Shown piece after piece: positions 1 to 43,589 of a DNA stretch of 43,589 bases. The notes under the pieces are model-generated. The model worked only from the letters and a program-made list of their open reading frames with translations. It made no database searches and was not told the origin of the DNA. The position numbers and the translations under genes are program-made. The number at the start of each line of letters is the position of its first letter. Positions within the stretch are counted from its first letter, which is position 1. The stretch is from a virus, in IMG/VR virus record IMGVR_UViG_3300038629_000146, positions 1 to 43,589 of that record; one strand, given 5' to 3'.

Positions 1-1
1 G

Positions 2-82
2 GTCTGGTGTGCCTTCAAATACCCGAACGGTCGCATTACTTTCGGCAGTGCAGATGCGCCGAAACGTCCGCACGGTTTGTGA
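2..82 (+). CDS. C-terminal end of an unknown protein (cut by window edge)
   Basis: The frame beginning at base 2 is open from the window edge to a TGA at 80-82 and ends in KRPHGL. It is kept because its stop overlaps the ATG of the next gene (TGATG), the junction used throughout this operon. Only 26 residues are visible, including WCAFKYPNGRITFG, so no function can be given. Confidence 0.5.
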   Translation, partial: VWCAFKYPNGRITFGSADAPKRPHGL

Positions 83-207
83 TGACCTGCCCACACTGTA
101 AAATCGGTCGCGTAGTTCCGAAGTACCGCAAGGGCAAACGTCCGACCTACCGCTGCAACCATTGCAGGCGAGCGCACATTCCACGGGAGAAGAATCGTGA
201 CTTCTAA
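82..207 (+). CDS. Small zinc-ribbon-like protein
   Basis: A 41-residue basic protein with two CxxC knuckles, CPHC near residue 3 and CNHC near residue 27, separated by a Lys/Arg-rich linker. This is the spacing of a single zinc ribbon. The start at 82 is chosen because it overlaps the upstream stop and places the first CxxC at the N terminus; a longer frame back to base 7 lacks coding character. Zinc binding and nucleic-acid contact are inferred from the pattern. The reading frame extends past the start of the next gene. Confidence 0.55.
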   Translation: MTCPHCKIGRVVPKYRKGKRPTYRCNHCRRAHIPREKNRDF

Positions 208-463
208 CGACGACATGGGAACCATGCCGATACCCGAACTGGTCGAAGGTATGCGTGAGAAGGCGAAAGTAGCGTTCAACAAAGGCGGCATGGTCGATGG
301 ACTGGTCCTCAACGTGCTGGCGAATCGCCTCGAAGCGCAACACACCGACAACAAAGATCTGAGGGAACGTATCCAGTACCTCGTCGATCATTGGCCCTTG
401 CCGCTCGAAGACAACGGCATTACTTTCCCGGACGGCGACTTTTGGGAACGGAAAGGTCAATGA
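197..463 (+). CDS. Hypothetical protein, 88 residues
   Basis: Starts with GTG, preceded by GGGAGA at 185-190, and overlaps the end of the previous gene by 11 bases. The protein is probably soluble and mostly helical, with a run of acidic and basic residues (MREKAKVAFNKGG, NKDLRERIQYLVDHW). I recognise no family. Its position in a chain of very small overlapping genes suggests an early or accessory phage function. Confidence 0.6.
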   Translation: MTSNDDMGTMPIPELVEGMREKAKVAFNKGGMVDGLVLNVLANRLEAQHTDNKDLRERIQYLVDHWPLPLEDNGITFPDGDFWERKGQ

Positions 464-630
464 GCAGCAAAGCCTGTAGAGAAGTGACGGTTCACATCTA
501 CTGCATCACCTGCAACATCAGCGCCACTGTCCGAATACCGCGCGAGAAGAAAGTGGATCACTGCCCCTCCTGTGGAAAGTTACCTCACATCGAAAAGGTG
601 ACGTGGGTGCTTCCGAGTCCGTATGGATGA
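460..630 (+). CDS. Small zinc-ribbon-like protein
   Basis: A 56-residue protein with CITC and CPSC knuckles about 21 residues apart, again a single zinc-ribbon pattern. The start at 460 overlaps the previous stop as ATGA and has GAAAGG just upstream. The longer open frame from 391 lies inside the preceding gene and is not used. Function unknown; it resembles the many tiny metal-binding proteins found in phage accessory regions. Confidence 0.6.
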   Translation: MSSKACREVTVHIYCITCNISATVRIPREKKVDHCPSCGKLPHIEKVTWVLPSPYG

Positions 631-755
631 TCAGACACTTCGTCGTTCGCGTCGGTGACTGGAAGTTTGTGGACTGGCACCTGTACCAGCTGCGGCTGCA
701 CCGGGCGAGCAGGAATCCCAAGCATACGTGGTTGATGTGGGATCGCGTTTTCTGA
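627..755 (+). CDS. Hypothetical basic mini-protein, 42 residues
   Basis: A short frame starting at ATG 627, overlapping the previous stop as ATGA and ending at TGA 753-755. It encodes a basic, tryptophan- and histidine-rich peptide (VGDWKFVDWHLYQLRLHR). The overlap, the shared strand and the continuous coding up to the non-coding region support it as a real gene. No family is recognised. It is the last gene before the hairpin-rich gap. Confidence 0.5.
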   Translation: MIRHFVVRVGDWKFVDWHLYQLRLHRASRNPKHTWLMWDRVF

Positions 756-845
756 GACAGCCTTAGCGCCTCTCTACCGCACGCAATCGAGCCTACCCTG
801 CCTGCCCCCTCACCGGGGTTAAGCCATTTCCGCCAAATTATTATG

Positions 846-874
846 TTAAATGCCCAGCGTTTCCGTGGTATACA
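846..874 (+). promoter_or_regulatory. Weak sigma70-like promoter candidate (extended -10)
   Basis: TATACA at 869-874 is preceded by TGG, giving an extended -10 (TGn-TATACA). The -35 position 17 bases upstream reads TTAAAT, a poor match. It would transcribe the structured region and the operon from 1111. The call is tentative because the -10 also lies within a small hairpin. Confidence 0.2.
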
Positions 875-1035
875 CGGGTACGGTGCGGTGATACGATTGC
901 TCCGAGCTTGCCATCATCGTCTCCCAAGGGCTTTGGAGTCGGCGAGCTGATTGCGGGGTGGACCCCCCGGTGCGGTTTAGGTGTTTTGGCTAACGAGGCC
1001 CGCAAAGGTTAAACCTCGTCAATTCACCCAACCGT

Positions 1036-1064
1036 CGCGATTGATTCCGCACGGAGTCGTCGCG
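1036..1064 (+). promoter_or_regulatory. Long stem-loop in the leader of the 1111 operon
   Basis: CGCGA at 1036-1040 pairs with TCGCG at 1060-1064. Inside it GATTCC at 1043-1048 pairs with GGAGTC at 1053-1058 (one T-G wobble) around a GCAC loop. Together this is about a 12-bp stem with one bulge. It has no following T-run, so it is not an intrinsic terminator. It ends 46 bases before the ATG at 1111 and may be a leader structure. Confidence 0.45.
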
Positions 1065-1110
1065 TCAACCGGGGAGTCCGTTTTGCACTTTACAACAACA
1101 AGGAAGAACA

Positions 1111-1437
1111 ATGAAATTCATAGTTAAAGCAATACGCAAACAGGGTGATGTATGGCGCGGAGAACTTGACAGAAAGCAAATAACTGCGTGTCCTTCCGAT
1201 GTAGTTGTGCTGTTTACCATGGGGCGTGGAAACGAAGCAACGTTCGAAATTTCGAATGGACGACCCCGTGGACACGAGGACTATCATGTCTTCGAGTACA
1301 TGGGCAGTGTCTACCGGGTAGTCGAAACAACTCCCGGCTACAAACCCTACATGACTTCAGTCACTAGCGCTCGAATTCGCAAATCCTTCTTAGATAAAAA
1401 GCAGAAAGCTGATCTCATCTACGTGTCGGTGCTCTGA
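1111..1437 (+). CDS. Hypothetical protein, 108 residues
   Basis: First gene of the operon after the structured gap, with AGGA at 1101-1104 ahead of the ATG. The protein is basic, has no membrane segment or signal peptide, and looks alpha/beta (MKFIVKAIRKQGDVW, FEYMGSVYRVVET). Its base composition is slightly richer in A and T than its neighbours. No family recognised. The stop overlaps the next ATG as TGATG, so it is probably translationally coupled to the coiled-coil gene. Confidence 0.6.
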   Translation: MKFIVKAIRKQGDVWRGELDRKQITACPSDVVVLFTMGRGNEATFEISNGRPRGHEDYHVFEYMGSVYRVVETTPGYKPYMTSVTSARIRKSFLDKKQKADLIYVSVL

Positions 1438-2159
1438 TGTTTTCCGTGGAGCAAAAACGTGACATCTCCGACGCAGTGCAGAAGATCCTGCGCGCGACCA
1501 ATCATCCTGAGCTGCCCACGACCGGGGATATTTCTTTCTCACTGAACGTCGCTGGGGCCGAGGAGTGGTCGTTCGCCGTTATCAAGGACAACGCTTCGGT
1601 CGGTGATCCCGGCATCAATCCGCACAACGAGTTGATGGCGTCGATCCCCCCGGAAGAAGCGCGAGGTCTGCTCGATAAGGCGAAGACACTCACTGGGCAG
1701 ACACCCTACATGCCGGTCACGGATTTGCGAGAGCAGGTGACTGCAGAACTCAACCAGCTGCAGGACCGGATAGCACTTCTGGAGGGGAAAGCGGACGGAC
1801 TGATCTCAAGGTTGGATCACAGGGAGAAGACGAACACACCGGATGATCACCTGAGGGAGATTGTCGAAAACAAGTGGCTGGACCTAGAAACGCGGCTGGG
1901 CAAGTTGGAAGAGCGGGCTGAAATCAATCGCAGACTGTATTCCGAGCTGGCATCCGGGCTGGACAAGCTGCGGGAGTTCTTCACGCCGATTATGGAAGAC
2001 AATTTGATCATGCACCACGGAGAACTGATTCGTGAGCTGCAGGATCACCTGCCCACTCAACAAGTAATGGATACGATGAAAAGCTACGACAATCGACTGG
2101 AGAATCTGGAGATTGCGATTCGCCAACTCGGTAGTCCTAAAGTCACAGGAGGTGACTGA
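1437..2159 (+). CDS. Coiled-coil protein of unknown function, 240 residues
   Basis: The N-terminal 75 residues form a globular part (FSLNVAGAEEWSFAVIKDNA, then INPHNE) of a kind I have seen in other phage proteins without a known role. From about residue 95 to the C terminus the sequence is heptad-rich with long runs of E, L, K and R, indicating an extended coiled coil. Starts inside the previous stop (TGATG). It may be an oligomeric accessory protein; nothing indicates an enzyme. Confidence 0.6.
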   Translation: MFSVEQKRDISDAVQKILRATNHPELPTTGDISFSLNVAGAEEWSFAVIKDNASVGDPGINPHNELMASIPPEEARGLLDKAKTLTGQTPYMPVTDLREQVTAELNQLQDRIALLEGKADGLISRLDHREKTNTPDDHLREIVENKWLDLETRLGKLEERAEINRRLYSELASGLDKLREFFTPIMEDNLIMHHGELIRELQDHLPTQQVMDTMKSYDNRLENLEIAIRQLGSPKVTGGD

Positions 2160-2377
2160 TGAGTACTTGCATAATTCCCGAATGTGACAAAGACGTTTGC
2201 TACTTTCATCTCGAAGTTTGTTCGGCGTGCTACTCTGGCCTCGCTCGCTGGCGTGGACGCTCTGTTATCGAAAAGCGTCACCGCATGGGCATCAATCGGC
2301 GGCTGGTGAGCCGCATGGACTTCATCATGGCGAACCCGAAACACCATCCGAAGAAAATGCCATTCAAACGACGATGA
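2159..2377 (+). CDS. Small Cys-rich, putative zinc-binding protein
   Basis: A 72-residue protein whose N-terminal half carries cysteines at CIIPEC, VC and CSAC together with a histidine, a likely zinc site, followed by a strongly basic C-terminal half (RWRGRSVIEKRHR, KKMPFKRR). It has an excellent ribosome-binding site, AGGAGGTGA at 2147-2155, and overlaps the previous stop. A nucleic-acid-binding role is plausible from metal site plus basic tail but is inference. Confidence 0.6.
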   Translation: MSTCIIPECDKDVCYFHLEVCSACYSGLARWRGRSVIEKRHRMGINRRLVSRMDFIMANPKHHPKKMPFKRR

Positions 2378-2565
2378 GTATCCAGTTCGACCTGTTCGTG
2401 CCGCCCGATCTATATCGCGACAAGGTGGTCAGTGAAGAGCCTTACGTAAAGATTTTGGGAGACGTTGGCTGGTCCTACGACTATCAATGTCTCACAGCAC
2501 TGGCGCAGGTCGAATCTTGCCTGTGCATCGTTTCGTTCAAATTTAAGGAAGTAAAAAATGAGTGA
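2374..2565 (+). CDS. Hypothetical protein, 63 residues
   Basis: Starts at ATG 2374, overlapping the previous stop as ATGA; the longer open frame back to 2197 lies inside the preceding gene. The visible sequence (SIQFDLFVPPDLYRDKVV, QCLTALAQVESCLCIVSF) suggests a small alpha/beta fold with three cysteines. No family recognised. The ribosome-binding site is weak, so expression probably depends on coupling. Confidence 0.5.
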   Translation: MSIQFDLFVPPDLYRDKVVSEEPYVKILGDVGWSYDYQCLTALAQVESCLCIVSFKFKEVKNE

Positions 2566-3013
2566 ACTTACCGACACACTGGAAAAAGTAATTCAACAAG
2601 CTGCACTCGACGGTGCGTTAACCGCAGATGCCGTTGCCCAGTTTCATTCGCTCGTCGTTGAGCGCAATGCACTCAAAGAAGCGAACGAGGAGTGGGAGGA
2701 AACCGACAAGCAACACCAAAAAGACCGCGCCGACTTGAATCAGATGGTCTCAGAGACGAAGACCCAGCTGGGCGATTACCATACCCGAGAACGCGAGCTG
2801 CAGGAACGCGAGCGAGAAGCTGATAAGTTGCAAGTCGAGAAGGAGTGCGCAGATCTGCGAGTGCGGGATCACAAAGAAATGTTCAGTCTGGTCTTCCGCA
2901 ACAGCATCATCCGCAAAGAAGTAATGACTCCAGCGGAATCGCACACTGAGGCGACTGGTGCATCTCATTCGACGTTCTCTGAGAAGAACATCGTCGATGA
3001 AAAAACGGAGTGA
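2558..3013 (+). CDS. Coiled-coil protein of unknown function, 151 residues
   Basis: Preceded by AAGGAAG and overlapping the previous gene by 8 bases. Residues about 30-110 are heptad-rich and highly charged (EEWEETDKQHQKDRADL, RERELQEREREADKLQVEK), predicting a long coiled coil. The N-terminal helix (LTDTLEKVIQQAALDG) and the C-terminal tail look separate. Neither a membrane segment nor catalytic signature is visible. It is the second coiled-coil protein of this operon after the one at 1437. Confidence 0.55.
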   Translation: MSELTDTLEKVIQQAALDGALTADAVAQFHSLVVERNALKEANEEWEETDKQHQKDRADLNQMVSETKTQLGDYHTRERELQEREREADKLQVEKECADLRVRDHKEMFSLVFRNSIIRKEVMTPAESHTEATGASHSTFSEKNIVDEKTE

Positions 3014-3315
3014 GGTATGTATGCCCCGGTTGTAAGTTGCCTCTCAAACGCGAGAAAGCGCAGTACTACTGGCGCGGAGTTGTGATGCACGGCTGGGTCT
3101 GCCCCGATTGTAATTGTCTGTGGGACATCGGTGGTGCATTCGTACGTTACGTGAAAATGAGAACAAAAAGAGAAGGCAATAAACGCGATCCTGACACCGA
3201 CCCGGACTGGACAGGCACCTGCGAGAGTTGCGGCGAAAGTCCGATTGTGCCTGTGACCGGAATGTGTGGTCCCTGCACGTTCGGTGAAGCGGAGACTGCA
3301 GGAGGTAACTGGTGA
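3010..3315 (+). CDS. Double zinc-ribbon-like protein
   Basis: Starts at GTG 3010 in a GTGA overlap; no in-frame ATG lies before the first metal site. Two Cys4-type patterns are visible: CPGC with CPDC at residues 5-36, and CESC with CGPC in the last third. A conserved-looking tryptophan pair lies between the first two knuckles. Likely binds two zinc ions; target unknown. It is the largest of the zinc-ribbon genes clustered at the left end of the window. Confidence 0.6.
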   Translation: MRYVCPGCKLPLKREKAQYYWRGVVMHGWVCPDCNCLWDIGGAFVRYVKMRTKREGNKRDPDTDPDWTGTCESCGESPIVPVTGMCGPCTFGEAETAGGNW

Positions 3316-3527
3316 TTACATTACCCGGTGGCAAGAAAGTCCATGCCGATTCGACCGGCAGACAGATCGTGATTGGCGACAAAATTAAATTTCGAGGAAC
3401 GGAATACACGCTCAAGGATTTTGGACCTAACGAGGAACACTACGGAGTAGCGACGTTAATTTTCGAGGAAGAAGTGCACACCATCGAGGTGCCGCACGAA
3501 TGCAACGTGGATAAGGTGATGATATGA
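3312..3527 (+). CDS. Hypothetical protein, 71 residues
   Basis: Starts at GTG 3312 in a GTGA overlap with GGAGGT at 3301-3306 at good spacing. The sequence is beta-rich, with a segment (GDKIKFRGTEYTLKDFG) typical of a small barrel or SH3-like domain. I do not recognise a specific family. No cysteine cluster apart from one residue near the end and no membrane segment. Confidence 0.6.
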   Translation: MITLPGGKKVHADSTGRQIVIGDKIKFRGTEYTLKDFGPNEEHYGVATLIFEEEVHTIEVPHECNVDKVMI

Positions 3528-3889
3528 GTTTTAAGTTAACAATCGAAGTACCCGACAGCAAATTGATGGGAGCGATTAAACTGCTGCACGGTCACAAGGT
3601 GTCTGTCGAATCGACGGAACAGTACCAACCCGGCTGGGATAATCCGCGAAAGAAAAACGGTGACGCCCGACCGCACGGACGTGGTGATTCCCGGTTGACA
3701 ATGACTGGAAAAACGGCACAGCCGGAATCGAAGATCGCAGAGGCTATGACCATCTTCGAAAAACTCGAAAAGAAGAATGGGATCGGAACCGTCACAGTGC
3801 AGGAGTTCCGTGACCGTCTTGTGTCGCGTGCGTTGCCGAAGGCACTTGCGCAGCGGTGCGTCACTGAAAAATTCATGACTTACCTGTAA
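3524..3889 (+). CDS. Hypothetical protein, 121 residues
   Basis: ATGA overlap with the previous gene. The first 12 residues (SFKLTIEVPDSKL) resemble the start of the gene at 3921 (MKFTVEIPDDIV), suggesting a shared N-terminal strand. The middle is a basic, Gly/Pro-rich linker, and the last 50 residues look like a helical domain (KIAEAMTIFEKLEKKNG, FRDRLVSRALPKAL). No known family; a DNA- or protein-binding helical domain is possible. Confidence 0.55.
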   Translation: MSFKLTIEVPDSKLMGAIKLLHGHKVSVESTEQYQPGWDNPRKKNGDARPHGRGDSRLTMTGKTAQPESKIAEAMTIFEKLEKKNGIGTVTVQEFRDRLVSRALPKALAQRCVTEKFMTYL

Positions 3890-3920
3890 ACTCCGCGCAT
3901 CCCAGCTGCGGGGGGACTCT

Positions 3921-4190
3921 ATGAAGTTCACCGTTGAAATCCCCGACGACATCGTCCAGTGGGCGCATGCCGAAGGGGTTAACCGGCAAATGATCGCTAA
4001 ATTCATGCGCGAACAGCTGCGACTGGTCTCCTCGCGCTTCGGTCATTCGCCTGAGCTAAACCGTCCTCAGGTGCCGGGACAGAGCCACGAGTGGCGCGGT
4101 TTCGTCTTTAATGAGGCCCGTGTCTTGGTGTCTCGAAGAGTCGCTGCTAATATCCTTAAAAAGGTAGACACGGGAACGCACGGACGTTAG
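3921..4190 (+). CDS. Hypothetical protein, 89 residues
   Basis: Separated by 31 bases from the previous gene, with GGGGGA just upstream of its ATG. The N-terminal segment FTVEIPDDIVQWAHAEG followed by a helix (RQMIAKFMREQLRLV) is reminiscent of small strand-helix-helix DNA-binding proteins, but I cannot assign it. The C-terminal third is basic. Paralogy with the preceding gene is limited to the first ten residues. Confidence 0.55.
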   Translation: MKFTVEIPDDIVQWAHAEGVNRQMIAKFMREQLRLVSSRFGHSPELNRPQVPGQSHEWRGFVFNEARVLVSRRVAANILKKVDTGTHGR

Positions 4191-4194
4191 ATTG

Positions 4195-4218
4195 CTCCTC
4201 TGTCACCTGCAGGAGGAG
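4195..4218 (+). promoter_or_regulatory. Hairpin that can mask the ribosome-binding site of the next gene
   Basis: CTCCTC at 4195-4200 is complementary to GAGGAG at 4213-4218, which forms most of the ribosome-binding site for the ATG at 4221. The loop is 12 bases. The upstream gene stops at 4190, so a terminating ribosome would cover the 5' arm and free the site, a simple way to couple translation of the two genes. Confidence 0.4.
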
Positions 4219-4220
4219 AC

Positions 4221-4442
4221 ATGCCCCCAGACCATCCCGACAGCGATCCCCTTCCCTCACTGGAAGTAAATGAGTGCGGTGACGAACTGCCCGGATGCGT
4301 CTTGCCGTTTCCGCAGGTGTGCGCCCACCCCGACTGTGAAAAAATACCTATCGTCGGCCTCAACAAACGCTTCGTTTGTGAGGATCATTTGAAATGGGTC
4401 ATGAAACCTCTTCGCGAAATTATTCGGCTCGTTAATGAATAA
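4221..4442 (+). CDS. Small Cys/His protein, putative zinc-binding
   Basis: A 73-residue protein with cysteines at ECGDELPGC, at VCAHPDC and at FVCEDH; the CAHPDC...CEDH part has the layout of a small zinc finger. The ribosome-binding site AGGAGGAG is very strong but can be masked by the hairpin upstream. It overlaps the Tat-signal gene by 8 bases. Function unknown. Confidence 0.55.
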   Translation: MPPDHPDSDPLPSLEVNECGDELPGCVLPFPQVCAHPDCEKIPIVGLNKRFVCEDHLKWVMKPLREIIRLVNE

Positions 4443-4701
4443 AACACGCAGAGGATTCCTTAAGAACCTTGGCGGAGCTGCTGCAGGCGCAGTTGCTTCT
4501 GTTGCAGCAGTAGCTGGTCCACGTGTCGAAGAAAAGGTTATTACGAAGACTCGTGTCGAGCACGAACTCGTTACTGAAAAACATTTTCTGACACATGGTG
4601 ACGGCACCAAAGAAGGTGATCGAGCCATGCTAAAGGTCGATGGTCACTTTCGATCTCACGTGCTACGAAACGGCAAGTGGGCGATGATGTTCCCCAATTA
4701 G
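4435..4701 (+). CDS. Small exported protein with twin-arginine (Tat) signal
   Basis: Residues 4-10 read TRRGFLK, matching the Tat consensus (S/T)RRxFLK, followed by a moderately hydrophobic, Ala/Gly-rich stretch (about 11-27) and a plausible AVA cleavage site before GPR. The mature part would be about 60 residues, basic and without cysteines. The Tat pathway exports folded proteins to the periplasm, so this product should leave the cytoplasm during infection. Tat signals are uncommon in phage proteins. Its function is unknown. Confidence 0.7.
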   Translation: MNKTRRGFLKNLGGAAAGAVASVAAVAGPRVEEKVITKTRVEHELVTEKHFLTHGDGTKEGDRAMLKVDGHFRSHVLRNGKWAMMFPN

Positions 4702-4709
4702 GAACTGCC

Positions 4710-5036
4710 ATGAACTGGACAATTATTAAGTGGGCAATCATAGCGGCTCTGGTGCTGGTCTCGTCGCTGGTGATAACTTATGTGCAGTACAACGGTCACT
4801 GGAGCATGGTCTACGAGGCTGTGCAGACGCCGGAAGTTCCCGGAGGGCAGAAACGATTCGTACTGTTCAACGAGGATGCATTGACGCGCCGGGAATGCAC
4901 TGCTCTCTTCGACGAGCATCTCCGCAGGTTGAACAACAACGCGTCGATCATCGAGTACGAAATAGGATGCGAATACCTGCGAACCAAGGGGCACGGCACT
5001 GAGTTCCAGTATCAAGATCAGTGGCTGATACCATGA
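4710..5036 (+). CDS. Single-pass membrane protein, periplasmic domain
   Basis: The ATG at 4710 places a hydrophobic segment (residues 5-25, IIKWAIIAALVLVSSLVITY) right at the N terminus, with GGA upstream; the longer frame from 4677 is not needed. The remaining 80 residues are soluble, with two cysteines (REC, GCEY), and would face the periplasm under the positive-inside rule. It lies between two Tat-signal genes, which suggests a shared envelope function. No family recognised. Confidence 0.6.
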   Translation: MNWTIIKWAIIAALVLVSSLVITYVQYNGHWSMVYEAVQTPEVPGGQKRFVLFNEDALTRRECTALFDEHLRRLNNNASIIEYEIGCEYLRTKGHGTEFQYQDQWLIP

Positions 5037-5365
5037 AACGAAGACAATTCATTAAAGGCGCAGTCGCTGCTGCAGTCGGTGCGGCATTACCACTAAGTGG
5101 GATAGCGCATCGCAGTCACGCGTGGTCGGCGGAATCCGACATGTGCCTCGTGTGCAGGATGACGATGCAGATGGTGCAGGAGACCGGACGGATCGAGTGT
5201 CCGGGCACGGCGCTCTACGACTACAAGACCTATAAAATTCACTTTACTCAAGAAGTTTTCTGTGAAGAAACGGCTGAGAAATATGCTAGGGCACTGGCGC
5301 ATTCGATGAGGCTGACCAAGGAGATGGTCGGAGTGAACGTATTCCACAGAGGATTTGGAGGATGA
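5033..5365 (+). CDS. Second exported protein with Tat signal and CxxC
   Basis: Starting at ATG 5033 (ATGA overlap), residues 2-8 read KRRQFIK, a clear twin-arginine motif, followed by an Ala-rich hydrophobic stretch (GAVAAAVGAALPLSGIA) and a likely cleavage after SHA near residue 30. A GTG at 5021 would add four residues. The mature part holds a CLVC pair and two more cysteines (ECPG, FCEE), which could bind metal or form disulfides. Not similar to the first Tat protein beyond the signal. Function unknown. Confidence 0.7.
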   Translation: MKRRQFIKGAVAAAVGAALPLSGIAHRSHAWSAESDMCLVCRMTMQMVQETGRIECPGTALYDYKTYKIHFTQEVFCEETAEKYARALAHSMRLTKEMVGVNVFHRGFGG

Positions 5366-5366
5366 C

Positions 5367-5957
5367 ATGAAACGATTACTCGCATTATTCTTACTGATGT
5401 TCGCGCTGCCAGTCTTCGCGCAGAACACCCTCACTTTCACTGCAGAGGTGACCTCCGGCGTGGAGGAGGTCGTTCCCGTTCTTACGTGGAACACAATACC
5501 TCTGGCTGATGCCTGTACAGCATCGGGCGATTGGGCCGGGGGTAAAGTACCGTCCGGGACAGAGACGCTGCCCGCGATAAGCGGGAGTGCAACTTATAAC
5601 CTTCAGTGCGAGTGGCTCGACGCGTCAGCAACTCTGACTTGGACGGCACCGACACAGAACACCGACGGAACTGCGTACACCGATCCGAAGGGGTTCAAGG
5701 TCTACTACGACATGACGCAAGGAGGACCGTACGAAAATGTCAACGACATCGCCGATCCGAATGCGACATCGCACATCGTGTTCCCACTTATTCCGGGGAC
5801 GTGGTTCTTCGTGTCCACCGCATACAATCAGAACGACGTGGAGTCGGAGATCAGCAACGAGGCTATGAAGATACTCGGACTGACCACTGAGACAGAGAGC
5901 GTTGGGATTACAGTCAACCCAAAGCCTGCCTCGCCGGAAAACCTCACCGTCCTATAG
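5367..5957 (+). CDS. Sec-secreted fibronectin type III-like protein
   Basis: The ATG at 5367 has GGAGG at 5357-5361 and begins with a standard Sec signal peptide (KRLLALFLLMFALPVFA, cleavage after residue 18). The centre (about residues 85-165) has the strand pattern of an Fn3 domain: LTWTAP, then GFKVYYD, then WFFVSTAYNQNDVESEISNE. Fn3 domains mediate protein or carbohydrate contacts. Secretion rather than virion assembly is suggested by the signal peptide and the neighbouring Tat genes. Confidence 0.6.
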   Translation: MKRLLALFLLMFALPVFAQNTLTFTAEVTSGVEEVVPVLTWNTIPLADACTASGDWAGGKVPSGTETLPAISGSATYNLQCEWLDASATLTWTAPTQNTDGTAYTDPKGFKVYYDMTQGGPYENVNDIADPNATSHIVFPLIPGTWFFVSTAYNQNDVESEISNEAMKILGLTTETESVGITVNPKPASPENLTVL

Positions 5958-5997
5958 ATCGACCTCCCGGTGGCTGCATTCGGTACCACAAAGTAAA

Positions 5998-6159
5998 ATG
6001 AGCAAGCGAAAGCAACAAGTGGTAAGACACGGGAAGGGAAAACATCGGACGGTCGGTCAACACGAAGAGGAACCGTGGTTCCAGAAGAAGCGAAACAAGA
6101 GTCGAAAGTCAACCAAGATCGCTAATCAAGCGAGACGAAATAACCGGAGAAAAAGATGA
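5998..6159 (+). CDS. Small highly basic protein, 53 residues
   Basis: A Lys/Arg-rich protein (SKRKQQVVRHGKGKHR at the start, RRNNRRKR at the end) with almost no hydrophobic core, so it probably binds nucleic acid. It ends in an ATGA overlap with the Acb2-like gene and is thus part of that transcript. A longer frame from 5902 overlaps the Fn3 gene and is rejected. The ribosome-binding site is weak. Confidence 0.5.
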   Translation: MSKRKQQVVRHGKGKHRTVGQHEEEPWFQKKRNKSRKSTKIANQARRNNRRKR

Positions 6160-6392
6160 GCGAGGGCGAAACAGTAAGTAGCGCGAGCGACGACCGAACG
6201 CGCAATAACGTGATGCGTCACGAGTATCGTATTTTAAGTGATGACGAGAAGCTGGCGATGCAAACTATCAAGGACGTGGGACGTGACTTTTACGAGCGCT
6301 TGTCTTGCATGGGGGAGAGTCGTGAACTCAGTCTCGCGAAGACCAAGATTGAAGAAGCGGTCATGTGGGGCGTCAAGCACTTAACGAAGTAA
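6156..6392 (+). CDS. acb2: Acb2/Tad1-like cyclic-nucleotide sponge (anti-CBASS)
   Basis: A 78-residue helical protein. From residue 14 on it matches the family pattern of Acb2/Tad1 hairpin proteins as I know it: RTRNN, HEYRILSDDEKLAMQTIKD, RELSLAKTKIEEAVMWGVKH. Acb2 proteins form hexamers that bind and sequester cyclic oligonucleotide signals of CBASS and blunt abortive infection. Tyr24 and Lys39 here have the same 15-residue spacing as the ligand-contacting Tyr11 and Lys26 reported for Acb2 (from memory). Which messenger it binds cannot be told. It lies in one operon with a Tad2-type gene, which supports a counter-defence role. Confidence 0.75.
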   Translation: MSEGETVSSASDDRTRNNVMRHEYRILSDDEKLAMQTIKDVGRDFYERLSCMGESRELSLAKTKIEEAVMWGVKHLTK

Positions 6393-6565
6393 TGGACGAT
6401 AAGAAACTCAAACAGATCGGCCACATCATCCGCTGGTCGTTGGAGTTGATTGTCATCTGGCTGTTCGCACTCCCGGAAACGGGGGTGTGGACGGCTTTCG
6501 TTTTTACGATGATAACTATAGGTATCGAGTGGGATCACATCGATCTGGAAGTTTGGAGAAAATAA
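6392..6565 (+). CDS. Small two-helix membrane protein in the counter-defence island
   Basis: Starts within the acb2 stop (TAATG). The 57 residues contain two hydrophobic segments (about 11-28, HIIRWSLELIVIWLFALP, and 31-46, VWTAFVFTMITIGIEW) joined by a short turn, with a charged tail. No family recognised. Its place between an Acb2-like and a Tad2 gene makes a role in countering membrane-acting defence effectors, or in superinfection exclusion, a reasonable guess but only that. Confidence 0.55.
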   Translation: MDDKKLKQIGHIIRWSLELIVIWLFALPETGVWTAFVFTMITIGIEWDHIDLEVWRK

Positions 6566-6581
6566 CGCAAAGGAGCGAAAG

Positions 6582-6809
6582 ATGGAAACGTTTGGAATCG
6601 GAAAAGCTGTAAAAGAAATGGAGAACGGCAGTCGCGTTTCTCGCGAAGGATGGAACGGGCCTGACCAGTACCTCGAACTGCAGGTGCCGGATGAGCACAG
6701 CAAGATGACGCTGCCGTACATCTACATCCGAACAGTGCAGGGAGATCTTGTACCTTGGCTCTGTTCGCAAACGGATATGTTGGCGAGAGACTGGTACGTC
6801 ACGGATTGA
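6582..6809 (+). CDS. tad2: Tad2-like anti-Thoeris protein (DUF2829)
   Basis: A 75-residue protein matching the DUF2829 pattern: REGWNG at 21-26, PYIYIRT at 45-51, PW at 58-59 and SQTDMLARDW at 62-71. DUF2829 includes Tad2, a phage protein that forms tetramers and sequesters the gcADPR signal made by Thoeris TIR enzymes; some relatives also bind other cyclic nucleotides. Full family length with no missing conserved block. AAAGGAG at 6569-6574 is a strong ribosome-binding site. The pairing with the acb2-like gene 190 bases upstream fits a counter-signalling island. Confidence 0.8.
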   Translation: METFGIGKAVKEMENGSRVSREGWNGPDQYLELQVPDEHSKMTLPYIYIRTVQGDLVPWLCSQTDMLARDWYVTD

Positions 6810-7018
6810 TGGAAGCGCAGATTCACGAACACGATAACTGGTGGTGGGCATGGACGCTCGCCCCCGGTTGGCCGCGTTTGAAATTTCACGCACACTTTAA
6901 AGAGAACGAACACGAACCAACGGTTCATCACTTCTGTGTCATGGGATTTGGGTACTCACTCGAAATTCGATGGGAACTACCTCGTTGGGAAAAAATTAGT
7001 CCGACAAAATTTTTCTAG
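6809..7018 (+). CDS. His/Trp-rich protein after tad2, 69 residues
   Basis: Begins in the tad2 stop (TGATG); a longer frame from a TTG at 6755 lies within tad2. The sequence is unusually rich in His, Trp and Phe (HDNWWWAWTLAPGWPR, HAHFKENEHEPTVHHFC). No signal peptide or membrane helix. I cannot name a family. Tight coupling to tad2 makes it a candidate for another counter-defence or metal-binding accessory protein. Confidence 0.55.
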   Translation: MEAQIHEHDNWWWAWTLAPGWPRLKFHAHFKENEHEPTVHHFCVMGFGYSLEIRWELPRWEKISPTKFF

Positions 7019-7030
7019 ATGTGCTATACT
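7001..7030 (+). promoter_or_regulatory. Sigma70-type promoter with extended -10
   Basis: CCGACA at 7001-7006 (4 of 6 match to TTGACA), an 18-base spacer and TATACT at 7025-7030 (5 of 6), preceded by TGC, an extended -10. Predicted start near 7037, a short leader with AAGGAG at 7049-7054, then the ATG at 7061. The spacer is A/T-rich. It is the best promoter match I found in the window. Confidence 0.65.
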
Positions 7031-7060
7031 AACGTTCCTGTGTAATTCAAGGAGCAGAGT

Positions 7061-7591
7061 ATGCCGACAGCTAGAGACTACGAACTCGTCGTAGAGAGAG
7101 TCTGGCGCGAAGGATCGACGTCAAGGCAACTACGTAACGTTCATCCAAACCTCGCCATGAATTTTGTGCGTGCGTTCTGGAGACAAGAGATGGGAGGCAA
7201 GTTCCCGTGGAGACTCCGCGTTGGTTCAGGCAATCGACGCACGTGGCTTGCTGACTTTGTGTTCACCGTCAACCCTGATCAGGGTTGGCACGACATCAAC
7301 CATGACATGAGTCACTTCATCGAACGTCGTAAGCATGGTGGTGCGCACACTGACTACCATGTACGACTGGAAGGTGCGGGAGCCAGACTGATCGTGCGCA
7401 GGTTCTTGCGCGATGAGCCCTACGTCGATCCCAAGAAAGGTCGTGACCGTGTTGCGGATCGTGCAGTCCGAGTGGACGCTGGAATCAAACGCTGGGACGC
7501 AAAGCTGAAGCGTGCGGTCAATGCGCTGAAGAAGCTCAAGAAACAACAACGTTACTATGATAAAGTTCTTGCTGAGCGCAACGCTCAATAA
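7061..7591 (+). CDS. Zincin-like protein with HDMSH motif
   Basis: A 176-residue protein with its own promoter and terminator. Residues 81-85 read HDMSH, an HDxxH variant of the HExxH zinc-peptidase motif, followed by HTDYH at 96-100 and Glu104, a layout (HDxSH, then HxxxHxxLE) that I have met in other unnamed phage proteins. The C-terminal 45 residues are a Lys-rich coiled coil (KLKRAVNALKKLKKQQRYY). Metal binding is likely; peptidase activity is uncertain because Glu is replaced by Asp. Target unknown. Confidence 0.5.
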   Translation: MPTARDYELVVERVWREGSTSRQLRNVHPNLAMNFVRAFWRQEMGGKFPWRLRVGSGNRRTWLADFVFTVNPDQGWHDINHDMSHFIERRKHGGAHTDYHVRLEGAGARLIVRRFLRDEPYVDPKKGRDRVADRAVRVDAGIKRWDAKLKRAVNALKKLKKQQRYYDKVLAERNAQ

Positions 7592-7617
7592 CTCCAACAG
7601 CCAGAACACACCATTCC

Positions 7618-7644
7618 GGGACTCCTAGCGAGTCCCTTCTTTTT
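7618..7644 (+). terminator. Intrinsic terminator after the zincin-like gene
   Basis: GGGACTC at 7618-7624 and GAGTCCC at 7630-7636 form a perfect 7-bp stem with a CTAGC loop, followed directly by TTCTTTTT (7637-7644). This closes the 7061 transcription unit and separates it from the packaging genes. Confidence 0.85.
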
Positions 7645-7656
7645 GGGCTAAGCTCG

Positions 7657-7673
7657 CCTGACCATGGGTCAGG
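7657..7673 (+). promoter_or_regulatory. Perfect palindrome with the terL start codon in its loop
   Basis: CCTGACC at 7657-7663 and GGTCAGG at 7667-7673 are exact reverse complements flanking ATG 7664-7666, the first codon of the large terminase. No Shine-Dalgarno sequence is visible upstream. The element could be an RNA hairpin limiting terminase translation or a protein-binding operator. Confidence 0.4.
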
Positions 7674-9259
7674 TCATCTCGCTAAACTTTGGTCTCGTCC
7701 ACCAACCTCCATCGTTTGATTACGACTTCGACTTCGATGATCTCGACGACGAGATAAAAGAACAACTCCCTGAGAACACTGCCGAGGTATTGCAGATGTT
7801 CTCGGAGGAGGATCTGCACTTCCTGCGCTGGCGTATCTGTTGGCAGCGCATGGCACGCGAAAAACAATTACCTCCCGAAGAATTTCTCAACATGGAGAAG
7901 TTCATCTGGCTGATTCGGTCAGGTCGTGGATTCGGTAAAACGCTTACAGGTGCAAACTGGATTGGTGAACAGGCGTGGATGGTTCCGAGTTTCTACGCAG
8001 TCATCTCGCCGACGCACGACGATGTTCGGTACACATGCTTTGAAGGTCCAACGGGCCTGTACTCAGTTATTCCTCCATCCCTCATCCATGATCGGAACCA
8101 AGCACTGCCGTCTGTCACGCTGAAGAACGGGTCTATCATTCGTGGGTTTGCGGGGGACACTCCCGAGCGTTTACGTGGACCGCAGCATGCAGCCATCTGG
8201 TGCGACGAGATTGCATCTTGGAAATACCCTCAGGAGGCATGGGACAACATCCTCTTTGGATTGCGTCTCGGTGATACTCCGCGCATCTGCGTAACGGGTA
8301 CTCCTAAGCCCACTCCGTTCGTGCGCAGGTTGCAAGCGGACAAGCGCACCATAGATGTCGTGGGATCTACCTATGAAAACCGCGATAACCTGACTGACTA
8401 CTTCTTCGATTCGATTGCCAAGTACGAGGGCACACGCGTTGGTCGGCAGGAGATCTGGGGTGAGGTACTGGACCCGGAAGAAGAAGGTTTCGTACAGCGC
8501 AGCCAGTGGCGCGTCTGGCCCAGTGATAAGCCCCTGCCGAAGTTCACTTACATTGTCATGTCTTATGATCCGGCGTTTACGGAGCGGAACTTCGATAAGC
8601 GGAAGCAGGAGAATGATCCAACAGCCTGTTCTGTATGGGGTGTCTTCATGCTGCCGCGAAAGAATAAGCCGCCTCTCCCTCAGGTGATCCTGCTGGACTG
8701 TTGGGAAGATTGGCTGGGGTTCCCGAACCTGATTCGTCGCATCAAGAAAGAAAGAAAGTATACCTACGGGGATGCCGATGAGCCGCTGATTAAGCCGGTA
8801 ATTATTTCAAAAGCTAGGCGCGTCAAACACCAAGGACGTCGTCCCGACATCATCTTGATTGAAGAGAAAGCCTCCGGCATCTCTCTACGTCAGCAGTTGC
8901 TCGAAGAGAATATCTTGACTCACGGCTACAATCCGGGTAATGAAGACAAGCTAACGAGACTTCATTATGTTTCACCGATGTTCGCGGCGGGCAGAATATG
9001 GGCAGTTGAGTCAGAGATCAATCCGGGGAACTTTAAGACATGGGCAGATCCTCTCATCTCCCAAGTGTGTTCGTACGTCGGGCCGGGGTCTATCGAGCGC
9101 GACGATTTGCTCGATTCTGCGACGCAGGGGCTGCGCTTACTCATGGATAAATTCTTCGGTCCCTTCACGGTGGTTGACACAACTGAGGACCGCGAACGAG
9201 CACGCGCCCGTGAGATAGCAGAGCGACGCCTTGGTAAACGTGAGAATCCATATGGCTGA
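7664..9259 (+). CDS. terL: Terminase large subunit
   Basis: The packaging motor, with an N-terminal ATPase and a C-terminal RNase H-type nuclease, that loads DNA into the prohead through the portal. Residues 85-93 RSGRGFGKT form the Walker A loop, 177-182 AIWCDE the Walker B with catalytic Glu, and 211-216 TGTPKP the coupling motif. Nuclease acids are expected at Asp302 (MSYDPAF), Glu400/401 (ILIEEKASG) and the Asp480-Asp484 segment (DDLLDSATQGL). Length 531 is normal. The start at 7664 includes an acidic N-terminal stretch; ATG 7796, with GAGG upstream, is an alternative. The small subunit is not adjacent but lies at 42397. Confidence 0.95.
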   Translation: MGQVISLNFGLVHQPPSFDYDFDFDDLDDEIKEQLPENTAEVLQMFSEEDLHFLRWRICWQRMAREKQLPPEEFLNMEKFIWLIRSGRGFGKTLTGANWIGEQAWMVPSFYAVISPTHDDVRYTCFEGPTGLYSVIPPSLIHDRNQALPSVTLKNGSIIRGFAGDTPERLRGPQHAAIWCDEIASWKYPQEAWDNILFGLRLGDTPRICVTGTPKPTPFVRRLQADKRTIDVVGSTYENRDNLTDYFFDSIAKYEGTRVGRQEIWGEVLDPEEEGFVQRSQWRVWPSDKPLPKFTYIVMSYDPAFTERNFDKRKQENDPTACSVWGVFMLPRKNKPPLPQVILLDCWEDWLGFPNLIRRIKKERKYTYGDADEPLIKPVIISKARRVKHQGRRPDIILIEEKASGISLRQQLLEENILTHGYNPGNEDKLTRLHYVSPMFAAGRIWAVESEINPGNFKTWADPLISQVCSYVGPGSIERDDLLDSATQGLRLLMDKFFGPFTVVDTTEDRERARAREIAERRLGKRENPYG

Positions 9260-9611
9260 TGAGTCTTCCGACCTCAAGCTCGACGTCCCCTACTTTATGC
9301 ATGAGCCTGTCCAGCATCTGAAAGCGATTAAGTGGTGTGACGGCCACTGGGCAGAGCTGATGTTCGCCTTGAGAGAGCGCGGTCTGGACGATCAGATTGC
9401 CGAGGATGCAGAAGAGTTAAATGCGAAGTTCGTGAGCGGTGAACTCGATCCGTGTTGGGAAGGCACCAACATGATCAACATGGGGGCACTGGAGATCTTC
9501 GGACCTGACAGGATCATCAAGGAAAATGCTGGGTGTCCGGTATGCGCATTCGCAAATATTATCCCCCATGTAGCTGACCTCATGGCGCGGAAATACGGGA
9601 GCGTCAACTGA
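9252..9611 (+). CDS. Hypothetical protein between terminase and portal
   Basis: A 119-residue protein starting at ATG 9252, overlapping terL by 8 bases and ending in the portal start (TGATG). It is acidic in the first half; near the C terminus it has CPVCAFANIIPH, a CxxC pair that might bind zinc with other residues. No family recognised. Its place between terL and the portal suggests a packaging or head function. Confidence 0.6.
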   Translation: MADESSDLKLDVPYFMHEPVQHLKAIKWCDGHWAELMFALRERGLDDQIAEDAEELNAKFVSGELDPCWEGTNMINMGALEIFGPDRIIKENAGCPVCAFANIIPHVADLMARKYGSVN

Positions 9612-12220
9612 TGCCACCGGAAGAAGTAGGTGCGGTCGAAACATTTGCTGATGTCCCTGATAAAGTAATCGACACTGACGACGGTGGTGCCATCGTAACC
9701 GTCGATGATGACGTTCCGAAGAGACCAGATCGTGCGTGGTATGAGAATATCGCGGATGACTTCGAAGACGGTGTTCTGGCGACAATTTGTACGCGCCTCA
9801 TGGAAGATCTCGCCCGAGATGGCAAGGCGCGAGAGAAACGAGAAAAAGATTACGAGGAAGCTATCAAGCGCACGGGACTGGGCAAGGAGACGCCCGGTGG
9901 CGCTGACTTCGAAGGCGCGTCCAAAGCAGTACATCCCATGCTTACTTCGGCGGTAGTGGACTTCCAATCGCGTGCAATCAAGGAACTGATGCCACCGAAT
10001 GGTCCGGTCAAGACCTACATCCCCGGTGACAATCCTGAGGTAGATCGCTTCAAGAAGGGTGATCGCATCAAGAACTACATGAACTGGCAGTTCTTGGAAC
10101 AAATGCCTGAATTCCGCACTGAGCTGGAACAGCTCCTATCACAACTTCCTTTGGGCGGCTCGCAGTACCTGCGACTTGTTTACGATGAACAAAAGAAACG
10201 TCCTGTCCCGGTGTATTGGCCCAGCGACGACGTTCTTATCCCCTACGCAGCTTCGAACTTTTACACCTCAGAGCGTTGCACCTTCGTTGAGCACGTTACT
10301 GAGTTTGAATTCAAGCAGCGTGTCAAAAGCAAAATGTACACTGACATCGGAGAGGTTCCCACTTCTGCGACTGCTACCGAAGAACCAACGCGACCTGCAA
10401 AAGCGACCGCTGCTGTGGAAGGTAAGGATCAGGTTGCACCCTACAACGAGGATGGACTGCGTAACGTCTACGAGGTCAACTGCTGGTCCGATGAGCTGGA
10501 CGAGAAGACCGGTTGGAGTCCGTATCGCATCACTATCGATGGTGCTGCCAGAAAAGTAGTTGCCGTCAATCGCAACTGGGAAGAAGAAGACGAGACTCAC
10601 CAGCCGCTGCACTGGGTCGTTGAGTTCCCGTTCATACCGTGGCGCGGAGCGTGCTCAATTGGTCTAGGCCAAATGATTGGCTCCCTGTCAGGTGCCGCGA
10701 CCGGTGCACTCCGTGCCCTCCTAGACACGGCACACATGAATAACATTCCCACCTTGCTACGACTCAAGGGGGCAAACTTCAGCGGACAGAGCAAAGAGCT
10801 ACGTGTCGCTGCAGTTACCGAGATCGAGGGCGGCATTGCCGGTGATGACATTCGTAAGCTCATCATGCCGGTGCCGTTCAATGAGCCGTCGCCCGTCCTG
10901 CTCGAACTGCTAGGTGTTGTTGACGGTCTCGGTAAAGGTGTCGTGCAGACGACCTTCGAGAAGTTGGGCGAGCAAAGTACTCAGATGCCGGTTGGAACGA
11001 CCCTTGCACTGATCGAAGAGGGCATGACCGTCTTCAGCGCAATTCATCTGCGCATGTTCCAAGCCATGACCATGGTCATAAAGATCCTGTGCCGGATCAA
11101 TCGGATGTACTTGGACGAAGAGGATCTTAAAGACGACGTTGGAACGACACTCGCTCATCGGAAAGATTTTGATCCGCCGCATGATGTCATGCCGGTTGCA
11201 GATCCGGAGATCTTTTCTGACGTTCAGCGCATGGCACAGCTGCAAGTTATTGCAGATCGTGCTGCAGCGATGCCTGAAGTTTACAACGTCAAGGAAGTCG
11301 AGAAGCGCATTCTCGAACGAACCAAAATTCCGAATCCTGACGAATTGCTTCTCCCTGATGACACACCAGAGGAGACGAACGCAGTTAATGAGAATGCAGC
11401 GATGTCCTTGGGCAGACCCGTTGCTGCATTCCCCGACCAAAATCATTTAGCGCATTTGCAGGTTCACTTGGACTACGCAATGTCGCCTCTCATGGGAATG
11501 AATCCCTTGATCGCTCCGCGCTTTATTCCGATGCTCATGGGTCACCTCGTTGAACACATCGCATTTTATTACGTCGAGTACAACGTTGACCTTCTGCAAG
11601 CTACGACGGGAATGGACGACGAGCGGCTGGGACAGATGATGAAGCTTCGAGATCCCGAAGTTCGTAAAGAGATGGATAAAAATCTCGCACTTCAGTCGCA
11701 GGCTGTGATTCCAGCGGTGGATAAAGTTCTGTCGGGTCTCCAGCCAATTATTCAGCAGCTGCAGCAGACCATGCAGGAACTGCAGCCAGAAGAGCCGCAG
11801 CCGCCGGTCGATCCGAATGCCATGGCAGCTATCGAGCAAGAGCGTGAAGCTGATCAAGCACGACATGAACGGGAGACCGAACGCACGCAGTTGACCCTCG
11901 TAGATAAGCGCGAGGAACGTGAACACGAGAAAGAAATGACCTTTATGGAGCTTGACGCTGAGGAGCGACAGAAGGCTTTAGATTTGGCACGTGATGATGC
12001 CCAGAAAGCTCAAGAGTACGCTGCTCGACTTGAAGAGATTATGGAGCGCGAACGTGGCGAAGACGAGCGTACTGAGATGGAAATAGCTTCGCGCGAGTTG
12101 ATGAATGCTGAGGACAATCTCACAGCACTTCAGATCGCAGGCGACAAGACAGTGACTGATCGGAAGAAGATCACGACCGGAGAGGGCAAAACGGACCCCC
12201 GGCCTCGCACGGATACCTAA
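9611..12220 (+). CDS. Portal protein, P22-type
   Basis: An 869-residue protein that forms the dodecameric ring at the capsid vertex through which DNA enters and leaves. It follows terL, has the size of the large P22-family portals, and shows their features as I know them: a helical N-terminal part (ENIADDFEDGVLATICTRLM, DFEGASKAVHPMLTSAVVDF), beta-rich wing segments around residues 190-330, and a Gly-rich helix region (GLGQMIGSLSGAATGALRAL). From about 735 to 850 it ends in a highly charged coiled coil, which may build a barrel extension or bind ejection proteins. Confidence 0.85.
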   Translation: MPPEEVGAVETFADVPDKVIDTDDGGAIVTVDDDVPKRPDRAWYENIADDFEDGVLATICTRLMEDLARDGKAREKREKDYEEAIKRTGLGKETPGGADFEGASKAVHPMLTSAVVDFQSRAIKELMPPNGPVKTYIPGDNPEVDRFKKGDRIKNYMNWQFLEQMPEFRTELEQLLSQLPLGGSQYLRLVYDEQKKRPVPVYWPSDDVLIPYAASNFYTSERCTFVEHVTEFEFKQRVKSKMYTDIGEVPTSATATEEPTRPAKATAAVEGKDQVAPYNEDGLRNVYEVNCWSDELDEKTGWSPYRITIDGAARKVVAVNRNWEEEDETHQPLHWVVEFPFIPWRGACSIGLGQMIGSLSGAATGALRALLDTAHMNNIPTLLRLKGANFSGQSKELRVAAVTEIEGGIAGDDIRKLIMPVPFNEPSPVLLELLGVVDGLGKGVVQTTFEKLGEQSTQMPVGTTLALIEEGMTVFSAIHLRMFQAMTMVIKILCRINRMYLDEEDLKDDVGTTLAHRKDFDPPHDVMPVADPEIFSDVQRMAQLQVIADRAAAMPEVYNVKEVEKRILERTKIPNPDELLLPDDTPEETNAVNENAAMSLGRPVAAFPDQNHLAHLQVHLDYAMSPLMGMNPLIAPRFIPMLMGHLVEHIAFYYVEYNVDLLQATTGMDDERLGQMMKLRDPEVRKEMDKNLALQSQAVIPAVDKVLSGLQPIIQQLQQTMQELQPEEPQPPVDPNAMAAIEQEREADQARHERETERTQLTLVDKREEREHEKEMTFMELDAEERQKALDLARDDAQKAQEYAARLEEIMERERGEDERTEMEIASRELMNAEDNLTALQIAGDKTVTDRKKITTGEGKTDPRPRTDT

Positions 12221-12294
12221 GGTAGGTTGATCCGAGATGCAGATGTATAACCGACAGAATTGTTCCGTGAGGACTCCATATTTAATGGGAGACG

Positions 12295-12531
12295 ATGATG
12301 GCAAACGACACAGGCAGTAAAGGCATGAGAAAGTACCCGAGTGGTCCGATTCACCAGCACAAGTCACTGGCGACGGGGTCTTCCCTGCAAAAAGCAGATA
12401 CGAAGAATCTCGGAGGCGAGGTAAATCTGAAGGGCGGAATGGGCAAAGGCGGCACAATTTCGTCCAGTGGCAGCACCGGAGGTCCGCGCGGAGGGTCACC
12501 TCCGAAGACGTCACGTTCGACACCCGCGTAA
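12295..12531 (+). CDS. Small Gly/Ser-rich hypothetical protein
   Basis: A 78-residue, basic and low-complexity protein (GGEVNLKGGMGKGGTIS, GGPRGGSPPKTS) with little hydrophobic content, so probably disordered. GGGAG at 12287 precedes a double ATG at 12295 and 12298. The 74 bases between the portal stop and this start hold no clear signal. Its place in the head cluster suggests a minor virion component. Confidence 0.55.
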   Translation: MMANDTGSKGMRKYPSGPIHQHKSLATGSSLQKADTKNLGGEVNLKGGMGKGGTISSSGSTGGPRGGSPPKTSRSTPA

Positions 12532-12543
12532 TTCAGGACTAAT

Positions 12544-12741
12544 ATGCCCGCCGAGACTGTGATTTTGCAGAGACTTCTGCAAAGGCTGAAGGAGGAGCAA
12601 GCCGCGTGCGTTAACTTGCTGGCGACACCGAAAGACAAATCAGCTTTCGGATACGGTGAAGCAAGTGGCATGTACCATGGCTTGTGTCGCGCCGAGCAGC
12701 TGTTCGAGGAAGTAGTCGGGGAAGAAGAAGACAGGATCTAA
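12544..12741 (+). CDS. Small helical phage protein, 65 residues
   Basis: Helical and acidic, with LQRLLQRLKEEQAACVNLL followed by DKSAFGYGEASGMYHGLCR; this pattern recurs in small phage proteins near head genes, but I know no function for it. AGGA precedes the ATG. The stop overlaps the groES-like gene as TAATG, coupling the two. Confidence 0.55.
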   Translation: MPAETVILQRLLQRLKEEQAACVNLLATPKDKSAFGYGEASGMYHGLCRAEQLFEEVVGEEEDRI

Positions 12742-13193
12742 TGATGGTTGCAAGTATGAGTGAACGAATCGCGCTGGACTACGACAATGTAGATCAAGCT
12801 TTTCCGGAAGTGGATGCGGGCTTGGTGCCGTTTGGCAGCAGAGTTTTGGTTCAAAAACGCTCGCCCAAAAAGCGCCTGAAGAGCGGAATCATTGTTCCAG
12901 ATGATGTCCGGGAGACTGAGTTTTGGAACACTCAGGTCGCTAAAGTCATCTTGCTTGGACCGGGTGCTTTCAAGAATCGCGACACTCTGGAGGTCTGGCC
13001 GGAAGGCGAGTGGGCACAGCCGGGAATGTATGTACGAGTTCCCAAGTACGGAGGCGACAAATGGTTCGTCGAAGTGCCTGAAGAAGAGGCGGAAAAAACA
13101 GGCGTCGATAAAGCGTGCTTCGTGCTCTTCAACGATTTGGATCTGAGTGGTCAAATCACGTGTAACCCAATGGATGTAATCGCTTATCTGTAG
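12741..13193 (+). CDS. Phage GroES-like co-chaperonin
   Basis: About 150 residues; from residue 28 it follows the GroES fold: VPFGSRVLVQKR (strand 1), a basic loop, SGIIVPD at 48-54 (end of the mobile loop that docks on GroEL), VAKVILLGPGA at 67-76, and PGMYVRVPKYGG at 94-105, ending FVLFNDLDLSGQI. It is longer than bacterial GroES (about 95) because of an N-terminal extension and two inserts. Phage co-chaperonins such as T4 gp31 replace GroES so that host GroEL can fold capsid protein. The position just before scaffold and capsid genes supports this. ATGs at 12741, 12744 and 12756 are possible starts. Confidence 0.8.
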   Translation: MMVASMSERIALDYDNVDQAFPEVDAGLVPFGSRVLVQKRSPKKRLKSGIIVPDDVRETEFWNTQVAKVILLGPGAFKNRDTLEVWPEGEWAQPGMYVRVPKYGGDKWFVEVPEEEAEKTGVDKACFVLFNDLDLSGQITCNPMDVIAYL

Positions 13194-13203
13194 GAGATAA
13201 AGC

Positions 13204-14268
13204 ATGCCACCTGAAGAAAAAGATATTGAAGACGTCAAAGACGGCGAGAAGGAAGAAGAATACGTTGCCGTAGAGGATGACGCTGCAGGGGCTCCGCCTG
13301 ACGACGGCGAGAAAGAAGGCGACGAAGAGGGCGAAGGCGCAGGCGAGGACGAGGGCGAGGGCGAAGGCGAAGGTGAGGCCGACGACAAGCGTCTTGCTGC
13401 TGATCAGGAAGATGAGGACGAGGGCGATAAGAAAGCTCGACGTAAAGTCGAGAACAAAAACCGTCGTAAGCGTCAGAAGGATGCACGGGATCGTACTGAA
13501 CGCGAACTGAATTTTCTCCGTACTCGGAATCAAGATCTGGAACAACGTTTCAGTCGCTTCGAGCAGGAGACGGATGCACGTGTCACTGGCAGCGAGATTG
13601 CCAACGTAGACGGTGCTATTAACAAGGCTCGTGCAGATCTGCAGCTTGCCAACACCGTTATTCAACAGGCTGTCGATCAAAACGATGGTAAAAACCTTGC
13701 GGAAGCGCTCGATCATCGTGACACTATTCGCGACAATCTTCGCGATCTTAATGAAGCTAAAAGCTATCTATCCACTACGCGTCGAAGTGGCGGAGACGCC
13801 ATACAGCAGCAATTAGATCCGCGACACGTTGCGCATGCGCAGTCTTTCATGATAGATAACGACTGGTGGGACCCGTCTGGACGTGACGAAGATTCTGTTA
13901 AGGTTTTGGAGATTGATCGTGCACTGGTCACGGAAGGATTTGACCCGACACAAAAAGATTATTGGGACGAGTTAAGAACTCGTACCGAAGCAGCATTACC
14001 GAAACGGTTTGATACCCGAAGCGGTGACCGTGGTGACGATTCTGGAGATGCGGGGTCCGGTAACGGGCAACAACCTTCGAATAAGAACCGTGGACCCTCA
14101 TTTCGAACCGGTGGACGTGAACGTCCACTGAAGAAGAACGAAGTTTACATCAGCCCGGAGCGTAAATCCGCAATGGAAGAAGCTGGTGTGTGGGACGATC
14201 CAGTGCTCCGCAACAAGTACCTGAAGGCGTACGCAACTTACGACACTTCGGCAGCGGAGGGAGCATAA
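13204..14268 (+). CDS. Scaffolding protein (acidic, coiled-coil)
   Basis: A 354-residue protein between the portal and capsid genes. The first 75 residues are extremely acidic (a Glu/Gly tract), residues 75-190 form a charged coiled coil (RTERELNFLRTRNQDLEQRF), and the C-terminal third is basic with a Gly/Ser-rich linker. This layout, acidic and helical with a basic capsid-binding tail, is typical of scaffolds that guide capsid assembly and then leave. TAGGAG precedes the ATG at good distance. Assignment rests on composition and position. Confidence 0.7.
   Translation: MPPEEKDIEDVKDGEKEEEYVAVEDDAAGAPPDDGEKEGDEEGEGAGEDEGEGEGEGEADDKRLAADQEDEDEGDKKARRKVENKNRRKRQKDARDRTERELNFLRTRNQDLEQRFSRFEQETDARVTGSEIANVDGAINKARADLQLANTVIQQAVDQNDGKNLAEALDHRDTIRDNLRDLNEAKSYLSTTRRSGGDAIQQQLDPRHVAHAQSFMIDNDWWDPSGRDEDSVKVLEIDRALVTEGFDPTQKDYWDELRTRTEAALPKRFDTRSGDRGDDSGDAGSGNGQQPSNKNRGPSFRTGGRERPLKKNEVYISPERKSAMEEAGVWDDPVLRNKYLKAYATYDTSAAEGA
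13321..13377 (+). repeat. Degenerate GAGGGC/GAAGGC hexamer repeat coding Glu-Gly
   Basis: A tract of repeated GAGGGC or GAAGGC units encodes a Glu-Gly string within the scaffold N terminus. Such tracts change length easily by slippage, so neighbouring strains may differ here. Confidence 0.7.
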
Positions 14269-14270
14269 TC

Positions 14271-14849
14271 ATGGTAGCAAGACGTAGAACAGACACGAGA
14301 CTGAATTCCGATCAATCGGGAGTTCGCGCTGATCGTCACATGAAGGACCGGAGTGTGACCGAAGACCGCGAGCTGTCAGACGATGAGCGGGTGGCTGAGT
14401 TTCGCCAGCAGTACTTTCAATCTGCATTGCCAGATATTCCAAAGATACCGAGTTACCACGTTTGTTGGCTAACTACGGAGAATCCACGTGATCCGATTCA
14501 CGCACGCATGCGGCTGGGCTATGAGCCGATCAAAGCGTCGGACATTCCCGGCTGGGACCATGCGTCCATCAAGTCGGGTGAGTGGGTAGGCTGTATTGGT
14601 GTGAACGAGATGATTGCTTTTAAGCTTCCCATCGAGTTGTACGAGCAGTACATGCGCATCAATCATCACGAGCAACCTCTTCAAGAAGAGGAGATGCTCA
14701 GCAGCCAGCTCCGTGAAATAGAAGCTGAGATGAACGCAGCCGCGAAGCGCGGCAAAATAAATTTGGAATTAGAAGATGGCACAGCAGCGTTGGGAGTGGC
14801 ACCGGAACCCCCTCCTTTTGCTTTGCAAACTGGGGAGGCACCGGAATGA
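14271..14849 (+). CDS. Conserved-type hypothetical head-region protein, 192 residues
   Basis: GGAGGGAG at 14256-14263 marks the ATG at 14271; a longer frame from 14190 overlaps the scaffold. Features are a basic, disordered start, an acidic helix (ELSDDERVAEFRQQYFQ), a central globular part (YHVCWLTTENPRDPIHARM, then GYEPIKASDIPGWDH) and a C-terminal helical tail. Proteins with this central part occur between scaffold and capsid genes in other phages, as far as I recall; function unknown. Confidence 0.6.
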   Translation: MVARRRTDTRLNSDQSGVRADRHMKDRSVTEDRELSDDERVAEFRQQYFQSALPDIPKIPSYHVCWLTTENPRDPIHARMRLGYEPIKASDIPGWDHASIKSGEWVGCIGVNEMIAFKLPIELYEQYMRINHHEQPLQEEEMLSSQLREIEAEMNAAAKRGKINLELEDGTAALGVAPEPPPFALQTGEAPE

Positions 14850-14879
14850 TCTTTGATCTAGTATCTGGAGGCTCATATC

Positions 14880-15443
14880 ATGAGTTCTATAGCTTCTCCG
14901 TTCGGGTTAAAGCCAGCTTTCCATCCCTCAGGGATTATTAGACAGCAGCTGAGTACGATTATCAGTGGCTTTGCCACGAACATTTTTCAGTTTTCTCCAG
15001 TGCGTATTGACGACGCAACAGGTGCTCTTCAGCCTGCTGCTGCCGGGGCAACTAATGTACTTGGCGTCTTCGCGGGCGTTGAGTTCACGGGTACCGATGG
15101 CAGACGACGTGTCGGCAACAATTGGGAAGCCAATCAAATAGGCACAGAAATTGTCGCCTACTACGTTGGTGACCCGTTGATGGTGTATGAAATCCAAGGC
15201 GACGGTCCTGTTCTGCAGGCCAACGTCGGTGACATGGGTGATTACACTGCACTGGCTGGAAATGCAACAACCGGTCTGTCTAGCGTCGCGCTGGATGTGT
15301 CCTCTTTGGGGAATGCTGCTGCTACGCTCCGCGTAGTTGGAGTAAACCCTGCGCCTGATAATGTCGTTGGTGACTTGTTCACCATCGCACAGGTTCAGAT
15401 CGCTGAGCATGCATACCAGCTCAACGCAGTTCTCAAGACGTAA
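14880..15443 (+). CDS. Head decoration-like structural protein
   Basis: A 187-residue protein with GGAGG upstream. The start (SSIASPFGLKPAFHPSG) and the segment TNVLGVFAGVEFTGTDGR match a common phage structural family in which a small beta-rich protein precedes the major capsid gene. It probably decorates or cements the capsid. No membrane or catalytic features. Placed directly before the capsid gene with its own good ribosome-binding site, as expected for an abundant virion protein. Confidence 0.65.
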   Translation: MSSIASPFGLKPAFHPSGIIRQQLSTIISGFATNIFQFSPVRIDDATGALQPAAAGATNVLGVFAGVEFTGTDGRRRVGNNWEANQIGTEIVAYYVGDPLMVYEIQGDGPVLQANVGDMGDYTALAGNATTGLSSVALDVSSLGNAAATLRVVGVNPAPDNVVGDLFTIAQVQIAEHAYQLNAVLKT

Positions 15444-15470
15444 TCGGTTCAACTAACAGGAGACTAAGTT

Positions 15471-16400
15471 ATGGCTGTCCCAATGAGGTCAACCGACTTT
15501 AGGTCCATTGTTGAGCCAATTCTCAATGAGACCTTTGACGGTATCTACAACCAACGCGCCGATGAATGGAAAGGTGTCTTCAAGCAACGTACGGGTACCC
15601 CCCGTTCGTATCATGAAGAGCCGGTCCTGTTCGGTTTTAACGCTGCGCCGGAAATGCCTGACGGCACTCCGGTCACGTTCGACGCAGGCGGAGTGCTGTT
15701 CATTCAGCGTTACGTCTACAAGGTCTTCGGTCTTGCATTCGCACTGACCAAGGTCCTCGTCGAAGACGGCGATCACATCCGCATCGGAAGAATTTATTCC
15801 GAGCATCTCGCTCAGTCGATGATCGAGACGAAGGAAACACTGTGCGCGAATATTCTTAATCGCGCGTTCAACGGTGCTTTCGTCGGAGGTGATGGCGTAG
15901 CGCTCAACGTGACCAACCATCCAATTGCGCCGGGAGGCTCAGCGGGTGGTGTGTTCTCGAACCTTCTGACGACTGCTGCGGCTTTGTCGCAAACGTCACT
16001 TGAGCAACAGCTCATTCAGATTCGTAATGCCGTGGACAATAACGGCAAGCGGATTCGTTTGCAGCCGCTCAAGATCGTCACGGGTCCGAGTCAGGTCTTC
16101 CAAGCTGAAGTCCTCTTGAAGTCTGTCCTGCGTGCAGGAACGGCTAACAATGACATCAACCCGATCCTGTCCATGGGACTGCTGTCTCAGGGTCAGGCAA
16201 ACCTGTCGCGTATCACTTCGACAACTGCATGGTGGGTCCAGACGGATGCGCCACGTGGTCTGCAGATGATGATGCGTCGTGGGCTTGAAAAGTCGATGGA
16301 AGGCGACTTCGAGACCGACTCGATGCGGTACAAGTCCACCGAGCGTTACATTCCGGACTGGACTGATCCGCGCGCCGTGTTCGGTACTCCGGGACTCTGA
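15471..16400 (+). CDS. Major capsid protein
   Basis: A 309-residue protein with a strong ribosome-binding site (AACAGGAGAC). The sequence resembles the capsid family related to the Mu gpT head subunit: RSIVEPILNETFDGIYNQ, a central NHPIAPGGSAGG loop, a long helix (SLEQQLIQIRNAVDNNGKR), KIVTGPSQVFQAEVLLKS, and a C-terminal domain ending in TERYIPDWTDPRAVFG. This is presumably the HK97 fold. It follows the scaffold and decoration genes and is closed by a strong terminator, typical for the most abundant head protein. Confidence 0.85.
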   Translation: MAVPMRSTDFRSIVEPILNETFDGIYNQRADEWKGVFKQRTGTPRSYHEEPVLFGFNAAPEMPDGTPVTFDAGGVLFIQRYVYKVFGLAFALTKVLVEDGDHIRIGRIYSEHLAQSMIETKETLCANILNRAFNGAFVGGDGVALNVTNHPIAPGGSAGGVFSNLLTTAAALSQTSLEQQLIQIRNAVDNNGKRIRLQPLKIVTGPSQVFQAEVLLKSVLRAGTANNDINPILSMGLLSQGQANLSRITSTTAWWVQTDAPRGLQMMMRRGLEKSMEGDFETDSMRYKSTERYIPDWTDPRAVFGTPGL

Positions 16401-16423
16401 ACGAGGGTTCTTCACAACGTCAT

Positions 16424-16456
16424 GGTGGAGCCCGGAGAATTGGGCTCCACCTTTCC
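16424..16456 (+). terminator. Strong hairpin terminator after the capsid gene
   Basis: GGTGGAGCCC at 16424-16433 and GGGCTCCACC at 16442-16451 form a perfect 10-bp stem with an 8-base loop, followed by TTTCC. The T-run is short, so termination may be partial, allowing read-through into the tail genes while lowering their expression relative to the capsid. Confidence 0.75.
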
Positions 16457-16477
16457 TAGTTTAATCAGGAGTTAGAC

Positions 16478-17200
16478 ATGCCTTTGAATATTGAAGTAAC
16501 ACAATTTCCGAATGGTGTCGGTACCGCTAAAGACAACAGCGTACTGAATGCTATTCCTCTTCCCGGTCCCATCGCTGCACTGAGTGTCGAAGACTTCGGT
16601 CAAGACACCGGCATCGCAGATTGGACTGATCTTGCCATCGGCGCTGGCGTTGGTGGCGACGTATTTCCTCTTGGCGCTAACGGTGTCCTTCAGCAGGTTT
16701 CTGCTGGTGCAGCGACTGATGGAAATAAACTCTCCATCCAACTCGCTGGTACGGATACTTTCGGGCTCTCAGTCGGTCAAGAAGCGTGGTTCGGAATTCG
16801 CTTCAGAATTGACGATGCACTCAACACTATCCTCGTCTTCGGTTTTACTCCGTTCGACGAAACGGTAGCTCCGGTTGATGGTGTCTTCCTTCAGTCCGAC
16901 GATGTCTCAGCTGCTCTCAATCTGGTTTCGATTGCTGCCGCTGGAGGTACGTCTTCTGTTGCTCTCGGTACGCTTGAAGATGACACGTGGTACGAAGCTG
17001 CGTTCTACTGGGACGGCATCGACAAGATCTCTGGTCAGTTCTCAGGACCGGACGGTGTGATCGGTGGTGGTGGAACAGTTATTCCGGGTGCGAATCTGAC
17101 AGCAGTCGGATTGAATCCGGGATTCCTCTTCTCCGATGGTGTGGATGGTGCGGCGAAGACACTGGACGTTGACTGGGTTCTCTTCGGAGGCTCTCGCTAA
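16478..17200 (+). CDS. Beta-rich structural protein, lectin-like
   Basis: A 240-residue, acidic, beta-rich protein with CAGGAG upstream. The alternation of short hydrophobic strands and turns (KLSIQLAGTDTFGLSVGQEAWFG; DDTWYEAAFYWDGIDKISG) suggests a concanavalin-like jelly roll, as found in capsid or tail decorations that bind glycans. First gene after the capsid terminator. No specific family recognised. I phrase the fold as a prediction only. Confidence 0.55.
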   Translation: MPLNIEVTQFPNGVGTAKDNSVLNAIPLPGPIAALSVEDFGQDTGIADWTDLAIGAGVGGDVFPLGANGVLQQVSAGAATDGNKLSIQLAGTDTFGLSVGQEAWFGIRFRIDDALNTILVFGFTPFDETVAPVDGVFLQSDDVSAALNLVSIAAAGGTSSVALGTLEDDTWYEAAFYWDGIDKISGQFSGPDGVIGGGGTVIPGANLTAVGLNPGFLFSDGVDGAAKTLDVDWVLFGGSR

Positions 17201-17215
17201 CAGGGAGGGCTCGTC

Positions 17216-17851
17216 ATGAGACCTATTGTTCAAACGCGGCAGCTTGCTGCCGCTGATCCGAACGGCATTGCTCTCGATCAACAGTTGGGAGCAGCTGGAG
17301 ATTTGGTTCTTACAGGTGCGGCGTTAGTTGATGCCGACGGTGTTGCTCAGCTAGGTACTCAACGACAAGTAATACTTGAGTCGGGTGGTAACATCGCGAC
17401 TGTGGTCTTTACGGTCACGGGTACGGACGATCAAGGACGTCCGATCAGCGAAGACGTCACTGGCATTAACGGCAGTTCCGAAGTCACGGTGCTTAACTTT
17501 GCGACCGTGACGCAGATTGCTGCTGATGATGCGTTCGCGTCGGACGTTGAGGTTGGTACGACCGGAGTGGGAGCCTCGCAGGAGATTCCTCTCGATCAGT
17601 ACATCTCGCCATTCAACGTGAGTCTGTTTGTGGACATCACCGGAACGGTGGACGTCACTGTTCAGTTCACCGGGGATGACGTGTTCGGTGACGCGCCCGG
17701 ACCTTTCAGTTGGACAGATCATCCGAGTCTTACCAACATCACAGCTGACGACGACGCGACGTTCATCTCGCCCGTCAGCGCCTGTAGATTGCTGACCAAC
17801 TCTGGAGTTGGTGAAGCAGTCCTGAGGGTAGCTCAAGCCGGACTCACCTAA
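17216..17851 (+). CDS. Beta-rich structural protein, 211 residues
   Basis: GGGAGG precedes the ATG. The protein is beta-rich and low in Lys (VVFTVTGTDDQGRPISEDVTG; LFVDITGTVDVTVQFTGDD), like immunoglobulin- or jelly-roll-type virion proteins. It overlaps the next small gene as TAATG. Probably a head-surface or neck component; function not established. Confidence 0.55.
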   Translation: MRPIVQTRQLAAADPNGIALDQQLGAAGDLVLTGAALVDADGVAQLGTQRQVILESGGNIATVVFTVTGTDDQGRPISEDVTGINGSSEVTVLNFATVTQIAADDAFASDVEVGTTGVGASQEIPLDQYISPFNVSLFVDITGTVDVTVQFTGDDVFGDAPGPFSWTDHPSLTNITADDDATFISPVSACRLLTNSGVGEAVLRVAQAGLT

Positions 17852-18033
17852 TGGGTGGGCTGACAGGAAGCGACGTGACCGCTGCGACGGTCACTGCCGC
17901 TCTTGTCACGGCTCCGAACGTGACTGGACCTCCGCCTACCCCCAGCGTGGGGGACATCCTTCTCATTGACGATGGCGGCGATGCTTTGCTTATCGACGAC
18001 GCCACCTCAGACAATCGACTCATCGAGGACTAG
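17851..18033 (+). CDS. Small virion-associated protein with LLIDD repeats
   Basis: A 60-residue, Ala/Thr/Val-rich protein ending in repeated LLIDD units (DILLIDDGGDALLIDD, then NRLIED). Such repeats are common in short phage virion proteins near tail fibre genes, but I know no function. Starts in the stop of the previous gene (TAATG) and ends three bases before the first large fibre gene. Confidence 0.5.
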   Translation: MGGLTGSDVTAATVTAALVTAPNVTGPPPTPSVGDILLIDDGGDALLIDDATSDNRLIED

Positions 18034-18036
18034 CCC

Positions 18037-20757
18037 ATGGCTAATTCAACCATCCCCAATCTTGTTGCCGTATCAGTTCCTGCACTTACAGATCTGTTCG
18101 GAGTTCGTCAGAGCGGTGATGCACGGGACAAAAAATTAACGGCTACGCAGCTTCAGGCTCTGATTGCCTCTGGAGATGTAGTCAAAGTCGGCACGCCTGT
18201 TGATGGACAGATCGGCGTATGGACAGGTGATGGAACGATAGAAGGTACGAATGACCTTGTCTTTAATGGTGGCGTCTTCAAAGTCGTTGCCAGTACGGAG
18301 AGTAGGTTTACTGGCGATTTAAAATTACAGACTGGCTCCGGTCAGGCACCGATGCTCAGGGACGTAGCGGCAGACGAAACAACTCCATCACTTTGCCCTG
18401 CGGTTGCTGATTCTAATACAGGTATCGGTTGGAAGTCCGCTGACAGGCTCGCGTTTATCGCTGGCGGTAAACGTGCAATGGTACTCGCCGAAAGCAATAG
18501 TATCGGAGTCATTCCCGCGTATGACACTGGAACGGGCCTGACCGCTTTTGCAGGTGGAGGACAAGGTAGCGCGATAACGCTGGATCGTGGATACAATGTC
18601 GTAACCACTGTTGCGACTACTGCCGACTCAGCAAAACTTCCGACAGGCTTAGCTTTCTTAGTAGGCTCCGTCGTTTATCTCAAGAACAATGGCGTGAATT
18701 CCCTCGATCTGTTCCCCGGATCAGGCGATGATCTTGGAGCCGGAGTAGATACTGCTATCGCGGTTGCGGCAGGAGCGTCAGTAGCATTCATAGGAACGAC
18801 TGAAGGCTCAATCTGGACCCAACTGATCTTCGCGGCTGGAGGAGGTGGAGGTGACGTAAGTAAAGTCGGCACGCCTGTCAATGATCAAATTGGTGTGTGG
18901 ACCGGCGACGGTACTATAGAAGGTGTCGCTTCCTTACGATACAACAGCTCGCTGGAACTGTTCGCGGACTCTATTGTATTAGGAGATTTGGAAAGCGTTA
19001 AGATCAGAGAAACTCTGGTGAACACGATTGCATTCCGGTTCTCTAATTTCGATAGATGGAGAATGAATAACGATTCTTTCGCTTCTTCAGTTAGTGACGG
19101 CGCTTTCCTGAAGCGGACTGGCGTATCGGGCAGTGTGCCATCGCTCGTACCTCGCTCTGGCGACGAGAACACAGGTATCGGCTCCGCTGCGAGCGACCAA
19201 ATCAGTGTAGTTGCTGGTGGAATTGCAGCTATTAGCGTCGTAGAGGCAGCTAGCGTTATAACAATCTCTCTGGTGGGTACTACGAGAGGTACTAGCGCTA
19301 ATGCGTTTGGCTTAATCAATGAAAACGCAAGTGCGACGAACCCTACAATCCTCCCCAACAGGGCCGACGAAGACACTGGCATCGGCCAGAACGCAGTTGA
19401 TCAAGTCTCGATCATCGCTGGTGGACTAGAAATTGCGCGTCTTACTGAGGTAGGTGGCCTTCCGAATCTAATCGTTGACCCCAGTGACGCGAACACCGGA
19501 GACGTTACATTATCCTTCGGGGGTGGCGGAAGTGGGTTCCGTCAGTCAGGTACTGCTCTGTTCGTAAAGGTCGGAGGCGTATCGAAATTCGCGTGGGATG
19601 CTGATCTCTTCGTATCGGCGTTGTCTGACGGCGCAGGCATGTTGAATGAATCGGCATCTGGTACGAATCCAACACTGGTTCCAGATCGCGGTGATCTTGA
19701 TACGGGAATCGGATCAGTTGGTAATGATCAGCTTTCGCTCATCGCTGGTGGTGTAGAGATCGCACGAGCGACAGAAGCTGCGGTAGATCAATTCATTGTT
19801 TCACCGGGAGCGATACTCGGTAGTGCCGCTCTTCCGTCGCTCGCATTCGGTGACGGAGACAGTGGCTTCCGTGAGTCAGTCGATGACGCGATCAAAGTAA
19901 CACTCGTCGGAGTGGACCGATGGACCTTCACCGCAGATCGCTTTGTCGCAGTCGCAGGAAACGGTCCTAGCCTACAGAACGAAGCGTCCACTGCCACTAA
20001 CCCGACGTTGATTCCTGCTCTTGGTGATGTATCTACGGGGATCGGTGGCGTTACTACTAGCCTCTCGCTGATCGTTGGTGGAGCTGAACGTATTCATCTC
20101 GATACTTCACTCGCGACTGCAAACACATTCACGGGGGATTGGAAAGCTGCAAATGCTACTGGTCCTGCCCTCATTGATGAGGCTGCATCGGCTACAAATC
20201 CGACACTGGTTCCGACTAAAGGTGATGAAGATACAGGAGTAGGTAGCAACGGGGCTGATACGCTTTCACTCATCGCTGGTGGCGTTGAGATGCTACGTTT
20301 AGAAGAAGGCACGACCGACCAAGTTCTCATTGGTCCAGATGGCAGTGCTGCAGACCCCGCTCTTTCATTCATAAGTGACCCCGATACGGGACTCTACTCT
20401 GTCACTCCCGGCATTATTGCGATGTCAGTTGACGGCATAGATAGATTTCGGTGGGTAGGCAATCAGTTTCGTGGAGCGACAGGGGGCAGTCCTTCGATAC
20501 AGAATGAAGTAGCATCTGCATCAAATCCAACATTGCTTCCAACTCAGTCCGATCTCGATACAGGGATAGGCTGGACAGGCACTGATCAGTTGGCGCTCGT
20601 TGCTGGTGGTCTTGATTGTATGACCGTAAGAGAGACGGCGAGCGCTCGACAAATAGGTTTCTACACGACTGCACCGATTTCATTGCAGACCGGTGTTGCG
20701 GTGAGTGCCGCAGCGATTCACGCGGCTCTGGTCGCACTGGGACTAATTACCGCTTAA
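18037..20757 (+). CDS. Large repetitive tail fibre-like protein 1 (906 residues)
   Basis: A modular, beta-rich protein low in Lys and Cys. It has two copies of a KVGTPVxxQxGVWTGDGTIEG unit (nt 18181 and 18860) and seven copies of a unit around NPTLVPDRGDxDTGIG...LSLIAGGVE. A third segment (LTAFAGGGQGSA, LFPGSGDDLGAGVDTAI) recurs in the 22808 gene. Such proteins are probably trimeric fibres or spikes that contact the host surface. The N-terminal 45 residues (STIPNLVAVSVPALTDLFGV) probably anchor it to the virion. Repeats are diverged at the DNA level. Confidence 0.65.
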   Translation: MANSTIPNLVAVSVPALTDLFGVRQSGDARDKKLTATQLQALIASGDVVKVGTPVDGQIGVWTGDGTIEGTNDLVFNGGVFKVVASTESRFTGDLKLQTGSGQAPMLRDVAADETTPSLCPAVADSNTGIGWKSADRLAFIAGGKRAMVLAESNSIGVIPAYDTGTGLTAFAGGGQGSAITLDRGYNVVTTVATTADSAKLPTGLAFLVGSVVYLKNNGVNSLDLFPGSGDDLGAGVDTAIAVAAGASVAFIGTTEGSIWTQLIFAAGGGGGDVSKVGTPVNDQIGVWTGDGTIEGVASLRYNSSLELFADSIVLGDLESVKIRETLVNTIAFRFSNFDRWRMNNDSFASSVSDGAFLKRTGVSGSVPSLVPRSGDENTGIGSAASDQISVVAGGIAAISVVEAASVITISLVGTTRGTSANAFGLINENASATNPTILPNRADEDTGIGQNAVDQVSIIAGGLEIARLTEVGGLPNLIVDPSDANTGDVTLSFGGGGSGFRQSGTALFVKVGGVSKFAWDADLFVSALSDGAGMLNESASGTNPTLVPDRGDLDTGIGSVGNDQLSLIAGGVEIARATEAAVDQFIVSPGAILGSAALPSLAFGDGDSGFRESVDDAIKVTLVGVDRWTFTADRFVAVAGNGPSLQNEASTATNPTLIPALGDVSTGIGGVTTSLSLIVGGAERIHLDTSLATANTFTGDWKAANATGPALIDEAASATNPTLVPTKGDEDTGVGSNGADTLSLIAGGVEMLRLEEGTTDQVLIGPDGSAADPALSFISDPDTGLYSVTPGIIAMSVDGIDRFRWVGNQFRGATGGSPSIQNEVASASNPTLLPTQSDLDTGIGWTGTDQLALVAGGLDCMTVRETASARQIGFYTTAPISLQTGVAVSAAAIHAALVALGLITA
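18181..18246 (+). repeat. Fibre module A, copy 1 of 5
   Basis: Encodes KVGTPVDGQIGVWTGDGTIE. The same amino-acid unit recurs at 18860-18925 in this gene and at 23101-23166, 23726-23791 and 24950-25015 in the 22808 gene, with third-position differences, so the copies are old or under protein-level selection. Confidence 0.8.
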
Positions 20758-20769
20758 CAGGAGAAAGAA

Positions 20770-21255
20770 ATGAACAAGAACGTGGGACTGACGTACGTGA
20801 AGGATTTCTCGTTCCCTGCGGAGCAAGGTTTCTCTGGGTCAGCGGGCGTGCACAAAGTGCGCGGTTACATGCGCGGCGGGCACGTGAAGTCAAAAGCGTC
20901 ACAGAAGATGCCGCCTACCGTCAAGGGCCATGGTGGCGCAGTGCACGACAAGCTTAAGAGTGAAGGCGCGAAGATGGGCTATGCCTACGGTGGTCAGGTG
21001 AAGCAAAGCAACACCTCTGCTGAGTTCGTTGCGAAACGTGGTAAGCAGAAGACCATGGACCACGGTGTGCAGCCTGCTCGCAAGGGACGCACCCAGCAGG
21101 AAGTTGAAGCTGGTGGCACTAAGCGATTGAAACCCGGTTTCAAAAAAGGCGGAGGCGTATGTAGAGTTCGTATGCCCAAGAACGTGAAAGCGAAAGGTGG
21201 GCTCGCAAAGTACGCCGCAGGTGGCTTAGCAAAAAAAGCCGTGGCGGCTCCGTAG
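20770..21255 (+). CDS. Basic GG-motif virion-region protein, zero-frame product
   Basis: CAGGAG precedes the ATG. The 161-residue product is strongly basic and carries several aromatic-x-x-GG-hydrophobic motifs (GYMRGGHV, GYAYGGQV, GFKKGGGV, KYAAGGLA), which also occur in the ejection-type proteins at 35239 and 38295. The zero frame ends at TAG 21253-21255, but an A_AAA_AAA slippery heptamer six codons earlier can send ribosomes into the -1 frame, where the same type of sequence continues to the next gene. The longer 202-residue product is probably the functional one, or one of two. Confidence 0.6.
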   Translation: MNKNVGLTYVKDFSFPAEQGFSGSAGVHKVRGYMRGGHVKSKASQKMPPTVKGHGGAVHDKLKSEGAKMGYAYGGQVKQSNTSAEFVAKRGKQKTMDHGVQPARKGRTQQEVEAGGTKRLKPGFKKGGGVCRVRMPKNVKAKGGLAKYAAGGLAKKAVAAP

Positions 21256-21377
21256 AGAAGACGGCACGCAGAGTCGCTAAACAAGTCATGGACCGGCACG
21301 TCAGATCCCCGAGACCAAAAGGTCACGGGACAAAGCCTCGTGGTGGTCGTAGCAGAGTGCGAGGAGGCGGCTACTAA
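21231..21377 (+). other. Candidate programmed -1 frameshift and its extension
   Basis: The heptamer A_AAA_AAA at 21231-21237 is in the correct register (GCA AAA AAA). After a -1 slip reading resumes at AGC 21237 and stays open for 46 codons (SRGGSVEKTARRVAKQ..., ending VRGGGY) to TAA 21375-21377, which overlaps the ATG of the next gene as TAATG. GCCGT at 21238-21242 can pair with ACGGC at 21261-21265. An alternative is a sequencing or assembly indel in the A7 run; either way the -1 frame appears to be coding. Confidence 0.65.
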
Positions 21378-22447
21378 TGCCCACAACTGGAACAGTCGGT
21401 TCGACCGTCTTCACGAATCAGCAGATCATTGATCATGCTTTTCGTCGCTGCAAGATGGTCGAGCAAGAGATCACGGGCGAGCACATAACGATTGCTCTCG
21501 ACCTGCTGTGGTTGTACACGCAGACATTGGTCAACAAAGGCATCAAGCTGTGGAATGTTATCCCGCTCTTGCTGCCGATCTACGAACGTCAGGCAACTGT
21601 CCCCTGTCCTGTCGGTACCGTAGACACGTACACCATCAACCTGCGTAATCTGAACCGGATCACGGGGGATGCAAGTGCTACGGAGGGGGTCGCTGACAAT
21701 GCATTCGATAGCGATCTGACCACTGCGTGCACGCAGGTAGCTGCTGCGGGCTCGATCACGATGGGACTGGACAGTGCTACGAACGTGAATACCTTCGGCA
21801 TCATGCCGAATGTCTCAGGACTTTGGGACTACGTGATCGAGGGGACGAACGATAACTTCGTGAGTACGACGACACTTCTCACGCGGGTGGAGCAAGTTGT
21901 TGTTGCAAATGAGTGGCTTTGGGTGGACGTTCAGGGTGTGTTGGGAGGCGTCAACGATTTCGCTGCGTATCGACTGCGCGCGACGGGTACCACGGTGCTC
22001 GATGTCATCGAACTGTTCTACGGCAACAAGCCGAATGAGATTCCGATGTACAAGCTCAATCGGAATGACTATGCAAACTTGCCTGACAAAGTAAGTACCG
22101 GCAGACCGACTCAGTTCTGGTACGACAAACAACGCATTCAACCAGAGATAGAGCTTTGGCCGAGCCCCGGAGCTGAGTTTACGTTCGATCAGATCACCGG
22201 TTTCGTGCAACGACAGTTGCAAGACGTCGGTGCGATGGTGGATGAACTGGAGGTGCCGGATCGTTGGTATCTTGCCATCGTATGTAACTTGGCATCAGAA
22301 CTGGGCAGAGAAATTAAAGAGGTGGACGAGGTGATCATCCCTCGACTGGACCTCGATGCAGAAAAGTATTTGAAGGATGCATGGACGGGAGAGACCGACG
22401 AGTCCGAAACGTACCTGCGTCCTAACATCTCCCCTTACACGAGGTAG
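21377..22447 (+). CDS. Head-to-tail adaptor, gp4-like, with inserted domain
   Basis: A 356-residue protein. Its ends match the helical adaptor family that docks under the portal (FTNQQIIDHAFRRCKMVEQE; EVPDRWYLAIVCNLASELGRE). About residues 95-205 form an insert (AFDSDLTTACTQVAAAGSIT; WDYVIEGTNDNF) with the look of a discoidin/F5-8C-type beta-sandwich, which would project from the neck and could bind glycans. Starts in the stop of the frameshift extension (TAATG), a sign of coupled expression. Assignment from memory of the family. Confidence 0.6.
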   Translation: MPTTGTVGSTVFTNQQIIDHAFRRCKMVEQEITGEHITIALDLLWLYTQTLVNKGIKLWNVIPLLLPIYERQATVPCPVGTVDTYTINLRNLNRITGDASATEGVADNAFDSDLTTACTQVAAAGSITMGLDSATNVNTFGIMPNVSGLWDYVIEGTNDNFVSTTTLLTRVEQVVVANEWLWVDVQGVLGGVNDFAAYRLRATGTTVLDVIELFYGNKPNEIPMYKLNRNDYANLPDKVSTGRPTQFWYDKQRIQPEIELWPSPGAEFTFDQITGFVQRQLQDVGAMVDELEVPDRWYLAIVCNLASELGREIKEVDEVIIPRLDLDAEKYLKDAWTGETDESETYLRPNISPYTR

Positions 22448-22449
22448 TC

Positions 22450-22815
22450 ATGCCAGTATTTTTAGATCCAACTGGGAAAACGACTTACGGAATAGGCATC
22501 TGTGCTCGATGCAGTCGTAAGTTCTTTTTGGAAGATCTGCACTCGGACCCAAACTCACCGGGTCTGAAAGTTTGCATCGACGACCTTGACGATTACGATC
22601 CGTACCGTCTGGCTCCGCGTCAAGCTGATCGAATTACGCTCCCGTTTTATCGTCCTGATGAACCTCTGACGGCAGGCGGACCAAACCCGAACCCGAACTC
22701 ACTGTTCGGTGTTCGAGAAGCGATTGGTGAGAGTCCGCGTGCAACGGAAGACGGAAGATTACGCGTGCTTGAAGATGCGACCGTGAACGATGATGAGGTA
22801 GATCTCGATGGCTAA
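22450..22815 (+). CDS. Virion-region protein with Cys4-like zinc motif
   Basis: A 121-residue protein with CARC near residue 18 and another Cys at KVCIDD, followed by DYDPYRLAPRQADRITLPF and an extended, Pro/Asn-rich tail. The pattern (CxxC, then DPN, then VC, then DP and PF.RPDEPL) is shared by small phage proteins next to adaptor genes, as I recall. Role unknown. Overlaps the 22808 gene by 8 bases. Confidence 0.55.
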   Translation: MPVFLDPTGKTTYGIGICARCSRKFFLEDLHSDPNSPGLKVCIDDLDDYDPYRLAPRQADRITLPFYRPDEPLTAGGPNPNPNSLFGVREAIGESPRATEDGRLRVLEDATVNDDEVDLDG

Positions 22816-25800
22816 CATAAAAATCTCAGCTCTGCCTCCAGCCATAACTCCTCTGGATAATGCGAACACTTTATTAGAGACGACGGTTCTCGAAGCTGGG
22901 GAAGAAGTAAGCCGACGAATCACCGTCTCGGACATCGTGGCTGCAATAAGCGGTCTGGATGCCACGTTCTTAACGCTGTCTAACAACGCGAATCTACCGA
23001 ACGAGCGAGTGCTGACTGAGGGAACCAACGTCACCTTCGTTGACAGTGGTCCGAACGGTACGCTGACAATCAGCGTAACAGGTGGGGGATTCGGCGACGT
23101 ATTTAAGGTCGGAACTCCTGTAAACAACCAACTCGGCATCTGGACAGGTGACGGTACTCTCGAAGGGACTGACCAGTTTACTTTAGTGAGTGATCTTCTC
23201 CGAGCTGGATTGGGCAATGGACCCGGAATGCGGAACATCTCATCAACGAGCGCAACCGTCGCTAGTCTTTTGCCCAGACACGGTGATCCGAACACAGGAA
23301 TCTCTAACGCAGGAGATGACAGATTAGGTTTAACTGCTGGTGGCGTCGGAGGAATGATTCTCGTCGAAGCTAGCGCTGGTGTCGTTCACGCATTTGATAG
23401 CGGTCTAGGGTTGACAGCTTTCGCGGGAGGTGGACAGGGAAGCGCTACTGAACTTTTCAGTTCATACAGCGTGGTGACGACTGTTGCGACAACGGGTGAT
23501 TCGGTAAAGCTTACAGGATCAAATCAAGTAGGCTCACTCATGTACGTCAAGAACGACGGCGCGAATGCCTGCGACGTCTTCCCCGCAGTTGGGGATGATC
23601 TTGGTCTGGGTGTCGGCGTAGCACTTTCACTTCCGGCTGGTCAGTCGGCTGCATTCATCTTAACTATCTCTAACACCACTTGGACTCAGCTGATATTCGA
23701 AGCTGGTGCGTCTGGTGGCGACGTCTTCAAAGTAGGCACGCCTGTTGACAATCAGGTTGGAGTATGGACTGGCGACGGTACGATTGAAGGTAACGACAAT
23801 TTCCTTTGGGATGGTGCTGTCCTTTCTACATTCGATGCCGGTACGACTGATGGCTTGTCGCAGGGTCACGATGGTCTGAAGTATGAGTTCTCCTTCTCTG
23901 CGTCTAACTCAGTAGATTTTTTTGGCACAACTTCCAGTTATCAATTCGACCGCACGGTTTCGATTGGCGGTATCGGAGGTTTTGGAAGCCAAGGATTATT
24001 CATCGACGATACGAGTGGTAGTAGCGTCGGAATACAGTTGCGAACCAGTGGTATCAACCAGAGTGGTGCAGGCATAGGAGCGTTCAACTTCTCCGGTATG
24101 ACCGAAGTGGGATTACTGGGAGTTCCTTTCAAGTTGACTGACGGTGCGGCGGACACCTTCACTACCTCACTCGATGGGGCAGACATCAATTCAGTTGCCG
24201 TAGGGATTGCGGATTGGAATATCACGGGTCTCACCGGTCGCATCATGCAGGATGCAGAGACGCTGGCATTCGTGTCAGAGATAACTGGTGTTTCGTTCCC
24301 AATCTTAGCTCCAGATGGGACGGCTGGTGCTCCATCGTATAGTTTCGCTTCCGATACAGACATCGGCATGTTCCGTGTCAGTGCAGATATTTTAGGATTA
24401 GCAGCCAGAGCGACGTTGATAGCTCAGGCTGTTGGTGCTCTCGGTGCTAATCAATTCGTTGTCGCTCCCGGAGCCGTTCAGAACAATGTTTCAGCTCCGG
24501 ATCTTGGATTCGGTGATGGCGACTCCGGCGTCATGCAGACTGTTGATGACACCATCGCTCTGGTCGCAGGTGCAAATTTAGCAGTTCGGTACGCAGAGGC
24601 ATCTGGCAGTGTAATTCAAACTAATAATAGCGACGTTGCACTGACTGCAAGCGTTACTCAGACGCAAGCTGGAGGTCTCGCGCTGCTTAGTTCGTACAAC
24701 GAGATTTCAACTGTAGGGACGACGGGCGACGCTTTAACTGCATTCGATGTTTTTCAAGGTACTCGCCTCGTTGTCGTCAACAATGGTGCGAACGATCTTC
24801 AGCTTTTCCCAGCTGTTGGTGATGACTTTGGTGCGGGCGTCGATGCATCAATTACGATTGCTGCGGGAGATGTTGGAGTATTCCTTGGGCGTGATTCTGT
24901 AAATTGGGACGCTCTCCTCAACGCCGCTGCTGGTGGTGGTGGTGATGTATTCAAGGTCGGTACCCCAGTCGATAATCAAGTCGGCGTTTGGACTGGAGAC
25001 GGCACCATAGAGGGGACTACAGGACTCACCTATGACGGGTCCGCTCTTGAAGTTGCCGGGACAATACAAGTTTCAAATGCAGCCGGTCCTGCAATGCTGG
25101 ACGAGGCTGCGACCAGCACTAATCCGACGCTGGTTCCGAATCGTGCCGATCCTGATACCGGCATCAGTGGTAATGGAGTTGATCAACTCTTTCTCGTTGC
25201 TGGTGCGGTTCAGATGCTCCGAGCTACGGAAGTTCCCGGTTCCAGACAGATCACCATTACTCCCGGAATTATAGACAACAATCCAGCACTTCCAGCACTG
25301 GCATTTGGTGACGCTGACACTGGCTTCTATGAGTCAGCCGACGACACCTTGAAAGTATCCATTGACGGCACTGCTAGATTTGTCTGGGCGGCGAATTCGT
25401 TCAACTCCGAGGTAGCAACCGGACCTGCGATGCTGAACGTGGCATCGGGCGCTTTGATTCCGGTGTTCACCCCGGATAGGTCCGATTCGGATACGGGTCT
25501 GGCATCTGCTGGTGCCGACATACTCACTCTGCCTGTAGGAGGCGTCGAAGCTCTGCGGCTTGCGGAGGTTTCCAGTCGCATCATCCAGACCAATGCGAAC
25601 CACGTCGGACTCACTGCCAGTGTCACGCAGACGCAGGGAGGCGGACTTGCACTGCTCAGTTCGTACAACGAGGTTGCAACGGTAGCGAACGAGGGTGACG
25701 CACTGACTGCGTTCGCCGTGACCGAGGGCATAAGGCTCGTCGTCATCAACAACGGAGCCAACGGTCTCCAACTCTTTCCGGCGTCAGGCGACGACATCGG

Positions 25801-26767
25801 AGCCGGTGTCAATGCGGCAATTACAATTTCAGCGAACAGTGCTGCCGTGTTCTTAGGACGTGATGCCACGAACTGGGATCAACTGCAGAATCAAGGTCAA
25901 AACGGTGGAGCGGTATTCCAAGGACTGGGAACTTGGAGGTACAGGACTGAGATCACGAGTCCTCCAGCCAGCGGTCAGGTCAGATTCAACAACGCTGATC
26001 CGACGTTGGCGACGGAGATGTTTCTTGCCGAGACGAATGCTAACGGCACCGACGTCAACAACTTCCTTGACCTGCTGACAGCAGGCTCAATCTTCTACAT
26101 TCAAGACAAGGCTATCTCAGCCAACTTCTTCCTCGTGGAGATCAGTTCCAACGTTGACAATGGAACAGACAGGACGTTTGGAATTGCGAACATCATACTG
26201 GAGGGTGCGGAACCGAGTCAGAATACTGAGGTTCTCATTGTCGCCACTGAATCAGGTGCGGACCAATTAGTATTTCCAGAATTCCAGTTCTTCGCTGATC
26301 AACTGGAGAATCCCAACAACGCGGACTGGACGGTCAACGCGCTCGCGCCTGCTTCACCGGACAGCAACAACGCAGGACTGACGGTAAGACTGTTCGATGA
26401 CACGACAGAGGAAGGCGTCGGGTTCACCATAGAAGTTCCCGCAGATGCTACGAACATCGTCTTCGACTTCGTAGGACGTGCAGAGACTGGTCCGGGAGTG
26501 GCGAACACCGTCGGTCTTGACATATACAACCGGGGCATCCCGGACAACGCGGCAGTCCAAGCGTGGAGTTCAGCGACGCAACTGACGGACCTTGACATAC
26601 CGACCAACGAATTCTTCCAAGAAGATACGCAGACAGTGGCGCTCGCTACTCTCGGCGTAACGGCAGGAGAGACCACTCAGTTCGAGCTGGTTCGTGTGGC
26701 TCCGACCGGAGGGACGGATTTGACAGGCGACTGGGACTTGCTGCTGATGAAAGTGAGTTTCACCTGA
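22808..26767 (+). CDS. Large repetitive tail fibre-like protein 2 (1319 residues)
   Basis: The largest gene of the window. It shares with the 18037 gene the module A unit (three copies), the NPTLVP...DTGI unit (three copies) and the LFPAVGDDLGLGVGVAL unit (three copies, each with a preceding SSYN/SSYS start). The last 250 residues are different (TEITSPPASGQVRFNNADP; then a jelly-roll-like region), suggesting an exchangeable receptor-binding tip. Codon usage matches the neighbours. Probably a fibre or spike; the two proteins may form an alternative or composite fibre. Confidence 0.65.
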   Translation: MANIKISALPPAITPLDNANTLLETTVLEAGEEVSRRITVSDIVAAISGLDATFLTLSNNANLPNERVLTEGTNVTFVDSGPNGTLTISVTGGGFGDVFKVGTPVNNQLGIWTGDGTLEGTDQFTLVSDLLRAGLGNGPGMRNISSTSATVASLLPRHGDPNTGISNAGDDRLGLTAGGVGGMILVEASAGVVHAFDSGLGLTAFAGGGQGSATELFSSYSVVTTVATTGDSVKLTGSNQVGSLMYVKNDGANACDVFPAVGDDLGLGVGVALSLPAGQSAAFILTISNTTWTQLIFEAGASGGDVFKVGTPVDNQVGVWTGDGTIEGNDNFLWDGAVLSTFDAGTTDGLSQGHDGLKYEFSFSASNSVDFFGTTSSYQFDRTVSIGGIGGFGSQGLFIDDTSGSSVGIQLRTSGINQSGAGIGAFNFSGMTEVGLLGVPFKLTDGAADTFTTSLDGADINSVAVGIADWNITGLTGRIMQDAETLAFVSEITGVSFPILAPDGTAGAPSYSFASDTDIGMFRVSADILGLAARATLIAQAVGALGANQFVVAPGAVQNNVSAPDLGFGDGDSGVMQTVDDTIALVAGANLAVRYAEASGSVIQTNNSDVALTASVTQTQAGGLALLSSYNEISTVGTTGDALTAFDVFQGTRLVVVNNGANDLQLFPAVGDDFGAGVDASITIAAGDVGVFLGRDSVNWDALLNAAAGGGGDVFKVGTPVDNQVGVWTGDGTIEGTTGLTYDGSALEVAGTIQVSNAAGPAMLDEAATSTNPTLVPNRADPDTGISGNGVDQLFLVAGAVQMLRATEVPGSRQITITPGIIDNNPALPALAFGDADTGFYESADDTLKVSIDGTARFVWAANSFNSEVATGPAMLNVASGALIPVFTPDRSDSDTGLASAGADILTLPVGGVEALRLAEVSSRIIQTNANHVGLTASVTQTQGGGLALLSSYNEVATVANEGDALTAFAVTEGIRLVVINNGANGLQLFPASGDDIGAGVNAAITISANSAAVFLGRDATNWDQLQNQGQNGGAVFQGLGTWRYRTEITSPPASGQVRFNNADPTLATEMFLAETNANGTDVNNFLDLLTAGSIFYIQDKAISANFFLVEISSNVDNGTDRTFGIANIILEGAEPSQNTEVLIVATESGADQLVFPEFQFFADQLENPNNADWTVNALAPASPDSNNAGLTVRLFDDTTEEGVGFTIEVPADATNIVFDFVGRAETGPGVANTVGLDIYNRGIPDNAAVQAWSSATQLTDLDIPTNEFFQEDTQTVALATLGVTAGETTQFELVRVAPTGGTDLTGDWDLLLMKVSFT

Positions 26768-27468
26768 TGGCTATTCGTACCAATGACGTTGACGGATCAA
26801 CCTTTTCGTTTGTTGATCCAGCGAATATTTTTACGCAAGATCCGTTCTCAGCGATGGCGTGGGCGAATCTTTATTCTGGTGACAGTAATCCCCAATCTCG
26901 TACAATCATTACTGTATGGGACAACCCCACTAGCAAGTCATGGTTCTTAAAACCTAGCCAAGTCATAACGCTTGAAATACGTGCGTCGTTATCATTTGAT
27001 GGTTCTGCGAATACTGTTTTGAACGGGACCACACTTATTGCGCTCGACCAGTGGAATCACATGGGTTTAGATTTTGATGGCACCGACCTGCATCTTTGGT
27101 TGAACGGGGTATTGGAAGCGACATTAAATGACCCCGGAACTGTATTTGATGATGGTGAAGACTTCGGAATCGGCGGCACTAGCGACGGTGGCAATACACA
27201 AGATGTTGATACAGCAGATGTGCGATATTACGACAGGATTTTATCAGCGGAGGAGTGGCTGACTATCTTCACTGCGCAAGGTCACGATGGAATTGTCGAG
27301 GGACTTTTACTCCGACCACTTTTGAATGACCGGGAATCCGGCATCCTTGTAACTGCGAAGAATCCCATTGATGCAGGTCCGGGTCAAATTGCTTATGGAG
27401 GCGAATTCGGTGCGCCTGTCCCAGAGTATGTAGAAGATGGCGGACTCAGTTTTAGAAGGAGAGTGTAG
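26767..27468 (+). CDS. LamG/concanavalin-like domain protein
   Basis: A 233-residue protein starting in the previous stop (TGATG). It has the LamG pattern: FSAMAWANLYSGD, TIITVWDNP, ALDQWNHMGLDFDGTDLHLW, LNGVLEATLND, DTADVRYYDRILSAEEW. This fold typically binds carbohydrate. Its place after fibre 2 suggests a receptor- or glycan-binding tip protein or a depolymerising fibre accessory. The DNA is richer in A and T than the neighbouring genes, which may mean recent acquisition. Confidence 0.7.
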   Translation: MAIRTNDVDGSTFSFVDPANIFTQDPFSAMAWANLYSGDSNPQSRTIITVWDNPTSKSWFLKPSQVITLEIRASLSFDGSANTVLNGTTLIALDQWNHMGLDFDGTDLHLWLNGVLEATLNDPGTVFDDGEDFGIGGTSDGGNTQDVDTADVRYYDRILSAEEWLTIFTAQGHDGIVEGLLLRPLLNDRESGILVTAKNPIDAGPGQIAYGGEFGAPVPEYVEDGGLSFRRRV

Positions 27469-27470
27469 CG

Positions 27471-27857
27471 ATGGCAGCGGTACTCAACAGAGCAACGAAA
27501 GAATTCAAAGCGTCGGCTCACACTCCGAACTACAGTTCGGTGGAGTGGATCATCAACCCAGATTTGTCAGCGGTACAGGGTCAGCCGAAGAAATACTGGA
27601 TGATCAATGGCGACGTGGTCACGCTGGCGACTCCGGCGGAGCAGATTGTCATCGACGATGCCCTCGCTGCTACGCGAGCCACAAAAGCTAAAGAGGAAGA
27701 GAAGAATCGGTTCGACAACGAACGACTTTTGAAAGCATTCGCGGAGTTAGTTTTGGATCAGTTCAACACGTTACGCGCAATCGAGGGACTGCCTGATCTA
27801 ACTTTCGCACAACTGCGGACGGCAATACGAGACAAGATTGACGTCGGCGCAAACTAA
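27471..27857 (+). CDS. Fibre-associated helper protein 1, 128 residues
   Basis: The N-terminal half is specific to this protein. The C-terminal 50 residues (FDNERLLKAFAELVLDQFNTL; FAQLRTAIRDKI) are clearly paralogous to the C terminus of the gene at 33023. Both genes follow large fibre or lectin genes, so they may be tail-fibre assembly chaperones or fibre-attachment subunits. The helix-rich C terminus looks like a small bundle. No named family. Starts two bases after the LamG gene. Confidence 0.55.
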   Translation: MAAVLNRATKEFKASAHTPNYSSVEWIINPDLSAVQGQPKKYWMINGDVVTLATPAEQIVIDDALAATRATKAKEEEKNRFDNERLLKAFAELVLDQFNTLRAIEGLPDLTFAQLRTAIRDKIDVGAN

Positions 27858-27869
27858 AGGGCGAAGATA

Positions 27870-28190
27870 ATGGAACAACCAAGAATAGATCTCAATCAAC
27901 AGCAAATCCAAATGGCTGCTAACGCAGGGGTCACCTTATTGAACACACCCGGAGCAGTGAAGGTTGATGGTCCGATGGCTAGCAGCGGAGTGGTAAGAGT
28001 TCTGTTGCAGCTGTTGATGGCTATCGCTAATAACGAGGTGTTGGTGGTTAACACTCCTGTGAAATTGGAGGATGCGCCTCCAGCGGATGACTCATCGACG
28101 GAGCCTCCTAATAAGAAGGTAGCAGAGGCAGTTGCAGTTGCCGTGGAATCGTCAGGAAACTCTGAAGAGGCTCCTCCTGCGGAGAAGTAA
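27870..28190 (+). CDS. Hypothetical protein, 106 residues
   Basis: GGGCGAAGA precedes the ATG. The first 70 residues are moderately hydrophobic and helical (QIQMAANAGVTLLNTPGAVK, VVRVLLQLLMAIANNEVLV), and the tail is an acidic, Pro/Glu-rich linker. Not a clear membrane protein. Sits directly before the lysis cassette. Function unknown. Confidence 0.5.
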   Translation: MEQPRIDLNQQQIQMAANAGVTLLNTPGAVKVDGPMASSGVVRVLLQLLMAIANNEVLVVNTPVKLEDAPPADDSSTEPPNKKVAEAVAVAVESSGNSEEAPPAEK

Positions 28191-28191
28191 A

Positions 28192-28563
28192 ATGGCGAGG
28201 GTCACGAAAGAGCAGGGAATCAACATCAGCGCGAGTGTCTTCGTGTCGTGGCTTACGATTGGAGCCGCATTCTGGCTGGTAGCGAAACCCATTTTGGTTG
28301 CATCTGTCAGTACAGCGATGGCGGAAGATATTAAGCAGACGGTGCAGCAGGAGATCGCGCCGATCAACGCGGCTTTCGTGGCTCTTCTTCAAACGAACAT
28401 TGCGAACACTCGCCGGAAGATTGCGAGGTTGGAATTCAAACGTGATCAGCCACCGAATGGTGATTGGACAGCGCAGGATTCTGAAGACATGGTGAATCTC
28501 CAATTAGAATTGTCGAGCAGCGAGTCGGCTTTGGCTGCTCTAACGGTTACGAACACGAGCTGA
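28192..28563 (+). CDS. Membrane-anchored coiled-coil protein, spanin-like candidate
   Basis: Starts at ATG 28192 after CGGAG. One hydrophobic segment at residues 16-38 (VFVSWLTIGAAFWLVAKPILV) is followed by a periplasm-sized helical, coiled-coil region to the C terminus (NTRRKIARLEFKRDQ; LQLELSSSESALAAL). This is the architecture of an inner-membrane spanin, and the gene lies in one cluster with a lipoprotein, a holin and a putative lysin. Not a match to a named spanin, so the call is inference. Confidence 0.5.
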   Translation: MARVTKEQGINISASVFVSWLTIGAAFWLVAKPILVASVSTAMAEDIKQTVQQEIAPINAAFVALLQTNIANTRRKIARLEFKRDQPPNGDWTAQDSEDMVNLQLELSSSESALAALTVTNTS

Positions 28564-29042
28564 TGGAACTTACACTGAAACGATTCTCTGGTGCCGACGA
28601 GTCTACTCTCGGACTGATCTTTGTTCATGAAGATTTCTTCTGCTATTCGCTGGAGGATCAGCACAACGAGCCAAAGATTCCGGGAGAAACTCGCATTCCC
28701 GCAGGAGAGTATGAGATCAAATTTCGTAACGAAGGTGGCATGCTCACACGGTACAAGAAACGATTTGACTGGCACAACGGAATGCTGTGGCTCCAAGACG
28801 TACCGGGGTTTCGATTTATTTATCTTCACGTCGGCAATAAGGATGATGATTCGGACGGGTGCATCCTTGTTGGCGACGGTCAAGTTCAAAACGTGACTGA
28901 GCGAGGTCAGGTGACCAGTTCAGTCGCAGCATACAGACGACTTTACGAGACCATCACGGAAGCACTGTCACCCCTGCCGCCCTCCCAAGCGACAGAAGAA
29001 GTGTGGATCAAAATATACGACGAAGACGAGGAGATAACATGA
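28563..29042 (+). CDS. DUF5675 family protein, putative lysis enzyme
   Basis: A 159-residue protein matching DUF5675: STLGLIFVHEDFFCYSLED, GETRIPAG at 41-48, and HVGNKDDDSDGCILVG around 89-104. The His and Cys region recalls the HxxG...SxGC motif of L,D-transpeptidases, so a role on peptidoglycan has been suggested for the family, without proof known to me. Its position next to a holin supports an endolysin role; no other lysin is visible in the window. Starts in the previous stop (TGATG). Confidence 0.7.
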   Translation: MELTLKRFSGADESTLGLIFVHEDFFCYSLEDQHNEPKIPGETRIPAGEYEIKFRNEGGMLTRYKKRFDWHNGMLWLQDVPGFRFIYLHVGNKDDDSDGCILVGDGQVQNVTERGQVTSSVAAYRRLYETITEALSPLPPSQATEEVWIKIYDEDEEIT

Positions 29043-29272
29043 ACACGATCATCGGAGCGTTTGTCGCAATGGTTATCGCATTGCTGACGGCAGCATTGGC
29101 GCTGCTGAGCGGGGAAGGAGTCACTTCTTTGAGTGATATCTCTGGTCTTCAGTGGACCATCCTGATCATTGGCGGAGCACTTACATTTTCCAAGGACTTC
29201 CAGACGATTACTATCCGACGTCTGGCAAACAAAGTCACAGGCACGGGTGACGGAGGAGGTGCCGTAGGATGA
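29039..29272 (+). CDS. Holin-like two-helix membrane protein
   Basis: Start at ATG 29039 with GAGGAGA upstream. Two hydrophobic segments (3-24, TIIGAFVAMVIALLTAALALL; 37-52, LQWTILIIGGALTFSKDF) are followed by a basic, Gly-rich tail. The size, topology and the KDF after the second helix are typical of class II phage holins, which make lesions in the inner membrane to time lysis. Located between the putative lysin and a lipoprotein. Confidence 0.7.
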   Translation: MNTIIGAFVAMVIALLTAALALLSGEGVTSLSDISGLQWTILIIGGALTFSKDFQTITIRRLANKVTGTGDGGGAVG

Positions 29273-29694
29273 ACTACTTAACCGTAGGAGTACGCCAGTA
29301 TCAGACGTTCTTCCTGCTCGCAATCATGTTGCTGCTGCAAGCATGTGCAGCATCCAACCCGGTTGCGAAAGCAGAAACGATTGAGCAACGTGCGTTTGCA
29401 ACGTACGGCACATTCGTGATCATCGAGGAGCAAGCTGCGAAGTTGGTCTCCAGCGGACAGATCTCGGACAGTGCTGTGCGTGCTATTGCACGTGCAGATT
29501 CGCAAATAAAATCAGTGGCAGATGCCCTGTTAGATACCGCTCTGGAATTCGTAGTGATTCGGGCGCAGTACGAAGCGGGGGCAACCACCGAGGAAAAGTT
29601 TGTAAGAGCCATGAACGAATTAAATGGATGGATCGAACGAGCAAGACCTCTCATTGCCACTCTCATAGCCGCAGTTAACGAAGCAAAGGAATAG
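29269..29694 (+). CDS. Phage lipoprotein, possible outer-membrane spanin
   Basis: A hydrophobic signal (TFFLLAIMLLLQAC) with a lipobox ending at Cys26 (LQAC) predicts signal-peptidase II processing and a lipid anchor. The mature part of about 115 residues is helical (EQRAFATYGTFVIIEEQAAKLV). Outer-membrane spanins are lipoproteins that fuse the membranes in the last step of lysis; this one is longer than most, so the role is a guess from context. ATGA overlap with the holin gene. Confidence 0.6.
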   Translation: MNYLTVGVRQYQTFFLLAIMLLLQACAASNPVAKAETIEQRAFATYGTFVIIEEQAAKLVSSGQISDSAVRAIARADSQIKSVADALLDTALEFVVIRAQYEAGATTEEKFVRAMNELNGWIERARPLIATLIAAVNEAKE

Positions 29695-29696
29695 AT

Positions 29697-30101
29697 ATGA
29701 TTGAATTAATTTTAATAGCCATTCGGGGACTCGCAGTGGTCACCAACAACCCGGCACTCGGTGGTGGGTCCAGCGTCAGGATGCAGGAAGCATCCGAACT
29801 TCTGGGTCTGCTTGGTGAGTTGCTGGAGCGTGGCGACGAAGCACATGATGACCTCGTCGCGTTCACGAAGGTAATGGAAGGTATGGCGAAGCAAGGTAGA
29901 TCGCCCTCTTCTATTGAGTGGGACACGCTCCGTTCTCGTAGCGATGCTGCGCACGATGTTATTCAGGAGGCTGCTGCAGCAACGGAGGAACCGGAGGTAG
30001 AGACGGAACCGGAGGTAGAGACAGAGCCCGCTCCTGAAGGGGAGCCAACCCCCGATCCCGATCCCGACCCTGATCCTAAGCCCGAGTCCGAAACGGAGTA
30101 A
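29697..30101 (+). CDS. Hypothetical protein with Asp-Pro/Glu-rich tail
   Basis: A short hydrophobic start (IELILIAIRGLAVV) and a helical middle (EASELLGLLGELLERGDEAH) lead into a repetitive acidic tail with two EPEVET units and a run of Pro-Asp dipeptides. Such tails are extended and may serve as spacers. AAAGGA precedes the ATG. It could belong to the lysis group or the virion; not recognised. Confidence 0.5.
   Translation: MIELILIAIRGLAVVTNNPALGGGSSVRMQEASELLGLLGELLERGDEAHDDLVAFTKVMEGMAKQGRSPSSIEWDTLRSRSDAAHDVIQEAAAATEEPEVETEPEVETEPAPEGEPTPDPDPDPDPKPESETE
29987..30022 (+). repeat. Perfect tandem 18-bp repeat
   Basis: Two exact copies of an 18-bp unit (29987-30004 and 30005-30022) encode EPEVET twice. 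Exact identity suggests a recent duplication; copy number may vary between relatives. Confidence 0.85.
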
Positions 30102-30104
30102 TCC

Positions 30105-30749
30105 ATGGCTGTCTCGATGACATTCAACTCGCTCCTTGAAGATATGCGTAAGTATCTGGAGCGAGGTACGGCTGTCGATCCCAGTGTGTTCGACCAGCTC
30201 CCCAGCCTTATCAATTTGGCTGAACGGGAGCTGGCGAATCGGTTAAAGATACTGGGATTTGTACGGGTCGTGACCGACACGTTTGGCGTCGGGCAGTCCG
30301 TGGTGCAGAAACCTAATCGATGGCGAGATACGATCTCGATCAACTTCGGTGTGGGAGTAGAGCAAGAGCGCACGCCATTGTTTGCTCGCTCCTATGAGTA
30401 CTGTCGGCGCTATTGGCCGGATGAAGACACCACTGCTCAGCCGAAGTTCTACGCTGATTACGATTACTTCAACTGGCTGATAGTTCCGTCAGCGGACCTT
30501 GCATATCCATTTGAAGTCAACTACTGGGAGTTGCCTGCGTTACTGGATAACGTCAACCAAACGAACTGGACAACGGATTTCGCCCCCAACAGTCTGCTTC
30601 ATGGCGCGCTCTTGCAGGCAACCCCCTTTTTAAATAACGATGAACGCATTCCTATTTGGGAAGCGATTTACGAGAAAGACGTTGCAATACTCGAAGCGCA
30701 AGACATGAAGCGCATCATTGATAGGAACGTCACGAGGGAGGCTGTCTGA
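30105..30749 (+). CDS. Tail adaptor-like protein, 214 residues
   Basis: Matches the phage adaptor pattern: FNSLLEDMRKYLERG, QLPSLINLAERELANRLK, a central beta part, FEVNYWELPALLDN, TNWTTDFAPNSLLHGALLQ, and a closing helix (IWEAIYEKDVAILEAQ). Such proteins form a ring below the portal or at the tail entry. It is the second adaptor-like protein after the 21377 one; together they may build the neck. TGATG overlap with fibre 3. Confidence 0.65.
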   Translation: MAVSMTFNSLLEDMRKYLERGTAVDPSVFDQLPSLINLAERELANRLKILGFVRVVTDTFGVGQSVVQKPNRWRDTISINFGVGVEQERTPLFARSYEYCRRYWPDEDTTAQPKFYADYDYFNWLIVPSADLAYPFEVNYWELPALLDNVNQTNWTTDFAPNSLLHGALLQATPFLNNDERIPIWEAIYEKDVAILEAQDMKRIIDRNVTREAV

Positions 30750-33013
30750 TGTCTTACACCGATGTCTTTGGCGGAGAGCTGATCTTCCCGTCGGAGATTA
30801 GTTACCTTGCCATTACGACCGCTGTGGATATCGAACTGCAGTGGCCGACTGAGCAACAGATTACAGGTGACAACGTCGTTGCCGATGTCATGGACATCAC
30901 GACTTCCGTTGCATCGCTCAACATCGACATGCCGGATACCCGGAACACGTCAACTGGTAACAAGACGACGATCAATAACGTAGGTGGTGAGACATTCACT
31001 GTGCGTGACAACACGGGCGGCACGATTCAGTCCGTCGCACCGGGTGAGCAGTGGGTTCTTGTGCTCACCGACAACACGACAATCGCGGGAACGTGGACGA
31101 CCTTCCAACTGGGCGCGCAGGTTTCTGTTGCGTCAGCTTCTGCACTGGCTGGTGCGGGTATCAAAGCGATTGGTGTGCTACTCAATCAGAAGATCGATTC
31201 TGATGAAGAGGTTTCAACGCCAGTCACTGTCGTCGATGGCGACCGAGCGAAATGTTTGATTTATACCAGCGGTGCAGGTGTAGCTGATCTGCCCAGTGCA
31301 GGTGCAGTCGGTAACGACTGGTTCTTCATGCTGAGGAATTCCGGATCGGGCACGCTGACTGTTCAGCCAGCATCAGGCGAGATTGACGGTAGTGCGAACC
31401 TTGCCTTAGACACAAATAGCAGCTGCTTCATCTTCACCGATGGAACGAACTGGTTCACCATTGGACTTACTGCCGGTTCAACTATTGCGTTCGATTTCGT
31501 TTCGCTTGCCATTCCGGGGTCGGGAGACTTCGTACTTTCTGGTGCGAACCTCGACCGGATTGCATATCGCTTCACGGGTGCATTGACCGGCAACCGAAAG
31601 GTGGTGGTGCCGGATACCACGCAGCAGTACTGGTGTGACAATCAGACGACCGGTGCTTTCGTCCTGACGATTGGAACAGATGCGCAGGTATCTCCTCCGA
31701 CTTTAGATTCTGCCCAGACTGCAATCATGTACTCCAACAGCATCGAAGTGGTCGATGCGGTGAATGCTGTCAGTGTCATGTTCCCGATTTCAATTGCACA
31801 AGGTGGTACGGGAGCGACGAATGTACCTGACGCACAAACGAATTTGGATGTCCCACCGAATTCGCGGTTGATTGACACCGGAATCGGACTGACAGGTGGT
31901 GGAGATCTTAGCGGCGACAGGACGCACGATCTTGAGTACGTCAACCTCTCAGCGGTCGCTCCTGCCGCTGGAGATTTCCTGACGTTTCAAGACATCGACG
32001 ACTCCGACGCCATAAAGAAAGCAACGATTACGGATGTCGTTGCTGCGGCTGCTGCGGGTGGTGTCAATGAACTCGTAGATACCAGTGCCAATGTACGGGT
32101 GCGAGCTGAGCTTCTCGGCATTGCGCAAGTACGAAGTGACGGCAACGTAGATGCAGAAGTTCGTTTGCTTGAGTTCGCGCATTCAGATGGTACTCCGAGA
32201 GCGCTCATTGGTCAGCCTACTGCTTCGGTCACCCTTAGAATTGCGAACCTTATGGCTGGCGGAGGTATCGATCTTGTTTCTGGGTCTGCATCCGCCATCA
32301 ATCTTAGTCCTGCCGGTACGTTACGAGCAGTTGCCGGATTGTCAGCCCAGTTCGACATATTTGCTGACGGCAACACTGACACTGAGCTAGAAGTAATTCA
32401 GCTCAAAGATTCTTCTGGAAATATAAAAGGTTCGTGGGGTTGGACTAATACAGAAGCGAAGATGCACCTGTCGAACACTATCAACGGACAGCCGATTGAG
32501 CTTAGAGCAGATGCCTTTGGAGGCGCTCCTCGTACACTTTTTCTAGGTGATCCTGACGACGATGTAAAGTTGTTCGATGCGGGCGTGGAAGTTTTAAGGA
32601 CACTCCCAGCTGCGAGCGGTGGCGCTGAAGCGAACAACACTGCAACCGGCGCAGGATTCGAGCGCGTACTTACCACGTCAGATCTTGGTGGTGGCGCAGC
32701 TCTGAATACCCATACCGGCATCACTACCATCACGGGACTGATCTCCGGCAAGACGTATCTTGTCACTCCGTACGGGGTCACGACTAACAGAGGCAACGAC
32801 CTTGCAACGTTGTTGGGCGTCATCGTACGCAACGGTACGACGGTCGGTGCGGGTACGTTGCTCGCGCAGACAGGCTCGAACATCAACATCAACTGGCACG
32901 ATGGTCAGGCACCTATCTGTGCAGGATTGATCGTCGTTACGACTGGCACGTCTATCAACGCAACTGTTGATGGTCTTACTGCGCGATACATGAGCGCGGT
33001 TCAACTGGATTAG
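30749..33013 (+). CDS. Large tail fibre-like protein 3 (754 residues)
   Basis: A beta-rich protein with typical phage fibre elements: ISIAQGGTGATNVPDAQ followed by GIGLTGGGDLSGDRTHDLEY, motifs of collar-to-shaft regions. The repeats of fibres 1 and 2 are absent, so it is a different lineage. The C-terminal 130 residues (GKTYLVTPYGVTTNRGNDL) look like a globular tip. Starts in the stop of the adaptor gene and is followed by the second helper protein. Confidence 0.7.
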   Translation: MSYTDVFGGELIFPSEISYLAITTAVDIELQWPTEQQITGDNVVADVMDITTSVASLNIDMPDTRNTSTGNKTTINNVGGETFTVRDNTGGTIQSVAPGEQWVLVLTDNTTIAGTWTTFQLGAQVSVASASALAGAGIKAIGVLLNQKIDSDEEVSTPVTVVDGDRAKCLIYTSGAGVADLPSAGAVGNDWFFMLRNSGSGTLTVQPASGEIDGSANLALDTNSSCFIFTDGTNWFTIGLTAGSTIAFDFVSLAIPGSGDFVLSGANLDRIAYRFTGALTGNRKVVVPDTTQQYWCDNQTTGAFVLTIGTDAQVSPPTLDSAQTAIMYSNSIEVVDAVNAVSVMFPISIAQGGTGATNVPDAQTNLDVPPNSRLIDTGIGLTGGGDLSGDRTHDLEYVNLSAVAPAAGDFLTFQDIDDSDAIKKATITDVVAAAAAGGVNELVDTSANVRVRAELLGIAQVRSDGNVDAEVRLLEFAHSDGTPRALIGQPTASVTLRIANLMAGGGIDLVSGSASAINLSPAGTLRAVAGLSAQFDIFADGNTDTELEVIQLKDSSGNIKGSWGWTNTEAKMHLSNTINGQPIELRADAFGGAPRTLFLGDPDDDVKLFDAGVEVLRTLPAASGGAEANNTATGAGFERVLTTSDLGGGAALNTHTGITTITGLISGKTYLVTPYGVTTNRGNDLATLLGVIVRNGTTVGAGTLLAQTGSNININWHDGQAPICAGLIVVTTGTSINATVDGLTARYMSAVQLD

Positions 33014-33022
33014 AGGAATACG

Positions 33023-33406
33023 ATGGCTCAAATTACCCCACCTCCAGCATCCAATCAGGACGTTTGGCTGGCAATTGCTGATCTGGCAGGATCGGCGCTA
33101 GAGAACATCGGGCACAACAGTATGACCGACTTACTTGATGTGCCCGATGTTAGTCAGCCAGATCTTGACGCGGCACTCGTCACTTACAATGCAGATCCAG
33201 CAGCGGCAGATGCGGCGTGGACGCAGAAGTTTGCCGACATGAAAGTCGCGAGGAAGCAGGCTGAGTTCGACGACCGGGAAGTTCTCCGAGCGTTCGCCAA
33301 GCTGTTGGTGAATGAGTTGAATATCCTGCGAGCGTTGCACAGTCTTCCGCCGCGAACGTTTGATCAACTGCGAACTGCTATTCGAAATGAGATAGCGAAT
33401 CCGTAA
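33023..33406 (+). CDS. Fibre-associated helper protein 2, 127 residues
   Basis: Its last 50 residues (FDDREVLRAFAKLLVNELNIL; FDQLRTAIRNEI) are paralogous to those of the 27471 gene, while the N-terminal half differs (NQDVWLAIADLAGSALENI). Located just after fibre 3 in the same order as helper 1 after the fibre 2/LamG pair. A matched fibre-helper pairing suggests each serves its own fibre. TAATG overlap with the next gene. Confidence 0.55.
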   Translation: MAQITPPPASNQDVWLAIADLAGSALENIGHNSMTDLLDVPDVSQPDLDAALVTYNADPAAADAAWTQKFADMKVARKQAEFDDREVLRAFAKLLVNELNILRALHSLPPRTFDQLRTAIRNEIANP

Positions 33407-34971
33407 TGGCTGCACAACCTGCACTGCTCGCGTCACAGCCCGGTATCAAACGGGATGGGTCTCGTTTTGACAGCGATAACTATATCGACGGTCGGTGGTG
33501 CAGATTCCAACGTGGCAAACCGAAGAAGATGGGAGGCTACCAGCAGGTCACTGACACGGTGCCGGAGATCACACGGGGCATGTTCAGCTACTCGATGGAC
33601 AACATCCAGTTCCTGCATCTCGGACATCCCAATTCCATCGGACAGTATCAGGTCTCGAACGGAACGCTGAACACCTTTAATGATCGTACGCCTGCAGGCT
33701 TCCCCGTGGGGCTCGACATGCTGTGGCAGTTCGATGTCTTCGCCGACACTCAAGGCACCGGCAATCACTTGCTCGTTGCACATGCAGCGCCGAATGCAAT
33801 CGACATCGACAACTCAGTTGGTGGTGACATCTACATCGACACGATCACTGCTGCAGCGATACTCTCTACTACGGGATTAAATACCGATGTGGTTACTGGA
33901 TGGAACACTGGCACGTTTGGACCTGTCAGTGGTGGCGTCGTCGTCAGTGGTCAGTACCTGTTTGCGTACGGCAGCGACGGACTGATCAAACAATCAGCGA
34001 TCAACAACGTGGGTGATGTACCTGTCGAGTTCAACTTGGGCACGCAGAAAATTGTCAAAGGGCTCCCACTTCGAGGCGCGGGTAGTGGACCGGCTGTCCT
34101 GTTCTGGGCTCTCGATTCGATCATCCGTGGCACATTCCAACCTGCTGGTCCTCCTGATTTCGCATGGGACATCATTGCGAGAGGCATCACAGTCCTAAGT
34201 TCGCAGGGTATCGTCGAGATGGACGGTATTTATTATTGGCCGGGTGTTGATCGCTGGATGATGTTCAATGGTGTCGCGCGCGAGATCCCGAATGACATGA
34301 ACCAGAACTTTTTCTTTGACAACCTCAACTTCACGCATCGGAATAAAGTTTTCGGCTTTAAAGTACCTCGCTACGGTGAGATCTGGTGGTGCTATCCACG
34401 CAACAATGCGACTGAGTGTACTCACGCTGTGATCTTCAACGCGCGTGAAGGTTACTGGTACGACACACCGTTGCCCGATTCTGATGGCGTTGATCAGGGA
34501 CGCACGGCTGGCGTATTTGCCGACGTATACAAACGTCCGTTCATGGTAGACAACGAGGTGACTGCAAACGGTCGTACACTCTGGCAGCATGAGACTGCTT
34601 TCGACAAAATCCGCACGTCCTCGATCAGTGCTGTCCAGTCGTTCTTCGAGACTGCAGAGCTGTCGTTACTGGACACTGGTCAGAGCACCAAGTCGATTCG
34701 TTGTGCTCGCATCGAGCCTGACTTTGTGCAAACGGGTGACATGACCGTGACCATGAAGGGTCGAGCAAATGCCAAGGCAGCGGTGACAGAAGTGGCGGAC
34801 GTGCCAACTATCTTCGATACGCCTGCTACATCCGACGAAGAGACTGTGAAATTTAAAGACGTGAAACGGCTGATGAGTTTCAGGTTTGAGTCGAACGTAG
34901 CCGGGGGCAACTACGAGCTGGGTAAGACATACGCCCACATCGAACCTTCCGACGGGAGGGTTGAGTCATGA
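33406..34971 (+). CDS. Tail hub/stabilisation protein, gp10-like
   Basis: A 521-residue, beta-rich protein beginning ASQPGIKRDGSRFDSDNYIDGRWCRFQRGKP, a start I associate with a widespread phage virion family near adaptor genes. The repeated strand pattern with short turns through residues 50-380 fits a beta-propeller, as in P22 gp10 that plugs and stabilises the packaged DNA below the adaptor. Position after adaptor and fibre genes and before ejection proteins supports this. Assigned by position and pattern, not by a close match. Confidence 0.55.
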   Translation: MAAQPALLASQPGIKRDGSRFDSDNYIDGRWCRFQRGKPKKMGGYQQVTDTVPEITRGMFSYSMDNIQFLHLGHPNSIGQYQVSNGTLNTFNDRTPAGFPVGLDMLWQFDVFADTQGTGNHLLVAHAAPNAIDIDNSVGGDIYIDTITAAAILSTTGLNTDVVTGWNTGTFGPVSGGVVVSGQYLFAYGSDGLIKQSAINNVGDVPVEFNLGTQKIVKGLPLRGAGSGPAVLFWALDSIIRGTFQPAGPPDFAWDIIARGITVLSSQGIVEMDGIYYWPGVDRWMMFNGVAREIPNDMNQNFFFDNLNFTHRNKVFGFKVPRYGEIWWCYPRNNATECTHAVIFNAREGYWYDTPLPDSDGVDQGRTAGVFADVYKRPFMVDNEVTANGRTLWQHETAFDKIRTSSISAVQSFFETAELSLLDTGQSTKSIRCARIEPDFVQTGDMTVTMKGRANAKAAVTEVADVPTIFDTPATSDEETVKFKDVKRLMSFRFESNVAGGNYELGKTYAHIEPSDGRVES

Positions 34972-35234
34972 GTGTCATCGATCCTCGTGGCTTTACAAAT
35001 GTGATCGAGTGGGCAGACTTCATGGCAGGCGCATTGGGATTCTTCACCGATCCTGTGGCAGGGGCTGACGATCAGTTCGGACGTTTGGACGATCCAGACA
35101 AATGGCAGGACTGGGCCATGGGTGTGTTTGGTGGAGCAGATGCGCTTGGGCAGGACGTGCCTGATCCATTTGCATATGATGACTGGCGCGAGTGGGCTGA
35201 GAGACTGTTCGCAACAACAAATTTTACGGGATAG
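34968..35234 (+). CDS. Small acidic Trp-rich protein, 88 residues
   Basis: ATGA overlap with the hub gene. It carries two related units of the form DPxxWxDWAxxxFG (DPDKWQDWAMGVFGG and DPFAYDDWREWAERLFA), probably an internal duplication forming a helical pair. Small proteins of this kind lie between hub and ejection genes in related phages as I recall. Function unknown. Confidence 0.5.
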   Translation: MSVIDPRGFTNVIEWADFMAGALGFFTDPVAGADDQFGRLDDPDKWQDWAMGVFGGADALGQDVPDPFAYDDWREWAERLFATTNFTG

Positions 35235-35238
35235 AGAA

Positions 35239-37050
35239 ATGCCACGAAGTAATGTAGCGCAGAAAGAAATTGCAGCTCAACTGCAGCCCGAAGGTGGTCT
35301 GGCTCAGATGATGGCGCAGCAAGGCGCATCAAAATCCATGGTCAAGGATGTGCAGAAAATCGAGGACACACCGGGAGGCAAGGAACTGCTCTACACGTTT
35401 GCAGCTGAGGAGATGATGAAGAAGCAGGGTGTGCCGAAGGAAGACACCAAGAAGATCCGTCTCTACAAATACGGTGGCGCAGTCGAGCGAGCTTACGCTA
35501 AGGGTGGCGACGTCAAGGCTGCAGCAGCGACGGCACGAGGCGCAGGACGTGGCGAAGACGAGATGCTGGTTCACATGACCGAAGAAGAGTTCGGTGTTAT
35601 CAAAGGCATGTGGGGCGAACCTGATATCAACCCGAACACCGGGCTTCCTGAGTACGGCTTCCTGAGTAAGCTCTGGAAGGGTGTCAAGAAAGTCGTGAAG
35701 AAGGTTGTTAAATCGAAAATCTTTCAGGTCCTTGCACCTATTGCACTGTCGATTTTTGTTCCGGGTCTCGGTACTGCTATCGGTGGCATGCTGGGAGCTG
35801 GTACTGGTACCGCAGCGAGTGTCGTCGGTAACGCTCTGGTTCGAGGTGGGTTGAGTGCAGCCGGTGGACGGGGTTTCGCATCTGGAGCAATTTCCGGGGC
35901 TATCTCCGGGGGACTCGGTTCGATAGCTGGTGAGCAGGTTTCGAAACTTGCTCCCGGTCTGTCCGACCGCACCGCAGCAATCGTTGGTTCGAGCTTGGCA
36001 AGTGGCGCAGGGTCCTCATTGATGGGGGGCGACTTCGTTTCAGGTGCGGTCGCTGGAGGTCTCGGCGAATACATGCGCCCCGGAGTGGAAAGTCTCACCA
36101 AAAAGGGACAGGAGCTTTTCGGACGCGAGACGGTAGAAGGTCAGATTATGGCTGGGAAGGTCGGGGAAGCAGCCGACGGCTCCGTACTTGGTCAGCCTGA
36201 ACTTGGTTTAGACGAGATGGGTCCGACAACTGACATGCTTCCACCGGGACATCCTGCCAGTACACAAGTGGGTGCTCCGGGACCGGGTGGGGCATCCGCA
36301 GCTGCGAGAGTTACGCCGACAGGGAAACCATTTGGTCAGACTCCAGCTCCGAAGACAGACCTGCTGATGAAGTACGGTTTGCCTGCATTGCTTGGTGCTA
36401 GTGCCCTTCACAGCGGTAGTGGATATGAAGAAGGGGAAGCTCCTGAGCTGCCTCCGGGGTTCACTGAATCGCTGCCGGTTTACAGCATGAACCGACAGTT
36501 CCAAGGCATGGACCCCGCTTCGTACTACACGTACGGGCAGGTTGGTGCACCTCAATCGGCACAGCATCTGTTCCTGCAGCCTGAGCCATTCGCTGGAGAG
36601 GAGGGCACTCCGCTGGTAGATCCGGAAGCAGACTTCAGTGGTGCCGGGGGTGGTGGACGAGGTGGACGGGGTGGGGGCAGACGCTACCAGCGTGGTGGTG
36701 CGCTCGACCAGTGGGCTCAGAACGTTGACGTACCCTCCGCCATACCTACTGTGGCCGCGCAGGGACGTTATGTTAAAGGACCGGGCACTGGGAGGTCCGA
36801 TGACATCCCCGCACGCCTGAGCGACGGAGAGTACGTCATAGACGCAGAATCGGTTGCCCTCTTGGGTGACGGATCGGGGAGTGCGGGCGCTAAACGGCTC
36901 GACGAGATGCGTCAGAATCTCCGCAAGCACAAAGCGACGAATCTCAAGAAGGGCGGCTTTAGCCACAAAGCGAAACAGCCTCACCAGTACATGGCGCGAG
37001 GCGGCATGGCAAAATTGCGTCGAGCGATGACCGCATCAGGGAGAGTATAA
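35239..37050 (+). CDS. Ejection-type virion protein with membrane-active core
   Basis: A 603-residue protein; the ATG at 35239 is taken because the longer frame overlaps the previous gene. N-terminal helices are followed by two GG motifs (YKYGGAVERAYAKGG), then a basic and hydrophobic core around residues 150-260 (KKVVKKVVKSKIFQVL, APIALSIFVPGLGTAIGG) that could insert into membranes. Residues 514-563 carry GTGRSDDIPARLSDGEYVID...LLGDGS, a motif found in many phage virion proteins. Likely travels with the DNA into the host. Confidence 0.6.
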   Translation: MPRSNVAQKEIAAQLQPEGGLAQMMAQQGASKSMVKDVQKIEDTPGGKELLYTFAAEEMMKKQGVPKEDTKKIRLYKYGGAVERAYAKGGDVKAAAATARGAGRGEDEMLVHMTEEEFGVIKGMWGEPDINPNTGLPEYGFLSKLWKGVKKVVKKVVKSKIFQVLAPIALSIFVPGLGTAIGGMLGAGTGTAASVVGNALVRGGLSAAGGRGFASGAISGAISGGLGSIAGEQVSKLAPGLSDRTAAIVGSSLASGAGSSLMGGDFVSGAVAGGLGEYMRPGVESLTKKGQELFGRETVEGQIMAGKVGEAADGSVLGQPELGLDEMGPTTDMLPPGHPASTQVGAPGPGGASAAARVTPTGKPFGQTPAPKTDLLMKYGLPALLGASALHSGSGYEEGEAPELPPGFTESLPVYSMNRQFQGMDPASYYTYGQVGAPQSAQHLFLQPEPFAGEEGTPLVDPEADFSGAGGGGRGGRGGGRRYQRGGALDQWAQNVDVPSAIPTVAAQGRYVKGPGTGRSDDIPARLSDGEYVIDAESVALLGDGSGSAGAKRLDEMRQNLRKHKATNLKKGGFSHKAKQPHQYMARGGMAKLRRAMTASGRV

Positions 37051-38166
37051 ATGTCGAGCGTCCTAGATTTCCTATTTGAGGGAAAGCCTCCACAATCGGT
37101 TACAACCTACGGGCAGACTGTAGAAAATATCCCGAAGTGGATGTCCGATTACACGCAGGGGCTGATTGCACGTGCCAACGCGGCGGCAGCTGAGCCCTAC
37201 ATCCCGTACGGTGGACCGAGGATTGCTGGGTTCGATCCTGCACAAGAAGAAGCGTTCGGCATGACCGAGGAGAACGTCGGTGCGTACAAGCCGTACCTTG
37301 GAGCGGCTGAGCAAGGTTACACGGGTGGTTTGGACGCTGCAGCTAATATCTCCGGTGCAGGTCAGCCGTATATCGATGAGGCAAGTGGACGATGGACTGA
37401 TCCCGGCGTCTCCGAATCGTACATGAACCCGTACATCAGTGGCGTGCTCGACCGGCAGGAACAGCTTGCTACGCGCACGCTTGAGAAAGATTTTCTTCCC
37501 AGTTTGCAGAGAGCGTTCACAGGCGCGGGTTCGTTCGGTTCCCGTGGCGGCACCGGCTCAATGGAAAACATCGGTGTCCGGGGCGTGCAGGATATTCAGG
37601 AAGGACTCGAAGCACAACGACTGGAAGCACTCTCTGGAGCTTACGGTCAGGGAGCTGATATTTATGGCAGCGACCAATCGCGCTACGCAGATCTCGGTCG
37701 CCTTGCAGGCTCACTGCAAGAAGCGGAAGCAGCCAGTATGTACCAAGGTGCTGAGGGGATGGGTCGTCTGGGTGAGTTCGCACAACGAGCAGGTATGACA
37801 GACGCTGCAGCGATGGAAGCTGTCGGTGCACAGAGACGTGGACTTGAACAGGGCAGTCTCGATCTCGCCTATCAAGATTTCGTGGAGCAACGTGACCTGC
37901 CCTTCGAGCGCGTTGGATTTATGTCTGACACCATCCGAGGTCTGCCGTACTCCCGCGCGCAACAGCGCACGGATGTAGGACCGGCAAGTGTTTACCAACC
38001 GTCACCGCTGTCACAACTTGTCGGTGGCTACGGTGTGTACCGTGGACTCACAGACCAAGCTGAAGGTGGTTACATTGATCCTGAACAAGAATACGGGATA
38101 GGGGGTCTTGCCACAGCAGCGTGGGAAGGAATGTATAACTTGGGAAAAGCACGTGGGGCGGACTGA
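37051..38166 (+). CDS. Internal virion protein, zero-frame product (371 residues)
   Basis: GGGAGA precedes the ATG, which directly follows the previous stop. The protein is Ala/Gly/Gln-rich and helical; YMNPYISGVLDRQEQLATRT and FTGAGSFGSRGG are marks of a common phage internal-protein family of unknown role. It lies within the ejection cluster. The zero frame ends at TGA 38164-38166, but a G_GGA_AAA slippery heptamer six codons earlier leads into an open -1 frame that continues to 38291, just before the next gene. Confidence 0.65.
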   Translation: MSSVLDFLFEGKPPQSVTTYGQTVENIPKWMSDYTQGLIARANAAAAEPYIPYGGPRIAGFDPAQEEAFGMTEENVGAYKPYLGAAEQGYTGGLDAAANISGAGQPYIDEASGRWTDPGVSESYMNPYISGVLDRQEQLATRTLEKDFLPSLQRAFTGAGSFGSRGGTGSMENIGVRGVQDIQEGLEAQRLEALSGAYGQGADIYGSDQSRYADLGRLAGSLQEAEAASMYQGAEGMGRLGEFAQRAGMTDAAAMEAVGAQRRGLEQGSLDLAYQDFVEQRDLPFERVGFMSDTIRGLPYSRAQQRTDVGPASVYQPSPLSQLVGGYGVYRGLTDQAEGGYIDPEQEYGIGGLATAAWEGMYNLGKARGAD

Positions 38167-38291
38167 CACGCTTTGCGCAGTCACTTCGTCCCAACCCCGG
38201 CGATAGTATCGGTGTCTTGGGGGGTCACACGCTGACCGACAACGAGACGAACGAACCAAGAAAGAAAGAGTTGAAGTGGAAGCAGGATTGA
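38142..38291 (+). other. Candidate programmed -1 frameshift and its extension
   Basis: The heptamer G_GGA_AAA at 38142-38148 is in register (TTG GGA AAA) and resembles the lambda tail-gene slip site GGGAAAG. A -1 slip gives 47 further codons (STWGGLTRFAQSLRP..., ending ELKWKQD) to TGA 38289-38291, three bases before ATG 38295. A stem GACTG/CAGTC (38161-38165 and 38178-38182), with CGC/GCG inside, lies 12 bases downstream and could stimulate slippage. Extension product about 413 residues. Confidence 0.65.
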
Positions 38292-38294
38292 AAC

Positions 38295-40187
38295 ATGCGG
38301 TCTGAAGTGGAAAGGGCATTCGACGAAGGAGGCGAAATAAAAGGCCGTTCATCGGACAAGACATTTGAGGAAATGAAACAGAGATTCCGTAGTCGCGTCT
38401 TGGGGGAGATGAAAATGCTTCCGACCGGCGAGATGGTTCCCGCGAATAAAACAAGCACATCACCGATGAGGAAATGGGAATTAAATAGGCTTGCAAAGGA
38501 AGTGGACCCGAATGAGCTAGAGATGCTAGCACATCACCAATCGTTACAGGCAGGCGAAGAGGGTGGTCGCATCGAAGTGTACGCAGGTGGTGCAATGGAG
38601 TGGGTGCCCAACGGTCCCGGCGGAGTGCCGCAGCCTACGACAGGTGACGTATTCTTTGACCCGATTGCAGACGAGCAGCGGAAAATTCAGGGTGACGCAA
38701 ACATGAAACAGTTGATGCAACGTATGATCTCGCAAGGTGTTGTAAACAAACCGTCAGCGTCAGACAAACGTCTCCTGCAGGGAGGCCGGAAAAAATTTGC
38801 GCGAGGTGGAGTGGTGAAAAAATTTCAGAACGGTGGACTGGCGCAGGTAGCTGGTCCTCTGGATGAGGATGAAGAAGAAGGCTTTGATGCTGCGCAGGGG
38901 ATGGGCGTTGACCAGATTCTTTCATCGGTAGGCGCGGAAACTCCACCCGACCTGTACAAGATGGCTGCGATGAATCGCGATACAGCCCTTCAACAGTTGC
39001 GTGCGGGACAGGCTGAGTTCAGCGAACGTAGAGATAGACAGAATAAACGTGCTAAACAGGACAGGTGGCTTGCGATGGCGCAGGCAATGCTGTCACCGAC
39101 AAAGACAGGTGGGTTCGGTGAGAATCTCGGCATGGCTGCAGGTGCATTGCGAGACCAGTCAGCGCAGCAGATGGAAGTTGAATCGTTGCATGCGGCAGAA
39201 GAGCAGAGGTTTGCCGAAAGAGAAATGGAAGTTGCCGGTGATTACTTCGATTCGCTCGCCAACTTGGAGGGCTTTAAGAATAACAGTCGTGCACGTGTGG
39301 TCGGTACGAAGACTGTCATCACTCCGGAGGATAACGCACGCATTGCTGCAAAAGAGATCACGGAAGCGGACGCGGAAAGGAACGTCATCAGCATCATTAT
39401 GCAGCCGGATGGCAAGACCGTTTCTCGTATAGAAAAAGATGCAAACGGTCGTCCTTGGGTCATTGTTGATCCGAAGTTGGTACCGTCACAGGCAGCTGCT
39501 CAGACAGTAGCAACAGTGACTGCAGCATCATCTGTGCGGAGTCAGTTCGATACAGCGAAGATGGGTGTGAATGCTATCCCCATAGTGACAAAACTGCAGC
39601 GAGCGTACGGACTGCTGCGAAGTTTGAAGGAAGACACGAGTGGGCTGAACGAAAAAATTCGTCAGGTCGCACAGTGGGCAGGCATCAGCGAGCTGATCGA
39701 CGACAACACTACCCTAGCAGTCATTCACCAAATGTTCGGGCGGCAAGTGTTGGACGATCTGCGCATGTTGACAGGTAGCAAGACTGACTACGAATACGGG
39801 AAGGTTGAAGGTATGAATGCCAACCTTGGTAAAAGCGTACCTGAGAGTCTCGCCATTCTTGATGAGCATATGATCAGACTGAATGAGATGGTCGATAAAG
39901 GTGAGTTCGCTGCGCAGAATATCTCACAAGGTCCCGGTACTGAGGAGAAGGACTTCTTGCTCAAGCAGTACTTGAACCACCGTAAATTTCAGGCTGAAGC
40001 AGCTGTAGAATACGACGCAAAGACGCGGGAAGCACCTGAGTCAAAACTTGAAAGTTTGATCGAAGCTGTTCGACAGAATGAAGGTAACCTCGAAGAGCAG
40101 AGCGAGCACATCAAGATGTTCCGAAAGTATTATGACATTCCGGAAGAGGTAGAACTGATACTCCGTACAGCAGGAGCGGGAATCTAA
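38295..40187 (+). CDS. Ejection-type internal virion protein (630 residues)
   Basis: AGGA precedes the ATG. The N-terminal 160 residues are mixed. GG motifs (KFARGGVVKKFQNGGLAQ) occur at 167-187. The rest is mostly helical: a basic coiled coil (AEFSERRDRQNKRAKQDRW, near 240-260), a long Ala/Gln/Glu-rich region, and a C-terminal helical domain (HQMFGRQVLDDLRMLTG). Size, helicity and position next to other internal proteins fit an ejection or core protein; no enzyme motif seen. Confidence 0.55.
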   Translation: MRSEVERAFDEGGEIKGRSSDKTFEEMKQRFRSRVLGEMKMLPTGEMVPANKTSTSPMRKWELNRLAKEVDPNELEMLAHHQSLQAGEEGGRIEVYAGGAMEWVPNGPGGVPQPTTGDVFFDPIADEQRKIQGDANMKQLMQRMISQGVVNKPSASDKRLLQGGRKKFARGGVVKKFQNGGLAQVAGPLDEDEEEGFDAAQGMGVDQILSSVGAETPPDLYKMAAMNRDTALQQLRAGQAEFSERRDRQNKRAKQDRWLAMAQAMLSPTKTGGFGENLGMAAGALRDQSAQQMEVESLHAAEEQRFAEREMEVAGDYFDSLANLEGFKNNSRARVVGTKTVITPEDNARIAAKEITEADAERNVISIIMQPDGKTVSRIEKDANGRPWVIVDPKLVPSQAAAQTVATVTAASSVRSQFDTAKMGVNAIPIVTKLQRAYGLLRSLKEDTSGLNEKIRQVAQWAGISELIDDNTTLAVIHQMFGRQVLDDLRMLTGSKTDYEYGKVEGMNANLGKSVPESLAILDEHMIRLNEMVDKGEFAAQNISQGPGTEEKDFLLKQYLNHRKFQAEAAVEYDAKTREAPESKLESLIEAVRQNEGNLEEQSEHIKMFRKYYDIPEEVELILRTAGAGI

Positions 40188-42397
40188 TGGCTACATCAGA
40201 AGAAGAGCTACTTAAGCAGCTCGCCGAGCTGGAGGGGAACCAAGCTCGAATTGATGAGCCGATCATGACGGCACCACCCGGTGCCGGTCCCGAAGGTCTG
40301 GGTCTGGGTGAGCAAGGAGCACTTGACGTGCGGGCAGACATCGCAGCTCTGGAACAGCCCGGAGAGAGACAACTCATTCAGAGTCAGCTCGAAGCTACAG
40401 GCTCTGCGGCAGCTGGAAGGATGGTTCCGGAACGACCAGAACGTGTGAATCCTTACGCACCTGATCCCGATGATCAGCCAGAGCGGGTGAATCCTTACGC
40501 ACCACGTGAGGGACGGGAGCAGAGAGATATCGACTTCCCGACACCCTTCCCCATGGAACGGGGCACGTCACGTGCATCGTTGCAGTTGCCTGAACTGGGT
40601 TCGCAAATCGGTACGTCACAGTTCTTCCCTGAGGACTACCCGAAGTGGGCGCAGGCGGCACTGACGTCAGCAATCATGACAACGACTGACCCGAATGAGA
40701 TCGCGCAGATCTTTACGCAGGAGGTCGAGTACGAGGACCCGAATACGGGTGAGATGACATCGACGCGGATGTTCCCTGACATCGGCATACAACAAGCTCC
40801 CGATGGCACGTTGATTGTGAACAATTCCAAGACAGGTGCACAAGCCATCATCAACCGTCCCGGCCTCAGTGGTTTCGATTGGATGCAGATGGGAGTCATC
40901 GGTGCTGCGTACACACCTGCCGGTCGTGTTGCCTCACTGGCAGCAGCACCTGCACGTGCAGCAGCTGTTCATGCAGCTAAAGAGGTTGCTAGCAATACAG
41001 CAAGACGACTGGCAATCAGACAAGCCCGAAAGAAAGGCTCAATGGCTTTGATGGCTGGATCAGGTGTAACCGAAACGGGTCTCCAAGCTGGGCAGCAAGC
41101 TGCCGGTGGTGAGTTCAATAAAGCTGAAGTTGCACTGAGTACTGCGTTCGGCATCGTGCCTGACTACGTGTTCGATCCTCTGGCAAGGACGATGACGAAG
41201 ATTCCCAGTCTCCTCGCAAAGAAAGCTGCTGACGTCGTTCCCGAGCACATTCAGCAAGCTATCCGGTACGCGAAGGAAACTGGTCGGCAGATCATGACCA
41301 GCGATGCAATCGGAGATCGCATTACGCCTGCCATGAATATCTTTACCAAGATCGTCGAGCGTATTCCTCTCTCAGGTACCGGTCGGGCGCGCAAGAGAAT
41401 GGGACGAGAGCGCGTCGATGCACTGACAGAGATCGCTGCTAAGTACGGCATTGATGTCGAAACGGATTACGGTACGAAAGTAATGCAAAGTTTCGTCGAG
41501 CGCATGAAAGGACAGCGTTTCTGGGGGAAAAATGCAGACTTAATAGATAAGATCCCGTATTACCCTCCAGAGGCACGCGCAGCTGGTCAGAAACGTGCAG
41601 CTGACCTGATCGAGGCTGCGTGGGTGAGAGAGGCGGATGATCTCTCCGCAGGCGTCTTGAAAACGGCAATCCAGACGAACAAGATCGATGACGTTGTCGT
41701 CGATAAAGTAATGAGGGCAGGCAGACCCAAACTGCTTACCGAATTGTTTGAGAGGCTGGGATCAAAAGGGCAAGAGGCTGCACGCAGTCGGTTTCTCCTC
41801 CAAGGTCTGGAGAAAGCTAGCTGGACAAAGTCAGCTCCCGGTGTCGCAGATCCGAAAAAATTCATGGCGTTCCTTGACCGACCTGCTAATAAAAAGGTCA
41901 TTAAGGCGTGGTTCGGCCCGGAAGATCAGGAAATGCTTAAAGGTGTACGTGAGTACTTGCGCCTGACAGCCTCAGCGCAAGAAACAGGCAAAGGTGCAGG
42001 CATGGTCGCTGCCGTTTCAGCTGGTGCAGGTAGCATCAGTCTGTTCGCTGGAATGTTTAATGCTTTAATCGGGGGCACAGCAATCGTAAGTGGCATAGGA
42101 CATACCTACCAGAGTTCGTTCGTGCGTAACCGTCTGCTGAAGCTGGCGCATACGAAAGGTGATGAAGCACAGACTGCTGCCATCATGAGAGATCTGGTGC
42201 CTTACTTCATTGCGGCTGAGCAGCAATGGAAGGGAGAGAACTACTCCTTCCCCAACGTGAACATCACGCAAGAGTCACTCAAAGAAGGTGGTGAGGATCT
42301 CATGATGAATCTGGAAGATTTAGCATCGTCTGCTATCGGTGACATCGGACAGATCCCGGACAAACTGGTGAGATTTTTCAAGGGTGACGAACAGTAA
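40187..42397 (+). CDS. Ejection-type internal virion protein (736 residues)
   Basis: Starts in the previous stop (TAATG). The N-terminal part is Pro/Glu-rich with a direct repeat PERVNPYAP (two copies). Residues 255-330 are Ala-rich and helical (GRVASLAAAPARAAAVHAAK), and there is one strongly hydrophobic stretch near 605-640 (AGAGSISLFAGMFNALIGGT). The architecture of long helical, partly membrane-active protein matches the large internal proteins of podoviruses that form a conduit for DNA. No lytic transglycosylase motif is visible. Confidence 0.55.
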   Translation: MATSEEELLKQLAELEGNQARIDEPIMTAPPGAGPEGLGLGEQGALDVRADIAALEQPGERQLIQSQLEATGSAAAGRMVPERPERVNPYAPDPDDQPERVNPYAPREGREQRDIDFPTPFPMERGTSRASLQLPELGSQIGTSQFFPEDYPKWAQAALTSAIMTTTDPNEIAQIFTQEVEYEDPNTGEMTSTRMFPDIGIQQAPDGTLIVNNSKTGAQAIINRPGLSGFDWMQMGVIGAAYTPAGRVASLAAAPARAAAVHAAKEVASNTARRLAIRQARKKGSMALMAGSGVTETGLQAGQQAAGGEFNKAEVALSTAFGIVPDYVFDPLARTMTKIPSLLAKKAADVVPEHIQQAIRYAKETGRQIMTSDAIGDRITPAMNIFTKIVERIPLSGTGRARKRMGRERVDALTEIAAKYGIDVETDYGTKVMQSFVERMKGQRFWGKNADLIDKIPYYPPEARAAGQKRAADLIEAAWVREADDLSAGVLKTAIQTNKIDDVVVDKVMRAGRPKLLTELFERLGSKGQEAARSRFLLQGLEKASWTKSAPGVADPKKFMAFLDRPANKKVIKAWFGPEDQEMLKGVREYLRLTASAQETGKGAGMVAAVSAGAGSISLFAGMFNALIGGTAIVSGIGHTYQSSFVRNRLLKLAHTKGDEAQTAAIMRDLVPYFIAAEQQWKGENYSFPNVNITQESLKEGGEDLMMNLEDLASSAIGDIGQIPDKLVRFFKGDEQ

Positions 42398-42981
42398 TGC
42401 CTGCACGACGACTGACAAACGGAAAGAGAAAGCGGCAGTTCGTACGGAACACGGCAGGGCATCTGCTTGCTGAGCGTAATCGTATGTTCCTCCCCGATCA
42501 CCTTGAGCAAGTGCGTGCGATTGCGATGCGTGGTGTCAGCGAAGAACAGATGTGCGAGATCTTTGACATCGGTTCCCGGCAAATGGGTCTGTGGAAATCA
42601 CAGTACCCGTTGTTCAAGGAAGCACTCGAAGGGGGCTACACCGATGCTGATGCTGCTGTGCTTGGTGCCTTGTATCAAAGCGCTGTCGGTTACACGCACG
42701 ACGAAGAGAAAATTTTTCAATGGGACGGAGAAATTGTTCGTGCCGAGACGGTTAAGCATTACAAGCCAGACATCGCTGCGGTTAAACTGTGGCTGACCAA
42801 CCGGCAGAAAGAACACTGGAAGGATCGTCATCACTCCAGCGTGTCCGGTACGGATGACAACTCACCCATCGGCATTCGTGACGAGACGAAGATGGAAGTC
42901 ATGGCAAGTATTCTTTCACTGATCAAACCGAAACCAGACAACGCGACCATCGACGGTCGTACCGGAAAGGTGGATGAGTAG
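42397..42981 (+). CDS. terS: Terminase small subunit-like protein
   Basis: A 194-residue protein with a basic N terminus and a helix-turn-helix-like segment (about 35-75: LEQVRAIAMRGVSEEQMCEI, then GSRQMGLWKSQYPLFKEAL), then VLGALYQSAVGYTHDEEKIF and PDIAAVKLWLTNRQKEHWKD, which match phage small-terminase proteins. Small terminases recognise the packaging site and regulate TerL. Here the gene is at the far end of the structural cluster, 33 kb from terL. TAATG overlap with the previous gene. Confidence 0.75.
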   Translation: MPARRLTNGKRKRQFVRNTAGHLLAERNRMFLPDHLEQVRAIAMRGVSEEQMCEIFDIGSRQMGLWKSQYPLFKEALEGGYTDADAAVLGALYQSAVGYTHDEEKIFQWDGEIVRAETVKHYKPDIAAVKLWLTNRQKEHWKDRHHSSVSGTDDNSPIGIRDETKMEVMASILSLIKPKPDNATIDGRTGKVDE

Positions 42982-43589
42982 TGGCAGAGAAAGCACCTTG
43001 GCCCGACTCTACCCCAGAAGAGGACGCTGCTTACGCTTTAGAAGCACAGATGTGGGACATGGAGTTCGAGCGCGACGTGGTCGAGCAGGGGGGACCGCAG
43101 CTGGCAGGGGTTGTAGATCCGGAGCACGCACGTTTACTGCCCACAAAGTCATACACCGTGCAAGGAATTTACCGACCTGAGGACGAAGAGAAATCGATCA
43201 TGGAGGTCAAGCGGTATGCCCCGCTTGCCCGTGAACTGGAAGAAAAGGGTATCGAACCACCGGGTCGGGATGTGGCTGCAGTGGTGGGGGGAGCAAGTGC
43301 TACTCCTCAGATTTGGGCACACGAGTTTGGTCACCGACGTGTTGCACAGAAAGGTGGAGGTGGCAACGAAAGATGGAGGTTAATACACGATGCCTTTCGG
43401 TCTGACACACCTACCGAATGGGCAGATGCCGTAACACGATGGTGGTCGTGGAATCGAAGGAGATTTACTAACGACCCTGAGATTAAAACTTACAGGGATG
43501 TTGAGGAGAATTTGAAAGGAGCGATTGCAGCTAGCCGTAACTCCCTCCTTAACGCTGAGGTAGAAGCAAGAGAAGAGCGAGGTCACGAA
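42981..43589 (+). CDS. Zincin-like protein with HEFGH motif (partial, open at window end)
   Basis: A GTG start at 42981 overlaps the terS stop (TAGTG) and has AAGGTGG upstream. The frame stays open for 203 codons to the window edge. Residues 114-118 read HEFGH within IWAHEFGHRR, a canonical HExxH zinc-peptidase motif; the third ligand should lie downstream (His136 in RLIHDAF is possible). It could be a virion-associated protease or peptidoglycan-acting enzyme. The C terminus is missing. Confidence 0.6.
   Translation, partial: MAEKAPWPDSTPEEDAAYALEAQMWDMEFERDVVEQGGPQLAGVVDPEHARLLPTKSYTVQGIYRPEDEEKSIMEVKRYAPLARELEEKGIEPPGRDVAAVVGGASATPQIWAHEFGHRRVAQKGGGGNERWRLIHDAFRSDTPTEWADAVTRWWSWNRRRFTNDPEIKTYRDVEENLKGAIAASRNSLLNAEVEAREERGHE

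Follow-up and report, generated by a model that had tools for sequence, protein, structure and literature searches.

The question raised by this locus was whether two small viral genes that lie close together upstream of a terminase gene form a unit directed against the nucleotide signals of host defence systems. The DNA analyzed here (the window) is an IMG/VR record 43,589 bases long, and sequences of this kind can be fragments. It had been proposed in an earlier note that an Acb2/Tad1-like sponge and Tad2 are placed here in one operon. We found that five small plus-strand genes follow one another in close succession and code for a 53-aa, an Acb2-type, a 57-aa, a Tad2-like and a 69-aa protein, after which come a 176-aa gene and terL. 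The Acb2-type and Tad2-like ORFs were located exactly where they had been placed before (6156-6392 and 6582-6809). The range given for the island, 6156-7018, was right at its start, but its end belongs to a third ORF, the 69-aa one. The features of the region are as follows.

5998 to 6159, plus strand: gene for a very basic 53-aa protein; ATGA, its stop overlapping the Acb2-type start (from the sequence).
6156 to 6392, plus strand: putative Acb2-type sponge, 78 aa, with helices 29-50 and 56-77 and ligand-site residues Y24, K39 and T63 (PF24729, PDB profile, model).
6392 to 6565, plus strand: gene for a 57-aa protein, a backbone gene of the phage group; TAATG overlap with the Acb2-type ORF (relatives in terL-related records).
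6459 to 6496, plus strand: terminator-like hairpin inside the 57-aa gene, with a 17-bp stem, GAAA loop and T-rich tail (fold energy, terminator scan).
6582 to 6809, plus strand: putative Tad2-like sponge, 75 aa, of minimal form, the loop between strands 2 and 3 carrying no insertion (PF11195, PDB, model).
6809 to 7018, plus strand: Trp-rich 69-aa ORF with its ATG at 6809, overlapping the Tad2 stop by 1 bp (from the sequence).
7001 to 7030, plus strand: promoter-like site with TG-extended second hexamer, 9 of 12 matches, ahead of the backbone gene at 7061.
7061 to 7591, plus strand: 176-aa backbone gene (from the sequence).
7618 to 7636, plus strand: terminator-like hairpin, 3' of the 176-aa backbone gene and 5' of terL (terminator scan).
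7664 to 9259, plus strand: terL, terminase large subunit in PHROGs.

The Tad2-like gene starts 16 bp downstream of the 57-aa stop and has AAGGAG ahead of its start. Neither the 53-aa protein nor the Trp-rich 69-aa ORF had a Pfam or PHROGs family or a relative among the related loci compared. Promoter-like sites in the region numbered 5 against 2.9 expected, a weak excess near chance level.

The protein encoded at 6156-6392 matched Pfam PF24729 (Acb2_Tad1_hairpin) with 58.6 bits (E 7e-16, cut-off 27), and this model matched 0 of 14 control genomes; the proposed membership in the Acb2/Tad1 hairpin family was thus confirmed. A PDB profile search, built from 63 aligned sequences, reached Acb2 (8ixz/8h2j, E 5e-11) and T4 Vs.4 (1e-5), and further "Acb2 homolog 43" (2e-5) and Tad1 (2.5e-4). 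A single-sequence PDB search of the same protein returned WD-40-type repeat proteins in 9 of 11 rows; these were rejected as a 14-residue chance match multiplied by repeats. The Tyr/Lys spacing of the known ligand site, which had also been pointed out earlier, was recovered in the alignments: Y24 and K39, 15 residues apart, correspond to Y11 and K26 of Acb2 chain 8h2j and to Y9 and K24 (chain numbering) of T4 Vs.4 (7uq2), in both cases 15 apart. K26 is presumably a ligand contact, and no paper fitting the residue names Y11 and K26 was found in the literature searched. T63 aligns with T68 of T4 Acb2 (chain number 69 in 7uq2). Y24 and K39 were each conserved in 43 of 43 window-type rows and T63 in 42, the rows being the window protein plus 42 of the 80 Acb2 relatives fetched (the best 80 of 148). 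Going by the accessible text of the papers cited, Y8A in T4 Acb2 disrupts cyclic dinucleotide binding (PMC12657218, PMC12657230), T68M lowers affinity (PMC12657230), and F82 stacks on the ligand (PMC12657218, PMC12657230).

The position of this stacking F82 is occupied by T77 in the window protein, and by Thr in all 43 window-type rows. Such a substitution would fit a hairpin protein that belongs to the family by sequence and has another ligand or another role, for example in virion assembly. The latter would agree with the position of a window-type relative in Sinorhizobium phage Aussie (L082, 4001-4237), which is annotated as hypothetical and lies between the head-to-tail adaptor and stopper genes. 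However, Y24, K39 and T63 are conserved, and the profile search reaches solved cGAMP-binding Acb2 at 5e-11. Besides, Pseudomonas Acb2 has Ala at the F82 position, and a Phe there was therefore not taken as family-defining. A different ligand or role thus appears quite improbable to us. Structure prediction was of little help here. The AlphaFold2 monomer (pLDDT 83.6; helices 13-16, 29-50 and 56-77) was a helical hairpin whose N terminus is loose, and its best Foldseek E was 0.34; 8h2x_D aligned with TM 0.62 and rmsd 1.6, not above other helical hairpins, and VIA-align gave Z of 6.4 and 5.9 amid unrelated helical rows. A helical hairpin fits many unrelated chains about equally, and fold comparison was dropped as support; the Acb2 assignment rests on sequence because the fold search cannot separate the model from other hairpins.

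The second protein was assigned by both approaches. The ORF at 6582-6809 matched PF11195 (Tad2-like) with 80.2 bits (E 1.6e-22, cut-off 25), a model that matched 1 of 14 control genomes (Lactococcus lactis), and a PDB sequence search found the solved chains of SptTad2, ModTad2, SPO1 Gp34.65 and AcrIIA7. Its AlphaFold2 model (pLDDT 94.3) matched SPO1 Tad2 (8wje; Foldseek E 1.9e-6, TM 0.87) as well as ModTad2 with hisADPR, HgmTad2 and SptTad2; the solved matches include gcADPR and hisADPR complexes, and all 24 chains at E <= 0.001 were Tad2/AcrIIA7 entries. PADLOC matched 0 of 4 window proteins. Among the relatives in PF11195 are chains whose deposited name is AcrIIA7 or "Inhibitor of Type II CRISPR-Cas system", and the window protein might accordingly be an AcrIIA7-like anti-CRISPR, instead of or besides an anti-Thoeris sponge. 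However, 8kbk is by its title a solved structure of AcrIIA7 with 1',2'-cADPR and cGG, so that sponge chemistry is a shared property, and we consider an anti-CRISPR function very unlikely.

The description of this protein as a full-length DUF2829/Tad2 held for the Pfam profile, of which positions 3-72 of 73 were covered, but not for the first loop. By an alignment-based count, the stretch between N25 and Y46 comprises only 20 residues, where most of the insertion-bearing Tad2s in the samples have 27-38, and SPO1 Tad2 and ModTad2 have 13 more loop residues. The loop of the subfamily reads PDEHSKMTLPY; when the window Tad2 was aligned with 53 of its 80 relatives (the best 80 of 136), P36, K41, M42 and Y46 did not vary in any of the 54 rows. 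According to the accessible part of a review, Tad2 binds cyclic dinucleotides via an insertion that is located between strands 2 and 5 and is separate from the gcADPR pockets (PMC12043709). This insertion, which some Tad2s use for cyclic dinucleotides and which is not universal among them, is absent from the window Tad2 as judged by loop length. It has been reported, in the text available from these papers, that ModTad2 binds His-ADPR (PMC13299392) and that SPO1 Tad2 does not bind 3'3'-cGAMP (PMC11722364). Because SPO1 Tad2 has the longer loop and does not bind this ligand, the insertion alone is not enough for cyclic dinucleotides; and since both SPO1 Tad2 and ModTad2 have a longer loop than the window Tad2, the link between insertion and ligand is loose. 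The missing insertion, together with the ligand of ModTad2, suggests that the window Tad2 may serve ADP-ribose-type signals, although this reasoning is not tight.

We then considered whether the two genes occur together elsewhere, using the best 80 of 148 (Acb2), 136 (Tad2), 312 (bacterial contigs) and 348 (long Tad2) relatives. Among 80 whole viral records with relatives of the window Tad2 (the best 80 of 136), Acb2_Tad1_hairpin was over the cut-off in 21 (16 of 50 and 5 of 30); 25 had matched at E <= 0.001, and the four under the Pfam cut-off, none of them within 500 bp of Tad2, were dropped. In 14 of these 21 two-gene records Acb2 lay within 500 bp of Tad2 on the same strand, a count that includes near-identical records (two hold the same pair); uniform placement would give 1.9, and none of 200,000 draws reached the observed value. 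For the 14 two-gene records of at least 15 kb, the numbers were 8 adjacent versus 0.5 expected. The order was Acb2-first in 7 of the 14 adjacent records and Tad2-first in 7. Removal of similar Tad2s at 85% identity left 62 non-redundant Tad2 loci; in 12 of these a profile search placed an Acb2-type gene on the same strand and no more than 1 kb away, and among the neighbour families found, the Acb2 type was the commonest for Tad2s of the window kind. From the Acb2 side the pairing was rare: Tad2 was present in 4 of 80 viral Acb2 records (the best 80 of 148), in all four within 500 bp, and in 0 of 3 named phages with window-type Acb2.

Adjacency of this kind could be functionally meaningless if both were ordinary small cargo genes carried in the same accessory zone near terminase genes. 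Indeed, the region before terL is variable in the window's relatives, where Acb2 and Tad2 occur singly, together or not at all, and two of the pairs on bacterial contigs described below also lie upstream of a terminase small subunit gene. However, where both genes lay in the flanks fetched (5 kb or less), 14 of 15 pairs were at most 500 bp apart, where about 14% would be expected by uniform placement in a 10-kb locus (P ~1e-11, a value that ignores shorter loci and relatedness). Moreover, when neighbours were sorted into BLAST groups, which is less sensitive than the profile search, the two largest groups (4 and 3 loci) were both of the Acb2 type and the others reached at most 2 of 62 loci; a hotspot only 1 kb wide would still account for such adjacency. 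Taken together, hitchhiking in a common hotspot seems to us rather unlikely.

An adjacent pair was found in 5 of 79 usable bacterial Tad2 loci (from the best 80 of 312), assigned by record titles to Paenibacillus bouchesdurhonensis, Lysinibacillus boronitolerans, Mycolicibacterium sphagni, a Marinosulfonomonas MAG and a Flavobacteriaceae MAG. The sponge ORFs overlap by 4 bp in the Paenibacillus and by 1 bp in the Lysinibacillus contig, and in both the pair is followed by a terminase small subunit gene (Pfam Terminase_2), in Lysinibacillus also by a Terminase_3 large subunit; no terminase family was found among the ORFs tested at the Mycolicibacterium and Marinosulfonomonas pair loci. Judged by eye, the Acb2 partners comprise the window type, the Pseudomonas/T4 type (GYRDLS) and two or more other types of hairpin (FNPS..., YHAP...). 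Of 24 paired Tad2s, not de-duplicated, 10 had Acb2 first and 14 had Tad2 first. On a FastTree tree of 239 Tad2s with 24 paired tips, the paired state changes at least 21 times, the tree being soft (about 75 residues) and gain being indistinguishable from loss. The pairing thus recurs in many, often unrelated, phage sequences and looks selected, not accidental. The proposal of a compact anti-signalling module is therefore supported more strongly than the earlier note could know, since the same pair adjoins in many other records.

A possible dependence of the pairing on the Tad2 loop was also noticed. An adjacent Acb2 was present for 16 of 117 Tad2s without the first loop insertion and 1 of 79 insertion-bearing ones (non-redundant, alignment-based; Fisher P 0.0016); of these 16, 11 belong to the sample obtained with the window Tad2 as query, and some of the proteins that went into the Acb2 profile were themselves paired. 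In the two remaining samples combined, 5 of 58 insertion-less and 1 of 78 insertion-bearing Tad2s were paired (P 0.08). Pattern-based sorting by loop length left 76 of 238 Tad2s unsorted and gave no significant pairing difference, and the Tad2s of 4 of the 5 bacterial-contig pairs have another insertion further on. We regard the sequence-based association of Acb2 adjacency with Tad2 loop class as a lead only. In whole records of the long-Tad2 sample, Acb2 was over the Pfam cut-off in 7 of 79 (from the best 80 of 348). Among the best 80 of 348 long-Tad2 loci, an insertion-bearing Tad2 was adjacent to Acb2 on the same strand in a single case, that of L371 and L378, two loci with identical Tad2 and Acb2 proteins.

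For the phage group to which the window belongs, 25 terL relatives were available, with Acb2 over the cut-off in 4, Tad2 in 5 and both in 2; 14 of the 25 records were mapped gene by gene. One of the two-sponge relatives, a 7.9-kb record, has the order Acb2, Tad2, terL, its Tad2 match ending 17 bp before terL, and the second has its pair ~9.5 kb upstream of terL. Three further relatives carry Tad2 without Acb2 at a third place, and one has the 57-aa gene followed by the 176-aa gene with ~70 bp between them and no sponge gene. The window is therefore a looser variant of the pair, in which Tad2 and the 69-aa ORF stand between two backbone genes and Acb2 stands just before them. The 57-aa protein has a hydrophobic stretch (by eye), which suggests a membrane protein, and no Pfam or PHROGs family. 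Its relatives occur in 8 of the 14 mapped records, and 3 of these 8 carry neither sponge gene, which rules it out as a third member of the module.

The intervening gene also bears on the claim that the sponges belong to one operon. Gene spacing suggests this, but the claim is not secure: co-transcription is uncertain because the 57-aa gene carries the strong terminator-like hairpin at 6459-6496 (MFE -34.3 kcal/mol, z -7.9), followed by TTCGTTTTTA. A comparable fold was absent in 8 of 8 relatives of the gene (z between -1.0 and 0.7), and the hairpin may be a peculiarity of the window phage. As predicted from the sequence, transcription could be terminated or attenuated at this point between the two sponge genes, which would uncouple Tad2 from Acb2.

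Several observations concern the phage as a whole. No integrase or repressor family was found among the 39 window proteins scanned with PHROGs. The same scan found no replication family, and part of the genome may therefore be missing. A terminase small subunit gene lies at the right end (42397-42981; PHROG 309, E 7e-34) and terL at 7664, so that the record may represent a permuted or truncated sequence. The nearest relatives of terL in the phages collection are those of Caulobacter phages (51% identity), which does not fix the host. The view in the earlier note of a virulent-looking phage, with hosts that use such signalling systems, is accordingly tentative. In the cargo zone, 4435-4701 and 5021-5365 code for small proteins with twin-arginine-like N termini, whose relatives recur in the same phage group; the 5021 protein alone was over the Pfam cut-off for TAT_signal (25.2 bits), and the 4435 protein was recognized by eye. 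At 5355-5957 a 200-aa protein is encoded whose N terminus looks signal-like by eye; its fibronectin type III match is weak and, with 19.6 bits, falls short of the cut-off (25). The ORF at 12684-13193 gave a weak GroES co-chaperonin-like match (PHROG 3188, E 5.5e-5).

We propose that the locus contains a recurrent two-sponge module, in which the Acb2-type protein would take the cyclic oligonucleotides of CBASS and Tad2 the ADP-ribose-type signals of Thoeris, and we give this reading a probability of roughly 0.64. In our analysis it rests on family membership, conserved ligand-site residues and recurrent adjacency; oligomeric state, ligands, division of labour and benefit in infection are what we infer. 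Both proteins would act as phage sponges, capturing nucleotide alarm signals and keeping them bound without cleaving them. The Acb2-type protein is most likely a hexamer holding CBASS cyclic di- and trinucleotides, and the small Tad2 most likely a tetramer holding an ADP-ribose-type Thoeris signal (gcADPR isomers or His-ADPR); lacking the loop insertion, the latter probably takes no cyclic dinucleotides. Phages appear to have re-assembled the pair repeatedly, in several cases just upstream of terminase genes, and one locus could thereby provide protection against two families of signalling defences. Ligand complementation is the best present explanation of the coupling. A more specific version, which is tentative and in our view somewhat doubtful, is that Acb2 and an insertion-less Tad2 form a selected, repeatedly re-assembled two-gene unit, a "split Tad1", in which the hairpin would supply cyclic-oligonucleotide sites and Tad2 the ADP-ribose sites, phages with a cyclic-dinucleotide-binding Tad2 having less need of the partner. 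In its boldest form, the two proteins would form a joint particle.

In the open literature searched on Acb2, Tad1 and Tad2, with subscription papers and some preprints outside the search, no mention was found of Acb2 and Tad2 genes side by side. Clustering of anti-defence genes is already known as a principle, and "anti-defense islands" are described in general in dbAPIS, as far as the accessible text of these sources goes. Both proteins are members of known families; what goes beyond routine annotation is the recurrent coupling of a window-kind Tad2 with Acb2-type hairpins. Sponges are treated singly in the portions of the literature searched, and here a pair of unrelated sponges recurs in both orders, in phages and in bacterial contigs of several phyla. 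This recurrence suggests frequent encounters of phages with CBASS-like and Thoeris-like signalling in combination, and a division of ligands between two small proteins is predicted from it. It also offers a search rule, in that genes recurring beside a window-kind Tad2 are candidate anti-signalling genes. The available text of PMC12657218 describes Panoptes defence as set off by Acb2, by 2 of 4 Tad1s and slightly by 1 of 4 Tad2s. A two-sponge unit would accordingly carry a measurable cost, because Acb2, some Tad1s and one Tad2 set off this defence.

Compared with known systems, the window Tad2 resembles gene 4 of Mycobacterium phage Curiosium (L085, 774-992), also a short Tad2 (69.7% identical over 66 residues) located ~1 kb upstream of a terminase gene; unlike the window, Curiosium has no Acb2-type gene on either strand of the 4,977 bases examined. 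With the solved Tad2s (SPO1 Gp34.65, 8sme; ModTad2, 8v3e; SptTad2, 8wjd; HgmTad2/AcrIIA7, 8kbi) it shares the fold and the core motif GWNG ... W(L)xSQTD ... DW, but these proteins have 88-104 aa, whereas the window Tad2 has 75 aa, no loop insertion and the strongly conserved PDEHSKMTLPY. The Acb2-type protein resembles Acb2 of Pseudomonas phage p26 (8h2j) and T4 Vs.4 (7uq2) in its hairpin domain, its Tyr-Lys spacing of 15 and its conserved helix-2 Thr. It differs in its length of only 78 aa, the turn being short at the place where the solved proteins carry 21-24 additional residues, in a conserved N-terminal NNVMRH stretch, and in the lack of Phe at the T4 F82 position. With Tad1 (CbTad1, 7uav/8smd) it has in common the Acb2/Tad1 hairpin domain (PF24729; profile E 2.5e-4). 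Tad1 has an N-terminal beta sheet, as stated in the accessible part of a review (PMC12043709). This sheet helps to form the gcADPR pocket, and the 78-aa Acb2 model contains no strands: the window protein is a hairpin with a short N terminus, whereas Tad1 chains have 123-138 aa. Acb2 and Tad2 together would cover approximately the ligand range of Tad1 alone.

Follow-up and report, generated by a model that had tools for sequence, protein, structure and literature searches.

In the 43,589-nt window analyzed here (IMG/VR virus record IMGVR_UViG_3300038629_000146, positions 1 to 43,589), an ORF of the virion region starting at 37051 ends 128 nt before the next ORF, which raises the question of whether the gap at 38167-38294 is coding and how ribosomes might reach it. 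The comparison with relatives points with high confidence to a programmed −1 ribosomal frameshift at 38142-38148, by which two forms of one probable virion protein would be produced.

Slip site and reading frames

The zero-frame ORF (37051-38166, plus strand) encodes a short form of 371 aa with full-length homology to IMG/VR relatives and is terminated by the TGA at 38164-38166. In phase with this ORF lies the slippery heptamer G_GGA_AAA (GGGAAAA, 38142-38148, plus strand), which is conserved in relatives. The −1 frame is closed by a TAA (38136-38138) one codon upstream of the heptamer. After slippage it contains 47 sense codons (38148-38288) followed by a TGA (38289-38291), so that the −1 extension (38148-38291, plus strand) results in a long form of 413 aa. 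The in-register heptamer, the −1 frame open for 47 codons with its stop 3 nt before the ATG at 38295, and the filling of the 128-nt gap by this frame had all been proposed in the original prediction and were borne out. The first ATG, GTG or TTG in the −1 frame downstream of the heptamer is a TTG located 23 codons in. Due to this late start codon and the TAA just upstream of the heptamer, the extension is best read as a fusion, an independent ORF being a poor alternative.

For the rarity of such sites, 172 ORFs of at least 200 aa in related loci were scanned over their last 60 codons. In-phase XXXAAA[A/G] heptamers were found in 19 cases, 16 of which belong to this gene, and none of the other genes among these ORFs combines a heptamer with an extension past the stop codon. 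Given its protein and codon usage, any one gene has a 2-45% chance of carrying such a heptamer near its 3′ end; it is thus the combination of recurrence, phase, coding extension and stimulators that carries the case.

Relatives and site classes

Three scans of IMG/VR resulted in about 35 distinct close relatives, all of them metagenome assemblies, as well as more distant ones. A pattern scan for other assemblies of the window's own site returned three known relatives only, and a scan of genome contigs returned two remote homologues only. The extension carries the motif ..LSRWARSL-P....GV-GGK.L...KQD, which constitutes the C-terminal module of the long form. This module is located in the −1 frame behind G_GGA_AAA in the window, L016, L029 and L031, and behind C_CCA_AAA in L009, L010 and L012, while a related extension follows G_GGA_AAG in the −1 frame in L048, L050, L054, L056, L057, L078 and L138. 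Every gene with a −1 extension has an in-phase canonical heptamer. Comparison of relatives had been suggested as a check, and heptamer, stem and −1 frame are indeed conserved in L016, L029 and L031.

In 15 further genes (L001, L003, L005, L008, L011, L014, L015, L030, L036, L043, L045, L046, L047, L051 and L053) the module is encoded continuously in the zero frame, with a C-terminus (..LSRWARSLYPD....GVAGGKLLKL.HKQD) homologous to the window extension. Among these, L001, L030, L015 and L045 also contain an in-phase GGGAAAA, and no heptamer was found in L043, L051 and L053; frameshifting is thus not indispensable across the whole clade. More distant homologues lack the module altogether, and extension and heptamer are absent from the homologues in Caulobacter phage GB2A and Planktothrix phage Pag-Yong1.

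In nearly all of 26 genes examined, the stop codon of the long form lies no more than about 15 nt (mostly −4 to +4) from the point where a long downstream ORF begins; in the window this is the ORF at 38295-40187 (plus strand). This adjacency holds whichever frame encodes the long form; L078 has only a shorter downstream ORF. Frameshifting could thus also affect re-initiation at the downstream gene.

Probable stimulatory elements

A hairpin of 16 bp (38154-38193, plus strand), starting 5 nt downstream of the heptamer, is the probable stimulator of the window site. In four sequences, 98% of its pair cells are kept, and folding compared with synonymous resampling of the window gave p = 0.010. The stem-loop of the original prediction is real but larger than described, and its GACTG/CAGTC register is not conserved; the conserved inner register in relatives is TGAC/GTCA, with a compensatory TGAG/CTCA. 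Covariation in the four-sequence hairpin is too sparse for significance. In the window group, the same codon is used at 8 of 11 invariant residues under the hairpin, compared with 1 of 7 just downstream. For all eight GGGAAAA genes, the downstream folding energy is about 2-3 SD below that of synonymous resamples of the same protein (p 0.002-0.036), in the extension and continuous groups alike, and the p-values combine to about 3e-6 when one per subclade is taken. The hairpin of this class is stronger than the protein sequence requires.

Upstream of the window site, an SD-like sequence GGGAAGGA (38123-38130, plus strand) ends 11 nt before the heptamer. It is a possible stimulator, rated as weak because it is kept in L016 but not in L029. 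All ten CCCAAAA genes carry an internal SD GCGGAGGG that ends 12 nt upstream of the heptamer, a spacing inside the range of 9-14 nt upstream described for SD-stimulated −1 shifting (PMC5009743). No unusual downstream structure was detected in these genes by synonymous resampling. Their AEGG motif is always encoded as GCG GAG GGT GGG, an exact string that is absent from 44 other AEGG motifs, one of which differs only in the last base; since the ten genes are mutually related, the Fisher value on the AEGG codons is descriptive only. Among the GGGAAAG genes, a downstream hairpin at a distance of about 6 nt was found in L054, L056, L057 and L138 (p 0.016-0.064), and no clear stimulator was seen in L050 and L078.

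Apparent reversal of polarity

A single continuous frame in relatives had been named beforehand as evidence that would speak against frameshifting. Such frames exist (the 15 genes listed above), but they do not refute it, as 12 of the 15 retain an in-phase heptamer together with a stimulator (the hairpin for GGGAAAA, the internal SD for CCCAAAA), with reversed polarity. A −1 shift in these 12 genes would reach a stop codon at most 10 codons further on and leave the product 29-74 residues short of the long form. One base in the spacer that separates heptamer from module distinguishes the window from L001, and one base upstream of the heptamer distinguishes it from L003. On a tree built from the shared N-terminal 325 residues, at least four switches occur between a long form made by shifting and one made in the zero frame, along with four changes of heptamer type. 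Provided that the heptamers of the continuous genes are functional, this pattern would represent a dnaX-like reversal of polarity. The reversal, the second site class (CCCAAAA with internal SD) and the full hairpin were missing from the original prediction.

It is unlikely that the heptamers of the continuous relatives are mere relics or accidents of codon choice, with shifting restricted to the extension group and no true reversal. Several observations would fit this explanation: a −1 shift there adds only a few codons and gives no known product, the −1 stop codon in most CCCAAAA genes is part of a common GCT GAG motif, and given the protein, chance alone would place a heptamer in as many as 45% of these 3′ regions. 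Against it, hairpins as extreme as those of the extension group are found in L001, L030, L015 and L045 (p 0.004-0.010), the stems of L015 and L045 are distinguished by a compensatory change from AGCG/CGCT to AACG/CGTT, and all 7 continuous CCCAAAA genes retain the unit of SD and heptamer.

The two-product output thus seems to be a conserved trait, in which the product needing the shift has been reversed about four times; most simply, selection would act to maintain the production of both forms. Efficiencies near 50% would then be expected, an estimate derived only from the evolutionary reversals. L016 (IMGVR_UViG_3300020234_000015, 5001-6280) suggests that the 3′ cassette can be exchanged by recombination within the gene: its N-terminal part groups with the CCCAAAA gene L012, and its 3′ end, comprising heptamer, hairpin and module, is window-like. 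We lean towards a model in which selection maintains the supply of two forms of a virion or ejection protein with different C-termini, and not the direction of the shift. The form that needs slippage would switch through single-base indels and through interchangeable 3′ cassettes made up of heptamer, stimulator and module. This would imply efficient shifting near 1:1 and the use of both forms by the particle, beside a second independent −1 frameshift in another virion-region gene of these phages.

Selection on the −1 extension

The dN/dS values in the −1 frame (Nei-Gojobori) are 0.15-0.47 in the window group (four phages), 0.12-0.28 in the CCCAAAA group and 0.10-0.27, where calculable, in the GGGAAAG group. 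The extension is under purifying selection in all three groups, which argues against a decaying remnant or an assembly error. Together with the conserved heptamer, stem and −1 frame, this supports the reading as a −1 frameshift put forward originally.

A truncating frameshift mutation in the lineage, with the extension as its remnant and a coincidental heptamer, would agree with the distant homologues without the module, in which it must be dispensable. The selection on the −1 frame, the presence of stimulators and the fact that no −1 extension occurs without a canonical heptamer in phase make such a truncation highly improbable. A sequencing or assembly indel at one G or A, which the original prediction had left open, is a still weaker explanation. 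The gene would then truly be one continuous frame as in L001 or L003, homologues from which the frame relation of the window is one base away. However, L016, L029 and L031 are separate assemblies, so that four distinct assemblies have the same frame relation despite many substitutions; the −1-frame TAA and the zero-frame TGA are common to the window and L016, and this arrangement is found again in the CCCAAAA and GGGAAAG genes. Slippage during transcription of the A run would result in the same protein and is equally far from probable, as the run comprises only four A, compared with the much longer runs of bacterial cases (e.g., 9 A or T; PMC5009743), and as the conserved phase, the hairpin downstream and the internal SD are characteristic of ribosomal shifting.

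Protein identity and gene neighbourhood

Profile searches with the 37051 protein against Pfam, PHROG and PDB gave no match. An AlphaFold prediction for the L001 protein (29 sequences) resulted in a helical model of low confidence (pLDDT 57, pTM 0.28). Of the flanking genes, those upstream have matches to a virion structural protein family and weak ones to tape-measure families; on the downstream side, an ORF with similarity to phage DNA transfer proteins is followed by a terminase small subunit. Homologues are present in Caulobacter phage GB2A, where the gene is located in a similar structural block, and in Planktothrix phage Pag-Yong1. The product is likely a virion or ejection-apparatus protein, and the earlier label of an internal virion gene remains likely. 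Repeated motifs resembling AEGGY and GGLA(x)YA occur in several virion-region proteins, including those of 37051-38291 and 38295-40187, and in relatives.

Other sites in the window

Two virion-region sites with different heptamers had been predicted, and a scan of the window for 3′-terminal in-phase heptamers with a long −1 extension found exactly these, at 21231 and 38142. The former, A_AAA_AAA at 21231-21237 (window 20770-21377), is followed by a −1 extension (KKSRGGSVE..VMDRHVRSPRPKGHG..) that is conserved in at least 12 distinct relatives (L092-L114) and ends at the start of the next gene. In L104, A_AAA_AAA is replaced by G_GGA_AAA; the extension is absent in L099, L100, L108, L115 and L116. 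This −1 frameshift candidate is well supported.

The region 28563-29272 was rejected as a companion site, as it contains an ordinary ATGA-overlapping ORF (29039-29272). An in-phase AAATTTT (35219-35225) is located at the end of the ORF at 34968-35234, where the −1 frame extends only 23 nt past the stop codon. Near the N-terminus of the 37051 gene, a second in-phase heptamer, GGGAAAG (37080-37086), lies in an EGK motif and recurs in several relatives; its −1 frame stops after about 37 codons or fewer, and it is probably a codon coincidence.

Proposed mechanism and significance

The features expected of programmed −1 frameshifting were found together: an X_XXY_YYZ site in zero-frame phase, a coding and conserved −1 frame, and a 3′ structure or an SD at 9-14 nt as stimulator. 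Ribosomes remaining in frame at G_GGA_AAA would stop five codons later and release the 371-aa form. A fraction would pause at the hairpin 5 nt downstream, where the tRNAs may re-pair on GGG_AAA, and the shifted ribosomes would read 47 more codons. The resulting 413-aa form would have its first 366 residues in common with the short form, so that the two forms differ by the presence of the C-terminal module. As the stop codon of the long form abuts the next start, frameshifted ribosomes may favour re-initiation there. Relatives would keep the double output with other heptamers, some with swapped roles, the long form being made in the zero frame and the short one by slippage. The site, the stimulator and a coding extension under selection emerge from the comparison of sequences; from these we infer a useful efficiency of slippage, the use of both forms and a possible coupling to the next gene. 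In E. coli, X_XXA_AAA may be less slippery than X_XXA_AAG, and the host here may differ.

The short list of phage virion-region genes using frameshifting would thus gain an apparently undescribed member, for which sequence comparison supports the site, the stimulators and the extension. The polarity reversals provide a natural experiment, which predicts the efficiencies of about 50% and indicates which parts of a recoding cassette are kept when the frame relation flips. Many relatives are probably misannotated, since gene callers miss the long form of the extension group and, for the continuous genes, never report the short one. In the open-access literature, neither a polarity reversal in a phage virion gene nor a frameshift in an ejection or internal virion protein was found.

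Comparison with known systems

With lambda G/GT, the locus shares a −1 shift near the 3′ end at GGGAAA[A/G] and short and extended products; here, however, stimulators are present and some relatives are continuous. The 37051 protein has no PHROG or Pfam match to tail assembly chaperones, and its ORF is located downstream, not upstream, of the ORF at 35122-37050 with weak tape-measure matches, which differs from the position of G/GT. The frameshifts of T7/T3 gene 10 and of the coat and tail proteins of Lactobacillus A2 and Listeria phages (PMC5009743) likewise add an alternative C-terminal extension to a virion-gene product, whereas here there is no match to a major capsid or tail protein, and the extension is short and without a recognized domain. 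The likeness to dnaX (tau/gamma) comprises the X_XXY_YYZ site, a 5′ SD and/or 3′ hairpin, and two forms differing by their C-terminal part; the polarity of the dnaX frameshift is also reported to be reversed in some bacteria (PMC5009743). In contrast to dnaX, a phage virion-region gene with its site near the 3′ end is concerned here, hairpin and SD serve different site classes, and the reversals would recur inside one phage gene family.
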